Assembly (NCBI RefSeq): GCF_001522585.2
Contig: NZ_CP013373.1
Span: 62,001-126,000 of the forward strand
From: Burkholderia sp. NRF60-BP8
GTDB taxonomy: Bacteria; Pseudomonadota; Gammaproteobacteria; Burkholderiales; Burkholderiaceae
Length of the DNA stretch: 64,000 nt
Direction: 5' to 3'
Shown: positions 1-64,000 of the stretch, piece after piece
Numbering within the stretch: the stretch's first letter is position 1
How the letters are laid out: each line of letters begins with the position of its first letter
Translations under genes and position numbers: made by a program
The notes under the pieces: generated by a model
Told to the model about the DNA's origin: nothing
Seen by the model: only the letters and a program-made list of their open reading frames with translations
Databases searched by the model: none

Positions 1-33
1 GAATCTTCCACCCTTAGGCGGTGGAGGAGGACG

Positions 34-522
34 TCAACGATTGAGCTTCCGGATGCGCTCGGCCGGCGTGATGATGTCGGTCAGGCGGATGCCGAACTTG
101 TCGTTGACGACCACGACCTCGCCCTGCGCGATCAGGCAGCCGTTCACGAGCACGTCCATCGGCTCGCCGGCCATGCCGTCGAGCTCGACGACCGAACCCT
201 GCGCGAGCTGCAGCAGGTTGCGGATCGCGATCTTCGTGCGGCCGAGCTCCACGGTCATCTTGACCGGGATGTCGAGGATCATCTCGATGTCGTTGTGCGT
301 CGAGTTCGCCGCGGCCTTCGACAGCGGCTGGAACACGCCGGCGCCCGTCGCCCCGGCCTGCACCGGCTGCTGGTTCTGCTCGGCGAGCGCGGCCGCCCAG
401 TCGTCCATGCCCGGATCCTCGTCGGCCGCGGCCGGCGCCTGCGCGTCGGCGGCCGACGCCGCGAGGGCCGCATCGGCCATCGCCTGCATGTCGTCGTCGG
501 GCGTCTGGTTCAGCTCACTCAT
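34..522 (-). CDS. fliN: Flagellar motor switch protein FliN
   Basis: FliN forms the lower part of the flagellar C-ring (switch complex) with FliM and FliG on the cytoplasmic face of the motor. The protein has a variable Ala/Asp/Gln-rich N-terminal arm of about 75 residues, followed by one SpoA/FliN domain beginning at NDIEMILDIPVKMTVELG and ending in TPAERIRKLNR. That C-terminal domain is the conserved part of the family. I chose the ATG at 522, preceded by AAGGAAGG; a GTG two codons upstream (528) is possible. The start overlaps the end of fliM by a few bases, so the two are translationally coupled in a leftward fliL-fliM-fliN operon. The next gene, probably fliO, would start beyond the left edge. 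Confidence 0.96.
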   Translation of the reverse strand: MSELNQTPDDDMQAMADAALAASAADAQAPAAADEDPGMDDWAAALAEQNQQPVQAGATGAGVFQPLSKAAANSTHNDIEMILDIPVKMTVELGRTKIAIRNLLQLAQGSVVELDGMAGEPMDVLVNGCLIAQGEVVVVNDKFGIRLTDIITPAERIRKLNR

Positions 523-1513
523 ATCCACCTTCCTTCATCGAATCGCTCGCGCCGATCATCTTCTGCACGCGCAACGCATATTGACCATTGAAAATTCCGT
601 AGCCGCACTCCATCACCGGCACGCCGTCGACCTTCGCGGTGATCGTGTCCTCGATCTCCAGCGGCAGCACGTCGCCCGCGCGCAGGTTCAGGATCTTCTC
701 GAACGTCGACGGGATCTCGGCCAGATTCGCGGTCAGCTCGACCTCGGCGGCCTGCACCTGCTGCGACAGCACGCGCACCCAGCGGCGGTCGACTTCGAGC
801 GCCTCGCCCTGGATCGGCGAGCTGAGCACGTCGCGGATCGGCTCGATCATCGAGTACGGCATGCAGATGTGCAGCGTGCCGCCCGTCGGCCCGAATTCGA
901 TCGAGAACTGCGTGACGATCACGATCTCGTTCGGCGTCGCGACGTTCGCGAACTGCGTGTGCATTTCCGAGCGCACAAATTCGAACTGCAGCGGCCGCAC
1001 GCTTTTCCATGCGGTCGTGTAGTGCTCGAACACGAGGTTCAGCAGCTTGCCGATGATCCGCTGCTCGGTGGCCGTGAAATCGCGGCCTTCGACGCGCGTG
1101 TGGAAGCGCCCGTCGCCGCCGAACAGGTTGTCGACGACGAAGAACACGAGGTTCGGGTCGAACACGAACAGCGACGTGCCGCGCAGCGGCTTCACGTGCA
1201 CCAGGTTCAGGTTCGTCGGAATCGGCAGGTTGCGGGTGAATTCGCTGTACTTCTGCACCTTCACCTGGCTGACGGAGATTTCCGCCGTGCGCCGCATGAA
1301 GTTGAAGATGCCGATCCGCAACAGGCGCGCGAAGCGGTCGTTGATGATCTCGAGGCCGGGCATCCGGCCGCGGACGATGCGCTCCTGCGTCGCGATGTTG
1401 TAGGGGCGGACGCCCGACGTGTCGCGCTGCTCGTCGACCGCATCGGTTTCGCCCGTGACGCCCTTGAGGAGGGCATCGACCTCCTCCTGGGACATGAACT
1501 CCTGGTGACCCAT
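515..1513 (-). CDS. fliM: Flagellar motor switch protein FliM
   Basis: FliM is the C-ring subunit that binds phosphorylated CheY and passes the switching signal to FliG. The N-terminus carries SQEEVDALLKGV, the conserved CheY-P binding peptide, here preceded by six residues (MGHQEF). The middle CheC-like domain and the C-terminal SpoA domain follow. At 332 residues it has the usual family length. The ATG at 1513 has a strong AAAGGAG ribosome site; the alternative ATG at 1495 would remove only the first six residues. It lies 22 bp after fliL and overlaps fliN. Confidence 0.97.
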   Translation of the reverse strand: MGHQEFMSQEEVDALLKGVTGETDAVDEQRDTSGVRPYNIATQERIVRGRMPGLEIINDRFARLLRIGIFNFMRRTAEISVSQVKVQKYSEFTRNLPIPTNLNLVHVKPLRGTSLFVFDPNLVFFVVDNLFGGDGRFHTRVEGRDFTATEQRIIGKLLNLVFEHYTTAWKSVRPLQFEFVRSEMHTQFANVATPNEIVIVTQFSIEFGPTGGTLHICMPYSMIEPIRDVLSSPIQGEALEVDRRWVRVLSQQVQAAEVELTANLAEIPSTFEKILNLRAGDVLPLEIEDTITAKVDGVPVMECGYGIFNGQYALRVQKMIGASDSMKEGGYE

Positions 1514-1535
1514 ACGCGCTCCTTTCGCGGCCGCG

Positions 1536-2036
1536 TTACTGGACGACGAACTCGGTGAACAGGACGTCGTCGACCTTCGCGCGCTGGTTGCCCGGCTGCG
1601 TCGGCTGCTCGATCAGGTCCCGCAGCTCGTTCGCGAGCGCACGTTTGCCGTCCGGCGTCGCGAGTTCCTCGGGATGCTTGTTCGACAGCGCGAGCAGGAT
1701 CCGGCTGCGGATCTCCGGCATCCGCGCGGTCAGTTGCTCCTGCGCCTTCGGGTCGGTGAGCTTCAGCGACAGGCCGACGCGCAGGTAGTGCTGCGCGCCG
1801 TCGTCGGACTGCAGGTTCACGGTCAGCGGGTCGAGCGCGAAAAACGTCGGCGCGGCAAGCGGCGCCGGCTCGGCGGGCGCGCTCGCATGGCCGACGCCAG
1901 CCTTGCTCAGGAACACGTACATGCCGCCGGCGGCGGCGGCAGCCGCGCCCAGCGCGATGACGGCGATGAGCGCGATGCGCTTGAACTTGCCGGACGAAGC
2001 CGGCTTGTCGGCGGTCGGGGTTGCGGTCGTGGCCAT
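1536..2036 (-). CDS. fliL: Flagellar basal body-associated protein FliL
   Basis: FliL is a single-pass inner-membrane protein that surrounds the stator and supports motor output. The 166-residue protein has a short cytoplasmic N-terminus, a transmembrane helix (about residues 19-40, Ala/Ile-rich) and a periplasmic FliL domain that includes the conserved stretch FFALDPLTVNLQ. I chose the ATG at 2036; an upstream start at 2069 adds 11 unlike residues. It is the first gene of the fliLMN segment. Upstream on the minus strand I see only a weak flagellar sigma-factor-like element (GCCGAACA near 2075), not enough to call a promoter. Confidence 0.93.
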   Translation of the reverse strand: MATTATPTADKPASSGKFKRIALIAVIALGAAAAAAGGMYVFLSKAGVGHASAPAEPAPLAAPTFFALDPLTVNLQSDDGAQHYLRVGLSLKLTDPKAQEQLTARMPEIRSRILLALSNKHPEELATPDGKRALANELRDLIEQPTQPGNQRAKVDDVLFTEFVVQ

Positions 2037-2295
2037 GTGAATGCGTGCGTGATGTCTCGTAGCATGCATTGTTCGGCATCCGGGCCGACGCCGATGGGCG
2101 GAAAAGAGGGGGGAATTGCGGCTATCTCAGCCGATTGTCCCGACGGTCGGCCGGGTGTCGGCTCGACGCCGGACGGCAACGGCGGGGAAAACGAACGAGG
2201 GGGCGAGGGTGGAGCGCGGCGGGCCGGAACCGGGCCGGCGGAGGAAGCGAGCGGGCGCGACGGCGGGGCGGGCGGCTGCGCCCGCCCGTGCATCG

Positions 2296-3018
2296 TCAGA
2301 TCGGCAGCAGCGTGAGCAGCGGCGCGATCAGCACCATCGCGACGCCCGCGATCATCATCGTCAGGCTCGACACGACGCCTTCCTCGCTGCCGATCTCGCG
2401 CGCCTTCGCGGTGCCCACGCCGTGGGCGGCCGCGCCGAACAGCGCGCCGCGTGCGAGCCGGGTGCGCATCGGCACGAGCGCCAGCACCAGTTCGCCGAGC
2501 AGCATCCCGCAGATGCCCGTCGCGATCACGAACAGGGCGGTGAGATCCTTCGGCGCGTGGATCTTGTCCGACACGGCGAGCGCGAAAGGCGTCGACACCG
2601 AACGTGTCATCAGCGAGCGCTGCAGTTCGGGCGACAGGTGCAGCAGCTTCGCGAGCAGCAGCGACCCGCATACGCCCGCGGTGATCCCGACCGCGACGCC
2701 GACCGACAGCGACAGCCAGTGGCGGCGGATCAGCTCGCGATACTCGTAGATCGGCACCGCGAATGCGATCGTCGCCGGGCCGAGCAGCCACATCAGCCAG
2801 CGCGTGTCGCGGAAATAGACCGAATACGGGATGCCGGTCAGCAGCACGAGCAGCACCAGCACGCCCGGCACGAATACGAGCGGCGAGAACAGCAGCGTCT
2901 TCTTGTACGCATAGAGCCGCTTCGACGCGAAATACAGCACGACCGTCAGCACGAAGCAGCCGACGGAGATCGCGGTATTCACGCGGTCGGCGGGCAGGTT
3001 CGACAGCGCGGCGAACAT
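2296..3018 (-). CDS. LrgB/CidB family inner-membrane protein
   Basis: This 240-residue, highly hydrophobic protein matches the LrgB (PF04172) family in length and motifs, including SVSTPFALAVSDKI, GELVL and the glycine/histidine-rich AAHGVGTAKAREIGSEEG near the C-terminus. LrgB partners with the small holin-like LrgA; in various bacteria such pairs affect murein hydrolase activity and programmed lysis, or act as pyruvate transporters. Which applies here cannot be read from the sequence. The gene follows the LrgA-type gene by 13 bp, so the two are co-transcribed leftward. No T-tailed terminator was seen after the stop. Confidence 0.9.
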   Translation of the reverse strand: MFAALSNLPADRVNTAISVGCFVLTVVLYFASKRLYAYKKTLLFSPLVFVPGVLVLLVLLTGIPYSVYFRDTRWLMWLLGPATIAFAVPIYEYRELIRRHWLSLSVGVAVGITAGVCGSLLLAKLLHLSPELQRSLMTRSVSTPFALAVSDKIHAPKDLTALFVIATGICGMLLGELVLALVPMRTRLARGALFGAAAHGVGTAKAREIGSEEGVVSSLTMMIAGVAMVLIAPLLTLLPI

Positions 3019-3031
3019 GGGCGGCTCCGGC

Positions 3032-3505
3032 TCAGTGAGCGATGGCGCTCAGGCGCGTACGGCGGCGCGCGGCGAATACGCGCTGCGCGGCGAGCCGGCG
3101 TTCGAGCTTCGCGGCGAGATCGACCGCCACGGCCACCGCGACCATCACGAACGCGGTGCCGGCAAGCATCACCAGCGCGATGCGCCAGCCGTCCTCGCGG
3201 AACAGCCCGCCGTACTGCACGGCCGCGACGGCGGCCGGCACGAAGAACAGCAGCATGTCGGACAGCAGCCAGTTCGCGCCGTCCTTCACCCACGCCGGCG
3301 CGACGCGACCCGAGAACAGCAGCACGAGCAGCACCGCGAGGCCGATCACACCGGACGGAATCGGCAGCCCGACCTTGCGCACGGCCCAGTCGACCGCCAT
3401 CCACAGCACGCCGAGCGCGGTGGCCTGCAGCACGATCCGGCCCGTGTGCGCGAGGCTGCCCGACGCGGCAGGGCGGGCGGCGGCAGTGGCGGTCGGCTTG
3501 TTCAT
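3032..3505 (-). CDS. LrgA/CidA family holin-like protein
   Basis: A small membrane protein with about four hydrophobic segments. It contains the family signature around GLPIPSGVIGLAVLLVLL and VKDGANWLLSDMLLFFVPAAV, typical of LrgA/CidA (PF03788). The N-terminal 20 residues are Ala/Thr-rich and probably cytoplasmic; the C-terminal tail is basic. I chose the ATG at 3505, which has GGAG seven bases upstream; the ATG at 3517 has no ribosome site. It is the promoter-proximal gene of the LrgA-LrgB pair and faces a LysR regulator across a 141-bp divergent intergenic region, an arrangement that in other bacteria places the pair under LysR (CidR-like) control. Confidence 0.88.
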   Translation of the reverse strand: MNKPTATAAARPAASGSLAHTGRIVLQATALGVLWMAVDWAVRKVGLPIPSGVIGLAVLLVLLFSGRVAPAWVKDGANWLLSDMLLFFVPAAVAAVQYGGLFREDGWRIALVMLAGTAFVMVAVAVAVDLAAKLERRLAAQRVFAARRRTRLSAIAH

Positions 3506-3646
3506 GACGGGCTCCATACGGATGTTTCTGTCGATGGCGTCAGTATAGGGTTTCCCCTAACCATAAATAAAATGACTTGTCTCTATCCTTATCATTCCAA
3601 TTCGGAATTCGTTTTGATGTTGCCGCACCAATCTGGGGAGTGATCG

Positions 3647-4573
3647 ATGGAATTGCGCGCGCTGCGATACTTCGTCGAGGTGGTTCGCCAGCAGAGCTTC
3701 ACTGCGGCGGCCGACAAGCTGTTCGTCACGCAACCGACCATCAGCAAGATGGTGAAGGCGCTGGAAGACGAGATCGGTTCGCCGCTCCTGCTGCGCGACG
3801 GCCGGCAGATGGTGCTGACCGACGCCGGGCGGATCGTGTTCCAGCGCGGCCAGGACGTGCTCGCCGCGCAGGCGCAGCTGCAATCGGAGCTGAACGATCT
3901 CGGCACGCTCGGACGCGGCGAGCTGACCATCGGCATTCCGCCGCTCGGCGGTTCGCTGTTCACGCCGATCATCGCCGCATACAAGCAGCGCTATCCGAAC
4001 ATCGAGCTGAAGCTGTTCGAGCAAGGTGCGCGGATGATCGAGGCCGCGCTGACGTCGGGCGAGCTGGAACTCGGGGGGCTGCTCGAGCCCGTCGATCCGG
4101 GCACGTTCGAGCGGCTGCCGATGGTGCGCGCGCCGCTGTGGCTCGTCGCGCCGCGCGAGTCGCGCTGGGAGGAGCACGCGGCCGTGCCGCTCGCGGATCT
4201 CGCACGCGAATCGTTCGTGTTCTATGCGGAAAGCCTCGCGCTGCACGATGCGGTGCTCGATGCGTGCCGGCAGGCCGGCTTCACGCCGTCGATCGTGAGC
4301 CGCAGCGGCCACTGGGATTTCATGGCCGCGCTCGTGCATGCGGGCGTCGGCATCGCGCTGCTGCCCGAGCCGTATTGCCGGCGGCTCGACGCGGGTCAGT
4401 TCACGTGCCGGCCGATCGTCGAGCCGGAAATCACGTGGGCGATCGCGCTCGGCTGGCTGAAGAAAGGCTACCTGTCGCACGCGGCGCGGGCATGGCTCGA
4501 CGTCGCGCGGGCGACGCTGCCGCTCGCGGCGGGCGACGATCTGGCGTTCGGGGGGTTGCGGGCGAGGGAGTGA
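3647..4573 (+). CDS. LysR-family transcriptional regulator, CidR-like by context
   Basis: A 308-residue LysR-type regulator. The N-terminal winged helix-turn-helix (residues 1-60) starts MELRALRYFVEVVRQQSFT and includes TQPTISKMVKALEDEIG. The rest is a periplasmic-binding-like effector domain (about 90-300). GGGGAG lies just before the ATG. Its divergent position next to the LrgA-LrgB genes makes it their likely activator, by analogy with CidR; the effector is not known from sequence. The intergenic region (3506-3646) is AT-rich for this genome around 3560-3600, consistent with overlapping promoters. Confidence 0.9.
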   Translation: MELRALRYFVEVVRQQSFTAAADKLFVTQPTISKMVKALEDEIGSPLLLRDGRQMVLTDAGRIVFQRGQDVLAAQAQLQSELNDLGTLGRGELTIGIPPLGGSLFTPIIAAYKQRYPNIELKLFEQGARMIEAALTSGELELGGLLEPVDPGTFERLPMVRAPLWLVAPRESRWEEHAAVPLADLARESFVFYAESLALHDAVLDACRQAGFTPSIVSRSGHWDFMAALVHAGVGIALLPEPYCRRLDAGQFTCRPIVEPEITWAIALGWLKKGYLSHAARAWLDVARATLPLAAGDDLAFGGLRARE

Positions 4574-4595
4574 GGGTCGCTCAGGCTCGGCGCGA

Positions 4596-4982
4596 TCAGA
4601 CGTGCCGAATCGGGCCCGGATACCGGGCCACCGTATGGTCGTGCGTGAGCAACGTGACGCCTTCCGAAATCGCCTGGGCGATCAGGACCCGATCGAACGG
4701 ATCACGATGCACTGCCGGCAGTTGTTCCACGGCGAGAACGTGCTCGCTCGTGATCGGCAATTCGACGTAGCCGGCGTCGAGCAGATTGCGACGCAGCACG
4801 TGCGGATCGACTTGAAAATCATTGCGGTCGAGCCCGCGCTTGATCACGATCTCCCACAGACTTGCGACGCTGAACAACAGGATATGGGCGGGATCCTCGA
4901 TGAGCGTGCGGGCTTGATCCGGCAATTCGGTCGCGTCCGCCGCCGCCCAAAGGATCAGGTGCGTATCGAGCAGCAGTTTCAC
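4596..4982 (-). CDS. PIN-domain type II toxin (VapC-like)
   Basis: A 128-residue PIN-domain protein, predicted to be a metal-dependent ribonuclease toxin. The acidic residues of the family are in place: D6 (LLLDTH), E44 (SLWEIVIK), D94/D97 (HRDPFDRVL) and D115 (THDHTV). The start is a GTG at 4982 that overlaps the antitoxin stop codon (GTGA), with GAGG upstream, so toxin translation is coupled to antitoxin translation. The pattern fits the PIN subgroup usually paired with Phd/YefM-type antitoxins (COG3744-like). The target RNA is unknown. Confidence 0.9.
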   Translation of the reverse strand: MKLLLDTHLILWAAADATELPDQARTLIEDPAHILLFSVASLWEIVIKRGLDRNDFQVDPHVLRRNLLDAGYVELPITSEHVLAVEQLPAVHRDPFDRVLIAQAISEGVTLLTHDHTVARYPGPIRHV

Positions 4983-5227
4983 GCGTCGCCCTCGAACAGC
5001 TTCCGGATGGCCTCGTCGCCCATCGTGTCGAAGTCGGGCGGCACGACGATCTGCCCCTTCATGAAGCCGATCCGCGCCGGCCGGGGCGCCTCGGGCGCAT
5101 CGATCGGCACGACCTTGACGAGCGGCTTGCCGGCCTTCGCGATCACGAATGGTTCACCCGCGTGAACTGCCTCGTCAATCAGACGCGACAGGTTCGTCTT
5201 CGCGTCATGCATGTTGTAGGTCTGCAT
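4979..5227 (-). CDS. Phd/YefM-family antitoxin
   Basis: An 82-residue protein with the Phd/YefM N-terminal fold: TYNMHDAKTNLSRLIDEAV, followed by GEPFVIAKAGKPLVKVVPID. This part dimerises and binds DNA; the C-terminal half (KGQIVVPPDFDTMGDEAIRKLF) is the usual toxin-neutralising tail. I chose the ATG at 5227 with GAGGG upstream. It is the first gene of the bicistron and very likely represses its own promoter through the dyad at 5241-5275. Confidence 0.9.
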   Translation of the reverse strand: MQTYNMHDAKTNLSRLIDEAVHAGEPFVIAKAGKPLVKVVPIDAPEAPRPARIGFMKGQIVVPPDFDTMGDEAIRKLFEGDA

Positions 5228-5240
5228 GGCATCCCTCAAA

Positions 5241-5275
5241 TGAACTAAGTTTAGTCAATTTGTTAGCTTAGTTCA
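5241..5275. promoter_or_regulatory. Dyad upstream of the antitoxin gene, candidate autoregulatory operator
   Basis: A perfect 9-bp inverted repeat, TGAACTAAG at 5241-5249 and CTTAGTTCA at 5267-5275, encloses an AT-rich spacer that itself contains TTAGTCAA and TTAGC elements. It lies 13 bp upstream of the antitoxin start. Read on the minus strand, the spacer contains TTGACT, which resembles a -35 box. The site and position suit self-repression by a Phd-type antitoxin; binding is inferred. Confidence 0.5.
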
Positions 5276-5332
5276 CGGGGGACACGTCCGCAAGGTCCGC
5301 GGTCGCCCGATACAAAGCCGCCCGGCGTGTCC

Positions 5333-6895
5333 TCAATGCCCCATCGCCGGCCCCGCACCCTTCTTCGGCTTCGTGATCCACACGAGCGCCGCGAGCGCGA
5401 TGAACACCACCGCCGACAGGTGGAAGAAGTCGTTGGTCGCCATCATGAAGCCCTGCTGCGTGACGAGCTGGTTGAGCTGCGCATTGGCCGTCTGGCCGAC
5501 GATGCCGAGCTGCGCGAGCGCGCCCTGGTAGTCGGTCGTGTTCTGCGCGTAGACGCTCACCGATTCGGACAGCCGCGCATGATGGTAGATCGCGTCGTTC
5601 TCCCAGAACGTCGAGCTGGCCGCGGTGCCGATCGCGCCCGACAGCGTGCGCAGGAAGTTCGACAGCCCCGACGCGCTCGCGAGCCGTTCGTCGGAGATGC
5701 TCGACAGCGTGATCGTCGTCATCGGCACGAAGAAACACGCGACGCCGATGCCCTGCACGAGCCGCGGCAGGATCACGTGGTTGAACGGCACGTCGAGCGT
5801 GAACGTCGCGTTCCACATCGACACGCCCGCGAACACGATGAACGCGAAGCTCGCGACCATCCGCAGGTCGAGCCGGTGCATGTTGCGGCCGATCAGCGGC
5901 GACAGCACGAGCGCGAGCAGCCCGACCGGCGCGGTCGCGAGGCCGGCCTTGCCGGCCGTGTAGCCCATCACCGTCTGCAGCCACAGCGGAAAGATCACGA
6001 CCGAGCCGAAGAACGCCATGAAGCCGAACGAGATGATCAGCGCGCCGAGCGCGAAGTTGCGGTCCTTGAAGAGCGACAGGTCGACCACCGGCTCCTTCTC
6101 GGTCGCCTCCCACACGAGCATGAACGCGAGCGACACGACCGCGATCAGCGCGAGCGCGACGATGAACGACGAGTTGAACCAGTCGCGGTCCTTGCCGAGG
6201 TCGAGCATCATCTGCAGGCACGACACGCCGATCACGAGCAGCGCGAGGCCGATCGCGTCGATCCGCTGCTTCGACGTCTTCGTTTCGCGGCCGCGCAGCA
6301 GGAAGTACGCGCAGGTCGCCGAGAACACGCCGATCGGCAGGTTGATGTAGAAGATCCACGGCCACGTGTAGTTATCGCTGATCCAGCCGCCCAGCAACGG
6401 GCCGAAGATCGGCGCGACGATCACCGTCATCGCCCACAGCCCGAGCGCAAGCCCGCGTTTCGCGGGCGGGTAGCTGCGCATCAGGATCGTCTGCGACAGC
6501 GGCACCATCGGCCCCGACACGAGGCCCTGCAGCAGCCGGAACGCGATCAGCGTCTCGAAGTTCGACGCGAGGCCGCACAGCGCCGACGCGATCGTGAACG
6601 CGAGCACCGACAGCGTGAACAGCCTCACTTCGCCGACCCGCCGCGCGAGCCAGCCGGTGAGCGGCACCGCGATCGCTGACGCGACCGAGTACGACGAAAT
6701 CACCCACGTGCCCTCGCTCGTCGCGACGCCGAGGCTGCCCGAGATGGTCGGCACCGCGACGTTCGCGATCGACGTGTCGAGCACTTCCATGAAGGTGCCG
6801 AGCGCGAGCCCGACGGTCAGCAGCGCGAGCGCACCGCCGGTCAGCGGTGCCGGTTCGGCAGCGGGGGAGGGGGCGGATGCCGTGGTGGCGGACAT
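5333..6895 (-). CDS. EmrB/QacA-type MFS multidrug exporter (DHA2, 14 TMS)
   Basis: A 520-residue major facilitator of the DHA2 family. It has the hydrophobic profile of 14 membrane segments and the motifs TFMEVLDTSIANVAVPTISG (helix 1), GWLARRVGEVRLF (motif A region) and PMVPLSQTIL...PPAKRGLALGLWAM. EmrB proteins export hydrophobic drugs by proton antiport, normally together with an EmrA adaptor and an outer-membrane channel. The ATG at 6895 has AGGAG upstream. A MarR regulator lies 177 bp upstream on the same strand. No EmrA gene is adjacent, while an outer-membrane channel gene lies divergently about 0.8 kb beyond the MarR gene. Confidence 0.92.
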   Translation of the reverse strand: MSATTASAPSPAAEPAPLTGGALALLTVGLALGTFMEVLDTSIANVAVPTISGSLGVATSEGTWVISSYSVASAIAVPLTGWLARRVGEVRLFTLSVLAFTIASALCGLASNFETLIAFRLLQGLVSGPMVPLSQTILMRSYPPAKRGLALGLWAMTVIVAPIFGPLLGGWISDNYTWPWIFYINLPIGVFSATCAYFLLRGRETKTSKQRIDAIGLALLVIGVSCLQMMLDLGKDRDWFNSSFIVALALIAVVSLAFMLVWEATEKEPVVDLSLFKDRNFALGALIISFGFMAFFGSVVIFPLWLQTVMGYTAGKAGLATAPVGLLALVLSPLIGRNMHRLDLRMVASFAFIVFAGVSMWNATFTLDVPFNHVILPRLVQGIGVACFFVPMTTITLSSISDERLASASGLSNFLRTLSGAIGTAASSTFWENDAIYHHARLSESVSVYAQNTTDYQGALAQLGIVGQTANAQLNQLVTQQGFMMATNDFFHLSAVVFIALAALVWITKPKKGAGPAMGH

Positions 6896-7072
6896 CGGAA
6901 TCTCCTAGACGCGGCGCGCGCGACGCGCCGGCACAACGCACGGACGCGCGACGCAGCGCGGCCCGGCCGGGTGGAATGAAAAAGGGGAAAGGTGGAGCGC
7001 GTGCCTCGTCATCTTCTGCCCAGACAGAGAAATAAGCGAATGTTTAACTGAGACATGAGGGCTCCACGCGCA

Positions 7073-7561
7073 TCAGCAGTCGGCTTCGTCAGGCTTCGGG
7101 CAGCCGGTCGAACCGGGCCCGTTGGCGATGAAGCGCTGCAGCAGGCCGGTGAGCGTCGCGAGTTCGTCGGCCGAGAAGCCTTCGAGCTGCGCGTTGAGCA
7201 CGGTCGCGACCAGCGACGGCAGCGCGCGGGCGGCTTCGACGCCGCGCTCGGTGAGCGTCAGCTCGATCATCCGGCGGTCCTGCTCGCTGCGCGTGCGTGC
7301 GATCAGCCCCTTGCGTTCGAGCCGGTCGAGCATGCGCGTCATCGACCCGCTGTCGTACGACATCTTGCGCGACAGTTCGAACGGCGTGCGTGCGTAGCCG
7401 CGCGACAGCAGCAGGATCACGCCGATCTGCTGCGCGGTAAGGTCGAACGGCTCGAGCGCACGATCCATCCGCTCGACGAGCGCCTGCTTCGCCTTCGACA
7501 GGTAATAGCCGAGGCTCGTTTCCAGCGCGATGTTCTCGGGATCGTAGAGGCCGCCGGTCAT
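7073..7561 (-). CDS. MarR-family transcriptional regulator of the efflux locus
   Basis: A 162-residue winged-helix MarR protein. The recognition region reads LTAQQIGVILLLSRGY ... KMSYDSGSMTRMLDRLERKGLI, and the wing ARTRSEQDRRMIELTLTERG matches the family DxRxxxxxLT pattern. MarR proteins are usually repressors released by small phenolic or drug-like ligands. It sits directly upstream of the EmrB-type gene on the same strand and opposite a small membrane-protein gene. It probably controls EmrB and itself through the dyad at 7624-7637. A cysteine pair near the C-terminus (GCPKPDEADC) could be redox-sensitive but is unproven. Confidence 0.9.
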   Translation of the reverse strand: MTGGLYDPENIALETSLGYYLSKAKQALVERMDRALEPFDLTAQQIGVILLLSRGYARTPFELSRKMSYDSGSMTRMLDRLERKGLIARTRSEQDRRMIELTLTERGVEAARALPSLVATVLNAQLEGFSADELATLTGLLQRFIANGPGSTGCPKPDEADC

Positions 7562-7623
7562 ACGATTGCGCGCGCAGCAATAGTGCGTTTCGGGTTAAAA
7601 CGCGCCCAGTATCTTGAAAAATG

Positions 7624-7637
7624 ATTGCTTAGTCAAT
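7624..7637. promoter_or_regulatory. Candidate MarR operator
   Basis: ATTGCTTAGTCAAT is a partial palindrome (outer ATTG/CAAT arms) in the AT-rich divergent region between the MarR gene and the small membrane-protein gene. Its size and TTG...CAA ends resemble binding sites of MarR/EmrR proteins. It lies 63 bp upstream of the MarR start. Assignment rests on form and position only. Confidence 0.4.
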
Positions 7638-7735
7638 ATTATTTGAGTCAACCAGTTACGACGTGCATGTTGCACTGCCGGAGACTATGTTCTGACCGAT
7701 CAGCCCGCGCTGCCGGGCACCCGAGGATGTTCGCG

Positions 7736-8020
7736 ATGCTGTTCCTGAAAAATGCCGCCGGCGCGTTGCGCCGCAATCTGACCGATACCGCTCATCATGT
7801 GTTTTCCGGGCCGCACCGCGGCTGGAAAATCGCGCTGTACGTGACGATGCTGGTCGTGCCTGGCGGCTCGCTCGCGGCGCTCGGGTTCGCATGGTTCGAT
7901 CATCGTCGGCAGCGCAACGCGAAGGGCGGCGCGCGCCGCACGAGCCAGCCGGCCGCGACGGAGCCGTCGACATGGCGCGCCGCCGCCGAACCCGTCCCGG
8001 CGCCCGTGCGCTGCCACTGA
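7736..8020 (+). CDS. Small predicted membrane protein, function unknown
   Basis: A 94-residue product starting MLFLKNAAGALRRNLTDTAHH. One hydrophobic segment (about residues 23-46, including IALYVTMLVVPGGSLAALGFAW) is followed by a basic DHRRQR stop-transfer region and a low-complexity Ala/Pro/Thr tail. I chose the ATG at 7736, which has CGAGG about nine bases upstream; the longer frame begins upstream without a ribosome site. It is divergent from the MarR gene and precedes the efflux channel gene by about 300 bp. I do not recognise the family; coding status is supported by frame and context only. Confidence 0.55.
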   Translation: MLFLKNAAGALRRNLTDTAHHVFSGPHRGWKIALYVTMLVVPGGSLAALGFAWFDHRRQRNAKGGARRTSQPAATEPSTWRAAAEPVPAPVRCH

Positions 8021-8317
8021 CGCCGCACCGCTTCCGCGCGCCACACTATCCCGGCCCGATTCCAGTCTGTCCGATCGCCCGCCGCGTCACGCGCGGCCGG
8101 CGTCGTATGCCCGTTCGCCCGCCTGCCGTCCCGCAAGCAAGCCGTAATGGCCGGTAACCCGGCCCGCCGCGCCGGTAACACATCCGGGCCGCCGCGCACC
8201 GTACCCTTAGGGCTGCGCAGCTTTCTCGCCGTCAGTTACCATTTGTCCGCCAGCGGCACGACGACCGCATCGCGCGGCGCCGCTCGCCGGCCGCCACGCC
8301 CAGACAGGAAAACCACC

Positions 8318-9883
8318 ATGCCGTACGCCTCCCTCCCGCGCGCCGTTCGCCCGCTGAGCGCCGCCGTCGCCATTGCGACGGCCGTGCTGCTCGCCGGCTG
8401 CGCCGTCGGGCCCGACTATCACCGGCCCGACACGTCGATCCCCGCCGCCTTCAAGGAAGCGCCGGCCGGCTGGAAAGTCGCGCAGCCCGCCGATCGCGCC
8501 GACCGCGGCGCATGGTGGACGGTCTACAACGATCCGCAGCTCGATATGCTGATCGGCAAGCTCAACGCGTCGAACCAGACCATCGCGCAATCGGCGGCCG
8601 CCTACCGGCAGGCGCGCGCGCTCGTCACCGAGGCGCGCGCCGCGTATTTCCCGACCGTCGGGCTGAGCGCATCGGGCTCGCGCGCGCGGACGCCGCGCAC
8701 GTCGCTGTCGTCGAGCTCGTCGTCGAATTTCGGCAGCGGATCGACGGGGTCGATCAACAACAGCTACAGCGTCGGCCTCGACGCCAGTTGGGAACCCGAT
8801 CTGTGGGGCAAGGTGAGCCGCACCGTCAGCGCGCAGCGCGCCGGCGAAGCGGCCGCCGCGGCCGATCTCGCGAACGCGCGGCTGTCGCAGCAGGCGCTGC
8901 TCGCGCAGACCTATTTCCAGTTGCGCACGTCCGACGCGCTGCAAAAGCTGCTCGACGACACCGTGAAGTCGTACGAACGGTCGCTGCAGCTCACGCAGAA
9001 CCAGTACGCGCAAGGCGTCGCCGCGCGCGCAGACGTGATCCAGGCGCAGACGCAGTTGCAGAGCGCGCAGGCCGCGCAGATCGACAACGGCGTGGCTCGC
9101 GCGCAGTACGAGCATGCGATCGCGACGTTGATCGGCGAACCGGCGTCGACCTTCTCGCTGCCGCCGGCCCCGCTCGCGGCCGAGCCGCCGATCACGCCGG
9201 TCGACGTGCCGTCGGCGATCCTCGAGCGCCGGCCCGACGTCGCGGCGGCCGAGCGCCGCGCGGCGGCCGCGAACGAGCAGATCGGCGTCGCGATCGCCGC
9301 GTTCTTCCCCACGCTGACGCTGTCGGCCAGCGGCGGCTTCCAGAGCTCGGTGTGGTCGCAGCTGTTCACGCTGCCGGCGCGCTTCTGGACGGTCGGCCCG
9401 CAGCTCGCGGCCACGCTGTTCGACGCGGGGCTGCGCGCCGCGCAGACGGACGCCGCGCGCGCGACCTACGACCAGGACGTTGCCGCCTATCGCCTCGCGG
9501 TGCTCACCGCGTTCCAGGACGTCGAGGACAACCTCGCGTCGCAGCGCATCCTCGCGCAGGAAATCGACGTGCAGCGGCAGGCCGTCGACAGCGCCGAGCA
9601 CGCGCTCGCGATCGTCACGAACCAGTACAAGGCCGGCACGGTCGCGTACCTGAACGTGCTGACCGCGCAGACCACCGCGTTCACCGCGCAGCAAAAGCTC
9701 GCGACGATCGCCGGGCAGCGGATGGTGTCGTCGGTCGGGCTCGTGAAGGCGCTCGGCGGCGGCTGGAACGTAGCGGAGATGGCGCGCGAGAACGGCGACA
9801 TGGCGGCGCCGGCGCCTTTGCCGGCGTCCGGTGCGCCCGCGGCCACCGCACCGTCGGCCGCCGCGCCGCTCGCGCAGAAGTAA
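8318..9883 (+). CDS. Outer-membrane efflux lipoprotein, NodT/OprM family
   Basis: A 521-residue TolC-like outer-membrane factor. The signal peptide ends in the lipobox LLAGC (lipidated Cys about residue 28), followed by AVGPDYHRPD, the usual start of NodT-family proteins. Two OEP repeats follow (about 70-280 and 290-490), with the conserved ERRPDVAAAERRAAAANEQIGVAIAAFFP. The tail is Ala/Pro-rich. The ATG at 8318 has AGGAAA upstream. Such channels work with RND or EmrAB-type inner-membrane pumps; the nearby EmrB exporter is a plausible partner, but no adaptor protein is encoded beside it. Confidence 0.93.
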   Translation: MPYASLPRAVRPLSAAVAIATAVLLAGCAVGPDYHRPDTSIPAAFKEAPAGWKVAQPADRADRGAWWTVYNDPQLDMLIGKLNASNQTIAQSAAAYRQARALVTEARAAYFPTVGLSASGSRARTPRTSLSSSSSSNFGSGSTGSINNSYSVGLDASWEPDLWGKVSRTVSAQRAGEAAAAADLANARLSQQALLAQTYFQLRTSDALQKLLDDTVKSYERSLQLTQNQYAQGVAARADVIQAQTQLQSAQAAQIDNGVARAQYEHAIATLIGEPASTFSLPPAPLAAEPPITPVDVPSAILERRPDVAAAERRAAAANEQIGVAIAAFFPTLTLSASGGFQSSVWSQLFTLPARFWTVGPQLAATLFDAGLRAAQTDAARATYDQDVAAYRLAVLTAFQDVEDNLASQRILAQEIDVQRQAVDSAEHALAIVTNQYKAGTVAYLNVLTAQTTAFTAQQKLATIAGQRMVSSVGLVKALGGGWNVAEMARENGDMAAPAPLPASGAPAATAPSAAAPLAQK

Positions 9884-9908
9884 GAAGGGAAGCGGCCGAC
9901 GCGCGCGT

Positions 9909-10733
9909 TCAGCGCTGCGCGTCGCCGAAGATCAGCGACACCTGGTTGTTGCCGATCGGATGCCCGAGCAGGTTCAGCAACCCCGCGAGGTTCGCCTGCT
10001 GCTCGGGCGCCGCATGCGCGGTCCCGCGGAACGAGCCCTGGCCGGGGCCGAAGCTGCCGTGCCCGTCGAGGAACAGCGGGCCCTGCGTCGTCGACAGGTC
10101 GAGATCGGCACCCGCGCCCTTCGCCTGCAATACCGCCCGGTACGAACCGAGCGGCTTCACGCGCGACACGCGCGAACTCATCGAATCGATCGTCACCGTC
10201 AACTGGCCGAACGCGTTGGTGCCGATGAGCCGCCAGTCGCTCCAGCCGAGCCGCACGTCGCCCTGCAGGTCGAGCGTGTTGAACGGCGTGCCGAGCCCCG
10301 CGAGCAGCGACGCGGGCACGGCCATCGTGCCCGCCGACAGCACCGCGCCGCGCCACGTCGCATCGAGCGTGACCGCATCGGGCATCGCTTCCGTCTGCCG
10401 CATGCGCATCTGCACGCGCCCGGTCAGCAGCGGCCAGAACCGCGTGGTCCATTCGACCCGGCCCGGCAGCAGCGTCGCCGCGCTCTGATCGGCGCCCGGC
10501 GCGAGCATCAGCGTGCCCGAGCCGTGCCACAGCGACCCGTCCGGATCGACGAGATTCACGTGGCCGCCGGTCGCACGCGCGAACTGCGGCGCGATCCACG
10601 CAGCCGGCGCGAGCGCGACGAGCGTCACCGCCGTCGCCAGGCCGCCCGCCAGCACCCACGGCAATACGGCGACGAGCCGCCTTGCCCACGGCCGCATCGG
10701 CCGCCCTTCGTTTGCGTCATCCACTGCCGTCAT
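9909..10733 (-). CDS. gspN: Type II secretion protein GspN
   Basis: A 274-residue bitopic inner-membrane protein with one N-terminal helix (about residues 20-45) and a periplasmic GspN domain (WIAPQFARATGGHVNLVDPDGSLWHGSGTLML, then several repeated beta segments). GspN is an accessory component of some type II systems; it is not always essential. The gene starts directly after gspM (stop and start are adjacent) and is the last gene of the leftward gspG-N run. It ends convergently 25 bp from the efflux channel gene; no T-tailed terminator is visible there. Confidence 0.88.
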   Translation of the reverse strand: MTAVDDANEGRPMRPWARRLVAVLPWVLAGGLATAVTLVALAPAAWIAPQFARATGGHVNLVDPDGSLWHGSGTLMLAPGADQSAATLLPGRVEWTTRFWPLLTGRVQMRMRQTEAMPDAVTLDATWRGAVLSAGTMAVPASLLAGLGTPFNTLDLQGDVRLGWSDWRLIGTNAFGQLTVTIDSMSSRVSRVKPLGSYRAVLQAKGAGADLDLSTTQGPLFLDGHGSFGPGQGSFRGTAHAAPEQQANLAGLLNLLGHPIGNNQVSLIFGDAQR

Positions 10734-11240
10734 CTACTTCTGGACGGAAGGTTGCATCACGGCCGTCAGGTCCACTTGGCCGTCTTCCTTCAGCGCCGTG
10801 GCGTGCGCTTCGCCGACCTGCACCTTGAACTGCCGGCGCGCATCGTCGAGCCACTGGGTCCATGCCGGGAACGACACGTTCTTCATCTGGATCTGCACGC
10901 CGTTGCCGACGATCTGCACCTGCGCGCCCTGCAACCCGTGATCGGACAGCGACGCGGTCAGCGCGTCCTTCAGCGCGAGGCCGGTCGGCGCGACGCCCTG
11001 CGCGGCGGCCGTCAGCGACTTCGCCTCGTTCGCCTGCGCGGTCATCTGCGCGAGTTCGCGACGCATCGTCGGCAATTCGCGCTGGATCCGCGCGCGGCCT
11101 TCCTGCGCGGGCGACCACAGCACCGAATACGCGATCGCGACCGCCAGCACGGCGCCGCCCCAGCCGAGCAGCGTCTTCTCGCGCGGCGAGCGCTCGCCCC
11201 AGAACTGGGTCAGCGTCTGGTTCAGTTGTTCGGTTTTCAT
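10734..11240 (-). CDS. gspM: Type II secretion protein GspM
   Basis: A 168-residue inner-membrane assembly-platform protein. It has a cytoplasmic N-terminus, a transmembrane segment (LLGWGGAVLAVAIAYSVLWSP) and a periplasmic GspM domain with the family pattern of coiled coil followed by a ferredoxin-like fold. It binds GspL. I chose the ATG at 11240, which overlaps the gspL stop (ATGA) and has GGAG upstream; the longer frame to 11261 lies inside gspL. Confidence 0.9.
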   Translation of the reverse strand: MKTEQLNQTLTQFWGERSPREKTLLGWGGAVLAVAIAYSVLWSPAQEGRARIQRELPTMRRELAQMTAQANEAKSLTAAAQGVAPTGLALKDALTASLSDHGLQGAQVQIVGNGVQIQMKNVSFPAWTQWLDDARRQFKVQVGEAHATALKEDGQVDLTAVMQPSVQK

Positions 11241-12613
11241 GAGCGGCTCCGGATCGTCCATTTGCCCGTGTTGCTGTCGACTTCGCCGGACAGTCCGTTA
11301 CGCGCGAGGCGCTGCGTGAAATCGGGATCGACCTTGACCTCCGGCTTGAAGCCGACGTCGAGCCGACGGTCGTGATAGTCGAGCGACGCGATGCCGTTCA
11401 GCGGCAGCGCGCCCATCGAGCGCGACAAGCCGCTCGACAGCGCGAGGAAATCGTTCGGCGACAGCTCGCCGGCCGCGAGGCGCAGCTGGTCGAGCTGACG
11501 CTGCATCTGCGCGGGCGGATCGAGCACGGTGGTCGTCTTCGGGAACGCGGACAGCAGCGTCTCGGTGATCTGCGCGGACAGCGCATCGCGCTCGCGCGAC
11601 AGCTTCCACCAGTGCAGGTTCATCCCGATCACCGCGACGCCGAGCGTCGCCGCAGCGAGCGCGATCGGCACGCGCAGGCGCTTGAGCGTCGCGCGGTCGA
11701 AGCGCCACGGCTGCGATTCGAATTCGAACTGGCACAGATCGAATGGCTCGGTCAGCGCCCGGCGCGCGAACGTGTCGAACGACAGCGGCGCGGCGCCCGG
11801 CAGCAGCGGGCCGTCGGTGCGGCCAACCGATGCGAGCCGCGGCTCCGCGCCCGGTTCGCCGAGTTCGTACAGTTCGATGTCGCCGCCGCCGGCGAGCGCG
11901 GTCAGCGTGCCGGCCGCGCGCGACGCGGGCGCCGCGAAGCCTTCGCCGAGCGCGCCGCGCGCGACGGCCAGCTCGAGGCGCGGCGCACCGGCCGCCGCCG
12001 GCAACGCGCCGGCTTCGACGAGCACCGGTTCGACCGCCGTCGCGAGCCCGAGCACCGCGGCGACCGTCGTCGGGCGGGCGGGCAGCTCGGTCGAGGCCGC
12101 GACGAGCGGGGCGGCGTCGATGGCCTCGTCGTCGGCCGCCGGCACGACGGATGCCGCTTCGGCCGGCGCGCGCGGCGTCGGCAGGCAGCGGGTCGCGGGC
12201 ACCGCGCTCAGGTGCCGGTGGCCGGCCGCGGTAAACGCGTCGCAGATCGTGCGGAACCACGCGCGATCGACGACGGCCAGCACGCGGCGCCCGTCCGGCA
12301 GCGCGGCCGGGTCGAGCGCGATGTGGCAGCCGAGCGGATCCTGGATCAGCTGATCCTCGACGATGTTGGGCAGCGCCTGGCGCAGCTTCGGCCCCTTCAG
12401 CGGCGGCACGGTCGCGGCCAGCAGCAGCACGTCGCGCGCGGCGACGATCAGCACCGTCGCGTTCGCCCGCGGCAGCAGCGCCAGCGCGGCGCGGCCGGCG
12501 CGCTGCACCTGGCCGCCCTTGTCGACGAGCATGAACGGCAGCTCGGGCCACTGCCATTCCTGCAACGGCACGGCAGGCTCGCGCGGCGGCAAAGAAACAA
12601 TCAACGTGCTCAC
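11237..12613 (-). CDS. gspL: Type II secretion protein GspL
   Basis: A 458-residue inner-membrane protein that ties the secretion ATPase GspE to the assembly platform. The N-terminal cytoplasmic actin-like domain (about 1-300) contains LPFMLVDKGGQVQ and PNIVEDQLIQDPLGCHIAL, typical of GspL; an Ala/Glu-rich low-complexity stretch occupies about 150-200. One membrane helix near 345 (VPIALAAATLGVAVIGMNLHW) leads to the periplasmic domain. The start is a GTG at 12613 with AGAGGAG upstream. Confidence 0.92.
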   Translation of the reverse strand: MSTLIVSLPPREPAVPLQEWQWPELPFMLVDKGGQVQRAGRAALALLPRANATVLIVAARDVLLLAATVPPLKGPKLRQALPNIVEDQLIQDPLGCHIALDPAALPDGRRVLAVVDRAWFRTICDAFTAAGHRHLSAVPATRCLPTPRAPAEAASVVPAADDEAIDAAPLVAASTELPARPTTVAAVLGLATAVEPVLVEAGALPAAAGAPRLELAVARGALGEGFAAPASRAAGTLTALAGGGDIELYELGEPGAEPRLASVGRTDGPLLPGAAPLSFDTFARRALTEPFDLCQFEFESQPWRFDRATLKRLRVPIALAAATLGVAVIGMNLHWWKLSRERDALSAQITETLLSAFPKTTTVLDPPAQMQRQLDQLRLAAGELSPNDFLALSSGLSRSMGALPLNGIASLDYHDRRLDVGFKPEVKVDPDFTQRLARNGLSGEVDSNTGKWTIRSRS

Positions 12614-12639
12614 AAGAGCTCCTCTCCCGATTGGCGTCG

Positions 12640-13755
12640 TTATAGCTGGTCGCGGATACGCACGACCCGCGTCGAGTGCGTGGTCGGATCACGATACACG
12701 AGCGAGGTGCGGTCAACCTCCGCGCGTTCGTGCTGGATCCGGCCATGCACGATGAAATAGCTCGAATTGACGTCGACGAGGCTCGAGTCGATCGTCACGT
12801 TCGGCGGCGCGCCGGCGCCGCGCAGCGCGAGCTGCACGTCGCCGACGTTCCGGAAGAACACGGTCTCGCGGCGCGACACCAGCGCCTGCGCGGACGACAC
12901 GCTCATCCCCGGCACCAGCGCCGCGATCACTTCGGCCGGCGCGGTGTTCATGTTCACGGGGGTCGTGGTCGGCAGCACGGTGACGAACGGGCGCAGCCGC
13001 GCGACCATCTCGGGCGTCACGCCGTCGACGTCGAGCAGGCTGTCCACGCGCGTCATCATCAGCGGCGCGGGCCCGCGGTCCCCGCCGGCCATGCCGGGAT
13101 CGTCGGTGAAGCCGCTGCCCTGCATGTCGCCGCTCGTCACCGGTGCGGTCGCGGCGTTCGCGGCGGTCGCGCCGCCGCCGGGCAGGTTCGGCATCTGGAA
13201 CCGCGTGGCCGAATGCAGCAGGCCCGCGCGCACCTGGAGCGCGATGCGCTTCGCGAACGCGCTGTCGTAGCCGAGCGTCGTCAGCAGGCGCTGAAATGCC
13301 TGCATCTGCGTGACGTTCAACTGCAGCACGCCGGGCGCCGGCGACGACACGAGGTTGCGCAGGTTGAACTTCGCCTGCGCGTCCTCGATCGAGCCGGAGA
13401 TATAGGTGTCTTCGCCGCCGCCCTCGTTGGGCGAGCCGATCCGGCCGAGAAAATCCGACAGCTTCGTCTTCGCGATCGGCACGCCCCAGATCCCGCCGAG
13501 ATAGGTGATGCCGGGCGCCGTGTCGCCTTCGGAGCGCAGGATCATCCGGGTCCAGTCGAGCGCGCCGCGCGCGACCCACTGCGCCTGCGCGATCGTGCGC
13601 TGGTTCTCGATGCGGCGGATCTGCACCTGCTGGCGCCACAGCATCCCCGACACGAGGATCGCCGACAGCGCGACCACGAGCAGCGCGGTGATGATCGCGG
13701 CGCCGCGCTGGCGGCGGGCGGGCGTTCGGCGGGCAAGGCGCGCACGCATCGTCAT
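12640..13755 (-). CDS. gspK: Type II secretion minor pseudopilin GspK
   Basis: A 371-residue pseudopilin, larger than the other minor pilins as usual for GspK, which caps the pseudopilus tip with GspI and GspJ. The N-terminus has RRQRGAAIITALLVVALSAIL, the prepilin-type helix that follows the cleavage site, and the large alpha-helical insertion domain contains LLDVDGVTPEMVARLRPFVTVLPTTTPVNMNTAP, a conserved GspK stretch. The ATG at 13755 overlaps the gspJ stop (ATGA); a second ATG lies two codons on. Confidence 0.93.
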   Translation of the reverse strand: MTMRARLARRTPARRQRGAAIITALLVVALSAILVSGMLWRQQVQIRRIENQRTIAQAQWVARGALDWTRMILRSEGDTAPGITYLGGIWGVPIAKTKLSDFLGRIGSPNEGGGEDTYISGSIEDAQAKFNLRNLVSSPAPGVLQLNVTQMQAFQRLLTTLGYDSAFAKRIALQVRAGLLHSATRFQMPNLPGGGATAANAATAPVTSGDMQGSGFTDDPGMAGGDRGPAPLMMTRVDSLLDVDGVTPEMVARLRPFVTVLPTTTPVNMNTAPAEVIAALVPGMSVSSAQALVSRRETVFFRNVGDVQLALRGAGAPPNVTIDSSLVDVNSSYFIVHGRIQHERAEVDRTSLVYRDPTTHSTRVVRIRDQL

Positions 13756-14450
13756 TCCCCGACGAGGAAGATGCGCGTGACCGGCACGCGCAGCGACGTC
13801 GCGCCGATGCTGACCTGCAGCCCGGTCACCGCGCGCGCGGGCGGTGCGTTGCCGATCTGCGGCACCTTGAGCGCGTCGTTGTTCTGTGCGAGCGCTTCGT
13901 CGGCCGTCTGCAGGTTGGTGGTCCAGCCCACGCGCGGCACGTACAGCTTCGCGTCGATCGCGCCGACGCCGCCCATCAGCGCGACCCAGCTCCAGCCTTC
14001 GACGCTGCTGTCCTTCAGCAGGGTGCGCAGCCGGTTCGTGTCGTCGATCGGCGGCGATGCATAGCGCACGACCCGGCCGCCGGCGATCCGGTAGCGGACC
14101 ACCTGCAGCCGCGGCGCGACGCCCGGCACGTCGAGTTCGCGCACGATCTGCAGCGTATTGCCGGCGACGCCGATCGCCGGCTGGCCGGCCTCGTCGTCGG
14201 TGGCGGCGAGCCGCGCGTCGATGCGCATCTGGTCGAACATCTGCGCGAACACGCGCTCGTCTTCCATCGCGGACGCGACCTTGTCGCGGCCGCGCATGAT
14301 CTGGTCGAGCCCGCGCCACGCGAGGATCGCGACCACCGCGAGAATCGCGATCGCGATCATCAGCTCGATCAGCGTGAAGCCGCGGGCAGGGCGGCCCGAG
14401 GGAGCGGACAGGCGGCGCATCGGCGCGTCAGAGCGGACGGCTGGTTTCAT
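13752..14450 (-). CDS. gspJ: Type II secretion minor pseudopilin GspJ
   Basis: A 232-residue minor pseudopilin. The prepilin peptidase site is RGFTLIELMIAIAILAVVAI (cleavage after the Gly) and the C-terminal domain is beta-rich. It forms the tip complex with GspI and GspK. The ATG at 14450 lies 23 bp inside gspI and has GGTGG upstream; an ATG at 14420 would give a shorter leader but lacks a ribosome site. Confidence 0.92.
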   Translation of the reverse strand: MKPAVRSDAPMRRLSAPSGRPARGFTLIELMIAIAILAVVAILAWRGLDQIMRGRDKVASAMEDERVFAQMFDQMRIDARLAATDDEAGQPAIGVAGNTLQIVRELDVPGVAPRLQVVRYRIAGGRVVRYASPPIDDTNRLRTLLKDSSVEGWSWVALMGGVGAIDAKLYVPRVGWTTNLQTADEALAQNNDALKVPQIGNAPPARAVTGLQVSIGATSLRVPVTRIFLVGE

Positions 14451-14835
14451 TCGCGACCACCGTCACCATCTGCGCGAGCACGCCGGCGCGGCCGGGCATG
14501 CTCACCGAAATCCGCACGCGCCGGAATACCGGGTTCGGCGTGGTGCTCACGCGCTGCGTGCAGACGAGCTGCACGTTGCCTTGCGAGCAGTCGAAACTCT
14601 GTTCGCCGACCTCCGGCCACGCATGCGTGAGCCGCAACTGCGCAAGCGCGTTGTCGGCGCTCCAGCCGGCGAGCAGCCGGCGATGCAGGTCGGACGCGTT
14701 GGTCGCCATCGTGCCGACCGCGCGGATCGACGCGGCGAGCGCGACCGCGATGATCGCGAGCGCGACCAGCACCTCGATCATCGTGAAGCCGCGGGATGAA
14801 GCAACGGGGAAGGGCAGGCGACGACGCATCGTCAT
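14428..14835 (-). CDS. gspI: Type II secretion minor pseudopilin GspI
   Basis: A 135-residue minor pseudopilin with the cleavage motif SSRGFTMIEVLVALAIIAVA and a short globular domain ending in MVTVVANETSRPL. GspI starts assembly of the pilus tip complex. The ATG at 14835 overlaps the gspH stop codon (ATGA), so it is translationally coupled to gspH. Confidence 0.93.
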   Translation of the reverse strand: MTMRRRLPFPVASSRGFTMIEVLVALAIIAVALAASIRAVGTMATNASDLHRRLLAGWSADNALAQLRLTHAWPEVGEQSFDCSQGNVQLVCTQRVSTTPNPVFRRVRISVSMPGRAGVLAQMVTVVANETSRPL

Positions 14836-15401
14836 TGCACCTCGTAGCGGCCGTTGCCGGTGCCGACGATCGTCGCGCTGCCGGCGGCCGAATGCAGCGT
14901 CACGCGCACCGGCGTGTCGATGCTCTCGGTGCCGAACACGACGCGATTCGCGTGCGTGTCCGAGCCCGGGTAATCGATGTCGGCGCCGGTGACGCCGCCG
15001 TCCCAGTCGCGCGGGCGCAGCAGGTCGTCGCGCAGCGTGCGCCAGCCGTCGGGCGAGCTCACGTCGAAACGGAAACCGTGCGCGGTCGGCTGCCATGCGA
15101 TCGGCCGCGCGCGCACCTGCGCTTCGTCGCCGGCCGTCTCGAACAGCAGCGCGATGCGCTGCGCTTCCTCGCGCAGGTCGGTGCGCGGATTGCGCGTCAG
15201 CGACAGCGACGCGAGCGACACGAGCAGCCCCGCGATCACGAGCACGACCAGCATTTCGAGCAGCGTGAAGCCGCGCGCGCGACGCCGCGACGCACGGCGC
15301 TTCGTCAAGTCGCCATCGGCGCCGGCCGGTACGGACGGCACCGCCCCGCGACGCACACGGCGATCGCGGCCGCAGCGGGAGGTCGTGCGAATGGCGAGCA
15401 T
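14832..15401 (-). CDS. gspH: Type II secretion minor pseudopilin GspH
   Basis: A 189-residue minor pseudopilin linking the tip complex to the GspG shaft. The prepilin motif is RARGFTLLEMLVVLVIAGLL at about residue 41, followed by a GspH beta domain (LREEAQRIALLFETAGDEAQ). The leader before the cleavage site is unusually long (about 43 basic residues) when the ATG at 15401 is used. A TTG near 15308 would give a short leader of normal size, so the true start is uncertain. Confidence 0.88.
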   Translation of the reverse strand: MLAIRTTSRCGRDRRVRRGAVPSVPAGADGDLTKRRASRRRARGFTLLEMLVVLVIAGLLVSLASLSLTRNPRTDLREEAQRIALLFETAGDEAQVRARPIAWQPTAHGFRFDVSSPDGWRTLRDDLLRPRDWDGGVTGADIDYPGSDTHANRVVFGTESIDTPVRVTLHSAAGSATIVGTGNGRYEVQ

Positions 15402-15440
15402 GAAGAGCGGGAATGAAACGTCGGGTCGATCAGCGCCGGC

Positions 15441-15893
15441 TTATTGCCACGAGCCGATGTCGGAGTCGTTGCTCTCGCCGCCTTCCTTGCCGTCGGCGCC
15501 GTAGCTGAACACGTCGATCTCGCCGTGCACGCCCGGGTTCAGGTACTTGTACCCGTTGCCCCACGGATCGTTCGGCAGGCGCTCGAGATAACCGCCGTCC
15601 TTCCAGTTGTTCGGGATCGGATCGGTGGTCGGCTTCTGGATCAGCGCGTTCAGGCCCTGCTCCTGGGTCGGATAGCGGCCGTTGTCCAGACGGTACAGCT
15701 TGAGCGCCTGCATGATCGTGCCGATGTCCTGCTTCGCGGCGATGCGGCGCGCCTCGTCCGGACGGCTCATGATCTTCGGCACGATCAGCGCCGCCAGGAT
15801 CCCGAGGATCGCGACCACCACCATGATCTCGATCAGCGTGAAACCGCGCTGACGACGCACGGCCGCGTTGCGGCGAGTGATCCACGTTTGCAT
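15441..15893 (-). CDS. gspG: Type II secretion major pseudopilin GspG
   Basis: A 150-residue major pseudopilin that builds the periplasmic pseudopilus. The leader is short and basic, cleavage is at [20 protein letters not shown], and the C-terminal domain has the conserved [30 protein letters not shown] and acidic calcium-site residues in [16 protein letters not shown]. The ATG at 15893 has GAGG nine bases upstream. It heads the leftward gspG-N operon and is divergent from gspC. Confidence 0.97.
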
Positions 15894-16068
15894 GACTGAC
15901 TACCTCTTTCCAAAAAATGTCGTCGATTGAGTGACGCACCCGGCGCACCGGACGATTGCCTGACGGCAACCTTCCGGACCGGCGGGCGCGGAGCACGCAT
16001 TGTAAGGCGCGCATCGCCGAGGGCTTTCACCCAACGCAAATTTCATATACATCCGTACAATAGCGCGC

Positions 16069-16479
16069 ATGAACGCGCTCTCGATCCGGATCCTATCCCT
16101 CGCCCTCTTCGCGGGTTTGTGCGCGACGGCCACCTACTGGGTCGTCACGCTGTCGGCCCGCGAAGCGCCGCTGCCCGCCGCCGCCGCGCGGCTGCCGATC
16201 CGCACCGAGGACGCCGCCGCGCTCTTCGGCGGTCAGCTCGACAAGAATCCCGTCCAGGACATCCACCTGTTCGGCATTCTCGCGCTCGATCACGGCGGCG
16301 CGGCGATCGTCGGCATCGGCGGCGAACCGCCGCGCGCCGTGTCGCTCGGCGCGGAAGTCACGCCCGGCGCGAAGCTCGCCGAAGTGCGCCCGCGCTCGAT
16401 CGTCGTCGACCGCAACGGCGCCCGCGCCGAAATCCAGCTCCCGGCCAACACGCCGTCCCCCGCGATCTACATGCGCTGA
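16069..16479 (+). CDS. gspC: Type II secretion protein GspC, short form
   Basis: GspC links the inner-membrane platform with the GspD secretin. This 136-residue protein has one N-terminal membrane helix (ILSLALFAGLCATATYWVVTL), a linker, and the homology-region domain (DIHLFGILALDHGGAAIVGIGGEPPRAVSLGAEVTPGAKLAEVRPRSIVV). It ends there, without the PDZ or coiled-coil domain found in the longer (about 270-residue) GspC proteins. It is the only gsp gene on the plus strand, placed between gspG and gspF. A TACAAT -10-like hexamer lies at 16056-16061. Confidence 0.88.
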   Translation: MNALSIRILSLALFAGLCATATYWVVTLSAREAPLPAAAARLPIRTEDAAALFGGQLDKNPVQDIHLFGILALDHGGAAIVGIGGEPPRAVSLGAEVTPGAKLAEVRPRSIVVDRNGARAEIQLPANTPSPAIYMR

Positions 16480-16510
16480 ACGGCGGCGGCCCGGCAAGCG
16501 GGCCGCCGCG

Positions 16511-17728
16511 TCACTGCACCATGTTGTTCAGCTCGATGATCGGCAGCATCACGGCCAGCACGATCACGAGCACGATGCCGCCCATCGCGAGGATCAGCAG
16601 CGGCTCCAGCAGGCTCGTCAGGAACATCGTGCGGCGTTCCAGCTCGCGCGCTTCGCCTTCGGCCGCGCGATCCAGCATCGTCGTCACGTCGCCCGTCGCT
16701 TCGCCCGAACGAATCAGGTGCACGAGCACCGGCGGAAACGTCTTCACGTTGTTCAGCGCGCGCGACAGCGCGGAGCCTTCGCGCACGCGCACGATCGCGT
16801 CGTCGATGTTCGCGCGCATCGCGCGGTTCGACAGCGTCTCGCCGGCCGCCTGCAACGCGCGCAGGATCGGCACGCCCGCCGCGGTGAGAATGCCGAGCGT
16901 GCTCGCGAAGCGCACCGTGTTGTAGCCGCGCACGAGCTTGCCCGCGAGCGGCGCGGTCAGCACCCAGCGATCGAATGCGAGCCGGGGCCCGGCGCGCGAC
17001 AGCGTCGCCTTCACGAACCACACGACGAGCGCGACCGCGATCAGGATCGCCCACCACCAGTGCCGCACGAATTCCGACAGCGCCATCATCACGACCGTGA
17101 GGATCGGCAGCTGCTGCTTCGTGCTCGCGAACACGTTGACGACCTGCGGCACGACGTAGCTCAGCAGGAACGTGACGATGCCGAACGCGATCAGCGTGAC
17201 GATGCCCGGATACGTGAACGCCAGCAGGATCTTCTGCTTCAGCGCATTGCTCTGCTCGATGTAGTCGGCCAGGCGCGACAGCACGATGCCGAGCTTGCCG
17301 GTGTGTTCGCCGGCCGCGACCAGCGCGCGATAGATTTCCGGAAAATCGCGCGGATGCTGACCCAGCGCATTCGCGAGCGAATGGCCGCCGAGCACTTCCG
17401 CGCGGATCGCGGCCATCAGTTCGCGGATGTAGTCGCGCTCGGCCTGCTCGGTCAGCACGCCGAGCGCCTCGTCGAGCGGCAGCCCCGCAATCAGCAGGCT
17501 CGCGAGCTGGCGCGTGAGGATCGCCTGTTCGCGCTGCGACAGCTTGCGGCCGAACGCGAGCCGCTGCGAGCGCGCGCCGCGCGTCGCGCTCGCGGCCGGC
17601 TCGACGACGAGCGGGGTAAGCCCCTGCGTGCGCAACTGGCCGCGCGCGCTGCGCGCACTGTCGGCATCGATGACGCCTTTCTGCGCGCGTCCCGCCGCAT
17701 CGATCGCTTCGAAACGGAATGCCGGCAT
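16511..17728 (-). CDS. gspF: Type II secretion inner-membrane platform protein GspF
   Basis: A 405-residue polytopic protein with two GspF/PilC domains (about 70-195 and 270-395), each followed by membrane segments. Family motifs include ALGQHPRDFPEIYRALVAAGE and FPPVLVHLIRSGEATGD. It forms the core of the assembly platform and interacts with GspE and GspL. It starts four bases after gspE and is the last gene of the gspD-E-F run; gspC converges on it from the other strand. Confidence 0.96.
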   Translation of the reverse strand: MPAFRFEAIDAAGRAQKGVIDADSARSARGQLRTQGLTPLVVEPAASATRGARSQRLAFGRKLSQREQAILTRQLASLLIAGLPLDEALGVLTEQAERDYIRELMAAIRAEVLGGHSLANALGQHPRDFPEIYRALVAAGEHTGKLGIVLSRLADYIEQSNALKQKILLAFTYPGIVTLIAFGIVTFLLSYVVPQVVNVFASTKQQLPILTVVMMALSEFVRHWWWAILIAVALVVWFVKATLSRAGPRLAFDRWVLTAPLAGKLVRGYNTVRFASTLGILTAAGVPILRALQAAGETLSNRAMRANIDDAIVRVREGSALSRALNNVKTFPPVLVHLIRSGEATGDVTTMLDRAAEGEARELERRTMFLTSLLEPLLILAMGGIVLVIVLAVMLPIIELNNMVQ

Positions 17729-17732
17729 CGCG

Positions 17733-19232
17733 CTATGCGCCTCCCGTCACGCGCAGCACTTCCTCGAGCGACGTCGCGCCGGCCGCGAGCCAGCGCTCCG
17801 CGTCGTCGCGCAGCGTGCGCATGCCTTGCGCGCGGCCGGCGGCCAGGATCTCGGCATCGGCCGCGTTGCGGTGAATCAGCGTGCGGATCGACTCGTCGAC
17901 CAGCAGCAGTTCGTAGACCCCGCGCCGGCCCGCGTAGCCCGAATGCCCGCACTTGTCGCAGCCGACCGGATGCCACACGGTGCGGCCGTCCTCGTGCCGC
18001 TCCTCCTTGCAGACCGGGCAGAGCTGGCGCACGAGGCGCTGCGCGAGCACGCCGAGCAGCGACGACGCGAGCAGGTACGGCTCGACGCCCATGTCGGTCA
18101 GGCGCGTGACGGCGGACGCCGCATCGTTCGTGTGCAGCGTCGCGAGCACGAGGTGGCCCGTCAGCGACGCCTGCACCGCGATCTGCGCGGTTTCGAGGTC
18201 GCGGATTTCGCCGATCATGATCACGTCCGGGTCCTGGCGCAGGATCGAGCGCAGCGCGCGGGCAAAGGTCATCCCGATCCGCTCGTTCACCTGCGTCTGG
18301 CCGATGCCGGACAGGTCGTATTCGATCGGGTCCTCGACGGTCATGATGTTGGTCGTCGCGGTTTCGAGCCGCGACATCGACGCGTACAGCGTGGTCGTCT
18401 TGCCCGAACCGGTCGGGCCCGTGACGAGCACGATGCCGTGCGGGCGCGCGATCAGCTTGTCGAACTGCACGAGCGTGTCGCGGCCCATCCCGAGCGCTTC
18501 GAGGTTCAGGCGCTGCGCATCCTTTTCCAGCAGACGCAGCACCGCGCGCTCGCCGTGCCCGGTCGGCAGCGTCGACACCCGCACGTCGACCGGCCGGCCG
18601 CCCACGCGCAGCGTGATGCGGCCGTCCTGCGGCAGGCGCTTCTCCGCGATGTCGAGCTGCGCCATGATCTTGATCCGCGAGATCAGCGCGCCGTGCAGCG
18701 CCTTCTTCGGGCGCACGACGTCGCGCAGCGTGCCGTCGACGCGAAAGCGCACGACCGACGCATTCTCGAACGGCTCGATGTGAATGTCCGACGCCTGTTC
18801 GCGTGCCGCTTGCGTGAGCAGCGCGTTGATCATCCGGATGATCGGCGCGTCGTCTTCCGATTCGAGCAGATCCTCGACTTCGGGGATGTCCTGCATCAGC
18901 CGCGACAGGTCGACTTCGCCCTCGACCTCGCCGACCACCTGCGCGGCGCTGCCGTCCTGGCGCGCATAGGCCTGGTTGATCGCCTGCGCGAGCTCGTCGG
19001 CCGGCACGCGATGCACGGCGATCGAGCCGAAGTTGCGCGCGATTTCCGCGAGCGCGGCGTCGCTCGTGCGTTCGCTGATCCACACCTCGAGCGTGTCGTC
19101 GAGCTGATGCGCGATCAGCACCTGGCCGCTCTTCGCGAAGCCGTACGGCAGCAGGCGCGCGGCGAGCGGCGACGGCGGCTGGCGTTCGCCCGGCGCGCCG
19201 TCGTGAGTGGAAGACGCGAGCACGTCGCTCAC
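17733..19232 (-). CDS. gspE: Type II secretion ATPase GspE
   Basis: A 499-residue AAA-like secretion ATPase on the cytoplasmic face. It has an N-terminal domain that binds GspL, Walker A GPTGSGKTT (about 272-280), an Asp box (TVEDPIEYDL), Walker B DPDVIMIGEIRD (about 334-345) and the tetracysteine zinc site CPVC...CDKC (C405, C408, C425, C428) found in GspE proteins. The start is a GTG at 19232 overlapping the gspD stop (GTGA). The same reading frame runs open upstream through gspD, so longer frames are artefacts. Confidence 0.96.
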   Translation of the reverse strand: MSDVLASSTHDGAPGERQPPSPLAARLLPYGFAKSGQVLIAHQLDDTLEVWISERTSDAALAEIARNFGSIAVHRVPADELAQAINQAYARQDGSAAQVVGEVEGEVDLSRLMQDIPEVEDLLESEDDAPIIRMINALLTQAAREQASDIHIEPFENASVVRFRVDGTLRDVVRPKKALHGALISRIKIMAQLDIAEKRLPQDGRITLRVGGRPVDVRVSTLPTGHGERAVLRLLEKDAQRLNLEALGMGRDTLVQFDKLIARPHGIVLVTGPTGSGKTTTLYASMSRLETATTNIMTVEDPIEYDLSGIGQTQVNERIGMTFARALRSILRQDPDVIMIGEIRDLETAQIAVQASLTGHLVLATLHTNDAASAVTRLTDMGVEPYLLASSLLGVLAQRLVRQLCPVCKEERHEDGRTVWHPVGCDKCGHSGYAGRRGVYELLLVDESIRTLIHRNAADAEILAAGRAQGMRTLRDDAERWLAAGATSLEEVLRVTGGA

Positions 19233-21571
19233 TGCGAGGCTCCCGGCGCGGTGGTCAGCGGCTGTTGCGGCACCGCCTGCTGCGGCACGCTCTGCGGCTG
19301 CGCGGGCGTCGCCTCCGGCAACGGCTGGGCCGGCACCGGCGCCACCTGGCGCTGCAGCTGCTGGCGACGCATCTTGTCGAGATCGAACAGGTTGCCCGCG
19401 GCCGTGCCGCCCTGGCTCGGGCCGATCGGCATCGGCGGGACGACCGGGTCGTCCTTGTCGCGCATCACGTTGTTGTCCGACTTGTATGCGCCCGTCACGC
19501 CCTGGATGTAGTCGTAGCGGTTGGCCGTCACTTCCTGCGCGGTGCTGCGATCGGAAATGATCACCGGGCGCAGGAACACCATCAGGTTCGTCTTCTGCCG
19601 CTGCTTCGATTCCGAACGGAACAGCTGGCCGATCCACGGGATGTCGCCGAGCAGCGGCACCTTGCTGTTCGACACCTGGTAGTTGTCCTGCATCAGGCCG
19701 CCGAGCACGATGATCTCGCCGTTGTCGGCCAGGATCGTCGACTGGATCGAGCGCTTCGTGAAGGTCGGCCCGGTCTGCGCGTTCGTGGTGCCGCTGACGA
19801 CCGCCGAATCCTCCGTGTAGAGCTGCAGCTTCAGGATCCCGCCGTCGGTGATCTGCGGCTTCACGTGCAGCGTCAGGCCGACGTCGCGACGGTCGTAGGT
19901 ATTGAACGCATTGCTCGTCGTACCGCTCGTCAGGTTCGAATACGAACCGGTCGCGATCGGCACGTTCTGGCCGACGACGATCTTCGCTTCCTCGTTGTCG
20001 AGCGTGATCAGGTTCGGCGTCGACAGCACGTTCGCGTCGCTCACGCCCGAGAAATACTGCAGCAGCGCGCCGAGGCCCTGCACGCCGAACATGTTGTGCA
20101 GCCAGCCGATGTTGAGCCCTTGCGACAACTGCCCGAGATTGGCGGCAAGCCCGCCGCCGGTGATCCCGCCAGCGGCATTGGTCAAGCCGCCGGCCGTCAG
20201 GTTGACGATGCTGTTGCCCAGACCGCCCGGCGGATTCAGGTTCGTGCCGCCGAGAAACTGGCCGCTCGCCACCTGCCACTGGATGCCGAGGTTGCCGGAC
20301 GTATTCGAATTGAGCTCGACGATCAGCGCTTCGATGTAGACCTGCGCACGCCGTGCGTCGAGCTGGTCGATCACCGAGCGCAGGTTCCGGTAAACCGGAT
20401 CGGACGCGGTGATGATCAGCGAGTTGGTCGCCGAGTCGGCCTGGATCATCCCGCCCGGCTGGTTGTCGTCGCTCTTGTCCTTGTCGCCGCCGAGCAGGCC
20501 GCCCGTGCCGAGCCCGCCGCCGCCGGACGAGCCGCCGCCGTACGCCGACGAAGACGACGAGCCGCCCAGGCCGCCCGACGGCAGCGGCGGGGTGCCCGAC
20601 GTGCCGGTCGAGAAGTTGCCGCTCGACGACGAGCCGCCGTTCTGGTTGAAGCTGTTCGCATCGTTGGACGACGCCGACGAGCCGCTGTCGTTGCCGCCCT
20701 TGCCGAGCATCCCGCGCAGCGTCTTCGCGAGCCTGACCGCATCGGCGTTGCGCAGCGGCACGACGTGCATGTTGCCGGGCACCGCGCTCGGCGCGTCGAG
20801 CTGCTGCACGAGGCGCTTCGCGGCCGCGAGGCGCGACGCGCTCGACGCACGCAGCATCAGCGAGTTGGTGCGCGGGTCGGCCGTGACCGATACCTTCAGC
20901 GTCGCGTCGCTGTTGCCGATCGCGCCCGGGTCGAGCATTTTCTGCAGCTGCGCGGCGAGGTCGATCGCGTTCGCGTTGCGCAGCGGCACGACCTGCACCT
21001 GCGCGCCCGCGGCGCTGTCGACGCCCGCGATGATCTGCGCGATGCGGCGCACGTTGTCCGCGTAGTCGGTCACGACGATCGTGTTGTTCGCCGGGTAGGC
21101 CGTCACCGTGTTGTTCGGCGAGATCAGCGGCCGCAGCACGGGCAGCAGGTTGTTCGCCGATTCGTTGTGCAGCTCGAACACCTGCGTGATCACCTGGTCG
21201 CCGCGCGCCTGCGGCGCATTGCCGACATAGGTCGGCACGCCCTGCAGCTTCGCATCGGCTTCCGGCACGACCTTCAGCACGCCGTGATCCTGTACGAGCG
21301 CGAAGCCCTGCATGCGCAGCGCGGACTGCAGCGTCTTCAACGCCTGGTCTTCCGGCACCGGCCGTTCGGCCACGAGATTGAGCTGCCCCTTCACGCGGGG
21401 GTCGACGATGATGGTCTTGCCGGTCGCGGCGCCGATCGCTTTCGCGACCTGGTCGATATCCGCATTCACGAAGTTGAGCGTGACCTGAGCATAGGCGGCC
21501 TGCGAGACGATGATGCCGGCCACGAGCAGGGTCGTGGCGATACGCCGCATAACGAAGCGATTTCTTGTCAT
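19229..21571 (-). CDS. gspD: Type II secretion outer-membrane secretin GspD
   Basis: A 780-residue secretin that forms the outer-membrane channel. It has a signal peptide (about 1-28), the N0 domain (TLNFVNADIDQVAKAIGAAT), N1-N3 repeats, and a C-terminal secretin domain with VPIATGSYSN and GGLMQDNYQVSNSKVPLLGDIPWIGQLFR. A long Ser/Gly-rich low-complexity insert (about residues 290-374) interrupts the N3 region. The tail is Pro/Gln-rich; I see no clear pilotin-binding helix. It heads gspD-E-F. The ATG at 21571 lacks a strong ribosome site; an ATG at 21550 is an alternative within the signal peptide. Confidence 0.97.
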   Translation of the reverse strand: MTRNRFVMRRIATTLLVAGIIVSQAAYAQVTLNFVNADIDQVAKAIGAATGKTIIVDPRVKGQLNLVAERPVPEDQALKTLQSALRMQGFALVQDHGVLKVVPEADAKLQGVPTYVGNAPQARGDQVITQVFELHNESANNLLPVLRPLISPNNTVTAYPANNTIVVTDYADNVRRIAQIIAGVDSAAGAQVQVVPLRNANAIDLAAQLQKMLDPGAIGNSDATLKVSVTADPRTNSLMLRASSASRLAAAKRLVQQLDAPSAVPGNMHVVPLRNADAVRLAKTLRGMLGKGGNDSGSSASSNDANSFNQNGGSSSSGNFSTGTSGTPPLPSGGLGGSSSSSAYGGGSSGGGGLGTGGLLGGDKDKSDDNQPGGMIQADSATNSLIITASDPVYRNLRSVIDQLDARRAQVYIEALIVELNSNTSGNLGIQWQVASGQFLGGTNLNPPGGLGNSIVNLTAGGLTNAAGGITGGGLAANLGQLSQGLNIGWLHNMFGVQGLGALLQYFSGVSDANVLSTPNLITLDNEEAKIVVGQNVPIATGSYSNLTSGTTSNAFNTYDRRDVGLTLHVKPQITDGGILKLQLYTEDSAVVSGTTNAQTGPTFTKRSIQSTILADNGEIIVLGGLMQDNYQVSNSKVPLLGDIPWIGQLFRSESKQRQKTNLMVFLRPVIISDRSTAQEVTANRYDYIQGVTGAYKSDNNVMRDKDDPVVPPMPIGPSQGGTAAGNLFDLDKMRRQQLQRQVAPVPAQPLPEATPAQPQSVPQQAVPQQPLTTAPGASQ

Positions 21572-21693
21572 GGATGAATGGGTCGATGCCGGCTCAGGCC
21601 ACTTCCGGCGGTAGTGCTGGGATCCAGGTCCGAAAGAGGCGACATTAGCAGTTTTTCATGTCCGAAATATCACATTGATCCGAAGACTGTCTC

Positions 21694-21724
21694 ACATACG
21701 ACATGTATCCGGCATGTCGTATGT
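21694..21724. promoter_or_regulatory. Perfect 12-bp inverted repeat upstream of gspD
   Basis: ACATACGACATG (21694-21705) and CATGTCGTATGT (21713-21724) are perfect inverted copies separated by seven bases. The site lies 122 bp upstream of gspD and 227 bp upstream of the divergent transglycosylase gene, in a 380-bp intergenic region. There is no T-tract after either arm in the transcribed directions, so a terminator is unlikely. I read it as a probable operator for a dimeric regulator; the regulator is unknown. The rest of 21572-21951 shows nothing recognisable. Confidence 0.55.
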
Positions 21725-21951
21725 AAAATGTAAGGATCGATGTCACACTCCGCATGCCGGCCGTCGCCTCCGTCGTCGCTCCCGTTTCGCGATGAACCGA
21801 CACGGAAATGCGGTATAACCGGGCTCTCGTATTCCTGCCTGTCGCACTCCGACGGTCTGCCGGTATGATACGGGCGGCGCGTTTCTCGTCGCACTAATAA
21901 CGGGCACGGGTTTTCCCCGAGCCCCGCGCAATTCCTTTTCGTTTCCGCACG

Positions 21952-22437
21952 ATGAACAAACGGTTCGCTTCGATCGCGTTGCTCGCCGCCGGCGCGTGGT
22001 TCGCCAGCGGCAACGCACGCGCGGATTGTTTCGACGAAGCAGCCAAATACCAGCAGGTCAATCCGCTGATCCTGCGCGCGATCGCGTGGCAGGAGTCGCG
22101 CAACCGGCCCGATGCGCTGAACAAGAATACGAACGGCTCGGTCGACTACGGCCTGATGCAGATCAATTCGATCCACCTGCCGACGCTGTCGCGCTACGGG
22201 ATCGGCCGCGACACGCTGATGGAACCGTGCAAGAACGTGTACATCGCCGCGTGGCATCTCCGGCAGAAGATGAACCGCTACGGCAACACGTGGCAGGCGG
22301 TCGGCGCCTATCATTCGGAAACGCCGTCGCTGCGCGACAAGTACGCGCGGCAGATCGCCGGCATCCTGACGCAATGGAAGCTGCTGCCGCCCCAGCAGAC
22401 GGCTCAGGCCGCCCAAGCTACTCCGGCCGCGCAGTGA
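21952..22437 (+). CDS. Lytic transglycosylase, IagB/SLT family
   Basis: A 161-residue exported muramidase-like enzyme. It has a signal peptide (residues 1-24, ending NARA), then a single SLT domain with catalytic E48 in IAWQESRNRPDALN, the GLMQIN motif (about 67-72) and the AVGAYHS motif. C26 and C93 could form a disulfide. Enzymes of this small IagB-like type locally open peptidoglycan for secretion systems or pili. Its place next to the secretin gene suggests a role in inserting the type II channel, but it is divergent, not in the operon. Confidence 0.9.
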   Translation: MNKRFASIALLAAGAWFASGNARADCFDEAAKYQQVNPLILRAIAWQESRNRPDALNKNTNGSVDYGLMQINSIHLPTLSRYGIGRDTLMEPCKNVYIAAWHLRQKMNRYGNTWQAVGAYHSETPSLRDKYARQIAGILTQWKLLPPQQTAQAAQATPAAQ

Positions 22438-22580
22438 TGCCGCGCGGCGGCGCCGGCCGGCCGGCGCGCGTTTGATGCACAATGCGGGCTGACGCCGCCG
22501 TTTCGCCCGCGTGCGGGCCGGTCGCGCCCCCGCAGGGCGCCGCGGCCGCTTTTTCATCTTTTCCGTTGGTGCATATCATC

Positions 22581-23891
22581 ATGAATCCGGCAATGAAACA
22601 GCCGTTGCCCGTCACCGTGCTGTCCGGCTTCCTCGGCGCCGGCAAGACCACGCTGCTCAACCACGTCCTCGCGAACCGCGCGGGCCTGAAAGTCGCGGTG
22701 ATCGTCAACGATCTCGCGGCGGTCAACATCGACGCGTCGCTCGTGCGCGATGCGCAGGCGCTGTCGCACGTCGAGGAACGCCTCGTCGAAATGTCGAACG
22801 GCTGCATCTGTTGCACGCTGCGCGACGACCTGCTCGTCGAGATCCGCAACCTCGCGTCAGAAGGCCGCTTCGACGCGATCATGATCGAATCGACCGGTAT
22901 CGCGGAGCCGATGCCGATCGCCGAAACGTTCACGTTCGTCGACGACGACGGCACGTCGCTGTCGGCCATCGCGCGGCTCGACACGCTCGTCACCGTGGTC
23001 GACGCGTACAACTTCCTGCGCGACTACGGCTCCGACGACGCGCTCGCGACGCGCGGCATCGCCGCGTCGGAAGACGACGACCGCACGCTCGTCGAGCTGC
23101 TGATCGAGCAGATCGAATTCTGCGACGTGCTGGTGATCAACAAGGCCGACCTGGTCGGCGCGGACGATCTCGCGCGCCTGCAGCACATCCTCGCGCGCCT
23201 CAATCCGCGCGCGCACCAGGTCGTGTCGACGTTCGGCAACGTGCCGCTCGACGAAGTGCTGAACACCGGCCGTTTCGATTTCGACGAAGCCGCGAATGCG
23301 CCGGGCTGGCTCGCGTCGCTCGACCGCGCTCACACGCATTGCGACGACCCCGACTGCCAGGACGACCATCATGCGCACGTGCACGGCGAAGCCGACGAAT
23401 TCGGGATCGGCAATTTCGTTTACCGCGCGCGCCGGCCGTTTCACCCGGCACGGCTCTGGGCGCTGCTGCATCAGGAGTGGCCGGGCGTGCTGCGCAGCAA
23501 GGGTTTCTTCTGGCTCGCGACGCGCAACGACATCGCGGGTTCGCTGTCGCAGGCGGGCGGCGTATGCCGGCACGGGCCGGCCGGTTCGTGGTGGGCCGCG
23601 CAGGATCGCGCGGAATGGCCGGACGACGACGAGCTACTCGCTGAAATCCGCGCCGAATGGCTGGGCGATCTCGACGATCGCGCGGTCGGCGATCGCCGGC
23701 AGGAACTCGTGCTGATCGGCATCGCACTCGACGCCGATGCGTGGCGCGCGAAACTCGACGCATGCCTGCTGACCGATGCGGAGTTCGCGCTCGGCGCGAC
23801 GGGATGGGCGGCGTTCGACGATCCGTTCCCGGCGTGGGACGTCGATTCGCACGACGACGATCACGGCGACACGCAGATCGTGCACGCGTGA
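22581..23891 (+). CDS. CobW/COG0523-family GTPase, putative zinc metallochaperone
   Basis: A 436-residue G3E GTPase. The N-terminal domain has the P-loop GFLGAGKTT (16-24), the metal-binding CICC motif (75-78, in [15 protein letters not shown]), ESTGIAEP and NKAD. A His/Asp/Cys-rich segment near residues 250-275 ([20 protein letters not shown]) precedes the C-terminal CobW_C domain ([15 protein letters not shown]). These features fit ZigA/YeiR-like zinc chaperones, usually induced by zinc starvation through Zur; I could not find a convincing Zur box upstream. The ATG at 22581 or the one four codons on is the start. Confidence 0.9.
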
Positions 23892-23976
23892 AGCGTGTGG
23901 TAACGGCTCGTAAAAATAACCGTTAATTTTTGCAAGAGCGGCGCGAACTGTGGCGAAAATGCCGCGCGCGCCCAAC

Positions 23977-24006
23977 AAAAAACCCGCCGAGAGGCGGGTT
24001 TTTTTC
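23977..24006. terminator. Bidirectional intrinsic terminator between the CobW-type gene and hup
   Basis: The stem AACCCGCC (23981-23988) / GGCGGGTT (23993-24000) has a four-base loop, an A-tract before it and a run of eight T after it. It can end transcription from both convergent genes. Confidence 0.9.
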
Positions 24007-24022
24007 TGGAACAGGCGCGGAT

Positions 24023-24301
24023 TTAACGCTTGTTGACGGCGTCCTTGAACGCCTTGCCGGCCGTGAACTTGACCGTCTTGGCTGCCGGGATCTTGATGGT
24101 TTCGCCCGTCTTCGGGTTGCGGCCCGTACGTGCTGCGCGCTTGCCCGAACCGAAGCTGCCGAAGCCGATCAGCTGAACCGCATCACCCTTCGACACGGCC
24201 TTCTTGATGACTTCGAGCAGCGTGTCCAGCGTTTCGCCGGTTTGAGCCTTGCTGGCGCCCGTTTGGGCGGCGACGGCGTCGATCAGTTCCTGTTTGTTCA
24301 T
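24023..24301 (-). CDS. hup: DNA-binding protein HU
   Basis: A 92-residue histone-like nucleoid protein starting [20 protein letters not shown]. It has the HU signature [22 protein letters not shown] and the DNA-bending arm with the conserved proline in [13 protein letters not shown]. It compacts DNA and assists DnaA at replication origins; its position about 2.4 kb from the proposed origin is notable. The ribosome site AAGGAA lies before the ATG, and a promoter with a perfect -10 box lies upstream. Which HU subunit name applies in this species cannot be told from sequence alone. Confidence 0.97.
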
Positions 24302-24350
24302 TAAGGTTCCTTTATCAGGTTAGGTTGACACGAACAGCGCGAACGCGCCG

Positions 24351-24378
24351 ATTATACGTGCGCGAACCGTGCCGTCGA
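24351..24378 (-). promoter_or_regulatory. Predicted sigma-70 promoter of hup
   Basis: On the minus strand a perfect TATAAT (24351-24356) is preceded by TCGACG (24373-24378, four of six matches to TTGACA) with a 16-bp spacer. It lies 50 bp upstream of the hup start. The remainder of the 24379-24689 gap shows no other supported element. Confidence 0.65.
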
Positions 24379-24689
24379 GAGTCAGACTCCGACGACACAG
24401 CGCCGAATCCTGGCCCGCGCGACGCGCCCTCCGGCTTGCCGGCGGCCACCCCGCGGTACGGCGTTGCTATGATAGCGCAGCGCAAACCCAATAACGACAA
24501 GGGTTTCAAAGATTTTCATCGGTATTTCGCCGAATGAATCGTCGATTGCCCGTTTTTTGACCTGCGCCAACCGGACAGGATACGCAGCGGGGTCCGCCCG
24601 TCCGTCGCCCCGTTGCCCTTTTCCAACGGCCGGTCGGACGGCCTCCCGCAATCCCTTGCCAGGCTTGGCTGCCACGTTTTTTGTTTCGC

Positions 24690-26621
24690 ATGCCCGACCG
24701 ACTTGTTTACGCCACGCTCGCACTTCGCGACGACGGCACGCTCGTCTCGCCCGAGTTCGGCGAGTTCCATCGCGGCGCATCCGGCGCGCTCGCGCACGCG
24801 CATCGCGCGTTCGTCGCGGGCAACGGGCTGCCCGCGCGCTGGCAGCGCCGTCGAACGTTCACGATCGTCACGACCCGATTCGGCGCGGGCGCCGGCTTCC
24901 TCGCAGCCTGGGCCGCGTGGCGCGACGATCCTGCGCGCTGCGAACGGCTGCATGTCGTCGCGCTAGAGCCGCACCCGTTCTCGCGCGACGACCTGCGCCG
25001 CGCGGTTTCGCATATGGTTGCAGACACAACCATATCGGCAGACGCCGATGCATTGATCGATGCATGGCCGATCCTCGTGCCGGGCCTGCACCGGCTCGAA
25101 TTCGACGAAGGGCGCGTGGTGCTCACGCTCGCGTTCGGCGATGCGATCGAGCTGTCGAAGAAGCTCGTCGCGCGCGCCGACGCGTTTTTTCTCGATGGCG
25201 CCGCGGCCTCGGCCGACGGGATCCGCGCACTCGCGAAAATCGCCGGCGAACACGCGACGTTTGCGACCCATGCAAAGTCCGACGACGTGAAACACGCGCT
25301 CGGCGAAACGGGTTTCACGTTCCGCGAAGTCGACGATCGTCTCGTCGGCGAATATGCGCCGCGCTGGCGCGCGCGCCGGCACGAGCCACCGCGTGCGCTG
25401 CCCGTTGCAGCGCGCCGTGCGATCGTGATCGGTGCGGGCCTCGCCGGCTGCGCGGTGGTCGAACGCCTGGCTGCGCGCGGCTGGGACGTCACGCTGATCG
25501 AGCGGCACGAACGGATCGCCAGCGAAGCGTCGGGCAACCCGGCCGGCGTTTTCCATCCGTTGATGACGCGCGACGACAACGTCGCGAGCCGGCTCACGCG
25601 CGGCGGCTTCCTGCACGCACTGGCACGCTGGCACGCGCTCGAACGCGCCGGGCATGCGTTCGCCCACAGCACGCACGGGATGATCCATCTGGCCGAATCG
25701 GCCGACGATTTCGCGCGGATGCGCGATGCGTTCGATGCGTTCGGCGCGCCGTCCGACTACGTGACGCTGCTCGATGCCGATGCCGCGCGTGCGCACCTGA
25801 ATCTGCCGGTCGCGCATGGCGGCCTGCTGTTTCCGCACGGCGGCGCCGTCTGGCCGGCCGGGCTGTGCGCCGCGCAATATGCGGCGGCCGGCGAGCGCGT
25901 GCGCCTGCTTGCGTCCACCTGCGTCGCGCGGCTCGACCGACGGGGCGACACCTGGCATGCGCTCGACGATACGGGCGCCACGCTGGCCGATGCGCCCGTC
26001 GTCGTGCTCGCGAACGCGGGCGACGCCGCGCGTCTTGCCGGGCTGCGGCATGTCGCGCTGCAACCGGTGCGCGGCCAGCTGACGCTGTTGCCGCCGGGCA
26101 CGACGGCGCCGCTGCCGTGTCCGGCGATCGGCGACGGTTACGCGGTCCCGCTCGCCGACGGCACGCTGCTGATCGGCGCGACGTTCGAACCCGACGACAC
26201 CGATCCCGCGATGCGTACGGCCGGCCACGTCGAGAACCTCGAACGCGTGCGACATCTGCTGCCGGGCCTGATCGGCGATCTGCCGGACCCCGCCACGCTG
26301 CGCGGGCGCGTGGCGTTCCGCTGGGTCGTCGGCGACCGCCTGCCGCTCGTCGGCCCGCTCGCCGACGAAGCGCAGGCCACCGCGAACGCCCGCGCGCTCG
26401 GCGGTGCGCAGGCGCGCGACCTGCCGCGCCTGCCCGGCCTCTACGGCGCATTCGGCTTCGGTTCGCGCGGCCTCGTGTGGGCCGCGCTCGGCGCCGAGCT
26501 GATCGCCTCGCAACTCGAAGGCGAGCCGTGGCCGCTCGAGCGCGAACTCGCCGACGCGGTCGATCCCGCCCGCTTCCTGATCCGCGCGCTGCGCGCACGC
26601 CGCGTCGGTTCGACGGGCTGA
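24690..26621 (+). CDS. mnmC: MnmC-like protein: intact FAD oxidoreductase domain, degenerate methyltransferase domain
   Basis: MnmC is a bifunctional tRNA wobble-uridine enzyme: its FAD domain turns cmnm5U34 into nm5U34 and its methyltransferase domain makes mnm5U34. The 643-residue protein aligns along its whole length. The C-terminal half is sound, with GAGLAG (248-253), SEASGNPAGVFHP and GLYGAFGFGSRGLVWAALGAEL. In the N-terminal half the SAM motif region reads TTRFGAG (61-67) where MnmC normally has an acidic or Cys-Gly GFGxG, and after DG (169-170) the conserved FAPxKNxxxW stretch is missing. Methyl transfer is therefore doubtful. The ATG at 24690 is the start; the frame is open throughout, so this is not a simple frameshift. 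Confidence 0.85.
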   Translation: MPDRLVYATLALRDDGTLVSPEFGEFHRGASGALAHAHRAFVAGNGLPARWQRRRTFTIVTTRFGAGAGFLAAWAAWRDDPARCERLHVVALEPHPFSRDDLRRAVSHMVADTTISADADALIDAWPILVPGLHRLEFDEGRVVLTLAFGDAIELSKKLVARADAFFLDGAAASADGIRALAKIAGEHATFATHAKSDDVKHALGETGFTFREVDDRLVGEYAPRWRARRHEPPRALPVAARRAIVIGAGLAGCAVVERLAARGWDVTLIERHERIASEASGNPAGVFHPLMTRDDNVASRLTRGGFLHALARWHALERAGHAFAHSTHGMIHLAESADDFARMRDAFDAFGAPSDYVTLLDADAARAHLNLPVAHGGLLFPHGGAVWPAGLCAAQYAAAGERVRLLASTCVARLDRRGDTWHALDDTGATLADAPVVVLANAGDAARLAGLRHVALQPVRGQLTLLPPGTTAPLPCPAIGDGYAVPLADGTLLIGATFEPDDTDPAMRTAGHVENLERVRHLLPGLIGDLPDPATLRGRVAFRWVVGDRLPLVGPLADEAQATANARALGGAQARDLPRLPGLYGAFGFGSRGLVWAALGAELIASQLEGEPWPLERELADAVDPARFLIRALRARRVGSTG

Positions 26622-26639
26622 TCGGCCGCGCCTTCCTCA

Positions 26640-26932
26640 CAGTTTCCCGATTTTCCGGTGCAAGGTTATCCACGCAATGCTGTGGATAACCGCGCGGAAT
26701 CCGCGCGTACTTCGTGTGTAATCACAGTGGACGTAAACTGGGCAACTCCGCACAGCTGTGAAGCGGCCCAAAAGTTGCTCAACTCAAACGTCTGTGCACG
26801 AACAGCCTGTGCAACCGGTTATGGTTTCGCCAACGCATTGATCCAACAGCGTAAACCGGAGTTATCCACAGAACTGTGCGTCCTTTGTTAACTTCTACTA
26901 CGTATATATACGAGTAAACCTTTGAAACCAAA
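26640..26932. other. oriC: Proposed replication origin (oriC) of this chromosome
   Basis: This lies in a 669-bp gene-free stretch between the MnmC-like gene and the antiporter gene. It holds DnaA boxes at 26666-26674 (TTATCCACG), 26681-26689 (perfect TTATCCACA on the minus strand) and 26862-26870 (perfect, plus strand). The last is followed by an AT-rich segment (26885-26932) with the palindrome CGTATATATACG (26901-26912), a fitting unwinding element. Coding strand switches here: genes to the left read mainly leftward and genes to the right mainly rightward. dnaA itself is not nearby. parABS lies 27-31 kb away. Bases 26933-27290 contain only weak TGTGG-type half boxes and nothing else I can name. 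Confidence 0.7.
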
Positions 26933-27247
26933 GACCTGTGGTGCCGCACAGCGCCGCGAGTCGATTCGGTCGGTTCCGGAACGAAAAAGCTGTGGCACAA
27001 TCGGTTTCCTTCGCGTTCGTTCGGCCAGGCGCCGGACATGCTTCAACGGAACGGTCGGCACGATTTCGAATCTGAATCTTCGAGTCCGCCAGTCCGTTCA
27101 CACACCAGGCCGACAATCCAGATCGGCAACCTGAACGACGTTCCACCCTGTGGCGGAACAGGCGGACCCCATGTACCGCCGTCGTCGAGCACAACAATCA
27201 CATTCGGGGCAATACCCAGCCGGCGCGTATCCATTCCTGTCGCTTGA

Positions 27248-29635
<2,388 letters not shown>

Positions 29636-29735
29636 AAAAATGTTTTGCAGATTGCGGGATCGACCGCGGCGCGATTCGCTGAATGGCGCGCGCTGCCGTG
29701 TCCGGCCGAACGCGTCGCCAGTCGTCCTGAAAATC

Positions 29736-29928
29736 TGTGGATAACCCGATATTCCACTGCAAAGTCAACGCTCTGCGGGTGGGATAACCCGGTGGATCAC
29801 CCGCGTGCGGCCGGGGGCCGATTCGAACGGGAAAATACCGGCGCACCCTGCTTCGCGGGCACGCGACATTGAGCGCACAACGAAAAATTGCGGTTATCCA
29901 GTGATTTTCCACAGTGTGCAGGGGATAA
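29736..29928. other. Second cluster of DnaA-box-like sequences
   Basis: In the 507-bp gap between the YbdK-type and MarR genes there is one perfect DnaA box (29736-29744, minus strand), a one-mismatch box TTTTCCACA (29905-29913) and weaker TTATCCAGT (29894-29902) and AGGGGATAA (29920-29928, minus strand) sites. It could belong to an extended origin, titrate DnaA or regulate the MarR gene. Outside these sites the gap 29636-30142 shows nothing else. Confidence 0.45.
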
Positions 29929-30142
29929 CTTAGCTGTGCGATTTTCCGCTCTCGCTTAGAATGTCGGCTTTGCGGATGCCGGAAACGATGCGTGTCTCTC
30001 CGGTCGCCGCGAACGCGACCGCCGCGTGTGCCTCGCGACGGCCGTGCTGACGCATTCGAGAGCGTGCGTCTGTTTTGAGACGGGATTCGATCTCCACACT
30101 ACGGCCGCTCGGCCAACCGGGCGGCGGAAAAGCGAAAAGACT

Positions 30143-30781
30143 ATGAGCGAAGGCGTTTACGGGAACCAGGCTGCGGGACGTGTGACCCACAGCTTGCTGC
30201 GGTTGAGCACGGCCATGCGGAGCGAGGCATGGGATTGGGCGGAAGGCGCTGGCCTCACGCCGACGCAGGGCGAGATTCTCGTGCTGCTGTTGCAGCGGAA
30301 GGGCCCGATGCGGCTCGGCGAGATCGCGCGCGAGACGCAGCTCACTGCGGCCACGACGAGCGATGCGGTCAGCACGCTCGAGACGAAGGGGCTCGTCGAG
30401 AAGCGCCGTGCGCTGGACGACGGCCGGGCACTGGCCGTGCGCCTGTCGGCGCGTGGCCGCACGGCCGCGAAGAAGGCACTGCAATGGCCTGAATTCCTGA
30501 CGAAAGCGGTCGGCAAGCTCGGCGCGGACGAGCAGGGCACGCTGTATCGCGCGCTGCTGAAGACGCTGCGCGAGCTGCAGGTGGCCGGCGCGACGCCGCC
30601 GCAACGCATGTGCCTCACGTGCACGCATTTCCAGCCGGGCAAGCTGTCGAAGAAGACCGTGCATCACTGCGCGGCGCTCGACATCTCGATGTCCGACAGC
30701 GATCTGCGTCTCGACTGCGCGGTGCAGGAAGAAGCCGACGCGGCGACGCAGAAGAAGACCTGGAAGATTTTCGCTGGCTGA
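30143..30781 (+). CDS. MarR-family regulator with a C-terminal cysteine/histidine tail
   Basis: A 212-residue protein. Residues about 10-145 form the MarR winged helix (LTPTQGEILVLLLQRKGPMRLGEIARE, then SDAVSTLETKGLVEKRRALDDGRALAVRLSARG). A C-terminal extension of about 60 residues holds CLTC (157-160), HHC (174-176) and RLDC (C192), a spacing suited to a zinc or iron-sulfur site; most MarR proteins lack it. The ATG at 30143 was chosen because the longer frame upstream has no MarR features. The regulated genes are unknown; the amidotransferase gene 25 bp downstream is probably co-transcribed. Confidence 0.88.
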   Translation: MSEGVYGNQAAGRVTHSLLRLSTAMRSEAWDWAEGAGLTPTQGEILVLLLQRKGPMRLGEIARETQLTAATTSDAVSTLETKGLVEKRRALDDGRALAVRLSARGRTAAKKALQWPEFLTKAVGKLGADEQGTLYRALLKTLRELQVAGATPPQRMCLTCTHFQPGKLSKKTVHHCAALDISMSDSDLRLDCAVQEEADAATQKKTWKIFAG

Positions 30782-30806
30782 CGTCCGTCGATCGACCGGG
30801 AGGCCG

Positions 30807-31520
30807 ATGATGAACGCTGAAGTCGTGGCGATCCGCCACGTGCATTTCGAGGATCTCGGGAGCTTCGAGCAGGTGCTCGGCGAACGCGGTCGACGGGTGC
30901 GCTATGTCGATGTCGGATCGTCGCGGGTCGAGGTGCTCGACGTGCTCGAGCCGTCGCTGCTCGTCGTGCTCGGCGGGCCGCTCAGCGTGTACGACGATGC
31001 GCAGTATCCGACGATCGCGCCGCTCCTGGCGCTCGTGCGCCAGCGCATCGACGCGGGGCTGCCGATCCTCGGCATCTGCCTCGGCGCGCAGTTCATCGCG
31101 CGGGCGCTCGGGGCGCACGTCTATCCGGCTGCCCGGCACGAACTCGGCTGGGCGCCGCTGACGCTCACCGACGCGGGCCGCGCGTCGCCGCTGCGCCATC
31201 TCGACGGCGCGACGACGTCGATGCTGCACTGGCATGGCGATACGTTCGACCTGCCGGGCGGTGCGATCCATCTCGCGTCGACGCCGGCCTGTCGCCACCA
31301 GGCATTCGCATGGGGGCAGCACGTGCTGGCGTTGCAATGTCATCCCGAGATCCGTACCGATCGCTTTGAACCGTGGCTGATCGCGAACGCCGGCGAAATC
31401 GCCGCGACGCCCGGCGTCGACGCGCGCCAGCTGCGTGCCGATACCGCGCAGCACGGCCCCGCGCTCGAGACGGCCGCACGGCGCATGTTCGCGGAGTGGC
31501 TCGACAGCGTCGGGCTCTGA
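30807..31520 (+). CDS. Class I glutamine amidotransferase-like protein
   Basis: A 237-residue GATase1 domain protein. The catalytic triad is visible: C91 in GICLGAQF, and H179 and E181 in LALQCHPE. It resembles the stand-alone GuaA-like amidotransferase proteins (YfeJ/YxzG-like) often annotated as GMP synthase-like, but there is no synthetase domain, so its ammonia acceptor or other substrate is unknown. GGGAGG precedes paired ATG codons at 30807 and 30810. Confidence 0.88.
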   Translation: MMNAEVVAIRHVHFEDLGSFEQVLGERGRRVRYVDVGSSRVEVLDVLEPSLLVVLGGPLSVYDDAQYPTIAPLLALVRQRIDAGLPILGICLGAQFIARALGAHVYPAARHELGWAPLTLTDAGRASPLRHLDGATTSMLHWHGDTFDLPGGAIHLASTPACRHQAFAWGQHVLALQCHPEIRTDRFEPWLIANAGEIAATPGVDARQLRADTAQHGPALETAARRMFAEWLDSVGL

Positions 31521-31730
31521 CGTCGCGGGCAGTCCCGCCCGCTGCAACGGTTGAGCCCGGCCTGCATCCGGTGCGGGCCGGCGCGTCGCCGGACACCGCA
31601 CATTCCGCGCATCGCCGGCATCCGGCCGGCCGCACCTGACCATCCGCTTACTGTCGATCGCGCCGTCTGCACGCTTCGGGCGTGCGTGCTACGCTCGTCC
31701 GCTCTTTCCCTTTCCTGGCGAGCGGCTTCC

Positions 31731-32843
31731 ATGACTGCGCTGTTTTCCCCGTTCACGCTGCGCGGCGTGACCCTTCCGAACCGGATCGTGATCTCCCCGA
31801 TGTGCCAATACTCGGCCGAACGCGGCGAAGCGACCGACTGGCACATGATTCACCTCGGCCATCTCGCGCTGTCGGGCGCGGGGCTGCTGTGCATCGAAGC
31901 GACCGCGGTGGAACCCGACGGGCGCATCACGCATGGCGACCTCGGCCTGTGGGACGACGTGACCGAAGCCGCGCTGAAGCCGGTGCTGGCCGCGATCCGC
32001 AAGCATTCGCCGGTCCGCGTCGCGATGCAGTTGTCGCATGCGGGGCGCAAGGCGTCGAGCGCGGCGCCGTGGGAAGGCGGCCAGCTCGTGCCGGTCGCCG
32101 AGGGCGGCTGGTTGCCGCACGGGCCGTCGGCCGTGCCGCACAAGGACGGCGAGACGCCGCCGCTCGCACTCGATGCCGCGGGTCTGAACCGCATCCGGGA
32201 AGCCTTCGCGGCGTCGGCCAGGCGGGCTGCGCGGCTCGGCATCGATGCGATCGAAGTGCATGCGGCGCACGGCTACCTGCTGCATCAGTTCCTGTCTCCG
32301 CTCGCGAACCGGCGCACCGACGAATACGGCGGCTCGCGCGAAAACCGGATGCGGTTTCCGGTCGAGATCTTCGAGATCGTGCGTGCCGCGTTTCCGGAAG
32401 ACCGGCCGGTCGGCGTGCGCGTGTCCGCGACCGACTGGGTCGAAGGCGGCTGGGAGCTCGACGATACGATCGCGTTCGCGCACGAACTGAAGCGCCGCGG
32501 CTGCGACTGGATCGACGTGTCGTCCGGCGGCGTGTCGCCGCTGCAGAAGATTCCGCTGTCGCCCGGCTACCAGGTGCCGTTCGCGCAGGCCGTGAAGCGG
32601 GCGGTCGGCATGCCGACGATCGCGGTCGGCCTGATCAACGAACCCGAGCATGCGAACCGGCTGATCGAGGCCGGCGATGCCGATCTCGTCGCGATGGCGC
32701 GTGCGATGCTGTACGACCCGCGCTGGCCGTGGCACGCGGCGGCCGAACTCGGCGCGCAGGTGACGGCGCCGCCGCAATACTGGCGCTCGCAGCCGCGCGA
32801 GCACAAGGCGCTGTTCGGCGACGTCGCATTCGGCCAGCGCTGA
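31731..32843 (+). CDS. NADH:flavin oxidoreductase, Old Yellow Enzyme (YqjM/NamA class)
   Basis: A 370-residue FMN-dependent TIM-barrel ene-reductase. It opens FSPFTLRGVTLPNRIVISPM and has C25 and Y27 in MCQYSAERG, the pair that marks the thermophilic-like YqjM class. EVHAAHGYLLHQFLSP contains the two His that bind the substrate carbonyl, and NRRTDEYGGSRENRMRFP and ADLVAMARAMLYDP are typical FMN-binding segments. Such enzymes reduce activated C=C bonds; the natural substrate is unknown. The ATG at 31731 was chosen because the protein starts there as in homologues. Confidence 0.94.
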   Translation: MTALFSPFTLRGVTLPNRIVISPMCQYSAERGEATDWHMIHLGHLALSGAGLLCIEATAVEPDGRITHGDLGLWDDVTEAALKPVLAAIRKHSPVRVAMQLSHAGRKASSAAPWEGGQLVPVAEGGWLPHGPSAVPHKDGETPPLALDAAGLNRIREAFAASARRAARLGIDAIEVHAAHGYLLHQFLSPLANRRTDEYGGSRENRMRFPVEIFEIVRAAFPEDRPVGVRVSATDWVEGGWELDDTIAFAHELKRRGCDWIDVSSGGVSPLQKIPLSPGYQVPFAQAVKRAVGMPTIAVGLINEPEHANRLIEAGDADLVAMARAMLYDPRWPWHAAAELGAQVTAPPQYWRSQPREHKALFGDVAFGQR

Positions 32844-33020
32844 GCGCATCGCGCAATATTGCGCGCGATGTTGAACGAAGCAATCTTGAACGTGTAGGAT
32901 GCGGGTGATTCGCCGCATGCCCCGACGCGGCACCGACTGGTGCCGCGTTTTCGTTTGGCGCGGCGCCCGGCCGCGTTCGCGGTCGCTTCCATACAAGTCG
33001 TCTTCACAAGGATTCGTTCG

Positions 33021-33551
33021 ATGAGTTCACGCAGGATCGCGGTGCGCCGCTCGGGAGTACACGGCAAGGGCGTGTTCGCCGTGGCGCCGATCAAGGCCGG
33101 CGAGCGCGTAGTGGAATACAAGGGCGAGCGAATCTCTTGGAAGGAAGCGCTGCGTCGTCATCCGCACGACCCGAGCGAGCCGAATCATACGTTCTACTTC
33201 GCACTCGACGAAGGTGGCGTGATCGACGGCAAGATCGACGGCAACAGCGCGCGCTGGATCAACCATTCGTGCGCGCCGAACTGCGAAGCCGAGGAAGTCA
33301 AGGGCCGCGTGTACATCCACGCGCTGCGCGACATCGCGCCGGAAGAGGAGCTGTTCTACGACTACGGCCTCGTGATCGATGCGAAGCTGACGAAGAAGCT
33401 CAAGCGCGAATACGCGTGCCACTGCGGGGCGGAGTCGTGCCGCGGCACGTTGCTCGCGACGTCCGACGAAGGCGGGAAGAAGAAAAAGAAGAAGGACAAG
33501 AAGGACGGCAAATCCGTGTCCGGTTCGAAGGACAAGAAGAACCGGAAGTGA
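33021..33551 (+). CDS. SET-domain protein (lysine methyltransferase-like) with lysine-rich tail
   Basis: A 176-residue SET-domain protein. Family features are VHGKGVFA (13-20, SAM binding), RWINHSCAPNCEA (78-90), catalytic-type tyrosine in FYDYG (112-116), and a post-SET cysteine set CHCGAESC (133-140). The last 25 residues are a lysine run with KKKKKKDKKD. Such proteins in bacteria resemble eukaryotic histone methyltransferases and may methylate protein lysines, for example on HU or ribosomal proteins; the target here is unknown. The ATG at 33021 has AAGGA some distance upstream. Confidence 0.92.
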   Translation: MSSRRIAVRRSGVHGKGVFAVAPIKAGERVVEYKGERISWKEALRRHPHDPSEPNHTFYFALDEGGVIDGKIDGNSARWINHSCAPNCEAEEVKGRVYIHALRDIAPEEELFYDYGLVIDAKLTKKLKREYACHCGAESCRGTLLATSDEGGKKKKKKDKKDGKSVSGSKDKKNRK

Positions 33552-33662
33552 TGCAGGCGGCAGCGCATTTCGCGCTGCCGCTGTCGTTTCGGCCGACGGT
33601 TGGCGCGTTGTAGCGGCCGTCGTTCGCTGTCCTTCTCCGGCGGGCCGCCCGCCGCGAATCGC

Positions 33663-35147
33663 TCAGTGCGTCGGCGCCGCAGCCGGCGTTTCGCCGGCCG
33701 GCTTCTCCGTGCGCGCGGCGAGCGGCACCCTCACCACGAAGCGCGAGCCGCCTTCCGGTGCATCTTCGTACGACACGGTGCCGCCGTGCATCGCGATGAT
33801 GTCGTGCACGATCGCGAGCCCCAGCCCGGCGCCCGTTTCGACGCCGTTGCCGCTTTGCGCGTCGCCGCGGAAGAAGCGTTTGAACAGGTCGGCCTGCTGG
33901 TTCGCGGGCACGCCGGGGCCGTTGTCCTCGACGACGATCTCGGCGGCAGGCTGGCTGTCCTCGAGCGCGGCGCGCGCGACGTTCACCGTGATCCGCGCGC
34001 CGTCCGGCCGCGCGAGCGGCACGTACTTCAGCGCATTGTCGAGCAGGTTCGCGATCACCTCGCGCAGCAGCACGGGGTTGCCGCGCACGATCAGCGTCTC
34101 GTCGTCGCCCGCGTCGTCGCTGCGCTGGAAGCCGAGGTCGACATGCGACGCGAGCGCGCGCGGCACCCATTCGGCGCCCGTCTCGAACGCCATCGCCGCG
34201 AGATCGACGTCGACGAAGCGCGCGGCCTGTTCGCCCGGCTCGGCACGCGCGAGCGACAGCAACTGGTTGGACAGCCGCACCGCGCGGTCCGCGGCCGCGC
34301 GCAGCTCGCGCACCGCGGCGAAGGTCTGGTGCGGGTCGCGCGCGACCACCGCCTGCTCGGCATGCAGCTTCACCGCGGTGAGCGGCGTGCGCAACTGGTG
34401 GGCGGCATCGGCGATGAACTTGCGCTGCGCGTCGAGCGCGGTCTTCAGACGGCCGAGTAGCGCGTTCATCGCGCTCGTCAGCGGCCGGATCTCCAGCGGC
34501 ACGTCGGTTTCGTCGACCGGTTCCAGCGACGTGTGGGTCTGCCGGTTCAGCGAATCGGCCAGATGCGTGAGCGGGCCCAGTTGCTGGTTCACGACGCGCC
34601 ACACGATGCCCCAGCCCGCGAGCAGCAACAGCAGCAGCGGCATCATGATCGCGACGAGGAATTCGGCCGCGATCCGGTAGCGGTGCCGCACCGGCTGCGC
34701 GACTTCGACGACCATCGGCCGGCCGCCTTCGACGTTGTCGACGCGCACCTGCGCGACCCGCACCGCGCGGTTGTCGTATTCGGCCTCGAACACGTACGCA
34801 TGATGCATGCGGCGCACGTTGATGCCCTGCAGCGGCAGCTTCGGATCGCCGGCGAGTTCCTGCTCGCCGTCGCTGATCCGGTAGATCAGCGCTTCGGCCG
34901 GATCGGAGAACATCGCCTGCGCGAGCGGCGGCACCGTGAACGGCGCGTCGGGGCCGGCGATCTGGATCTGTTTGGAGATGGCGGTCGCGAGATCGGCGAG
35001 CGAGCGGTCGATCACGTGCTGCGTGTATTGCCACGCGAGCCAGTAGGCGATCAGGCCGCTCATCAGCGCGAGCATCGACAGCGGCGCGGCGAGGCGCCGG
35101 AGCAGCGAGCGGCGCAGGCTGGTGGTCACAGCCGGATCAGGGGACAT
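33663..35147 (-). CDS. Two-component sensor histidine kinase, TctE/QseC-like
   Basis: A 494-residue membrane kinase. It has one membrane helix near residues 20-40, a periplasmic 2CSK-type sensor domain (45-155), a second helix near 165-185, a HAMP region, the H-box FIADAAHQLRTPLTAVK (phospho-accepting H250), the N-box NLLDNALKY and G-boxes VEDNGPGVP and GAGLGLAIV. The ATG at 35147 was preferred to a TTG 12 bases upstream. It follows the response regulator by 118 bp and forms a pair with it. TctE-type sensors respond to carboxylates, but the ligand here is unknown. Confidence 0.93.
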   Translation of the reverse strand: MSPDPAVTTSLRRSLLRRLAAPLSMLALMSGLIAYWLAWQYTQHVIDRSLADLATAISKQIQIAGPDAPFTVPPLAQAMFSDPAEALIYRISDGEQELAGDPKLPLQGINVRRMHHAYVFEAEYDNRAVRVAQVRVDNVEGGRPMVVEVAQPVRHRYRIAAEFLVAIMMPLLLLLLAGWGIVWRVVNQQLGPLTHLADSLNRQTHTSLEPVDETDVPLEIRPLTSAMNALLGRLKTALDAQRKFIADAAHQLRTPLTAVKLHAEQAVVARDPHQTFAAVRELRAAADRAVRLSNQLLSLARAEPGEQAARFVDVDLAAMAFETGAEWVPRALASHVDLGFQRSDDAGDDETLIVRGNPVLLREVIANLLDNALKYVPLARPDGARITVNVARAALEDSQPAAEIVVEDNGPGVPANQQADLFKRFFRGDAQSGNGVETGAGLGLAIVHDIIAMHGGTVSYEDAPEGGSRFVVRVPLAARTEKPAGETPAAAPTH

Positions 35148-35265
35148 TTCGACGGGCAAATGGATAAGCGCCGCTCACGGGGAGCGGCGCGGTCGTGCGC
35201 CGGGAGCGGCGACGCGGAGCAGCGCATGCGCCGGCGGCACGCGGCCGACCGGCGCGCGGCGTCGC

Positions 35266-35958
35266 TCAGACGCTCGCCGTTTGGCGGATTTCCTGCAGCA
35301 GGTAGCCGAAGCCGCGCACCGTGACGATTTCGACCCGGCACTGTTCGAGTTTCTTGCGTACGCGGTGCACGTAGACTTCGATCGCGGTGTCGCCGAGATC
35401 GCCGCCGAAGTGCGTGAGGTGATCCTGCAACTGGGCCTTGCTGACGACACGGCCGTGACGCAGCAGCAGCATCTCGAGCACCGCGAATTCGCGCGGCGAC
35501 AGTTCGAGCGGCTTGTCGTCGTTGAAGATGCGGCGGTCGACGCCCGACAGGCGAACGCCGCCGAGCGACACTTCCGGACGCGGCATGTCGCTGTGCGGGC
35601 CGCTGCGGCGCATCACCGCGCGGATGCGCGCTTCGAGCTCGGCCGGCTCGAACGGCTTGAGCATGTAGTCGTCGGCGCCGGAGTTCAGGCCCTGGATCCG
35701 GTCGTTCAGCTCGTCGCGCGCGGTCAGCACGATCACGGGCGTGTGGCGGTTGGTCTGGCGAAAGCGCGTGAGCAGCGTCATCCCGTCGATGCCCGGCAGG
35801 CCGAGGTCGAGGATCACGAGTTCGTGGCGGTTCTGTGCCAGCGCCTGCTCGGCAAAAATGCCGTCATGCACCATGTCGACGGTGAAGCCAGCCTGCTCGA
35901 GGCTGCTCTGGATACCGCGTGCGATGGGGCGGTCGTCTTCGATCAGAAGGAGTCGCAT
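35266..35958 (-). CDS. OmpR-family response regulator (TctD/QseB-like)
   Basis: A 230-residue response regulator. The receiver domain (1-115) has the acidic pocket E7-D8-D9, phospho-accepting D51 in LVILDLGLPG, T82 in VLTARDE and K101 in MLKPF. The winged-helix DNA-binding domain (about 130-222) has LSPREFAVLEMLLLRHGRVVSKAQLQDHL and AIEVYVHRVRKKL. It precedes the sensor kinase gene on the same strand. It is divergent from the small DUF3717-type gene. Confidence 0.95.
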   Translation of the reverse strand: MRLLLIEDDRPIARGIQSSLEQAGFTVDMVHDGIFAEQALAQNRHELVILDLGLPGIDGMTLLTRFRQTNRHTPVIVLTARDELNDRIQGLNSGADDYMLKPFEPAELEARIRAVMRRSGPHSDMPRPEVSLGGVRLSGVDRRIFNDDKPLELSPREFAVLEMLLLRHGRVVSKAQLQDHLTHFGGDLGDTAIEVYVHRVRKKLEQCRVEIVTVRGFGYLLQEIRQTASV

Positions 35959-36080
35959 GAAGTTCGCTCAAGTACAATGGGTTGGCGGTTCAGGCACGCG
36001 GACAGCACGAAGCCGTTTCCACAGGGACGCCGCATCGCCTGACATCAAGCATGGCGGCCAGCGAACGATTAGATCCAATC

Positions 36081-36311
36081 ATGTCCGATATTTCGATCCA
36101 CGACCTAGAAGCCGCGATCAATTTCTGGCGCGCCCGCTCGCCGTCGAGCGGCGACGAACTCAAACTCTGCGAAGAGGCCAGCGCGCTCTCCAAGCCGTAT
36201 GCGCTGCTGATTGTACAGCGCGAAAGCGCGCTGCAACTGGAAGGATTGGACCCCAAGGCGCGGAAAGCGTACGAGACTTACGTGCGCCTTAAGGATGGCT
36301 TGGAAAGCTGA
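36081..36311 (+). CDS. Small conserved protein, DUF3717-like
   Basis: A 76-residue soluble protein beginning MSDISIHDLEAAINFWRARS and containing LKLCEEASALSKPYALLIVQ. It resembles the small DUF3717 proteins of Burkholderiales, whose function is unknown. I chose the ATG at 36081; the open frame continues upstream to 35982, but the sequence there is unlike the family. It is divergent from the response regulator and convergent with phhB. Confidence 0.7.
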   Translation: MSDISIHDLEAAINFWRARSPSSGDELKLCEEASALSKPYALLIVQRESALQLEGLDPKARKAYETYVRLKDGLES

Positions 36312-36364
36312 AGGCTTTCGCTGAGTACATCCTAGAAAACGTTTAGCGAAATGAAAAGTTGACG

Positions 36365-36391
36365 CGCCGCGCATCGAAAGGACGCGCGGCG
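36365..36391 (-). terminator. Probable terminator after phhB
   Basis: A perfect 8-bp GC stem, CGCCGCGC (36365-36372) and GCGCGGCG (36384-36391), lies just past the phhB stop. On the minus strand it is followed by a moderately T-rich stretch (TCAACTTTTCATTTCG). It is also placed to end the convergent small gene. Confidence 0.45.
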
Positions 36392-36404
36392 GTAGAGGCG
36401 ATAC

Positions 36405-36713
36405 TCAGGCGCCCGGTTGCGCGTGCGCGGCGGCGCCGTCGATGAACCGCGCGAGTTCGATGTCGCGTTCGGTCAGCCCGTCGGCGTCGTGGGTCGACAG
36501 CGTGACGTCGACGCGGTTGTACACGTTGAACCATTCCGGATGGTGATTCATCTCCTGCGCCTTGATCGCGACACGCGTCATGAAGCCGAATGCCTCGTTG
36601 AAATCGGCGAAGCGCAGGCGGCGCTGGATCGCGTCGCGGCCCGGCACGGCCGTCCAGAGCGGCAGGCCTTCGAGCCGGGTCTTGCGTTCTTCGGATGTGA
36701 GCTTGTGAATCAT
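36405..36713 (-). CDS. phhB: Pterin-4-alpha-carbinolamine dehydratase (DCoH)
   Basis: A 102-residue enzyme that dehydrates 4a-hydroxytetrahydrobiopterin formed by phenylalanine hydroxylase, recycling the pterin cofactor. The active-site pattern HHPE (57-60) followed by [14 protein letters not shown] (H75) matches the family, and [12 protein letters not shown] is conserved. AGAGG precedes the ATG at 36713. It lies downstream of phhA, the gene whose product it serves. The open frame extends rightward into phhA in the wrong frame, which is not coding. Confidence 0.95.
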
Positions 36714-36802
36714 CTTGCACCTCTCGTTCGGTAACGGCGTCCGCCCGCGGCTGCGCCGCGCGGCGAAGCCGGCGTCGTTCATTGTTTCATAGTTGCGGGA
36801 AG

Positions 36803-36858
36803 GGCGACGGGCAGCCGGCGACGGGCGGCCGGCGACGGGCAACCGGCGACGGGCAACC
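36803..36858. repeat. Four 14-bp tandem repeats between phhA and phhB
   Basis: Four head-to-tail units of GGCGACGGGCRRCC (36803, 36817, 36831, 36845) lie in the 170-bp phhA-phhB gap; they differ only at the two R positions. Copy number could vary between strains. No function is evident. Confidence 0.85.
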
Positions 36859-36883
36859 GGCGGGCGCCGCGGCGCCCGGCGCA

Positions 36884-37777
36884 TCACGCGTCGTCGTCGT
36901 CCGGCCAACCCTCGCCCGTGCCGCGATGCAGCACGCGGTCGGTCTCCAGCACCGCGCCGGCCGGAAATTCGGGCAGCGCCGCGAGCCGGCTGGCCAGGGC
37001 GCGGCCGTCGACGTCGGCGAGCGCGAACAGCTGCGCGAAATCGTCGATCACGAAGTAGGTCTTCTGGAACGTGTCGATCCGGTACTGCGTGCGCATCACG
37101 CGCTCGAGGTCGAACCCGAGCCGGTTCGGCGCCGCGCTTTCGAGGCTGTACAGGCTTTCGCCCTTGCTCGATACGATCCCGGCGCCGTAGATCGACAGCC
37201 CGTCGACCCCGCGCGGGTCGCGGATCAGCCCGAATTCCACCGTATACCAATAGAGGCGCGCGAGCCGCGCCAGCGCTGCTTCGTCGTCGGCGACCGCGAG
37301 CGCGGTGCGGCCATACGCCTGCATGTAGTCGGCGAACACCGGATCGATCAGCAACGGCACGTGGCCGAACAGGTCGTGGAAGCAGTCGGGTTCCTGCAGG
37401 TAGTCGAGCTGGTCGGGACGGCGCATCCACCAGGTGACGGGAAAACGCCGGTTCGCGAGGTGCTCGAAGAACACGCGGTCGGGCACGAGGCCCGGCACCG
37501 CCACGATTTCCCAGCCGGTCACGGGCTTCAACTGGCGGTTCACGTCGGCGAACGACGGCACCCGATCGGCCGGCAGTTCGATCTTGCCGAGCCCGGCGAC
37601 GAATGCATCGCACGCGCGACCGCGCAGCAGGGTCGACTGGCGTGCATAGAGCTGCTTCCACACCGCGTGGTCGACCTGGCCGTAGCGCTGAAGCGGCTGG
37701 TCGATGGTGAAATCGGCGGGAGTTTCGAGGCCCGCGTCGAACTGCTCCTGCAGTTTCGCGGTGACGACGGTGGACAT
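36884..37777 (-). CDS. phhA: Phenylalanine 4-monooxygenase
   Basis: A 297-residue monomeric aromatic amino acid hydroxylase of the bacterial type, with no N-terminal regulatory ACT domain. It converts phenylalanine to tyrosine with Fe(II), O2 and tetrahydropterin. The iron ligands H134 and H139 ([14 protein letters not shown]) and E181 ([10 protein letters not shown]) are present. I chose the ATG at 37777; the longer frame to 37846 has no family similarity. It is divergent from an Lrp-type regulator that probably controls it. Confidence 0.96.
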
Positions 37778-37854
37778 GATCAGGCTCTGCACGCTGGGGT
37801 TGAGATCATGCAAGTGTAGAGCGGGCTGTGCGCGGATTGGGCGCATAGTTGGCG

Positions 37855-37894
37855 TTGAATTGCTCGATAATGCGATAATCGTGCATTAAATCAA
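37855..37894. promoter_or_regulatory. Imperfect dyad between phhA and the Lrp-type gene
   Basis: An AT-rich, imperfectly symmetrical block starts TTGAATTGCTCGAT (37855-37868) and ends ATCGTGCATTAAATCAA (37878-37894), with a repeated GATAATGCGATAAT centre. Size and symmetry suit an Lrp/AsnC octamer or dimer site controlling both divergent genes. Inferred from form and position. Confidence 0.4.
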
Positions 37895-37915
37895 GGATCA
37901 ATGCGGAGAATACTC

Positions 37916-38401
37916 ATGCTGGAACTCGATCACTTCGATCTCGCGCTGCTGGACGTGCTGCAGCGCTTCGGTCGCGCGACCCATCAGCAGCTGGGCGAGG
38001 AGGTGCCGCTGTCGCCGTCGCAGATCGGCCGGCGGCTGCAGCGGCTCGAGGCGGCCGGCGTGATCGAAGGCTACCGCGTGATGCTGCGGCCCGAAAAGCT
38101 CGGGCTCGGCGTGACCGCGTTCACGAGCCTGAAGCTCAAGCATCACGGCGATTCGATCATCGAGCAGTTCCAGCAACAGATCGACGTGCTGCCGGAAGTG
38201 CTCGAATGCCATGCGGTGGTGGGCGATGCCGACTACCTGCTGCGGATCGTCGCGCCGGATCTCAACGCGCTGTCGCAGTTCGTGATGAAGAAGCTGATGC
38301 GCGTACCGGGCGTCGACAGCGTGCGCTCGAACATCGTGCTGACGACCTTCAAGCGCAACGGCGCGCTACCGCTCGCGCATCTGGCGCCCGGCGCCGCGTG
38401 A
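37916..38401 (+). CDS. Lrp/AsnC-family regulator, likely controlling phhA
   Basis: A 161-residue Lrp/AsnC protein: an N-terminal helix-turn-helix (LDHFDLALLDVLQRFGRATHQQLGEEVPLSPSQIGRRLQRLE) followed by the RAM ligand-binding domain (about 70-150, with PEVLECHAVVGDADYLLRIV). The ATG at 37916 has GGAGA upstream; the ATG at 37901 is an alternative. Divergence from phhA suggests it is a phenylalanine- or tyrosine-responsive regulator of aromatic amino acid use, as PhhR-like roles are filled by Lrp proteins in some Proteobacteria. The ligand is inferred. Confidence 0.9.
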   Translation: MLELDHFDLALLDVLQRFGRATHQQLGEEVPLSPSQIGRRLQRLEAAGVIEGYRVMLRPEKLGLGVTAFTSLKLKHHGDSIIEQFQQQIDVLPEVLECHAVVGDADYLLRIVAPDLNALSQFVMKKLMRVPGVDSVRSNIVLTTFKRNGALPLAHLAPGAA

Positions 38402-38465
38402 CGGGAAGGGGCCGCGGCGCCGGCGCCGAGAGCGGCCCGCGCGGGGCGCCCTCGGCGGGGTTGGT

Positions 38466-38999
38466 TCAGGCCGTTTCGGGGTGGGCGTCGGCGTTCAGCA
38501 GATCGACGTACGCGACCGCGACGAGATCGTCTTGCGCCACGCCGAGCTTCGCGAACACCTCGTGCGCTTCGGCTTCGCCGCCGGCTTCGTCGTCATCCGG
38601 GCCGAGCACGACTTCGAGCTCGATGAAATCGCCGAGCCCGTCGACGCGGTCGAGGTGGATGCGCGTGCGGCCCGCGAGGTACACGTGCCGTTCCTTCGTC
38701 ACGATCCCGCGCGTGGTCAGCGCGGTCGCGAGCAGCGAATGCATCGCGTCGGGGTTCGTCACCGGGCTGCGCGTGTAGTACGACGCCTTCGGGCCGTCGC
38801 GATCGTCGCGCTGATAGAAGATCAGCTCGGCCGGCGTGCCGTCCTCGAAGCGGCGCAGCTTCAGCCGGCCGCGCGGCACGTCGTAGAAGAAATCCTGCTG
38901 GCGATAGAACAACGGCGCTTCGGTCGCGAGCTGAGCCGCCTGTTCGCGCAGCCGGTCGAATTCACGGGCGCGGGCTTTGATCTCGATGTTGCGGGCCAT
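38466..38999 (-). CDS. CYTH-domain protein (class IV adenylate cyclase-like)
   Basis: A 177-residue CYTH protein. It starts MARNIEIKARAREFDRL, the region of the usual ExExK metal/triphosphate motif (here N-I-E-I-K, so the first acidic residue is absent). It also has YDVPRGRLKLRRF, ELIFYQRDD and LDRVDGLGDFIELEVVL, the conserved tunnel residues. CYTH enzymes act on triphosphorylated substrates such as ATP, thiamine triphosphate or tripolyphosphate; which one is unknown. The ATG at 38999 has AAGGAGA upstream. Transcribed alone. Confidence 0.88.
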   Translation of the reverse strand: MARNIEIKARAREFDRLREQAAQLATEAPLFYRQQDFFYDVPRGRLKLRRFEDGTPAELIFYQRDDRDGPKASYYTRSPVTNPDAMHSLLATALTTRGIVTKERHVYLAGRTRIHLDRVDGLGDFIELEVVLGPDDDEAGGEAEAHEVFAKLGVAQDDLVAVAYVDLLNADAHPETA

Positions 39000-39193
39000 G
39001 CGGGTCTCCTTCAATCGGGGTCTCGCGGTGTGCGAACGCACAATCTAGCAAAAAGCCTGCGATGGTGGCGTGACGAGCGGACGGCACGCGGCGACACGAC
39101 GCGGGGCGGGCGATCGATCCGTCACGGCGATCCGCGGAATGCGTCGGGCATCGAAACCCGCTGCGCGATCGGCCGCGTCGACATCAGCAACGC

Positions 39194-40093
39194 TCATATC
39201 GCCCACTGCGCTTCGATCAGCCGCAGCGCGGCCGCGATCGCCGGTTCGTCGCGCCGCTCGGCGAGCGTCACGAACGTCAGTTCGGTCGGCACCGTCACGC
39301 GCTCGACGATCGTCAGCGCATGCACGTGGGCTTCGGCCAGCGCGGTCGAATCGCGCGCGAGCGTCAACCCGATCCCCGATTTGACGAGGTCGAGCATCGA
39401 TTGCTCCTGGTCGACCTCGGCGACCTTCACCGGCTGCGCGCCGGCGTCCGCGAAACGCCGCGACAGCAGCCGATGGTGCGCGGACGCCGGCGGCGTCCAG
39501 ATCCACGGCAGCGCGGCGAGCGCGCGCCAGTCGTGCGCGCGCTGCACGCGCTCCTTCCAGCCGGCCGGCGCGAGCACGCGGTACTCGAAATGCGTGAGCG
39601 CGAGGGTGTGGAACAGCGCGCCGTCGAGCGGATCGTCCTCGCCCGGCCGGCCGATGTAGTAGCCGACGTCGAGCGCCTGCGCGCGCACCTGTTCGATCAC
39701 CCAGCCCGACATCCCGTGCCGCAGCGCGGTCTCGATCTGCGGATGGGTCTCGACCAGCGCGCGCAGGAAGCCGCCGAGCCGCAGGAACTCCGGGTCGAGA
39801 ATCGTGCCGATCCGCAGCCGGCCGCGCACCTCGTGCCGCAGCGCGGCGGCGGCGCGCTGCACGTCGGCGGCGGCGGCGAGCGCGCGTTCCGCATGCGGCA
39901 GCAGCGTCTGGCCGTCGCGCGTGAGCGCGAGCCCGCGCGACGTGCGCGTGAACAGCGCGACGCCGAGCGTTTCCTGCAGATGCTTGATCTGGAGGCTGAC
40001 GGCCGGTTGCGTCAGGTGCAGTTGCGCGGCCGCGCGCGTCAGGTTGCCTTCGCGGGCGACCGTCGCGAACGCGCGGAGCAGGGCGAGATCCAT
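39194..40093 (-). CDS. LysR-family transcriptional regulator
   Basis: A 299-residue LysR protein with the helix-turn-helix FATVAREGNLTRAAAQLHLTQPAVSLQIKHLQETLG (residues about 7-45) and an effector domain with GRLRIGTILDP and MLDLVKSGIGLTLARDS. I chose the ATG at 40093, where the domain begins. It is divergent from the GMC oxidoreductase across a 458-bp gap that contains the palindromic module array; it may regulate that gene. Confidence 0.9.
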   Translation of the reverse strand: MDLALLRAFATVAREGNLTRAAAQLHLTQPAVSLQIKHLQETLGVALFTRTSRGLALTRDGQTLLPHAERALAAAADVQRAAAALRHEVRGRLRIGTILDPEFLRLGGFLRALVETHPQIETALRHGMSGWVIEQVRAQALDVGYYIGRPGEDDPLDGALFHTLALTHFEYRVLAPAGWKERVQRAHDWRALAALPWIWTPPASAHHRLLSRRFADAGAQPVKVAEVDQEQSMLDLVKSGIGLTLARDSTALAEAHVHALTIVERVTVPTELTFVTLAERRDEPAIAAALRLIEAQWAI

Positions 40094-40272
40094 CGTCGTG
40101 ATATGAGCGCGGCTTATAACGCAGTTCAGCATAACTCATTGGATCGGCGGCCGGGCGCGGGAGTACGCTTCATCGGGTCGTGGCGCGCAGGCCGCAGGCG
40201 CGGCGCGACGCACTATGCTGAAAATGCGCGCGGTATTGCGCCGCGCGGTGCACAACAAAGAGGTTTGCATGG

Positions 40273-40539
40273 AGCGCAGGAAGCGCTGAAGCGCTGACTT
40301 CGTCCAGCCACGTCATGGGGGCCGGGTAAGGGCTGAAGCACTAACTCGGGTCGACCGCCGTGGGGATGGAGTAAGCGTTGGAGTGCTGACTCCGTCCGGC
40401 CACGCCATGGGACCAGCGTAAGCGCTAAAGCGCCAACGCTGATCGACCGCCGTGGGGATGGAGTAAGCGCTGAAGCGCTAACTCCATCCAGCCACGCCAT
40501 GGGACCAGCGTAAGCGCTTAAGCGCTTACGCTGGTCGAC
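40273..40539. repeat. Array of about 92-bp modules with alternating palindromes
   Basis: Three modules start at about 40273, 40365 and 40457. Each has an A unit (47 bp, containing GGATGGAGTAAGCGCT-type arms) and a B unit (45 bp, containing ACCAGCGTAAGCGC-type arms), and both units fold on themselves. A units end at 40319, 40411 and 40503, exactly 92 bp apart. The last B unit (40504-40535) is a perfect 32-bp palindrome; the last A unit has one mismatch. The first module is the most diverged. The array ends 13 bp before the GMC gene start. Bases 40094-40268 show nothing else. Confidence 0.92.
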
Positions 40540-40551
40540 AGGAGACAAGCA

Positions 40552-42240
40552 GTGACTACTACTCAACGCACGCTCGAAGGCGAATTCGACTACGTGATCG
40601 TCGGCGCGGGCACCGCAGGCTGCGTGCTCGCGAACCGCCTGACCGAGGATCCCGATATCAGCGTGCTGCTCATCGAAGCGGGCGGCAAGGACGACTATCA
40701 CTGGATTCATATCCCGGTCGGCTATCTGTACTGCATCGGCAACCCGCGCACCGACTGGCTGTACAAGACGCAACCCGAAGCGGCGCTCAACGGCCGCGCA
40801 CTGTCGTATCCGCGCGGCCGCGTGCTCGGCGGCTGCTCGTCGATCAACGGGATGATCTACATGCGCGGCCAGCGCGAGGACTACGACAACTGGGCACAGG
40901 AAACCGGCGACGCCGGCTGGTCGTGGGACAGCGTGCTGCCGATCTTCAAGCGCAGCGAAGATCACCATGCGGGCGCGAGCGACGCGCACGGCGCGGGCGG
41001 CTACTGGCGCGTCGAGAAGCAGCGGCTGCGCTGGGAGATCCTCGAATCGTTCGCGCAGGCCGCGCAGCAGACGGGCATCCCCGCCACCGACGATTTCAAC
41101 CGCGGCGACAATGCCGGGGTCGGTTACTTCGAAGTGAACCAGAAGCGCGGCGTGCGCTGGAATACGTCGAAGGCGTTCCTGCGGCCCGCGATGGCGCGCC
41201 CGAACCTGACCGTGATCACCGGCGCGCACGCGCAGCGCGTGATCTTCGACGGGCGGCGCGCGGTCGGCGTCGAGTACCGCGGCGGCGGCGCCGATTACGT
41301 CGCGCGGGCGCGGGCGGAAGTGCTGCTGACGTCGGGCGCGGTGAATTCGCCGCAACTGCTCGAACTGTCGGGCATCGGCGATGGCCGGCGGCTGCAGGCG
41401 CTCGGCATCGACGTCGTGCAGGATCTGCCGGGCGTCGGCGAAAACCTGCAGGACCACCTGCAATTGCGGATGGCGTTTCGCGTCGACGGCGTGCGCACGC
41501 TCAACACGCTGTCCGCGCACTGGTGGGGCAAGCTGATGATCGGCGCCGAATATGCGCTGCTGCAGCGCGGGCCGATGTCGATGGCGCCGTCGCAACTGGG
41601 CGCATTCGCGAAATCGGACCCGGACGATCCCGCACTCACGCGCCCCGATCTCCAGTACCACGTGCAGCCGCTGTCGCTCGAACGCTTCGGCGAGCCGCTG
41701 CACGGCTTCAACGCCTTCACGGCGTCGGTCTGCCATTTGCGGCCGACGTCGCGCGGCAGCGTGCACGTCACGAGCGCCGATCCGGGCAGCGCACCGGCGA
41801 TCGCGCCGAACTATCTGTCGACCGATCATGATCGGCACGTCGCCGCGAACGCGCTGCGCCTCACGCGCCGGATCGCGTCCGCGCCGGCGCTCGCGCGCTA
41901 TCGTCCCGAGGAAGTCCTGCCGGGCCCGCAGTACCGGACCGAGGCCGAACTGATCGAGGCGGCCGGCGCCGTCGGCACGACGATCTTCCACCCGGTCGGT
42001 ACCTGCCGGATGGGGCGCGCCGACGACGAGCGCGCGGTAGTCGACAGCCGGCTGCGGGTGCGCGGCATCGCCGGGTTGCGGATCGTCGATGCGTCGGTGA
42101 TGCCGTTCATCACGTCGGGCAACACCAATTCGCCGACGCTGATGATCGCCGAGCGCGCGAGCGACATGATTCGTGCCGACCGCCGTGCGGCGCGCGAAAC
42201 GACGCCGGTGCGCACCGAGGCCGCGGTGACGGCAGCATGA
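40552..42240 (+). CDS. GMC-family FAD oxidoreductase (choline/alcohol dehydrogenase-like)
   Basis: A 562-residue GMC oxidoreductase. It has the FAD-binding GAGTAG (18-23), GMC signature 1 (PRGRVLGGCSSINGMIYMRG), signature 2 (GAVNSPQLLELSGIG), and the C-terminal catalytic pair H480 (FHPVGTCRMG) and N524 (SGNTNSP). It is related to BetA and AlkJ, but the substrate is not clear and no betaine genes are nearby. The start is a GTG at 40552 with GGAG seven bases upstream; the palindromic array lies immediately before the ribosome site and could affect its expression. Confidence 0.93.
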   Translation: MTTTQRTLEGEFDYVIVGAGTAGCVLANRLTEDPDISVLLIEAGGKDDYHWIHIPVGYLYCIGNPRTDWLYKTQPEAALNGRALSYPRGRVLGGCSSINGMIYMRGQREDYDNWAQETGDAGWSWDSVLPIFKRSEDHHAGASDAHGAGGYWRVEKQRLRWEILESFAQAAQQTGIPATDDFNRGDNAGVGYFEVNQKRGVRWNTSKAFLRPAMARPNLTVITGAHAQRVIFDGRRAVGVEYRGGGADYVARARAEVLLTSGAVNSPQLLELSGIGDGRRLQALGIDVVQDLPGVGENLQDHLQLRMAFRVDGVRTLNTLSAHWWGKLMIGAEYALLQRGPMSMAPSQLGAFAKSDPDDPALTRPDLQYHVQPLSLERFGEPLHGFNAFTASVCHLRPTSRGSVHVTSADPGSAPAIAPNYLSTDHDRHVAANALRLTRRIASAPALARYRPEEVLPGPQYRTEAELIEAAGAVGTTIFHPVGTCRMGRADDERAVVDSRLRVRGIAGLRIVDASVMPFITSGNTNSPTLMIAERASDMIRADRRAARETTPVRTEAAVTAA

Positions 42241-42340
42241 CGGCCCGCTGACACGCGTGTCGGCAGGCCGTCATGCGACTGCCCGCTGATTCGATATGCG
42301 AAACAAGCTGCCGTCGCTTTCGAACGGCAAGATCCGTGCA

Positions 42341-42368
42341 AGCCGCGCCGTCGCGCGGCTTTTTTTTG
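42341..42368 (+). terminator. Intrinsic terminator after the GMC gene
   Basis: The 8-bp stem AGCCGCGC (42341-42348) / GCGCGGCT (42353-42360) with a four-base loop is followed by a run of T to 42367. It lies 100 bp past the GMC stop. The rest of the 42369-42668 gap, the leader of livG, has a GTACGTAC palindrome near 42373 and no other supported element. Confidence 0.85.
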
Positions 42369-42668
42369 GCACGTACGTACCACGTCCTGCAACCGGTCAA
42401 CGCGTGATGATGCACGTATCAAAAAAACGCGGTGAAAACCGTGCGCAGCCGCGTCCGACAAGGCGGCCATCCCTATAAGTGCAAATCCCGATGATTGCAC
42501 TGCACCAACGGCGCGACAATGTTGCGCAATGTGCATACGCGTCGGCGCGGGAGACCACCCTCGAGGCGTACCACGGCGCCCGGGGGCAGCCCGCTGATCC
42601 GCTGACCCGTTCGCGGCCGCTTGCGCCAGGCTTCCCGGTGCTTCGCCTGACTTCGTACGGAAGGGAAC

Positions 42669-43448
42669 ATGATTCTCGGCGACACGATTCTGGAAACACG
42701 CGGACTGACGAAGGAATTCAGGGGCTTCACCGCCGTGAACGGCGTCAACCTGCGTGTGCGGCGCGGTGCGATCCACGCATTGATCGGGCCGAACGGCGCG
42801 GGCAAGACCACCTGTTTCAACCTCCTCACCAAATTTCTGACGCCGACGGCCGGCCAGATCGTCTTCAACGGCATCGACATCACCGACGAGCGGCCCGCGC
42901 AGGTCGCGCGGCGCGGCATCATCCGCTCGTTCCAGATCTCGGCCGTGTTCCCGCACCTGAGCGCGCTGCAGAACGTGCGCATCGGCCTGCAGCGGGCACT
43001 CGGCACCGAATTCCATTTCTGGCGCAGCGAACGCACGCTGAAGCGGCTCGACGATCGCGCGATGGATCTGCTCACGCAGGTCGGCCTCACCGATTTCGCG
43101 CACGTGCCGACCGTCGAGCTCGCCTACGGCCGCAAGCGCGCGCTCGAGATCGCGACGACGCTCGCGATGGAGCCCGAACTGATGCTGCTCGACGAGCCCA
43201 CGCAGGGGATGGGCCACGAGGACGTCGACCGCGTGACCGCGCTGATCAAGAAGGTCGCGAGCGGCCGCACGATCCTGATGGTGGAACACAACATGAACGT
43301 GATCGCGGGGATCTCCGACACGATCACCGTCCTGCAACGCGGCGAGGTGCTGGCCGAAGGCTCGTATGCGGAAGTGTCGAAGAATCCGCTCGTCATCGAG
43401 GCCTACATGGGCAGCGCCGATGCCGCGCTCGCGGGGGCGCACGCATGA
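42669..43448 (+). CDS. livG: Branched-chain amino acid-type ABC transporter ATPase LivG (cluster 1)
   Basis: A 259-residue ABC ATPase of the HAAT family. Walker A is GPNGAGKTT, the signature region is unusual (VELAYGRKRALEIATTLAMEP in place of a plain LSxGxQ), Walker B is LMLLDEP and the switch His is in MVEHNM. It ends with the LivG-typical C-terminal lid. GGAAGG lies before the ATG. It heads a five-gene operon G-F-K-H-M, an order differing from the usual K-H-M-G-F. Confidence 0.92.
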   Translation: MILGDTILETRGLTKEFRGFTAVNGVNLRVRRGAIHALIGPNGAGKTTCFNLLTKFLTPTAGQIVFNGIDITDERPAQVARRGIIRSFQISAVFPHLSALQNVRIGLQRALGTEFHFWRSERTLKRLDDRAMDLLTQVGLTDFAHVPTVELAYGRKRALEIATTLAMEPELMLLDEPTQGMGHEDVDRVTALIKKVASGRTILMVEHNMNVIAGISDTITVLQRGEVLAEGSYAEVSKNPLVIEAYMGSADAALAGAHA

Positions 43449-44200
43449 AGCACAGCGAACGGGAGGAACGCGAATTGAGCGGCGTCGAGAGCGGTACGCC
43501 TGCGCTGGAGATCACGGGCCTGGAGGCCTGGTACGGGGAATCCCACATCCTGCACGGCGTCGACCTGACCGTGCATCGCGGCGAGGTCGTCACGCTGCTC
43601 GGCCGCAACGGCGCGGGCCGCACGACGACGCTGCGCGCGATCATGGGCCTCACGGGCCGTCGCAGCGGGTCGATCAAGGTCGCGGGCCACGAGACGATCG
43701 GCCTCGCGACGCACCGCATCGCCCATTACGGCATCGGCTACTGCCCGGAGGAGCGCGGGATCTTCTCGAGCCTGTCGTGCGAGGAGAACCTGATGCTGCC
43801 GCCGCTGATCGGGCCGCACGAGCACGCGATGTCGCTCGACGAGATCTACGCGATGTTCCCGAACCTCGCGTCGCGCCGGCAGAGCCAGGGCACGCGGCTG
43901 TCGGGCGGCGAGCAGCAGATGCTCGCGGTCGCGCGGATCCTGCGCACCGGCGCGAACCTGCTGCTGCTCGACGAGATCTCCGAAGGCCTGGCGCCGGTGA
44001 TCGTGCAGGCGCTCGCACGGATGATCGTCGCGTTGAAGGCGCGCGGCTACACGATCGTGATGGTCGAACAGAATTTCCGCTTCGCCGCGCCGCTCGCCGA
44101 CCGCTTCTACGTGATGGAGCATGGCCGCATCGTCGAGCATTTCCGTGCATCCGAACTGGAAGGCAAGATGCCGATCCTGCACGACCTGCTCGGCGTGTGA
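43445..44200 (+). CDS. livF: Branched-chain amino acid-type ABC transporter ATPase LivF (cluster 1), Walker A Lys replaced by Arg
   Basis: A 251-residue LivF-type ATPase that overlaps livG by ATGA. The signature LSGGEQQMLAVARIL, Walker B LLLLDEI and switch His region are as expected, although the residue after Walker B Asp-Glu is Ile. The Walker A reads GRNGAGRTT, with R59 (codon CGC at 43619-43621) in the place of the nucleotide-binding lysine. This may lower or abolish ATP hydrolysis by this subunit, leaving LivG as the active site; alternatively this lineage tolerates Arg. The N-terminus has a 20-residue polar extension. Confidence 0.92.
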   Translation: MKHSEREERELSGVESGTPALEITGLEAWYGESHILHGVDLTVHRGEVVTLLGRNGAGRTTTLRAIMGLTGRRSGSIKVAGHETIGLATHRIAHYGIGYCPEERGIFSSLSCEENLMLPPLIGPHEHAMSLDEIYAMFPNLASRRQSQGTRLSGGEQQMLAVARILRTGANLLLLDEISEGLAPVIVQALARMIVALKARGYTIVMVEQNFRFAAPLADRFYVMEHGRIVEHFRASELEGKMPILHDLLGV

Positions 44201-44277
44201 CGCCGCCCCGTTTCCGTTGCCGCTAGCCGTGGCGGCTCTCGAACAACCACAACGCATCAGAACAACAGGAGACGTCA

Positions 44278-45477
44278 ATGAAAATGAAGACCCTCGCACA
44301 GGCCTGTCTCGCGCTCGCGGCCGCCGCGTTCACCGCCGGCGCCGCCCACGCGGCGGATACCGTGAAGATCGGCTTCATCACCGACATGTCGGGGCTTTAC
44401 GCGGATATCGACGGGCAGGGCGGTCTCGAGGCGATCCGCATGGCGGTCGCGGACTTCGGCGGCAAGGTGCTCGGCAAGCCGATCGAGGTCGTCTACGCCG
44501 ATCACCAGAACAAGGCCGACATCGCCGCGTCGAAGGCGCGCGAATGGATGGATCGCGGCGGGCTCGACCTGCTGGTCGGCGGCACGAACTCCGCGACCGC
44601 GCTGTCGATGAACCAGGTCGCGGCCGAGAAGAAGAAGGTCTACATCAACATCGGCGCGGGCGCCGACACGCTGACCAACGAGCAGTGCACGCCGTACACG
44701 GTCCACTACGCGTACGACACGATGGCGCTCGCGAAGGGCACCGGTTCGGCGGTGGTGAAGCAGGGCGGCAAGAGCTGGTTCTTCCTGACGGCCGACTACG
44801 CGTTCGGCAAGGCGCTCGAGAAGAACACGTCGGACGTCGTGAAGGCGAACGGCGGCCAGGTGCTCGGCGCGGTGCGTCACCCGCTGTCCGCGTCGGATTT
44901 CTCGTCGTTCCTGCTGCAGGCGCAATCGTCGAAGGCGCAGATCCTCGGCCTCGCGAACGCGGGCGGCGACACGATCAACTCGATCAAGGCCGCGAAGGAG
45001 TTCGGCATCACGAAGACGATGAAGCTCGCCGCGCTGCTGATGTTCATCGACGACGTGCACAGCCTCGGCCTCGAAACGACGCAGGGCCTCGTGCTGACCG
45101 ACAGCTGGTACTGGAACCGCGATGCGGCGTCGCGCCAGTGGGCGCAGCGCTACTTCGGCAAGATGAAGAAGATGCCGTCGAGCCTGCAGGCGGCCGACTA
45201 CTCGTCGGTGACGACGTACCTGAAGGCCGTGCAGGCCGCCGGTACGACCGACTCCGACAAGGTGATGGCCGAGCTGAAGAAGATCAAGATCAGCGACTTC
45301 TACGCGAAGGGCTATATCCGCCAGGACGGCAGCATGATCCACGACATGTACCTGATGGAAGTCAAGAAGCCGTCGGAATCGAAGGAGCCGTGGGATTACT
45401 ACAAGGTGCTCGCGACGATTCCGGGCGAACAGGCGTTCGGCACCAAGCAGGAAACGCGCTGCGCGTTGTGGAAGTAA
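44278..45477 (+). CDS. HAAT periplasmic substrate-binding protein (cluster 1)
   Basis: A 399-residue type I periplasmic-binding protein. The signal peptide is about residues 1-25 (AHA|ADT), and the mature domain begins VKIGFITDMSGLYADIDGQGG. It is the only soluble component of cluster 1 and defines its specificity. Proteins of this subgroup bind amides, amino acids or aromatic acids, so leucine should not be assumed. AGGAGA precedes the ATG. It lies between the ATPase genes and the permease genes. Confidence 0.92.
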   Translation: MKMKTLAQACLALAAAAFTAGAAHAADTVKIGFITDMSGLYADIDGQGGLEAIRMAVADFGGKVLGKPIEVVYADHQNKADIAASKAREWMDRGGLDLLVGGTNSATALSMNQVAAEKKKVYINIGAGADTLTNEQCTPYTVHYAYDTMALAKGTGSAVVKQGGKSWFFLTADYAFGKALEKNTSDVVKANGGQVLGAVRHPLSASDFSSFLLQAQSSKAQILGLANAGGDTINSIKAAKEFGITKTMKLAALLMFIDDVHSLGLETTQGLVLTDSWYWNRDAASRQWAQRYFGKMKKMPSSLQAADYSSVTTYLKAVQAAGTTDSDKVMAELKKIKISDFYAKGYIRQDGSMIHDMYLMEVKKPSESKEPWDYYKVLATIPGEQAFGTKQETRCALWK

Positions 45478-45605
45478 GCATCGCGTAGCGGCGCGCACGG
45501 GCGCGCCGCACGGTGGCGGCTGCGGCGACGTGCCCGCTGCGCCGCCCGCGTGCGCGACGCATGAATGTTGCGCACGCAACGAAACTCATTCTGACGGCTA
45601 AGTCG

Positions 45606-46490
45606 ATGGAAATCTTTGGCATTCCGTTGCCGGCGATGCTGAGCCAGTTGCTGCTCGGGCTCGTCAACGGCTCGTTCTACGCGATCCTGAGCCTCGGGCT
45701 CGCGGTGATCTTCGGGCTGCTCAACGTGATCAACTTCGCGCACGGCGCGCTGTTCATGCTGGGCGCGATGCTCGCGTGGATGGGCCTGTCGTATTTCGGG
45801 CTGCCGTACTGGGCGATGCTCGTGCTGGCGCCGGTGCTCGTGGGCGCGTTCGGGATCGCGATCGAACGCTCGATGCTGCGCTGGCTGTACAAGCTCGATC
45901 ACCTGTACGGGCTGCTGCTCACGTTCGGCCTCACGCTGGTCGTCGAAGGCGTGTTCCGGTCGATCTACGGGTCGTCCGGCCAGCCGTACGACGTGCCGTC
46001 GCAGTTGTCCGGCGCGACCAACCTCGGTTTCATGTTCCTGCCGAACTATCGCGCGTGGGTCGTCGTCGCGTCGCTCGCGGTGTGTCTCGCGACGTGGTTC
46101 GTGATCGAGAAGACGCGGCTCGGCGCGTACCTGCGCGCGGGCACCGAGAACCCGAAGCTCGTCGAGGCGTTCGGCGTGAACGTGCCGATGATGATCACGC
46201 TCACCTACGGCTTCGGCGTCGCGCTCGCCGCGTTCGCGGGCGTGCTGGCCGCGCCCGTGATCCAGGTGTCGCCGCTGATGGGCCAGCCGATGATCATCAC
46301 CGTGTTCGCGGTGGTCGTGATCGGCGGGATGGGCTCGATCCTCGGCTCGATCGTCACGGGCCTGCTGCTCGGCGTGATCGAGGGCTTCACGCGCGTGTTC
46401 TATCCCGAAGCGTCGGCCACCGTCGTGTTCGTGATCATGGCGATCGTGCTGCTGTTCCGCCCGGCGGGCCTCTTCGGCAAGGAAAAATGA
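45606..46490 (+). CDS. livH: HAAT ABC permease LivH (cluster 1)
   Basis: A 294-residue polytopic inner-membrane permease with about eight membrane segments. LivH signatures are LLLGLVNGSFYAILSLGLAVIFGLLNVINFAHGALFMLG and LRAGTENPKLVEAFGVNV, the coupling-helix region. I chose the ATG at 45606, as the extra upstream residues are basic and unlike the family. It overlaps livM by ATGATG. Confidence 0.93.
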   Translation: MEIFGIPLPAMLSQLLLGLVNGSFYAILSLGLAVIFGLLNVINFAHGALFMLGAMLAWMGLSYFGLPYWAMLVLAPVLVGAFGIAIERSMLRWLYKLDHLYGLLLTFGLTLVVEGVFRSIYGSSGQPYDVPSQLSGATNLGFMFLPNYRAWVVVASLAVCLATWFVIEKTRLGAYLRAGTENPKLVEAFGVNVPMMITLTYGFGVALAAFAGVLAAPVIQVSPLMGQPMIITVFAVVVIGGMGSILGSIVTGLLLGVIEGFTRVFYPEASATVVFVIMAIVLLFRPAGLFGKEK

Positions 46491-47467
46491 TGCAGAGAAA
46501 AGTGCTCTACGGCGTGCTGCTCGCCGCACTGCTCGCCGCGCCGTTCATCGGCGCGTATCCGGTGTTCGTGATGAAGGTGCTCGCCTTCGCGCTGTTCGCG
46601 GCCGCGTTCAACCTGCTGATCGGCTATACGGGGCTGCTGTCGTTCGGCCATGCGATGTTCCTCGCGACGGCCGGTTATGCGACCGGCTATTCGATGCAGA
46701 CGCTCGGTTTCACGCCTGAGCTCGGCGTGCTGGCCGGCACCGTCGGCGCGACGCTGCTCGGGCTCGTCGTCGGGCTGTTCGCGATCCGCCGGCAGGGCAT
46801 CTACTTCGCGATGATCACGCTCGCGTTCGCGCAGATGGTCTACTTCATCTATCTGCAGGCGCCGTTCACGCACGGCGAGGACGGCCTGCAGGGCGTGCCG
46901 CGCGGCCGCCTGTTCGGGCTGCTCGACCTGTCGAACGACGTCGCGCTGTACTACGTCGTGCTGGCGGTGGTCGTCGCCGCGTGCGCGTTCATCGTGCGGG
47001 TCGTCCATTCGCCGTTCGGCCAGGTGCTCGTCGCCATCAAGGAGAACGAAGCGCGCGCGATCTCGCTCGGCTACGACACCGACCGCTTCAAGCTGCTCGC
47101 GTTCATCCTGTCGGCCGCGCTCGCGGGGCTGGCCGGCTCGCTGAAGGTGCTCGTGCTCGGCTTCGAGACGCTGTCGGACGCGTACTGGACGATGTCGGGC
47201 CTCGTCGTGCTGATGACGCTCGTCGGCGGGATGGGCACGCTGTTCGGGCCGCTGCTGGGCGCCGCGCTGATCGTGGCGCTGGAAGACCGGCTCGGCGACA
47301 TCGGCGAATGGCTCGCGTCGACGACGGGCGTCGCGTGGTTCCATTCGCTCGGCGAATCGGCGACGATCGTCACCGGGCTGATCTTCATCGCATGCGTGCT
47401 GGCCTTCCGGCGCGGCATCGTCGGCGAGATGGTCGCGCGGATCAAGCCGTTGAGAGCGTCGTCGTGA
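46487..47467 (+). CDS. livM: HAAT ABC permease LivM (cluster 1)
   Basis: A 326-residue permease with about ten membrane segments and the LivM features FNLLIGYTGLLSFGHAMFLATAGY and KENEARAISLGYDTDRFKLLAFILSA (coupling helix). It forms the transmembrane heterodimer with LivH and ends the cluster 1 operon. Its start overlaps the livH stop. A strong terminator lies 257 bp after the stop, at 47724-47758. Confidence 0.93.
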   Translation: MMQRKVLYGVLLAALLAAPFIGAYPVFVMKVLAFALFAAAFNLLIGYTGLLSFGHAMFLATAGYATGYSMQTLGFTPELGVLAGTVGATLLGLVVGLFAIRRQGIYFAMITLAFAQMVYFIYLQAPFTHGEDGLQGVPRGRLFGLLDLSNDVALYYVVLAVVVAACAFIVRVVHSPFGQVLVAIKENEARAISLGYDTDRFKLLAFILSAALAGLAGSLKVLVLGFETLSDAYWTMSGLVVLMTLVGGMGTLFGPLLGAALIVALEDRLGDIGEWLASTTGVAWFHSLGESATIVTGLIFIACVLAFRRGIVGEMVARIKPLRASS

Positions 47468-47723
47468 GCAGGCCGTGCGCGTCGCCGCGCGTTGATGCGA
47501 AGCACCATCCGGCACGCCCGGGAAGGGCGTCGCGGCGGGTTCGGGCCGGCGCCGCGCGGCAGACTGGTGCCCCATTTTCGTGCGGCGATGCACCATAGGG
47601 GTAAATGCTAAGTTGTCGTGGTGCTTAAGCCTCTTTAAGATTCACCCTAGTTCTGATGCACCGCGAAACGAATTTGCAGGTGGAGAACGAGGAGACAATC
47701 GAGGCACAAAGTGCCCGGACCCC

Positions 47724-47758
47724 AAAGCGCTGTTGGACGGAATCCAACAGCGCTTTTT
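47724..47758 (+). terminator. Strong intrinsic terminator, possibly the 3' end of a small RNA
   Basis: A perfect 14-bp stem, AAAGCGCTGTTGGA (47724-47737) and TCCAACAGCGCTTT (47743-47756), with a five-base loop is followed by TTTT. It lies 257 bp past livM, further than usual for the operon, and is preceded by a small GGCAC/GTGCC hairpin (47703-47715). A short RNA ending here is possible. Confidence 0.85.
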
Positions 47759-48526
47759 CATTTGCGTGCACGGATTCCATCGATGGTGCATCGGCCTGCG
47801 TGACGGCCGTCTCTCGCGTTTGCATTCGCACCGCGTTTTTTCCGCGCTTCGCCGCGTCCCCCGTTTTCCCTTTCCGCGATCGTCCATGGACGATGCGCAG
47901 TCCTGCACAGGCGCTTCGGGCTTACCCGGTTGGCGTGCGCGAAAGGCGTCCGTTACACTCGGCTTTCGCCGACCGTGCGGTCGGGAAAATCGGTCGGCAG
48001 TTCTCCTACAAGCACAATGCAGAAGAGGGAGTACGGTTGGATGAGCAGCGCAGCGCGGTGGATCGGGGCAGGAGAGGCGGCGGGCGCCGCTCGTTCGTCA
48101 TCGGGTGCGCGACGGGTCGTCGCGGCAGTCCCGAGCCGTCCTGCGGCCTGTATGCACGCCCCGGCGATCGTTGTGCTCGCACCCGTATCCGCATCGTCAT
48201 GAGCCGCCGGCTTTCCGACGTTTCGTCGCGCGCGTACCGGGCCGCATCGGGCCGGTATGGCGGCCGTTTCCGCCATCGTTGCGCACGCACCGATTTTCCG
48301 CGCGATCCCCCCTTTATTCGCCTTCTTCATCCTGACGACATTGCTGCTGCGCATCGTGATGGCCGAATGACCGTTTCGGCCGGCATGCGGCGCATGGGCG
48401 CGGCGTCACGGGAAAACGAGCATGGGCGCGGGTGGATCGGATAATTAAGATATTAACTGTTTCTGGGGACCGGGAGCCGCCCGAGCGACCCGTGGTTTTT
48501 TCGAGCAGCGTTTGGAGACAACGTAA
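47759..48526. other. Intergenic stretch with no supported gene
   Basis: Several overlapping open frames exist on both strands, but none has a recognisable domain, a good ribosome site or a credible composition. An AT-rich patch at about 48440-48460 (ATAATTAAGATATTAACT) is a likely promoter region for the following binding-protein gene. Confidence 0.5.
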
Positions 48527-49684
48527 ATGAAGATGAATCGATGGATGGAGGCCATGCTTGCCGCGGGCCTCGTGTGTGCGGCGGCGACGGCGTCGGCGCA
48601 GGTCAAGATCGGCGTGACGCTGTCGGCGACGGGCCCGGCCGCCTCGCTCGGGATTCCGGAAAAGAACACGATCGCGCTGCTGCCGAAGGAAATCGCGGGC
48701 AAGAGCGTGCAGTACATCGTGCTCGACGACGCCTCCGACACGAGCCGCGCGGTGCAGAACGTGCGCAAGCTGATCGACGAGGACCACGTCGACGCGATCA
48801 TCGGCTCCTCCGTCACGCCGAACTCGCTCGCGATGCTCGATCCCGTGTCGCAGGGCAAGACGCCGGCGATTTCGCTTGCCGCGAGCGCGCAGATCATCGC
48901 GCCGATGGACGCGAAGCGCGCGTGGATGTTCAAGGTGCCGCAGAACGATCAGCTGATGGCCGACGCGATCGCCGGCTACATGGCGAAGCACGGCGTGAAG
49001 ACGGTCGGTTTCATCGGCTTCGCCGATGCGTACGGCGACAGCTGGTACAAGACGTTCGACGCGGCGGCCGTGAAGAACGGGCTGAAGCTGGTGTCGAACG
49101 AGCGCTACAACCGGACCGACGCGTCGGTGATGGGGCAGGTGCTGAAGCTGCTGGGCTCGAACCCGGATGCGGTGCTGATCGCGGGCTCGGGCACGCCGGC
49201 GGCGCTGCCGGCCAAGACGCTGAAGGAGCGCGGCTACAAGGGTAAGGTGTATCAGACGCACGGCGTCGCGAACAACGATTTCCTGCGCGTGTGCGGCAAG
49301 GATTGCGAAGGCGAGATCCTGCCGGCCGGCCCCGTGCTCGTGACCGACCAGTTGCCCGATTCGAATCCGGTGAAGAAGCCGGCGCTCGGCTACAAGGCCG
49401 CGTACGAGAAGGCCTACGGCGCGGGCTCGCTGTCGACGTTCGGCGGCCATGCGTGGGATGCGGGCTTGCTGCTGCAGCGGGCGATCCCGGAAGCGCTGAA
49501 GAAGGGCCAGCCGGGCACCGAGGCGTTTCGCGAAGCGCTGCGCGCGTCGCTCGAAAGCGTGAAGGACCTGCCCGTCTCGCACGGCGTGATCAACATGACG
49601 GCGACCGATCACAACGGCTTCGACACGCGTGCGCGCGTGATGGTGCAGATCGTCGACGGCAAGTGGAAGTTGCAGGCCGAGTAA
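48527..49684 (+). CDS. HAAT periplasmic substrate-binding protein (cluster 2)
   Basis: A 385-residue type I periplasmic-binding protein with a signal peptide ending TASA (about residue 24) and a mature start QVKIGVTLSATGPAASLGIPEKNTIALLP. It differs strongly from the cluster 1 protein, so the two importers must serve different ligands. It resembles binding proteins for aromatic or branched-chain acids. TGGAGA lies before the ATG. It heads cluster 2. Confidence 0.92.
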   Translation: MKMNRWMEAMLAAGLVCAAATASAQVKIGVTLSATGPAASLGIPEKNTIALLPKEIAGKSVQYIVLDDASDTSRAVQNVRKLIDEDHVDAIIGSSVTPNSLAMLDPVSQGKTPAISLAASAQIIAPMDAKRAWMFKVPQNDQLMADAIAGYMAKHGVKTVGFIGFADAYGDSWYKTFDAAAVKNGLKLVSNERYNRTDASVMGQVLKLLGSNPDAVLIAGSGTPAALPAKTLKERGYKGKVYQTHGVANNDFLRVCGKDCEGEILPAGPVLVTDQLPDSNPVKKPALGYKAAYEKAYGAGSLSTFGGHAWDAGLLLQRAIPEALKKGQPGTEAFREALRASLESVKDLPVSHGVINMTATDHNGFDTRARVMVQIVDGKWKLQAE

Positions 49685-49885
49685 GCATCACGTGAAACCG
49701 GCACAGGCGGCGCGAACGGCGCCGCCTGTGCCGTCGGCGGGGTCGCGCGCCTGACGGCCGCACCCATGCCGCCTGGAATCGCCGGGGCCCGCCGCATGAC
49801 GCGCGACGTGCCGATCGCTTCGCGCGCGTCCCGAGCGTTTTCCGCCTTTCGTTTCTCCGCAGCATTCTCTCGATACACGAAACGT

Positions 49886-50941
49886 ATGGATCTCTCGATT
49901 GCGGCGATCCTCGCGCAAGACGGCATCACGACCGGCGCCATTTATGCATTGTTGTCGCTGGCGCTCGTGCTGGTGTTTTCCGTCACGCGGGTGATCTTCA
50001 TTCCCCAGGGCGAATTCGTCGCCTATGGTGCGCTGACGCTGGCCGCGTTGCAGGCGCAGAAATTCCCCGCCACCTGCTGGCTGCTGTTCGTGATGGGCAT
50101 CGCGTGCTTTCTGCTGGAAGTCGGCGGCCTGATCCGCCATCGCGAACGCCGTCACCCGCTCGGCCGCACGCTCGCGACGCTGGCGAGCCGCTACGTGCTG
50201 CTGCCGCTCGCGGTGTTTGCGATCACGCGCAGCTTTGCCGCGCAGCCGTTGCCGATGCTCGCGCAGATCGCGCTGACGCTCGCGATCGTCGTGCCGATGG
50301 GGCCGTTCGTCTACCGGCTCGTGTACCAGCCAATCGCCGAAGGCACGACGCTGCTGCTGCTGATCGTGTCGGTCGCCGTCCATTTCGCGATGGTCGGCCT
50401 CGGCCTCGTGATGTTCGGTGCGGAGGGCTCGCGCACCGCCGGATTCTCGGACGCGTCGCTCGCGATCGGCAGCATGACGGTATCGGTGCAGAGCATCCTG
50501 GTCGTCGTCACGGCGCTCGTGCTGATCGGCGCGCTCTATGTGTACTTCGGCCGCACGATCGCCGGCAAGGCGCTGCGCGCGACGTCGGTGAACCGGCTCG
50601 GCGCGCGGCTCGTCGGCATCGGCACGACCGAAGCCGGGCGGCTCGCGTTCACGTTCGCGGCAGGGCTCGGCGTGCTGTCGGGGATCCTCGTCGGCCCGTT
50701 GACGACGATCTACTACGACTCGGGCTTCCTGATCGGCCTGAAGGGCTTCGTCGGCGCGATCATCGGCGGGCTCGTCAGCTACCCGCTCGCGGCCGCCGGC
50801 TCGCTGCTCGTCGGCGTACTCGAATCGTATTCGTCGTTCTGGGCGAGCGCATACAAGGAGGTGATCGTGTTCACGCTGATCATTCCGGTGCTGCTGTGGC
50901 GGAGCTTCGCGACGCCGCATGCGGAAGAGGAAGAGGAGTGA
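49886..50941 (+). CDS. HAAT ABC permease LivH-like (cluster 2)
   Basis: A 351-residue permease, longer than cluster 1 LivH because of an insert near residues 60-110 that adds hydrophobic segments. It keeps [36 protein letters not shown] and the C-terminal [20 protein letters not shown]. It ends in a run of glutamates (AEEEEE). I chose the ATG at 49886; the longer upstream frame is basic and unlike the family. The stop is four bases before the next start. Confidence 0.9.
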
Positions 50942-50945
50942 TGCG

Positions 50946-52730
50946 ATGAAGACGATGGTACGCAACAAGACCTTCTGGCTGTTTCTCGTCGTGCTGTTCG
51001 CGCTGCCGGTGCTGCCCGGCGCGCTACAGGTACCCGAGTACTGGATCACGCTGCTGAACTACATCGGCCTGTATGCGATCGTCGCGATCGGGCTCGTGCT
51101 GCTGACGGGCGTCGGCGGGATGACGAGCTTCGGGCAGGCCGCGTTCGTCGGCATCGGCGCGTATGCGACCGCGTTCCTGACGACGCGGTACGGCGTGTCG
51201 CCGTGGCTCGCGCTGATCGTCGGCGTCGTGCTGACGGCGCTCGTCGCGCTCATGCTCGGCGCCGTGACGATGCGGCTGTCCGGGCACTTCCTGCCGCTCG
51301 GTACGATCGCGTGGGGCCTCGCGCTGTTCTATCTGTTCGGCAACCTTGAACTGCTCGGCAAGTACGACGGGATCAACGGGATTCCGGCGCTGAACCTGTT
51401 CGGCATCCGGCTGGAAAGCGGCCGCAGCCTGTATTTCCTGATCTGGGCCGTGGTGCTGACCGCGATCGTGTCGGTGCAGAACCTGCTCAACAGCCGGCCC
51501 GGCCGCGCGATCCGCGCGCTGCGCGGCGGCGGCGTGATGGCCGAGGCGATGGGCGTGAACACCGCGTGGATGCGCGTGGTGATCTTCGTCTACGCGGCCG
51601 TGCTCGCGGCGGTATCGGGCTTCCTGTACGCGCACCTGCAGCGCGCGGTGAACCCGACACCGTTCGGCCTGAACCACGGGATCGAATTCCTGTTCATGGC
51701 GGTGGTGGGCGGCGTGTCGCACGTATGGGGCGCGGTGCTTGGCGCGGCGATCCTCACCGTGCTGCAGGACTACCTGCAGACGCTGCTGCCGAAGCTGCTC
51801 GGTTCGGAAGGCAACTTCGAGATCATCGTGTTCGGCGTGCTGATGGTGCTGCTGCTGCAGTACGCGCGCCAGGGCGTATGGCCGTTCGTCGCGAGACTGT
51901 TCCCGCGCGGGCCGCGTGCGCATGTGCCGGAGCAGGCCGACCCGCTGCCGCAGCGCGCGAAACCCGTGCCCGGCGAGCCGCTGCTCGTCGTCGACGGCGC
52001 GCGCAAGCAGTTCGGCGGGCTCGTGGCCGTCAACGATGTCAGCTTCGACGTGAAAGCGGGGCAGATCGTCGGGCTGATCGGCCCGAACGGCGCGGGCAAG
52101 TCGACCACGTTCAACCTCGTGACCGGCGTGCTGAAGCCGACCGGCGGTGCGATCACGTTTCGTGGCGAGCGCATCGACGGGTTGACGTCGCGTCAGGTCG
52201 TCCGCCGCGGCATCGGTCGCACGTTCCAGCACGTGAAGCTGTTGCCGGCGATGACGGTGCTCGAGAACGTCGCGATCGGCGCCCATCTGCGCGGCCATAC
52301 GGGCGTGTGGCGCAGCATCGCGCGGCTCAATGCGCGCGAGGAAGCGCAGTTGCTGGCCGAAGCCGCGCGCCAGATCCGCCGCGTCGGGCTCGAGAAGCAC
52401 ATGTACGACGAAGCGGGCAGCTTGGCACTCGGCCAGCAGCGGATTCTCGAAATCGCACGGGCGCTGTGCTGCGATCCGACGTTGCTGCTGCTCGACGAGC
52501 CGGCTGCCGGCCTGCGTTACCAGGAGAAGCAGCAACTCGCCGACCTGCTGCGGCGGCTGAAGGCCGAAGGCATGAGCGTGTTGCTCGTGGAACACGACAT
52601 GGATTTCGTGATGAACCTCACCGACCGGCTGGTGGTGATGGAGTTCGGTACGCGGATCGCAGAAGGGCTGCCGCAGGATGTGCAGCAGGACCCGGCCGTG
52701 CTCGAAGCGTATCTGGGCGGGGTGGAGTGA
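50946..52730 (+). CDS. Fused LivM permease - LivG ATPase (cluster 2)
   Basis: A 594-residue single chain joins a LivM-type permease (residues 1 to about 320: [17 protein letters not shown] and the coupling segment [22 protein letters not shown]) to a LivG-type ATPase (about 340-594). The ATPase part has Walker [10 protein letters not shown] (about 379-387), signature [15 protein letters not shown], Walker [12 protein letters not shown] and switch VEHDMDFV. A Pro/Gln/Arg linker connects them. Fusing one permease to one ATPase fixes their stoichiometry. The frame is continuous and each half is complete, so this is a true fusion, not an annotation artefact. Confidence 0.94.
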
Positions 52731-53485
52731 TGACGGACACGACGATGCCGATTCTCGAAGTACGCGGCCTGGCAGTGCGGTACGGGAAGGTGGAGGCGCT
52801 GCACGGTGCTGCCATCAAGGTCGGAGCGGGGCAGATCGTCAGCGTGATCGGCCCGAACGGGGCCGGTAAATCGACGCTGCTGAACGCGATCATGGGCGCG
52901 CTGCCGATAATGGGGCACGCGTCGGGCGCGGTCGTGTATCGCGGCAACGATGTCGGTGCGCTGCCGGTCGAGCAGCGCGTCGCGCGCGGAATGTGTCTCG
53001 TACCGGAGAAGCGCGAGCTGTTCAGCACGATGACGGTCGAGGACAACCTCGTATTGGGCGCCTATCGGCGCAAGCAGGCGGGGGAAGCGAACTTCCTCGA
53101 TCAACTCGATCACGTGTTCGCGCTGTTTCCGCGGCTGAAGGAACGCCGCAGGCAGGCGGCCGGTACGCTGTCGGGCGGCGAGCGGCAAATGTTGGCGGTC
53201 GGGCGTGCGCTGATGGGCAAGCCCGACCTGCTGATGCTCGACGAGCCGAGCCTGGGGCTGGCGCCGCTGATCGTGAAGGAGATCTTTCATATCATCAGCG
53301 CGTTGCGCGGCACCGGCGTGGCGACGCTGCTCATCGAGCAGAATGCACGGGCGGCGCTGCAAATTTCCGACTACGGCTATGTGCTGGAGACGGGCGAGTT
53401 TGCGCTGGAAGGGCCTGCGGCCGAACTCGCCCGGAATCCGCGGGTGATCGAGACATATCTCGGCCTGGCGAAAAAGACGGCTTGA
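52730..53485 (+). CDS. HAAT ABC transporter ATPase LivF-like (cluster 2)
   Basis: A 251-residue ATPase with Walker [10 protein letters not shown], signature [15 protein letters not shown], Walker [14 protein letters not shown] and the switch region [10 protein letters not shown]. Unlike the cluster 1 LivF it keeps the Walker A lysine. Its ATG overlaps the stop of the fused permease-ATPase gene (TGATG). It is the last gene of cluster 2 and is followed within 30 bp by a parS-containing hairpin with a T-tail. Confidence 0.94.
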
Positions 53486-53511
53486 TTATTTGAGGTGGTG
53501 GGGGGAACGAG

Positions 53512-53542
53512 CGGCGTGTTTCACGTGAAACACGCCGTTTTT
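53512..53542. promoter_or_regulatory. parS: parS centromere site inside a 26-bp perfect palindrome with T-tail
   Basis: TGTTTCACGTGAAACA (53517-53532) matches the universal chromosomal ParB-binding consensus exactly. It is extended by CGGCG/CGCCG on each side into a perfect palindrome (53512-53537), followed by TTTTT (53538-53542). It is thus also a plausible rho-independent terminator for the cluster 2 operon. parB is encoded 4 kb downstream. Confidence 0.93.
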
Positions 53543-54020
53543 GTTTGGCGAGATCGCAAGGTGTCGAAGTATCGCCGGTTCGGGACCGGGGATAAGTCGC
53601 GCAGGAATAGTCGGAGGCGCTGTGCGACGCCGCACAGGCTTGTTCCACAGGTCGCCGATGCGTTGGGCTTCAGTGGACAAGTCTCCGGACAACCATCGGA
53701 AACGCTGTGTGGAGGAGGGCACAGGGCGTCGCGGCCGGTGGATTGCGGGGGGGCACAGACATCGGTCGGGTCAGCGGTTCCGCGCATGCTGGCGTGGTGA
53801 TTAACCGGGTTTGGCACAGGCACGATGACGTGCGTTTAACCGGTTGGGAGCACCGCCGAAGCCGCCCGGCACGCCAAATTCGCCCGCCCACAGCAAAAAA
53901 TCGCCGAAATGCACAGACCCTACCATTCGGACGGCCTTCGGGCGAAAAGCGAACCCGCTATAATTCGGCCCATACATTTCTCAGATAGGTTCGTGCGCTG
54001 CTCTGCGTACGGAATCCACC
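53543..54020. other. Gap between parS and mnmG
   Basis: No gene is supported. The stretch has several TGTG/CACA half-sites but no intact DnaA box, and an AT-rich CGCTATAATTCGG element (53946-53958) containing a perfect TATAAT at 53949-53954, a likely -10 box for mnmG about 66 bp upstream of its start. Confidence 0.5.
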
Positions 54021-55991
54021 ATGCTTTTTCCCACAGAATTTGACGTCATCGTCGTCGGTGGCGGTCATGCCGGCACGGAAGCCGCGCTGGCGTCCGCCCG
54101 TATGGGCGCAAAGACACTGCTGCTGACCCACAACATCGAAACGCTTGGGCAGATGAGCTGCAATCCGTCGATCGGCGGCATTGGCAAGGGCCATCTGGTC
54201 AAGGAAGTCGACGCGTTGGGCGGCGCAATGGCCGCCGCGACGGATGAAAGCGGTATTCAGTTCCGGATCCTCAATTCGTCGAAGGGCCCGGCCGTGCGCG
54301 CGACACGTGCGCAGGCCGATCGTATCCTGTACAAGGCCGCGATCCGTCACCGGCTCGAAAATCAGCCGAACCTGTGGCTGTTCCAGCAGGCCGTCGACGA
54401 CCTGATGGTCGAAGGCGACCGCGTGGTGGGCGCCGTCACGCAGATCGGCATCCGCTTCCGCGCTCGCGCAGTCGTGCTGACGGCCGGTACGTTCCTCGAC
54501 GGCAAGATTCACGTCGGCCTGAACAACTACACGGGCGGCCGCGCGGGCGATCCGGCGGCCGTGTCGCTGTCGTCGCGCCTGAAGGAGCTGAAGCTGCCGC
54601 AGGGCCGGCTGAAGACCGGTACGCCGCCGCGTATCGACGGTCGCACGATCGACTTTTCGAAGCTCGACGAGCAGCCGGGCGACCTCGATCCGATCCCCGT
54701 ATTCTCGTTCCTGGGCCGCGCGGAGCAGCATCCGCAACAGCTGCCGTGCTGGGTGACGCATACGAACGAACGCACGCACGACATCATTCGCGGCGGTCTC
54801 GATCGTTCGCCCATGTATACAGGCGTGATCGAAGGGGTCGGGCCGCGCTATTGCCCGTCGATCGAGGACAAGATCCACCGGTTCGCGTCGAAGGAATCGC
54901 ACCAGATCTTTCTCGAGCCGGAAGGGCTGACGACCAACGAGTTCTACCCCAACGGGATCTCGACCAGCCTGCCGTTCGACGTCCAGCTCGAGCTCGTGCA
55001 TTCGATGCGCGGCCTCGAGAACGCGCATATCCTGCGCCCCGGTTACGCGATCGAATACGACTATTTCGACCCGCGCGCGCTGAAGGCGTCACTCGAGACG
55101 AAGGCGATCAATGGGCTATTCTTTGCGGGCCAGATCAACGGTACGACCGGCTACGAGGAAGCGGCAGCACAGGGGCTGCTGGCCGGCCTCAATGCGGGCC
55201 GCTACGTGCAGGAAAAGGACGCGTGGTGCCCGCGTCGCGATCAAGCCTATCTGGGCGTGCTGGTGGACGATCTCGTCACGCGCGGCGTGGCCGAGCCGTA
55301 CCGGATGTTCACGAGCCGGGCCGAGTATCGTCTGAGCCTGCGCGAAGACAACGCCGACATGCGCCTGACCGAGATCGGCCGCGAGCTTGGACTGGTCGAC
55401 GACGCCCGCTGGGATGCCTTCAGCCGGAAGCGCGACGCTGTTTCACGTGAAACCGAACGCCTGAAGTCGACGTGGGTGACGCCGAAGACGCTGCCCGCGG
55501 AAGAGGCGACCGCGCTGCTCGGCAAGGCGATCGATCACGAATACAGCCTCGCCGAGCTGCTGCGCCGCCCGGGCGTTGGCTACGACGGCGTGTGCGGGCT
55601 GAAGGGCGGCGAGTGCGGCCCTGCGGAGCCGTTGACCGACGATCCGGTGCTGCTCGAGCAGATCAAGGAGCAGGTCGAAATCGGTATCAAGTATCAGGGC
55701 TATATCGAGCGCCAGGCATCCGAGATCGAGCGCAACGACGCGAACGAGAACACGCGCCTGCCGGACGGTATCGATTACCGCGACGTTCGAGGCCTGTCGT
55801 TCGAGGTAAGCCAGAAGCTCAACGAGTTCCGTCCGGAAACGATCGGGCAGGCGTCGCGCATTTCCGGCGTCACGCCGGCGGCAATCTCGCTGCTGATGGT
55901 GCATCTGAAGCGTCGCGGCCTGGGCCGCCGTAACGGCACGGTCGCGGAAGCCGCGGAGCAGGGGGGCGGCAGCGTCCCGACGCAACAATGA
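54021..55991 (+). CDS. mnmG: tRNA uridine-5-carboxymethylaminomethyl modification enzyme MnmG (GidA)
   Basis: A 656-residue FAD protein that with MnmE makes cmnm5U34 in tRNAs reading two-codon boxes. FAD binding is [21 protein letters not shown] (near residues 7-27); GidA motifs [34 protein letters not shown] and [23 protein letters not shown] are intact, as is the C-terminal helical domain that binds MnmE and tRNA. It heads the mnmG-rsmG-parA-parB block next to the origin region. A parS site lies within it at 55439-55454. Confidence 0.97.
55439..55454. promoter_or_regulatory. parS: Second parS site, inside mnmG
   Basis: TGTTTCACGTGAAACC matches the parS consensus at 15 of 16 positions and keeps the full palindromic core GTTTCACGTGAAAC (55440-55453). 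It codes for the residues around AVSRETER of MnmG, so the site is carried in coding sequence. It lies 1.9 kb from the first parS. Confidence 0.9.
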
Positions 55992-56674
55992 CGGCGCGTC
56001 GCGCGCCGGCGGTGAATCGGGACGTACTGGAACAGATGCTCGTCGAAGGCACGGCGGCACTCGACCTGACGCTGACGGATGCACAACGCAACCAGCTGCT
56101 CGACTATGTCGCGCTGCTCGGCAAGTGGAACGCGGTCTACAACCTGACCGCGATCCGCGACCCGAAGCAGATGCTGATTCAGCACATCCTCGATTCGCTT
56201 TCCATCGTCCCGCATCTGCGCGGCCGGACGTCGGCACGCGTACTCGACGTCGGCTCGGGCGGCGGGCTGCCCGGTATCGTGCTGGCGATCGTCGAGCCGG
56301 GCTGGCAGGTCACGCTGAACGATATCGTGCAGAAGAAGTCTGCCTTCCAGACGCAGATGCGCGCGGAGCTGAAGCTCGCGAACCTGTCGGTCGTCACCGG
56401 GCGGGTCGAATCGCTGCAGCCGGGTGTCGAAGTGCCGGAAAAATTCGACATGATCGTATCCCGCGCCTTCGCGGACCTGTCCGACTTCGTTAAACTTGCT
56501 CGACATCTGGTCGCGCCGGGCGGGTCGATCTGGGCGATGAAGGGCGTTCACCCGGATGACGAGATTGCGCGGTTGCCGGAAGGCAGCCGCGTGAAGCAGA
56601 CGATCCGGCTGGCGGTGCCGATGCTCGATGCAGAGCGGCATCTGTTCGAAGTGGCCGTCGACGAGGCGAATTGA
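55988..56674 (+). CDS. rsmG: 16S rRNA (guanine-N7)-methyltransferase RsmG (GidB)
   Basis: A 228-residue SAM-dependent enzyme that methylates G527 of 16S rRNA. SAM binding is [17 protein letters not shown], with the family segments [18 protein letters not shown] and [13 protein letters not shown]. The ATG overlaps the mnmG stop (ATGA). Loss of this enzyme gives low-level streptomycin resistance in other bacteria. Confidence 0.96.
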
Positions 56675-56725
56675 AGGCGCGCGGTAGCGCGCCGTTTGTT
56701 TGAAGGTAAAGGGAACACACCAACG

Positions 56726-57505
56726 ATGGCAAAGATCTTCTGCGTTGCGAACCAGAAGGGGGGCGTCGGCAAGACGACGACATCGGTCAATCTCGCCGCA
56801 AGCCTTGCAGCGCAGGAGCAACGAGTCCTGTTGATCGATCTCGACCCGCAGGGCAACGCGACGATGGGCAGCGGGATCGACAAGGCCGCCTGCGAAGCGA
56901 CCGTGTACGAAGTGCTGGTCGACGGCGTGTCGGTGGCCGACGCACGTGTGCGTCCGGAGGGCGTCACTTACGACGTGCTTCCCGCGAACCGCGAGCTGTC
57001 CGGCGCCGAGATCGAGCTGATCAGCATCGACAACCGCGAGCGCCGCCTGAAGGCCGCGCTCGAGCGCGTGGCCGACGACTACGATTTCGTGCTGATCGAT
57101 TGCCCGCCGACGCTGTCGCTGCTGACGCTGAACGGGCTGTGCGCGGCGCATGGCGTCGTGATCCCGATGCAGTGCGAGTACTTCGCACTGGAAGGGCTGT
57201 CGGACCTCGTCAACACGATCAAGCAGGTTCACGCGAACATGAACCGCGACCTGAAGATCATCGGCTTGCTGCGCGTGATGTTCGATCCGCGCATCACACT
57301 GCAGCAGCAAGTCTCCGATCAACTGAAGGCGCACTTCGGCGACAAGGTGTTCGACGCGGTGATTCCGCGCAACGTGCGCCTGGCCGAAGCGCCGAGCTAC
57401 GGGTTGCCGGGCGTCGTGTTCGACCGCAGTTCGCGCGGCGCGCAGGCGTATATCCAGTTCGGTGCCGAGATGATCGAGCGCGTGCGCGCGTTCGAGGTGT
57501 CGTGA
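56726..57505 (+). CDS. parA: Chromosome partitioning ATPase ParA
   Basis: A 259-residue Walker-type ATPase of the chromosomal (small, no DNA-binding N-domain) ParA class. It has the deviant Walker A KGGVGKTTT (11-19), Walker A' LLIDLDPQGNATMGSG, and Walker B FVLIDCPPTLSLLT. With ParB and parS it moves newly copied origins apart. I chose the ATG at 56726 with AAAGGGAA upstream. It follows rsmG by 51 bp in the same direction. Confidence 0.97.
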   Translation: MAKIFCVANQKGGVGKTTTSVNLAASLAAQEQRVLLIDLDPQGNATMGSGIDKAACEATVYEVLVDGVSVADARVRPEGVTYDVLPANRELSGAEIELISIDNRERRLKAALERVADDYDFVLIDCPPTLSLLTLNGLCAAHGVVIPMQCEYFALEGLSDLVNTIKQVHANMNRDLKIIGLLRVMFDPRITLQQQVSDQLKAHFGDKVFDAVIPRNVRLAEAPSYGLPGVVFDRSSRGAQAYIQFGAEMIERVRAFEVS

Positions 57506-57536
57506 TCCGGACATGAGCGAAGCGAGGAAGAAAGAC

Positions 57537-58430
57537 ATGAACGCGGTACCAAAGAAGAAGGGCTTGGGACGTGGCCTCGAAGCGCTGCTCGGCGGCAGTG
57601 CCGATATCACCGAAGCGGTGAAGATCGAAGGGGCGCCGAACACGCTCGCGCTCGGCAAGCTGCAAGCCGGCAAGTACCAGCCGCGCACGCGGATGGACGA
57701 GGGCAGCCTGCAGGAGCTCGCGGCAAGCATTCGCGCGCAGGGCGTGATGCAGCCGATCCTGGTACGGCCTATTTCGTCAGACAAATACGAGATCATCGCG
57801 GGCGAGCGGCGTTTCCGTGCCGCACGTCTGGCCGGCCTCGAGGAAGTGCCGGTGCTCGTGAAGGACGTATCCGATCAGGCTGCCGCCGCGATGGCGCTGA
57901 TCGAGAACATCCAGCGCGAGGACCTGAATCCGCTTGAAGAGGCGCACGGTATTCAGCGCCTGCTCGACGAGTTCGGTTTCACGCACGAACAGGCTGCCGA
58001 ATCGGTCGGCCGTTCGCGCAGTGCGGTGTCGAACCTGCTGCGCCTGCTGAACCTCGCGTCGCCGGTGCAGACGATGCTGCTGGCCGGCGATCTCGACATG
58101 GGACACGCACGCGCACTGCTCGCCGTCGATGCGGCCACGCAGATCACGCTCGCGCATCAGGTGGTCAACAAGCGCATGTCGGTGCGCGAGACCGAGAAGC
58201 TCGTCGCGCACACGACGAAGGAAGCGCCGGCCGTGAAGGCGCGTGCGAAGGACGACGGCGGCCGCGATACGCGTCGCCTCGAAGAGGAGTTGTCCGATCT
58301 GCTCGCGTCGACGGTGAAGATCAAGCTCGGCCGCCGCGGGCGAGGGCAGGTGCTGATCGACTTCGGCAACCTCGATGCGCTCGAAGGCATTCTCGCGCGA
58401 CTGCGCGGCAACGTCGCGACCGAAGAGTAA
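57537..58430 (+). CDS. parB: Chromosome partitioning protein ParB
   Basis: A 297-residue ParB CTPase. The N-terminal ParA-stimulating motif is GLGRGLEALLGG (9-20). The CTP-binding ParB/Srx domain includes GKYQPRTRMDEGSLQELAASIRAQGVMQPILVRP and GERRFRAARLAG. The helix-turn-helix FTHEQAAESVGRSRSAVSNLLRLLNL binds parS, and the C-terminus dimerises. I chose the ATG at 57537 (AGGAAG upstream); an ATG at 57513 adds eight residues. Two parS sites lie 2-4 kb upstream. Confidence 0.97.
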   Translation: MNAVPKKKGLGRGLEALLGGSADITEAVKIEGAPNTLALGKLQAGKYQPRTRMDEGSLQELAASIRAQGVMQPILVRPISSDKYEIIAGERRFRAARLAGLEEVPVLVKDVSDQAAAAMALIENIQREDLNPLEEAHGIQRLLDEFGFTHEQAAESVGRSRSAVSNLLRLLNLASPVQTMLLAGDLDMGHARALLAVDAATQITLAHQVVNKRMSVRETEKLVAHTTKEAPAVKARAKDDGGRDTRRLEEELSDLLASTVKIKLGRRGRGQVLIDFGNLDALEGILARLRGNVATEE

Positions 58431-58440
58431 CGGGCAATCC

Positions 58441-59571
58441 ATGGAACAGATGGGCACACCGGCGCCGCGCCGGTGGCTCGGCTGGCTTGCGCAGGAACCG
58501 GTGCTGTCGGTGCTCGCGCTTGGCCTGATCGTGCTGCAATGGGTGCGTCCGCAACCATTTTCGGTGCTCGCCGAGCGCGTCGACTGGCAGACGGTCGCGA
58601 CGCTCGCGGGCCTGCTGATGCTGACCAAGGCGCTCGAGCTGTCCGGCTGCCTGATGTGGCTCGCGCACCGCATCGTGCATCACGTGCACTCCGAGCGCGG
58701 GCTTGCGATGCTGCTCGTCGGCTTCGCCGCGGTGTTGTCGATGTGGCTCACCAACGACGTCGCGCTGTTCGTCGTCGTGCCGTTGATGGTGTCGCTGCGC
58801 GCGCTGACACCGTTGCCGCTCCGGCGGCTCGTGATCGTCGTCGCGCTGGCCGTCAACGCGGGGTCCGTTGCGACACCGCTCGGCAATCCGCAGAATCTTT
58901 TCCTGTGGCAATTGAGCGGCGTGTCGTTCGGTCGCTTCGTGGTCACGCTGGGGCCGCTCGCCGTCGCGACGATGGCGCTGCTGCTCGTGCTGACTGCACT
59001 GATGTTTCGCGCGAAGCCGCTCGACCTGTCCGGCGACGCTGCCGCCTTTCCCGTACAACGCATGCACGCGCTGATCGCGGCGGTCCTGTTCGCCGCGTTC
59101 GTGCTGCTCGCCGATGCGCACCGTCCGCTGCCGGGCCTCGTCGGCGTCGCGATCGTGCTGCTCGCCGTCAAACGCGATGCAGTCCTGAAGATCGACTGGC
59201 TGCTGCTGTTGATCTTCGTGCTGATGTTCGTCGTGTTGCGCAGTGCGGCTGCGCTGCCTGTCGTGCACGGCGCGATTGCGCACGCGCAGCTCGATTCGCC
59301 GCTGCGCGTCTATGCCGCCGGCGCCGTGCTGTCACAGGCGATCAGCAACGTGCCGGCCGCGATCCTGCTGTCGGAATTCACGCACGACTGGCGCGCGCTT
59401 GCATTCGGCGTATCGGTCGGCGGCTTCGGTTTCGCGATCGGCTCGCTCGCGAACCTGATCGCGGTACGTCTCGCGAAGGAGCCGCGCATGTGGCTGCCGT
59501 TCCACCTCGTTTCGATTCCGTTCGCGCTGGCGAGCGCGGCGCTCGGCGCGTGGCTGCTCATGCACGGTTGA
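58441..59571 (+). CDS. Anion permease of the ion-transporter superfamily (ArsB/CitMHS-like)
   Basis: A 376-residue membrane protein with about 10-11 hydrophobic segments. It contains LSMWLTNDVALFVVVPLMVSL and NAGSVATPLGNPQNLFLWQLSG, two related segments typical of IT-superfamily anion transporters (arsenite, dicarboxylate or sulfate types), and a second repeat at QAISNVPAAILLSEF with GSLANLIAVRLA. The substrate is unknown. It begins ten bases after parB and may share its transcript. Confidence 0.87.
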   Translation: MEQMGTPAPRRWLGWLAQEPVLSVLALGLIVLQWVRPQPFSVLAERVDWQTVATLAGLLMLTKALELSGCLMWLAHRIVHHVHSERGLAMLLVGFAAVLSMWLTNDVALFVVVPLMVSLRALTPLPLRRLVIVVALAVNAGSVATPLGNPQNLFLWQLSGVSFGRFVVTLGPLAVATMALLLVLTALMFRAKPLDLSGDAAAFPVQRMHALIAAVLFAAFVLLADAHRPLPGLVGVAIVLLAVKRDAVLKIDWLLLLIFVLMFVVLRSAAALPVVHGAIAHAQLDSPLRVYAAGAVLSQAISNVPAAILLSEFTHDWRALAFGVSVGGFGFAIGSLANLIAVRLAKEPRMWLPFHLVSIPFALASAALGAWLLMHG

Positions 59572-60027
59572 GCGAGGCCGGTGGGTGCGGCACAGGCGTA
59601 TCGTTCGGGCAGTGGCGGGGCGCACAGCGTTCGAGGTGATCGACGGCTGTTGATAAGTGCTGCAATCTACAATCGAACCTCTGTGGCGGCGCGACAACTG
59701 ATTGGATGAATCGATGCGCGAACAACCGGTCGAATTTCGCGCGTCGCGTGCGGCGGTTCGGTCACGATGTCGTGCTCCTTCCGCAGCGTCGCACCGAGCC
59801 GTTCCCGACGGCTGCATTGCAGCGAATTCGCGGCAGCGATCGCACCGCTTCCTCCCGGTCCGCATCGGCATCGTTTCCCGCGATTTCCCCTCGTCGCCGG
59901 ACTTTTTCGCGCAAGAAATACCGGTGCAAAAAATTGACCTTACAACTGTCATCGTACGTCGTCGAATCGGGCGTTTTTTCACATCATGAGGCGTCGTTTT
60001 ATGCAGGTTTTTGTCGCGTCTAAAGCC
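59572..60027. other. Intergenic region upstream of the atp operon, no supported gene
   Basis: One open frame of about 100 codons (59706-60023) lacks a domain, ribosome site and plausible composition. The segment near 59930-59985 is T/A-rich and may hold further promoter elements. No other structure is evident. Confidence 0.5.
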
Positions 60028-60056
60028 TTGAATCACTTGCAACTATCGCTTACAAT
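60028..60056 (+). promoter_or_regulatory. Predicted sigma-70 promoter of the atp operon
   Basis: TTGAAT (60028-60033) and TACAAT (60051-60056) are separated by exactly 17 bp and lie 82 bp upstream of atpI. Transcription would start near 60063. Confidence 0.7.
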
Positions 60057-60083
60057 CGCCCGGATTTGTTAGCTAGGCACCCC

Positions 60084-60103
60084 TGAAAGCTTTCAGAAAG
60101 CTT
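60084..60103 (+). promoter_or_regulatory. Overlapping alternative hairpins in the atp leader
   Basis: The perfect palindrome TGAAAGCTTTCA (60084-60095) shares bases with a second stem, AAGCTTT (60087-60093) / AAAGCTT (60097-60103) with a three-base loop. Only one can form at a time in the predicted atp leader RNA. No T-tract follows. Confidence 0.45.
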
Positions 60104-60137
60104 GGGGTCGGGTTCAAGGATTCTGCGGAAGATTGCG

Positions 60138-61965
<1,828 letters not shown>

Positions 61966-62094
61966 GGTTCCTCGGAAATATGCGTCCGGCGTGAGCCGGC
62001 GCAGGGCGGAACGGAGACTTGGGGCGCTGATCGAATGCAACTCGATGAGCGCCTTACCGTTTCATTTTTCCGGAATAGCAGATAAGGAAACACC

Positions 62095-62565
62095 GTGAAT
62101 CTCAACGCAACTCTGTTTGCGCAAATGGTCGTGTTCCTGGTCCTCGCGTGGTTCACGATGAAATTCGTGTGGCCGCCGTTGATCAACGCCCTCGACGAAC
62201 GTTCGAAGAAGATCGCCGACGGCCTCGCCGCCGCCGAGAAGGGCAAGGCGGAACTCGACGCAGCGCACAAGCGCGTGGACCAGGAACTCGCGCAGGCCCG
62301 CAACGACGGCCAGCAGCGCATCGCCGACGCCGAAAAGCGTGCACAGGCGGTCGCCGAGGAAATCAAGGCCAACGCCCAGGCTGAAGCCGCCCGCATCGTC
62401 GCCCAGGCGAAGGCGGAAGCAGAACAGCAAATCGTGAAGGCGCGCGAAGCGCTGCGTGGCGAAGTCGCCGCGCTGGCCGTGAAGGGCGCCGAGCAGATCC
62501 TGAAGCGCGAAGTCGATCAAACGGCCCACGCCCAACTGCTGAATCAACTGAAAGCCGAGCTCTGA
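62095..62565 (+). CDS. atpF: ATP synthase F0 subunit b
   Basis: A 156-residue peripheral stalk subunit with one N-terminal membrane helix ([22 protein letters not shown]) and a long charged coiled coil. The start is a GTG at 62095 with AAGGAAA upstream. It lies 129 bp after atpE and two bases before atpH. Confidence 0.96.
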
Positions 62566-62567
62566 TC

Positions 62568-63107
62568 ATGGCCGAACTTGCAACCATCGCCCGCCCTTAC
62601 GCAGAAGCGCTGTTCCGCGTGGCCGAGGGCGGTGACATCGCCGCCTGGTCCACGCTCGTGCAAGAGCTGGCCCAGGTTGCGCGTCTGCCGGAAGTGCTGT
62701 CGGTCGCGTCGAGCCCGAAGGTGACGCGCACGCAAGTAGCCGAGTTGCTGCTTGCTGCGGTGAAGTCGCCGCTCGCGGCCGGCGCCGAAGCGAAGAACTT
62801 CGTGCAGATGCTGGTCGACAATCATCGCATCGCGCTGCTGCCGGAAATCGCCGAGCAGTTCGAGGCGCTCAAGAACGAACGTGAAGGCGCAGCCGACGCC
62901 GAGATCGTGAGCGCGTTCCCGCTGAACGGCGCGGATCTCGACAGTCTCGTCTCGGGCCTCGAACGCAAGTTCAAGCGCAAGCTGAAACCGACGGTCGAAG
63001 TCGATTCGTCGCTGATCGGCGGCGTGCGCGTGACGGTCGGCGACGAAGTGCTCGACACCTCGGTTCGCGCGCGCCTCGCATCGATGCAGGCTGCCTTGAC
63101 CGCCTGA
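62568..63107 (+). CDS. atpH: ATP synthase F1 subunit delta
   Basis: A 179-residue OSCP/delta subunit linking F1 alpha to the b stalk. It has the N-terminal helical domain ([18 protein letters not shown]) and the C-terminal segment [29 protein letters not shown], both conserved. It sits between atpF and atpA. Confidence 0.96.
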
Positions 63108-63151
63108 GCGCCACGCCGGCACGCAACAGAATTGACTATCAGGAGCGAATA

Positions 63152-64000
63152 ATGCAACTCAATCCCTCTGAGATCAGCGAGCTGATCAAGAGCCGGATCC
63201 AGGGCCTTGAAGCGAGCGCAGACGTTCGCAACCAGGGCACCGTGATCTCCGTGACCGACGGTATCGTGCGTATCCACGGCCTGTCGGACGTGATGCAGGG
63301 CGAAATGCTCGAGTTTCCGGGCAACACGTTCGGTCTCGCGCTGAACCTCGAGCGCGACTCGGTCGGCGCGGTGATTCTCGGCGAATACGAACACATTTCG
63401 GAAGGCGACATCGTCAAGACGACGGGCCGCATTCTCGAAGTCCCGGTTGGCCCGGAACTCGTCGGCCGCGTGGTCGACGCGCTCGGCAACCCGATCGACG
63501 GCAAGGGCCCGGTCAACGCGAAGCTGACCGACGCGATCGAAAAGATCGCCCCGGGCGTGATCTGGCGTAAGTCGGTGTCGCAGCCGGTGCAGACGGGCAT
63601 CAAGTCGATCGACGCGATGGTGCCGATCGGCCGTGGCCAGCGTGAGCTGATCATCGGCGACCGTCAGTGCGGCAAGACCGCGGTGGCGCTCGACGCGATC
63701 ATCAACCAGAAGGGCAAGGACCTGATCTGTATCTACGTCGCGATCGGCCAGAAGGCTTCGTCGATCATGAACGTGGTGCGCAAGCTCGAAGAAACGGGCG
63801 CGCTCGAATACACGATCGTCGTCGCCGCTTCGGCATCGGATTCGGCTGCGATGCAGTACCTGGCACCGTACGCCGGCTGCACGATGGGCGAATACTTCCG
63901 GGACCGCGGCCAAGACGCGCTGATCATCTATGACGACTTGACCAAGCAGGCTTGGGCATACCGTCAGATCTCGCTGCTGTTGCGCCGCCCGCCGGGCCGT
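63152..64000 (+). CDS. atpA: ATP synthase F1 subunit alpha, cut by the window end
   Basis: The first 283 residues of the alpha subunit are present and the frame is open to the right edge. The N-terminal beta-barrel ([30 protein letters not shown]) and P-loop GDRQCGKTA (170-178) are visible, followed by [20 protein letters not shown] and [19 protein letters not shown]. Position 173 of the P-loop is Cys where the E. coli protein has Thr. AGGAGCGAATA precedes the ATG. The remaining roughly 230 residues and atpG, D and C are outside the window. Confidence 0.97.

Follow-up and report, generated by a model that had tools for sequence, protein, structure and literature searches.

The window, by which we mean the whole 64,000-nucleotide stretch of DNA that was analysed, spans C2:62001-126000, C2 being a contig of 3,427,375 bp in a 7.08-Mb genome of three contigs. 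According to gene calls and family matches, an intergenic gap (26622..27290) separates mnmC (24690..26621, +; NF002480, over the cut-off) from a gene for a CPA2-type cation:proton antiporter (27291..28505, +), which is a weak family match to TIGR00932 (41 bits, under the cut-off) and has relatives with 100% identity in Burkholderia sp. MS389 and B. cenocepacia NCTC13227. On the left lies a gene for a HU-family protein (24023..24301, -; best match HU-beta, under the curated cut-off), and on the right follow genes for a YbdK-family carboxylate-amine ligase (28520..29635, +; NF010040, over the cut-off) and a MarR-like regulator (30215..30781, +; weak matches alone), then a perfect parS (53517..53532), mnmG (gidA; 54102..55991, +; TIGR00136, over the cut-off), parA (56726..57505, +), whose ParA-type matches are under the cut-off and which adjoins parB, and parB itself (57513..58430, +; TIGR00180, over the cut-off). 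A preliminary description of this DNA had placed HU to one side of the gap and parABS to the other, and both are found there. It had also read a switch in coding direction: a simple gene caller gives 21 leftward genes out of 28 on the left and 29 rightward genes out of 35 on the right (Fisher p = 7e-6). The switch is not located at the gap, whose two bordering genes both read right, and is thus a regional one. Elsewhere in the window, the Burkholderia sRNA ncS01 was recognised at 47649-47759 (Rfam RF02865); together with the antiporter relatives, it assigns the window to Burkholderia. A dense group of CACAG/CTGTG sites (9 in 350 bp, 53620-53970) lies upstream of mnmG, near the perfect parS.

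Within the gap we delimited a module, B, which we propose as oriC (26640..26936, +; B profile match at C2:88650-88936 with 272 bits, and an alignment of 80 rows) and which reads from an R4-like box pair to an AT-rich element. The pair is inverted and consists of a one-mismatch DnaA box, TTATCCACG (26666..26674, +), and an exact box, TTATCCACA (26681..26689, -), and a second exact TTATCCACA box, R1-like, lies at 26862..26870 (+); these are the three strong boxes, two of them perfect, of the preliminary description. An IHF-like site with one mismatch (26831..26843, -) has GATCAA at +27 from R1. A DnaA-trio-like stretch, TTGTTAACTTCTACTAC (26885..26901, +), is followed by CGTATATATACG (26901..26912), the palindrome noticed earlier in the AT-rich segment and part of a putative unwinding element. 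The pattern TTATNCACA has three matches in the window versus 0.2 expected, with at least three in 0 of 100 shuffles, its third match (29736) lying outside the gap; TTGTTAACTTCTACTAC with up to three mismatches has one match in the window versus 0.04 expected, and CGTATATATACG occurs twice in the 417 kb that was read continuously. The best 60 bp outside R1 have an AT fraction of 0.65, matched by 0.15% of the 60-bp windows in the 417 kb, and at the 300-bp scale the AT richness is less unusual (2.3% of windows). Density of DnaA boxes does not rank the gap first (3 boxes with up to one mismatch per 300 bp versus 4 at C2:22589 and C2:24762). The DnaA-trio label for the TTGTTAACTTCTACTAC stretch is weak: the available text of PMC7561715 defines the trio by the unit 3'-[G/A]A[T/A], which follows a GC cluster and recurs more than three times, and by eye only three consecutive triplets of module B fit this pattern.

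The arrangement of these parts resembles that of E. coli K-12 oriC (NC_000913.3, L195), where TGTGGATAA and TTATCCACA are 180 bp apart from start to start, the corresponding distance in module B being 181 bp in the same reading direction. The two share the relative orientation of the R1 and R4 boxes, a GATCAA (IHF) at +27 from R1, with R1 between it and the unwinding element, and an AT-rich element outside R1. They differ in the sequence of the unwinding element and in gene context (mnmC-antiporter for B, mnmG-mioC for E. coli), and B, unlike E. coli oriC, has a mirror copy 2.8 kb off and a distal copy. B contains one GATC site versus 11 in the annotated E. coli oriC, the E. coli R4 beginning 6 bp past the annotation. 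Of the features that mark an E. coli-type oriC, opposed R1 and R4 boxes ~180 bp apart, a predicted IHF-like site and an AT-rich element outside R1 are found, and the GATC clusters of Dam/SeqA control are absent from B. To our knowledge, such clusters are not required of bacterial origins in general. As far as its sequence tells, the gap is E. coli-like in layout and not in SeqA control.

To follow module B through relatives, we used an alignment in which the window is joined by 79 named loci (80 rows); one locus without an exact forward box (L060) was dropped. Both exact boxes are present in 76 of the 80 named loci, R1 and R4 are 180 or 181 bp apart in 77 of the 80 rows, an IHF-like site predicted from sequence with up to one mismatch lies close to R1 in 69 rows, and TTGTTAACTTCTACTAC with up to two substitutions is found in the corresponding slot of all 80 named loci. 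Of 299 family genomes, BLASTN recognises the gap in 174. A model of the R1 box and opening element (model R1; 82 positions, from 20 B rows, one row of module A and three of module B-prime, both introduced below), whose underlying alignment A1 leaves out its last row, a misplaced second module of L066, matches 256 of the 299 genomes, its filters losing some weak matches. Over the whole 7.08-Mb genome at E 0.01, this model finds B as the best match (78 bits) and A as the sole other one (55 bits). We also tried TTATCCACA-N(6-24)-TTGTTAA as a tracer of origins beyond the family and rejected it as too narrow (18 of 399 genomes of the order), the 18 genomes comprising 4 inside the family and 14 outside it, in which the intervening sequence is different.

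Module B-prime (29734..29942, -; B profile match at C2:91942-91734, E 1.1e-6, model 7-226) lies 2.8 kb to the right of B, beyond the ligase gene, and is inverted with respect to B. It keeps the box pair and the R1-like box, has lost the AT-rich element in this genome and, being without the opening element, is missed by model R1. Among the 80 named loci, a B-profile match with the expected strand and a distance of 1.9-3.5 kb to the antiporter start is present in all 80 at a loose E of 10, and a match of at least 18 bits in the B-prime position is present in 66. The opening-element motif (up to two substitutions) occupies the B slot in 30 of 30 Burkholderia-type loci and 50 of 50 Paraburkholderia and related loci, and the B-prime slot in 1 of 30 versus 40 of 50. 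In genus g11, all five genomes examined (G168, G154, G072, G174, G140) have their sole strong module between the ligase and MarR genes, that is, in the B-prime slot, and the B slot of the one g11 genome checked contained no DnaA box with up to one mismatch; two further g11 genomes (G010, G048) have two R1 model matches each. Modules occupy both slots in G051 (g13), G171 (g20), G044 and G097 (g25), G250 (g10) and the Burkholderia genome G083, and G015 (g15) has two modules in tandem in the B slot. Judging from g11, with its strong module in the B-prime slot, the predicted origin slot is not fixed. B-prime is best explained as the remnant of a mirror-image twin of B and may still bind DnaA, and differential keeping of the twin copies appears to be the simplest reading of the genomes compared.

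Module A, with an AT-rich element of its own, lies outside the window at C2:24774-25029, 64 kb to the left of B and ~160 bp from tRNA-Val, inverted with respect to B (B profile, 77 bits). It keeps the box pair, the R1-like box, the TTGTTAAC stretch and CGTATATATACG, with a mismatch in R1 and without GATCAA. We compared 23 A rows (own genome, G162, G217 and 20 chosen from BLASTN matches): a box, TTGTTAACTATCACTACG and then TGTTAACAC are nearly invariant, all 23 chosen rows match the origin profile, and mean majority conservation is 0.92 in A versus 0.70 in the 390 bp past its AT-rich end, the flank on the tRNA side not being averaged. BLASTN with A matches 40 of 41 genus genomes (not G083), the weak match being another module in at least G134 and G187, and model R1 gives two to four matches in each of the 41 sampled genus genomes, own included. 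Among 34 genomes of ten genera, picked for few contigs, 31 have at least two R1 matches and three, all g11, have one. In G277, an A-like module lies 160 kb away on the opposite side of B, and the flagellar genes, which are left of B here, are also on that side, suggesting an inversion around the origin. The most likely role of A would be that of an auxiliary DnaA-binding site affecting initiation timing, auxiliary binding being ranked first and firing second.

Other groups of boxes and modules were encountered along the way. About 2 kb from A, at C2:22550-23020 (L003:2550-3020), lies a DnaA-box array of a different kind, in which by eye several ATATCCACA/TTATCCACA boxes alternate with a repeated ATGCACAG-GTTTC unit; it is possibly a DnaA-binding reservoir. 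This unit contains CTGTGCA, a 7-mer known from J2315 origins and present here 4 times within 500 bp. Two exact DnaA boxes in opposite orientation (C2:134766 and C2:135503) lie 9-10 kb to the right of the window and give very weak partial profile matches. G083 (L232, L233) has two more A-like modules (C1:269907 and C1:21452) beside B and B-prime. In the g24/g3 genomes G067, G145 and G231 (L224-L230), which have weak R1 matches, one module is close to HU, with others 32-185 kb off, an arrangement that resembles the two box clusters of C. metallidurans; in the stretch retrieved from these three genomes, neither the antiporter gene nor the ligase gene was found.

GC skew was read continuously over 417,375 bp, from C2:3256001 across the contig joint to C2:246000, with 20-kb samples elsewhere. 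In the ~21% of C2 covered in this way, the cumulative minimum is at C2:91066 (window 29066), 2.1 kb from B; the preliminary description had named a minimum located elsewhere as an argument against an origin here, and the replicon sample places it close to the gap. The skew continues downward over the contig joint and is not minimal at dnaA, mnmG or parAB. It is positive in all seven samples from 0.4-1.62 Mb and negative in all eight from 1.8-3.22 Mb, and this sign change implies an opposite switch at ~1.62-1.80 Mb; on a circle of 3.43 Mb, the point facing 89 kb is close to this interval. An E. coli-like dif pattern with up to three mismatches had no match, and the first places listed for KOPS polarity are all on C1. 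In six other genomes, read near the module only (G168, G099, G250, G120, G217, G162), the minimum is 1.3-6.3 kb from the best module, which in G168 occupies the B-prime slot; in all seven genomes tested the distance is below 7 kb. A residual bootstrap, whose two-slope model assumes one origin, placed the minimum 10 kb or less from the module in 87-96% of replicates across these seven genomes. In the own genome, G217, G162 and G250, B lies on one side of the minimum and B-prime on the other, and the bootstrap is too wide to separate the two modules.

The sole DnaA match of the genome (C2:3426366-3426848) is near the contig end, and the preliminary description's view that this origin is uncoupled from dnaA agrees with a distance of ~90 kb to the left of the gap if C2 is circular. 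The origin match and the strongest DnaA match are on one contig in all 19 Burkholderia genomes compared, ~63-111 kb apart on the same strand in 17 of them (own ~90 kb, circle assumed), and 236 kb and 585 kb apart on opposite strands in G110 and G293. Uncoupling of origin and dnaA is already known in the family and not new. On chromosome 1 of Cupriavidus metallidurans CH34, the available text of PMC2864759 places the skew transition ~90 kb from dnaA-dnaN-gyrB and next to a 213-nt stretch that has 3 perfect DnaA boxes; four further boxes, each with one mismatch, lie 130 kb away. CH34 is like B in its skew transition ~90 kb from dnaA and beside DnaA boxes; that text does not present its box clusters as repeats of a single module. 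For B. cenocepacia J2315, the locus numbers given in the consulted portion of PMC7364216 (dnaA, BCAL0423; GidA, BCAL0024) imply a large distance to dnaA. Marker frequency in 10-kb bins has indicated bidirectional replication from a predicted origin region in this strain, and the same source, in the part available, mentions two DnaA-box clusters, reports a box cluster close to both nucleotide 1 and the GC-skew minimum of c1, and leaves the exact position of the origin unsettled (PMC4948915). In our gene calls, the MarR-like gene is third and gidA 25th to the right of the gap, an order close to that of J2315 as far as the excerpts give it (BCAL0003, MarR regulator; BCAL0024, GidA; PMC4948915, PMC7364216), so J2315 nucleotide 1 is very probably the counterpart of the gap. 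Repeated modules, as found here, are not described for J2315 c1 in those excerpts (PMC4948915, PMC7364216), and we found no description of repeated origin modules in the open-licence literature searched, a search with the supplements of PMC4948915 outside its scope and no proof of novelty. According to the accessible part of PMC12914326, DnaA of B. pseudomallei binds an amplicon that carries two exact boxes in opposite orientation and is located at the skew switch of chromosome 1 or close to it. The bipartite origins of Bacillus subtilis, Helicobacter pylori and Clostridioides difficile, as outlined in the portion of PMC7561715 used here, usually have dnaA between two regions, one of which contains the unwinding element. 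B and B-prime are likewise two DnaA-box regions around genes, but these genes are the antiporter and the ligase, and in many relatives both modules have an unwinding element; box clusters flanking dnaA, as in the B. subtilis type, were not found, dnaA being ~90 kb away.

Where else replication might begin has to be weighed against these data. The neighbourhoods of dnaA and of mnmG/parAB are common origin places in other bacteria, and here one exact box lies near dnaA (C2:3425588) and the CACAG cluster upstream of mnmG. However, the cumulative skew drops by ~860 more from the contig end at dnaA to 91 kb and is rising at mnmG, and both places lack a match to the B profile (E 10) and to model R1 (E 0.01); we regard a true origin adjoining dnaA or mnmG/parAB as extremely improbable. 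Module A beside tRNA-Val (C2:24.8 kb) is another place to consider, keeping the origin parts, matching the profile in each of the 23 chosen rows and being conserved above its flank, with a higher box density around it than around B (4 versus 3 within 300 bp). If it were the main origin, B would be a DnaA-binding regulatory site; yet the skew minimum is nearer to B in all four genomes in which both are covered, 0-0.4% of bootstrap replicates put it 10 kb or less from A, and the mismatched R1, the missing GATCAA and the lower score with model R1 (55 versus 78 bits) also argue against A, so that we regard this assignment as highly improbable.

A and B might instead both fire, as two active origins 64 kb apart with B dominant. 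In the own genome, G217, G162 and G120 (sign turned for the last), the skew slope between A and B (G minus C per kb: -5.6, -6.6, -7.2 and -10.1) is shallower than that beyond A (-16.2, -40.3, -19.5 and -18.3, the G217 value covering 27 kb only), as occasional firing of A would leave, and the AT-rich element of A is conserved. Three of these four genomes, however, belong to one genus with shared gene order, and gene content could cause the slope; the minimum remains near B in all four, and the marker frequency of J2315, in 10-kb bins, is described in the available part of PMC4948915 as starting from one predicted origin region. We consider joint firing of A and B unlikely.

The candidate chromosomal origin of the preliminary description is supported by the skew minimum, the E. 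coli geometry, the conservation and the literature on relatives, but it is not the sole origin-like module. Very probably, the gap is the start of main-chromosome replication, with an E. coli-like build and at ~90 kb from the initiator gene, and we think it very likely that B (26640-26936) is the functional oriC of the main chromosome, working like E. coli oriC. Starting from the sequence features, conservation and nearby skew minimum that we observed for B, we infer binding, bending, opening and firing as follows. DnaA would bind the R1-like box (26862) and the R4-like inverted pair (26666/26681), and IHF or HU would bend the DNA between them; DnaA would then spread from R1 across the trio-like stretch into the TATATATA element, which would open and allow the helicase to load in both directions.

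These results show the R1-IHF-R4 layout of E. coli in a betaproteobacterial family and provide a precise candidate sequence for the origin, which the J2315 study had left unresolved. We regard as rather doubtful the wider proposal that the main chromosome in Burkholderia and its family carries several initiation-competent E. coli-type modules, namely two mirror-image twins that face one another across two genes and of which different genera keep different members, and a third, conserved module 40-240 kb away that fires in some cells; if it is true, evolution could shift the working origin from one slot to another. Being repeated and conserved, the modules open a general question to existing methods: can spare origins persist on a bacterial chromosome, and by what route does an origin come to lie elsewhere?
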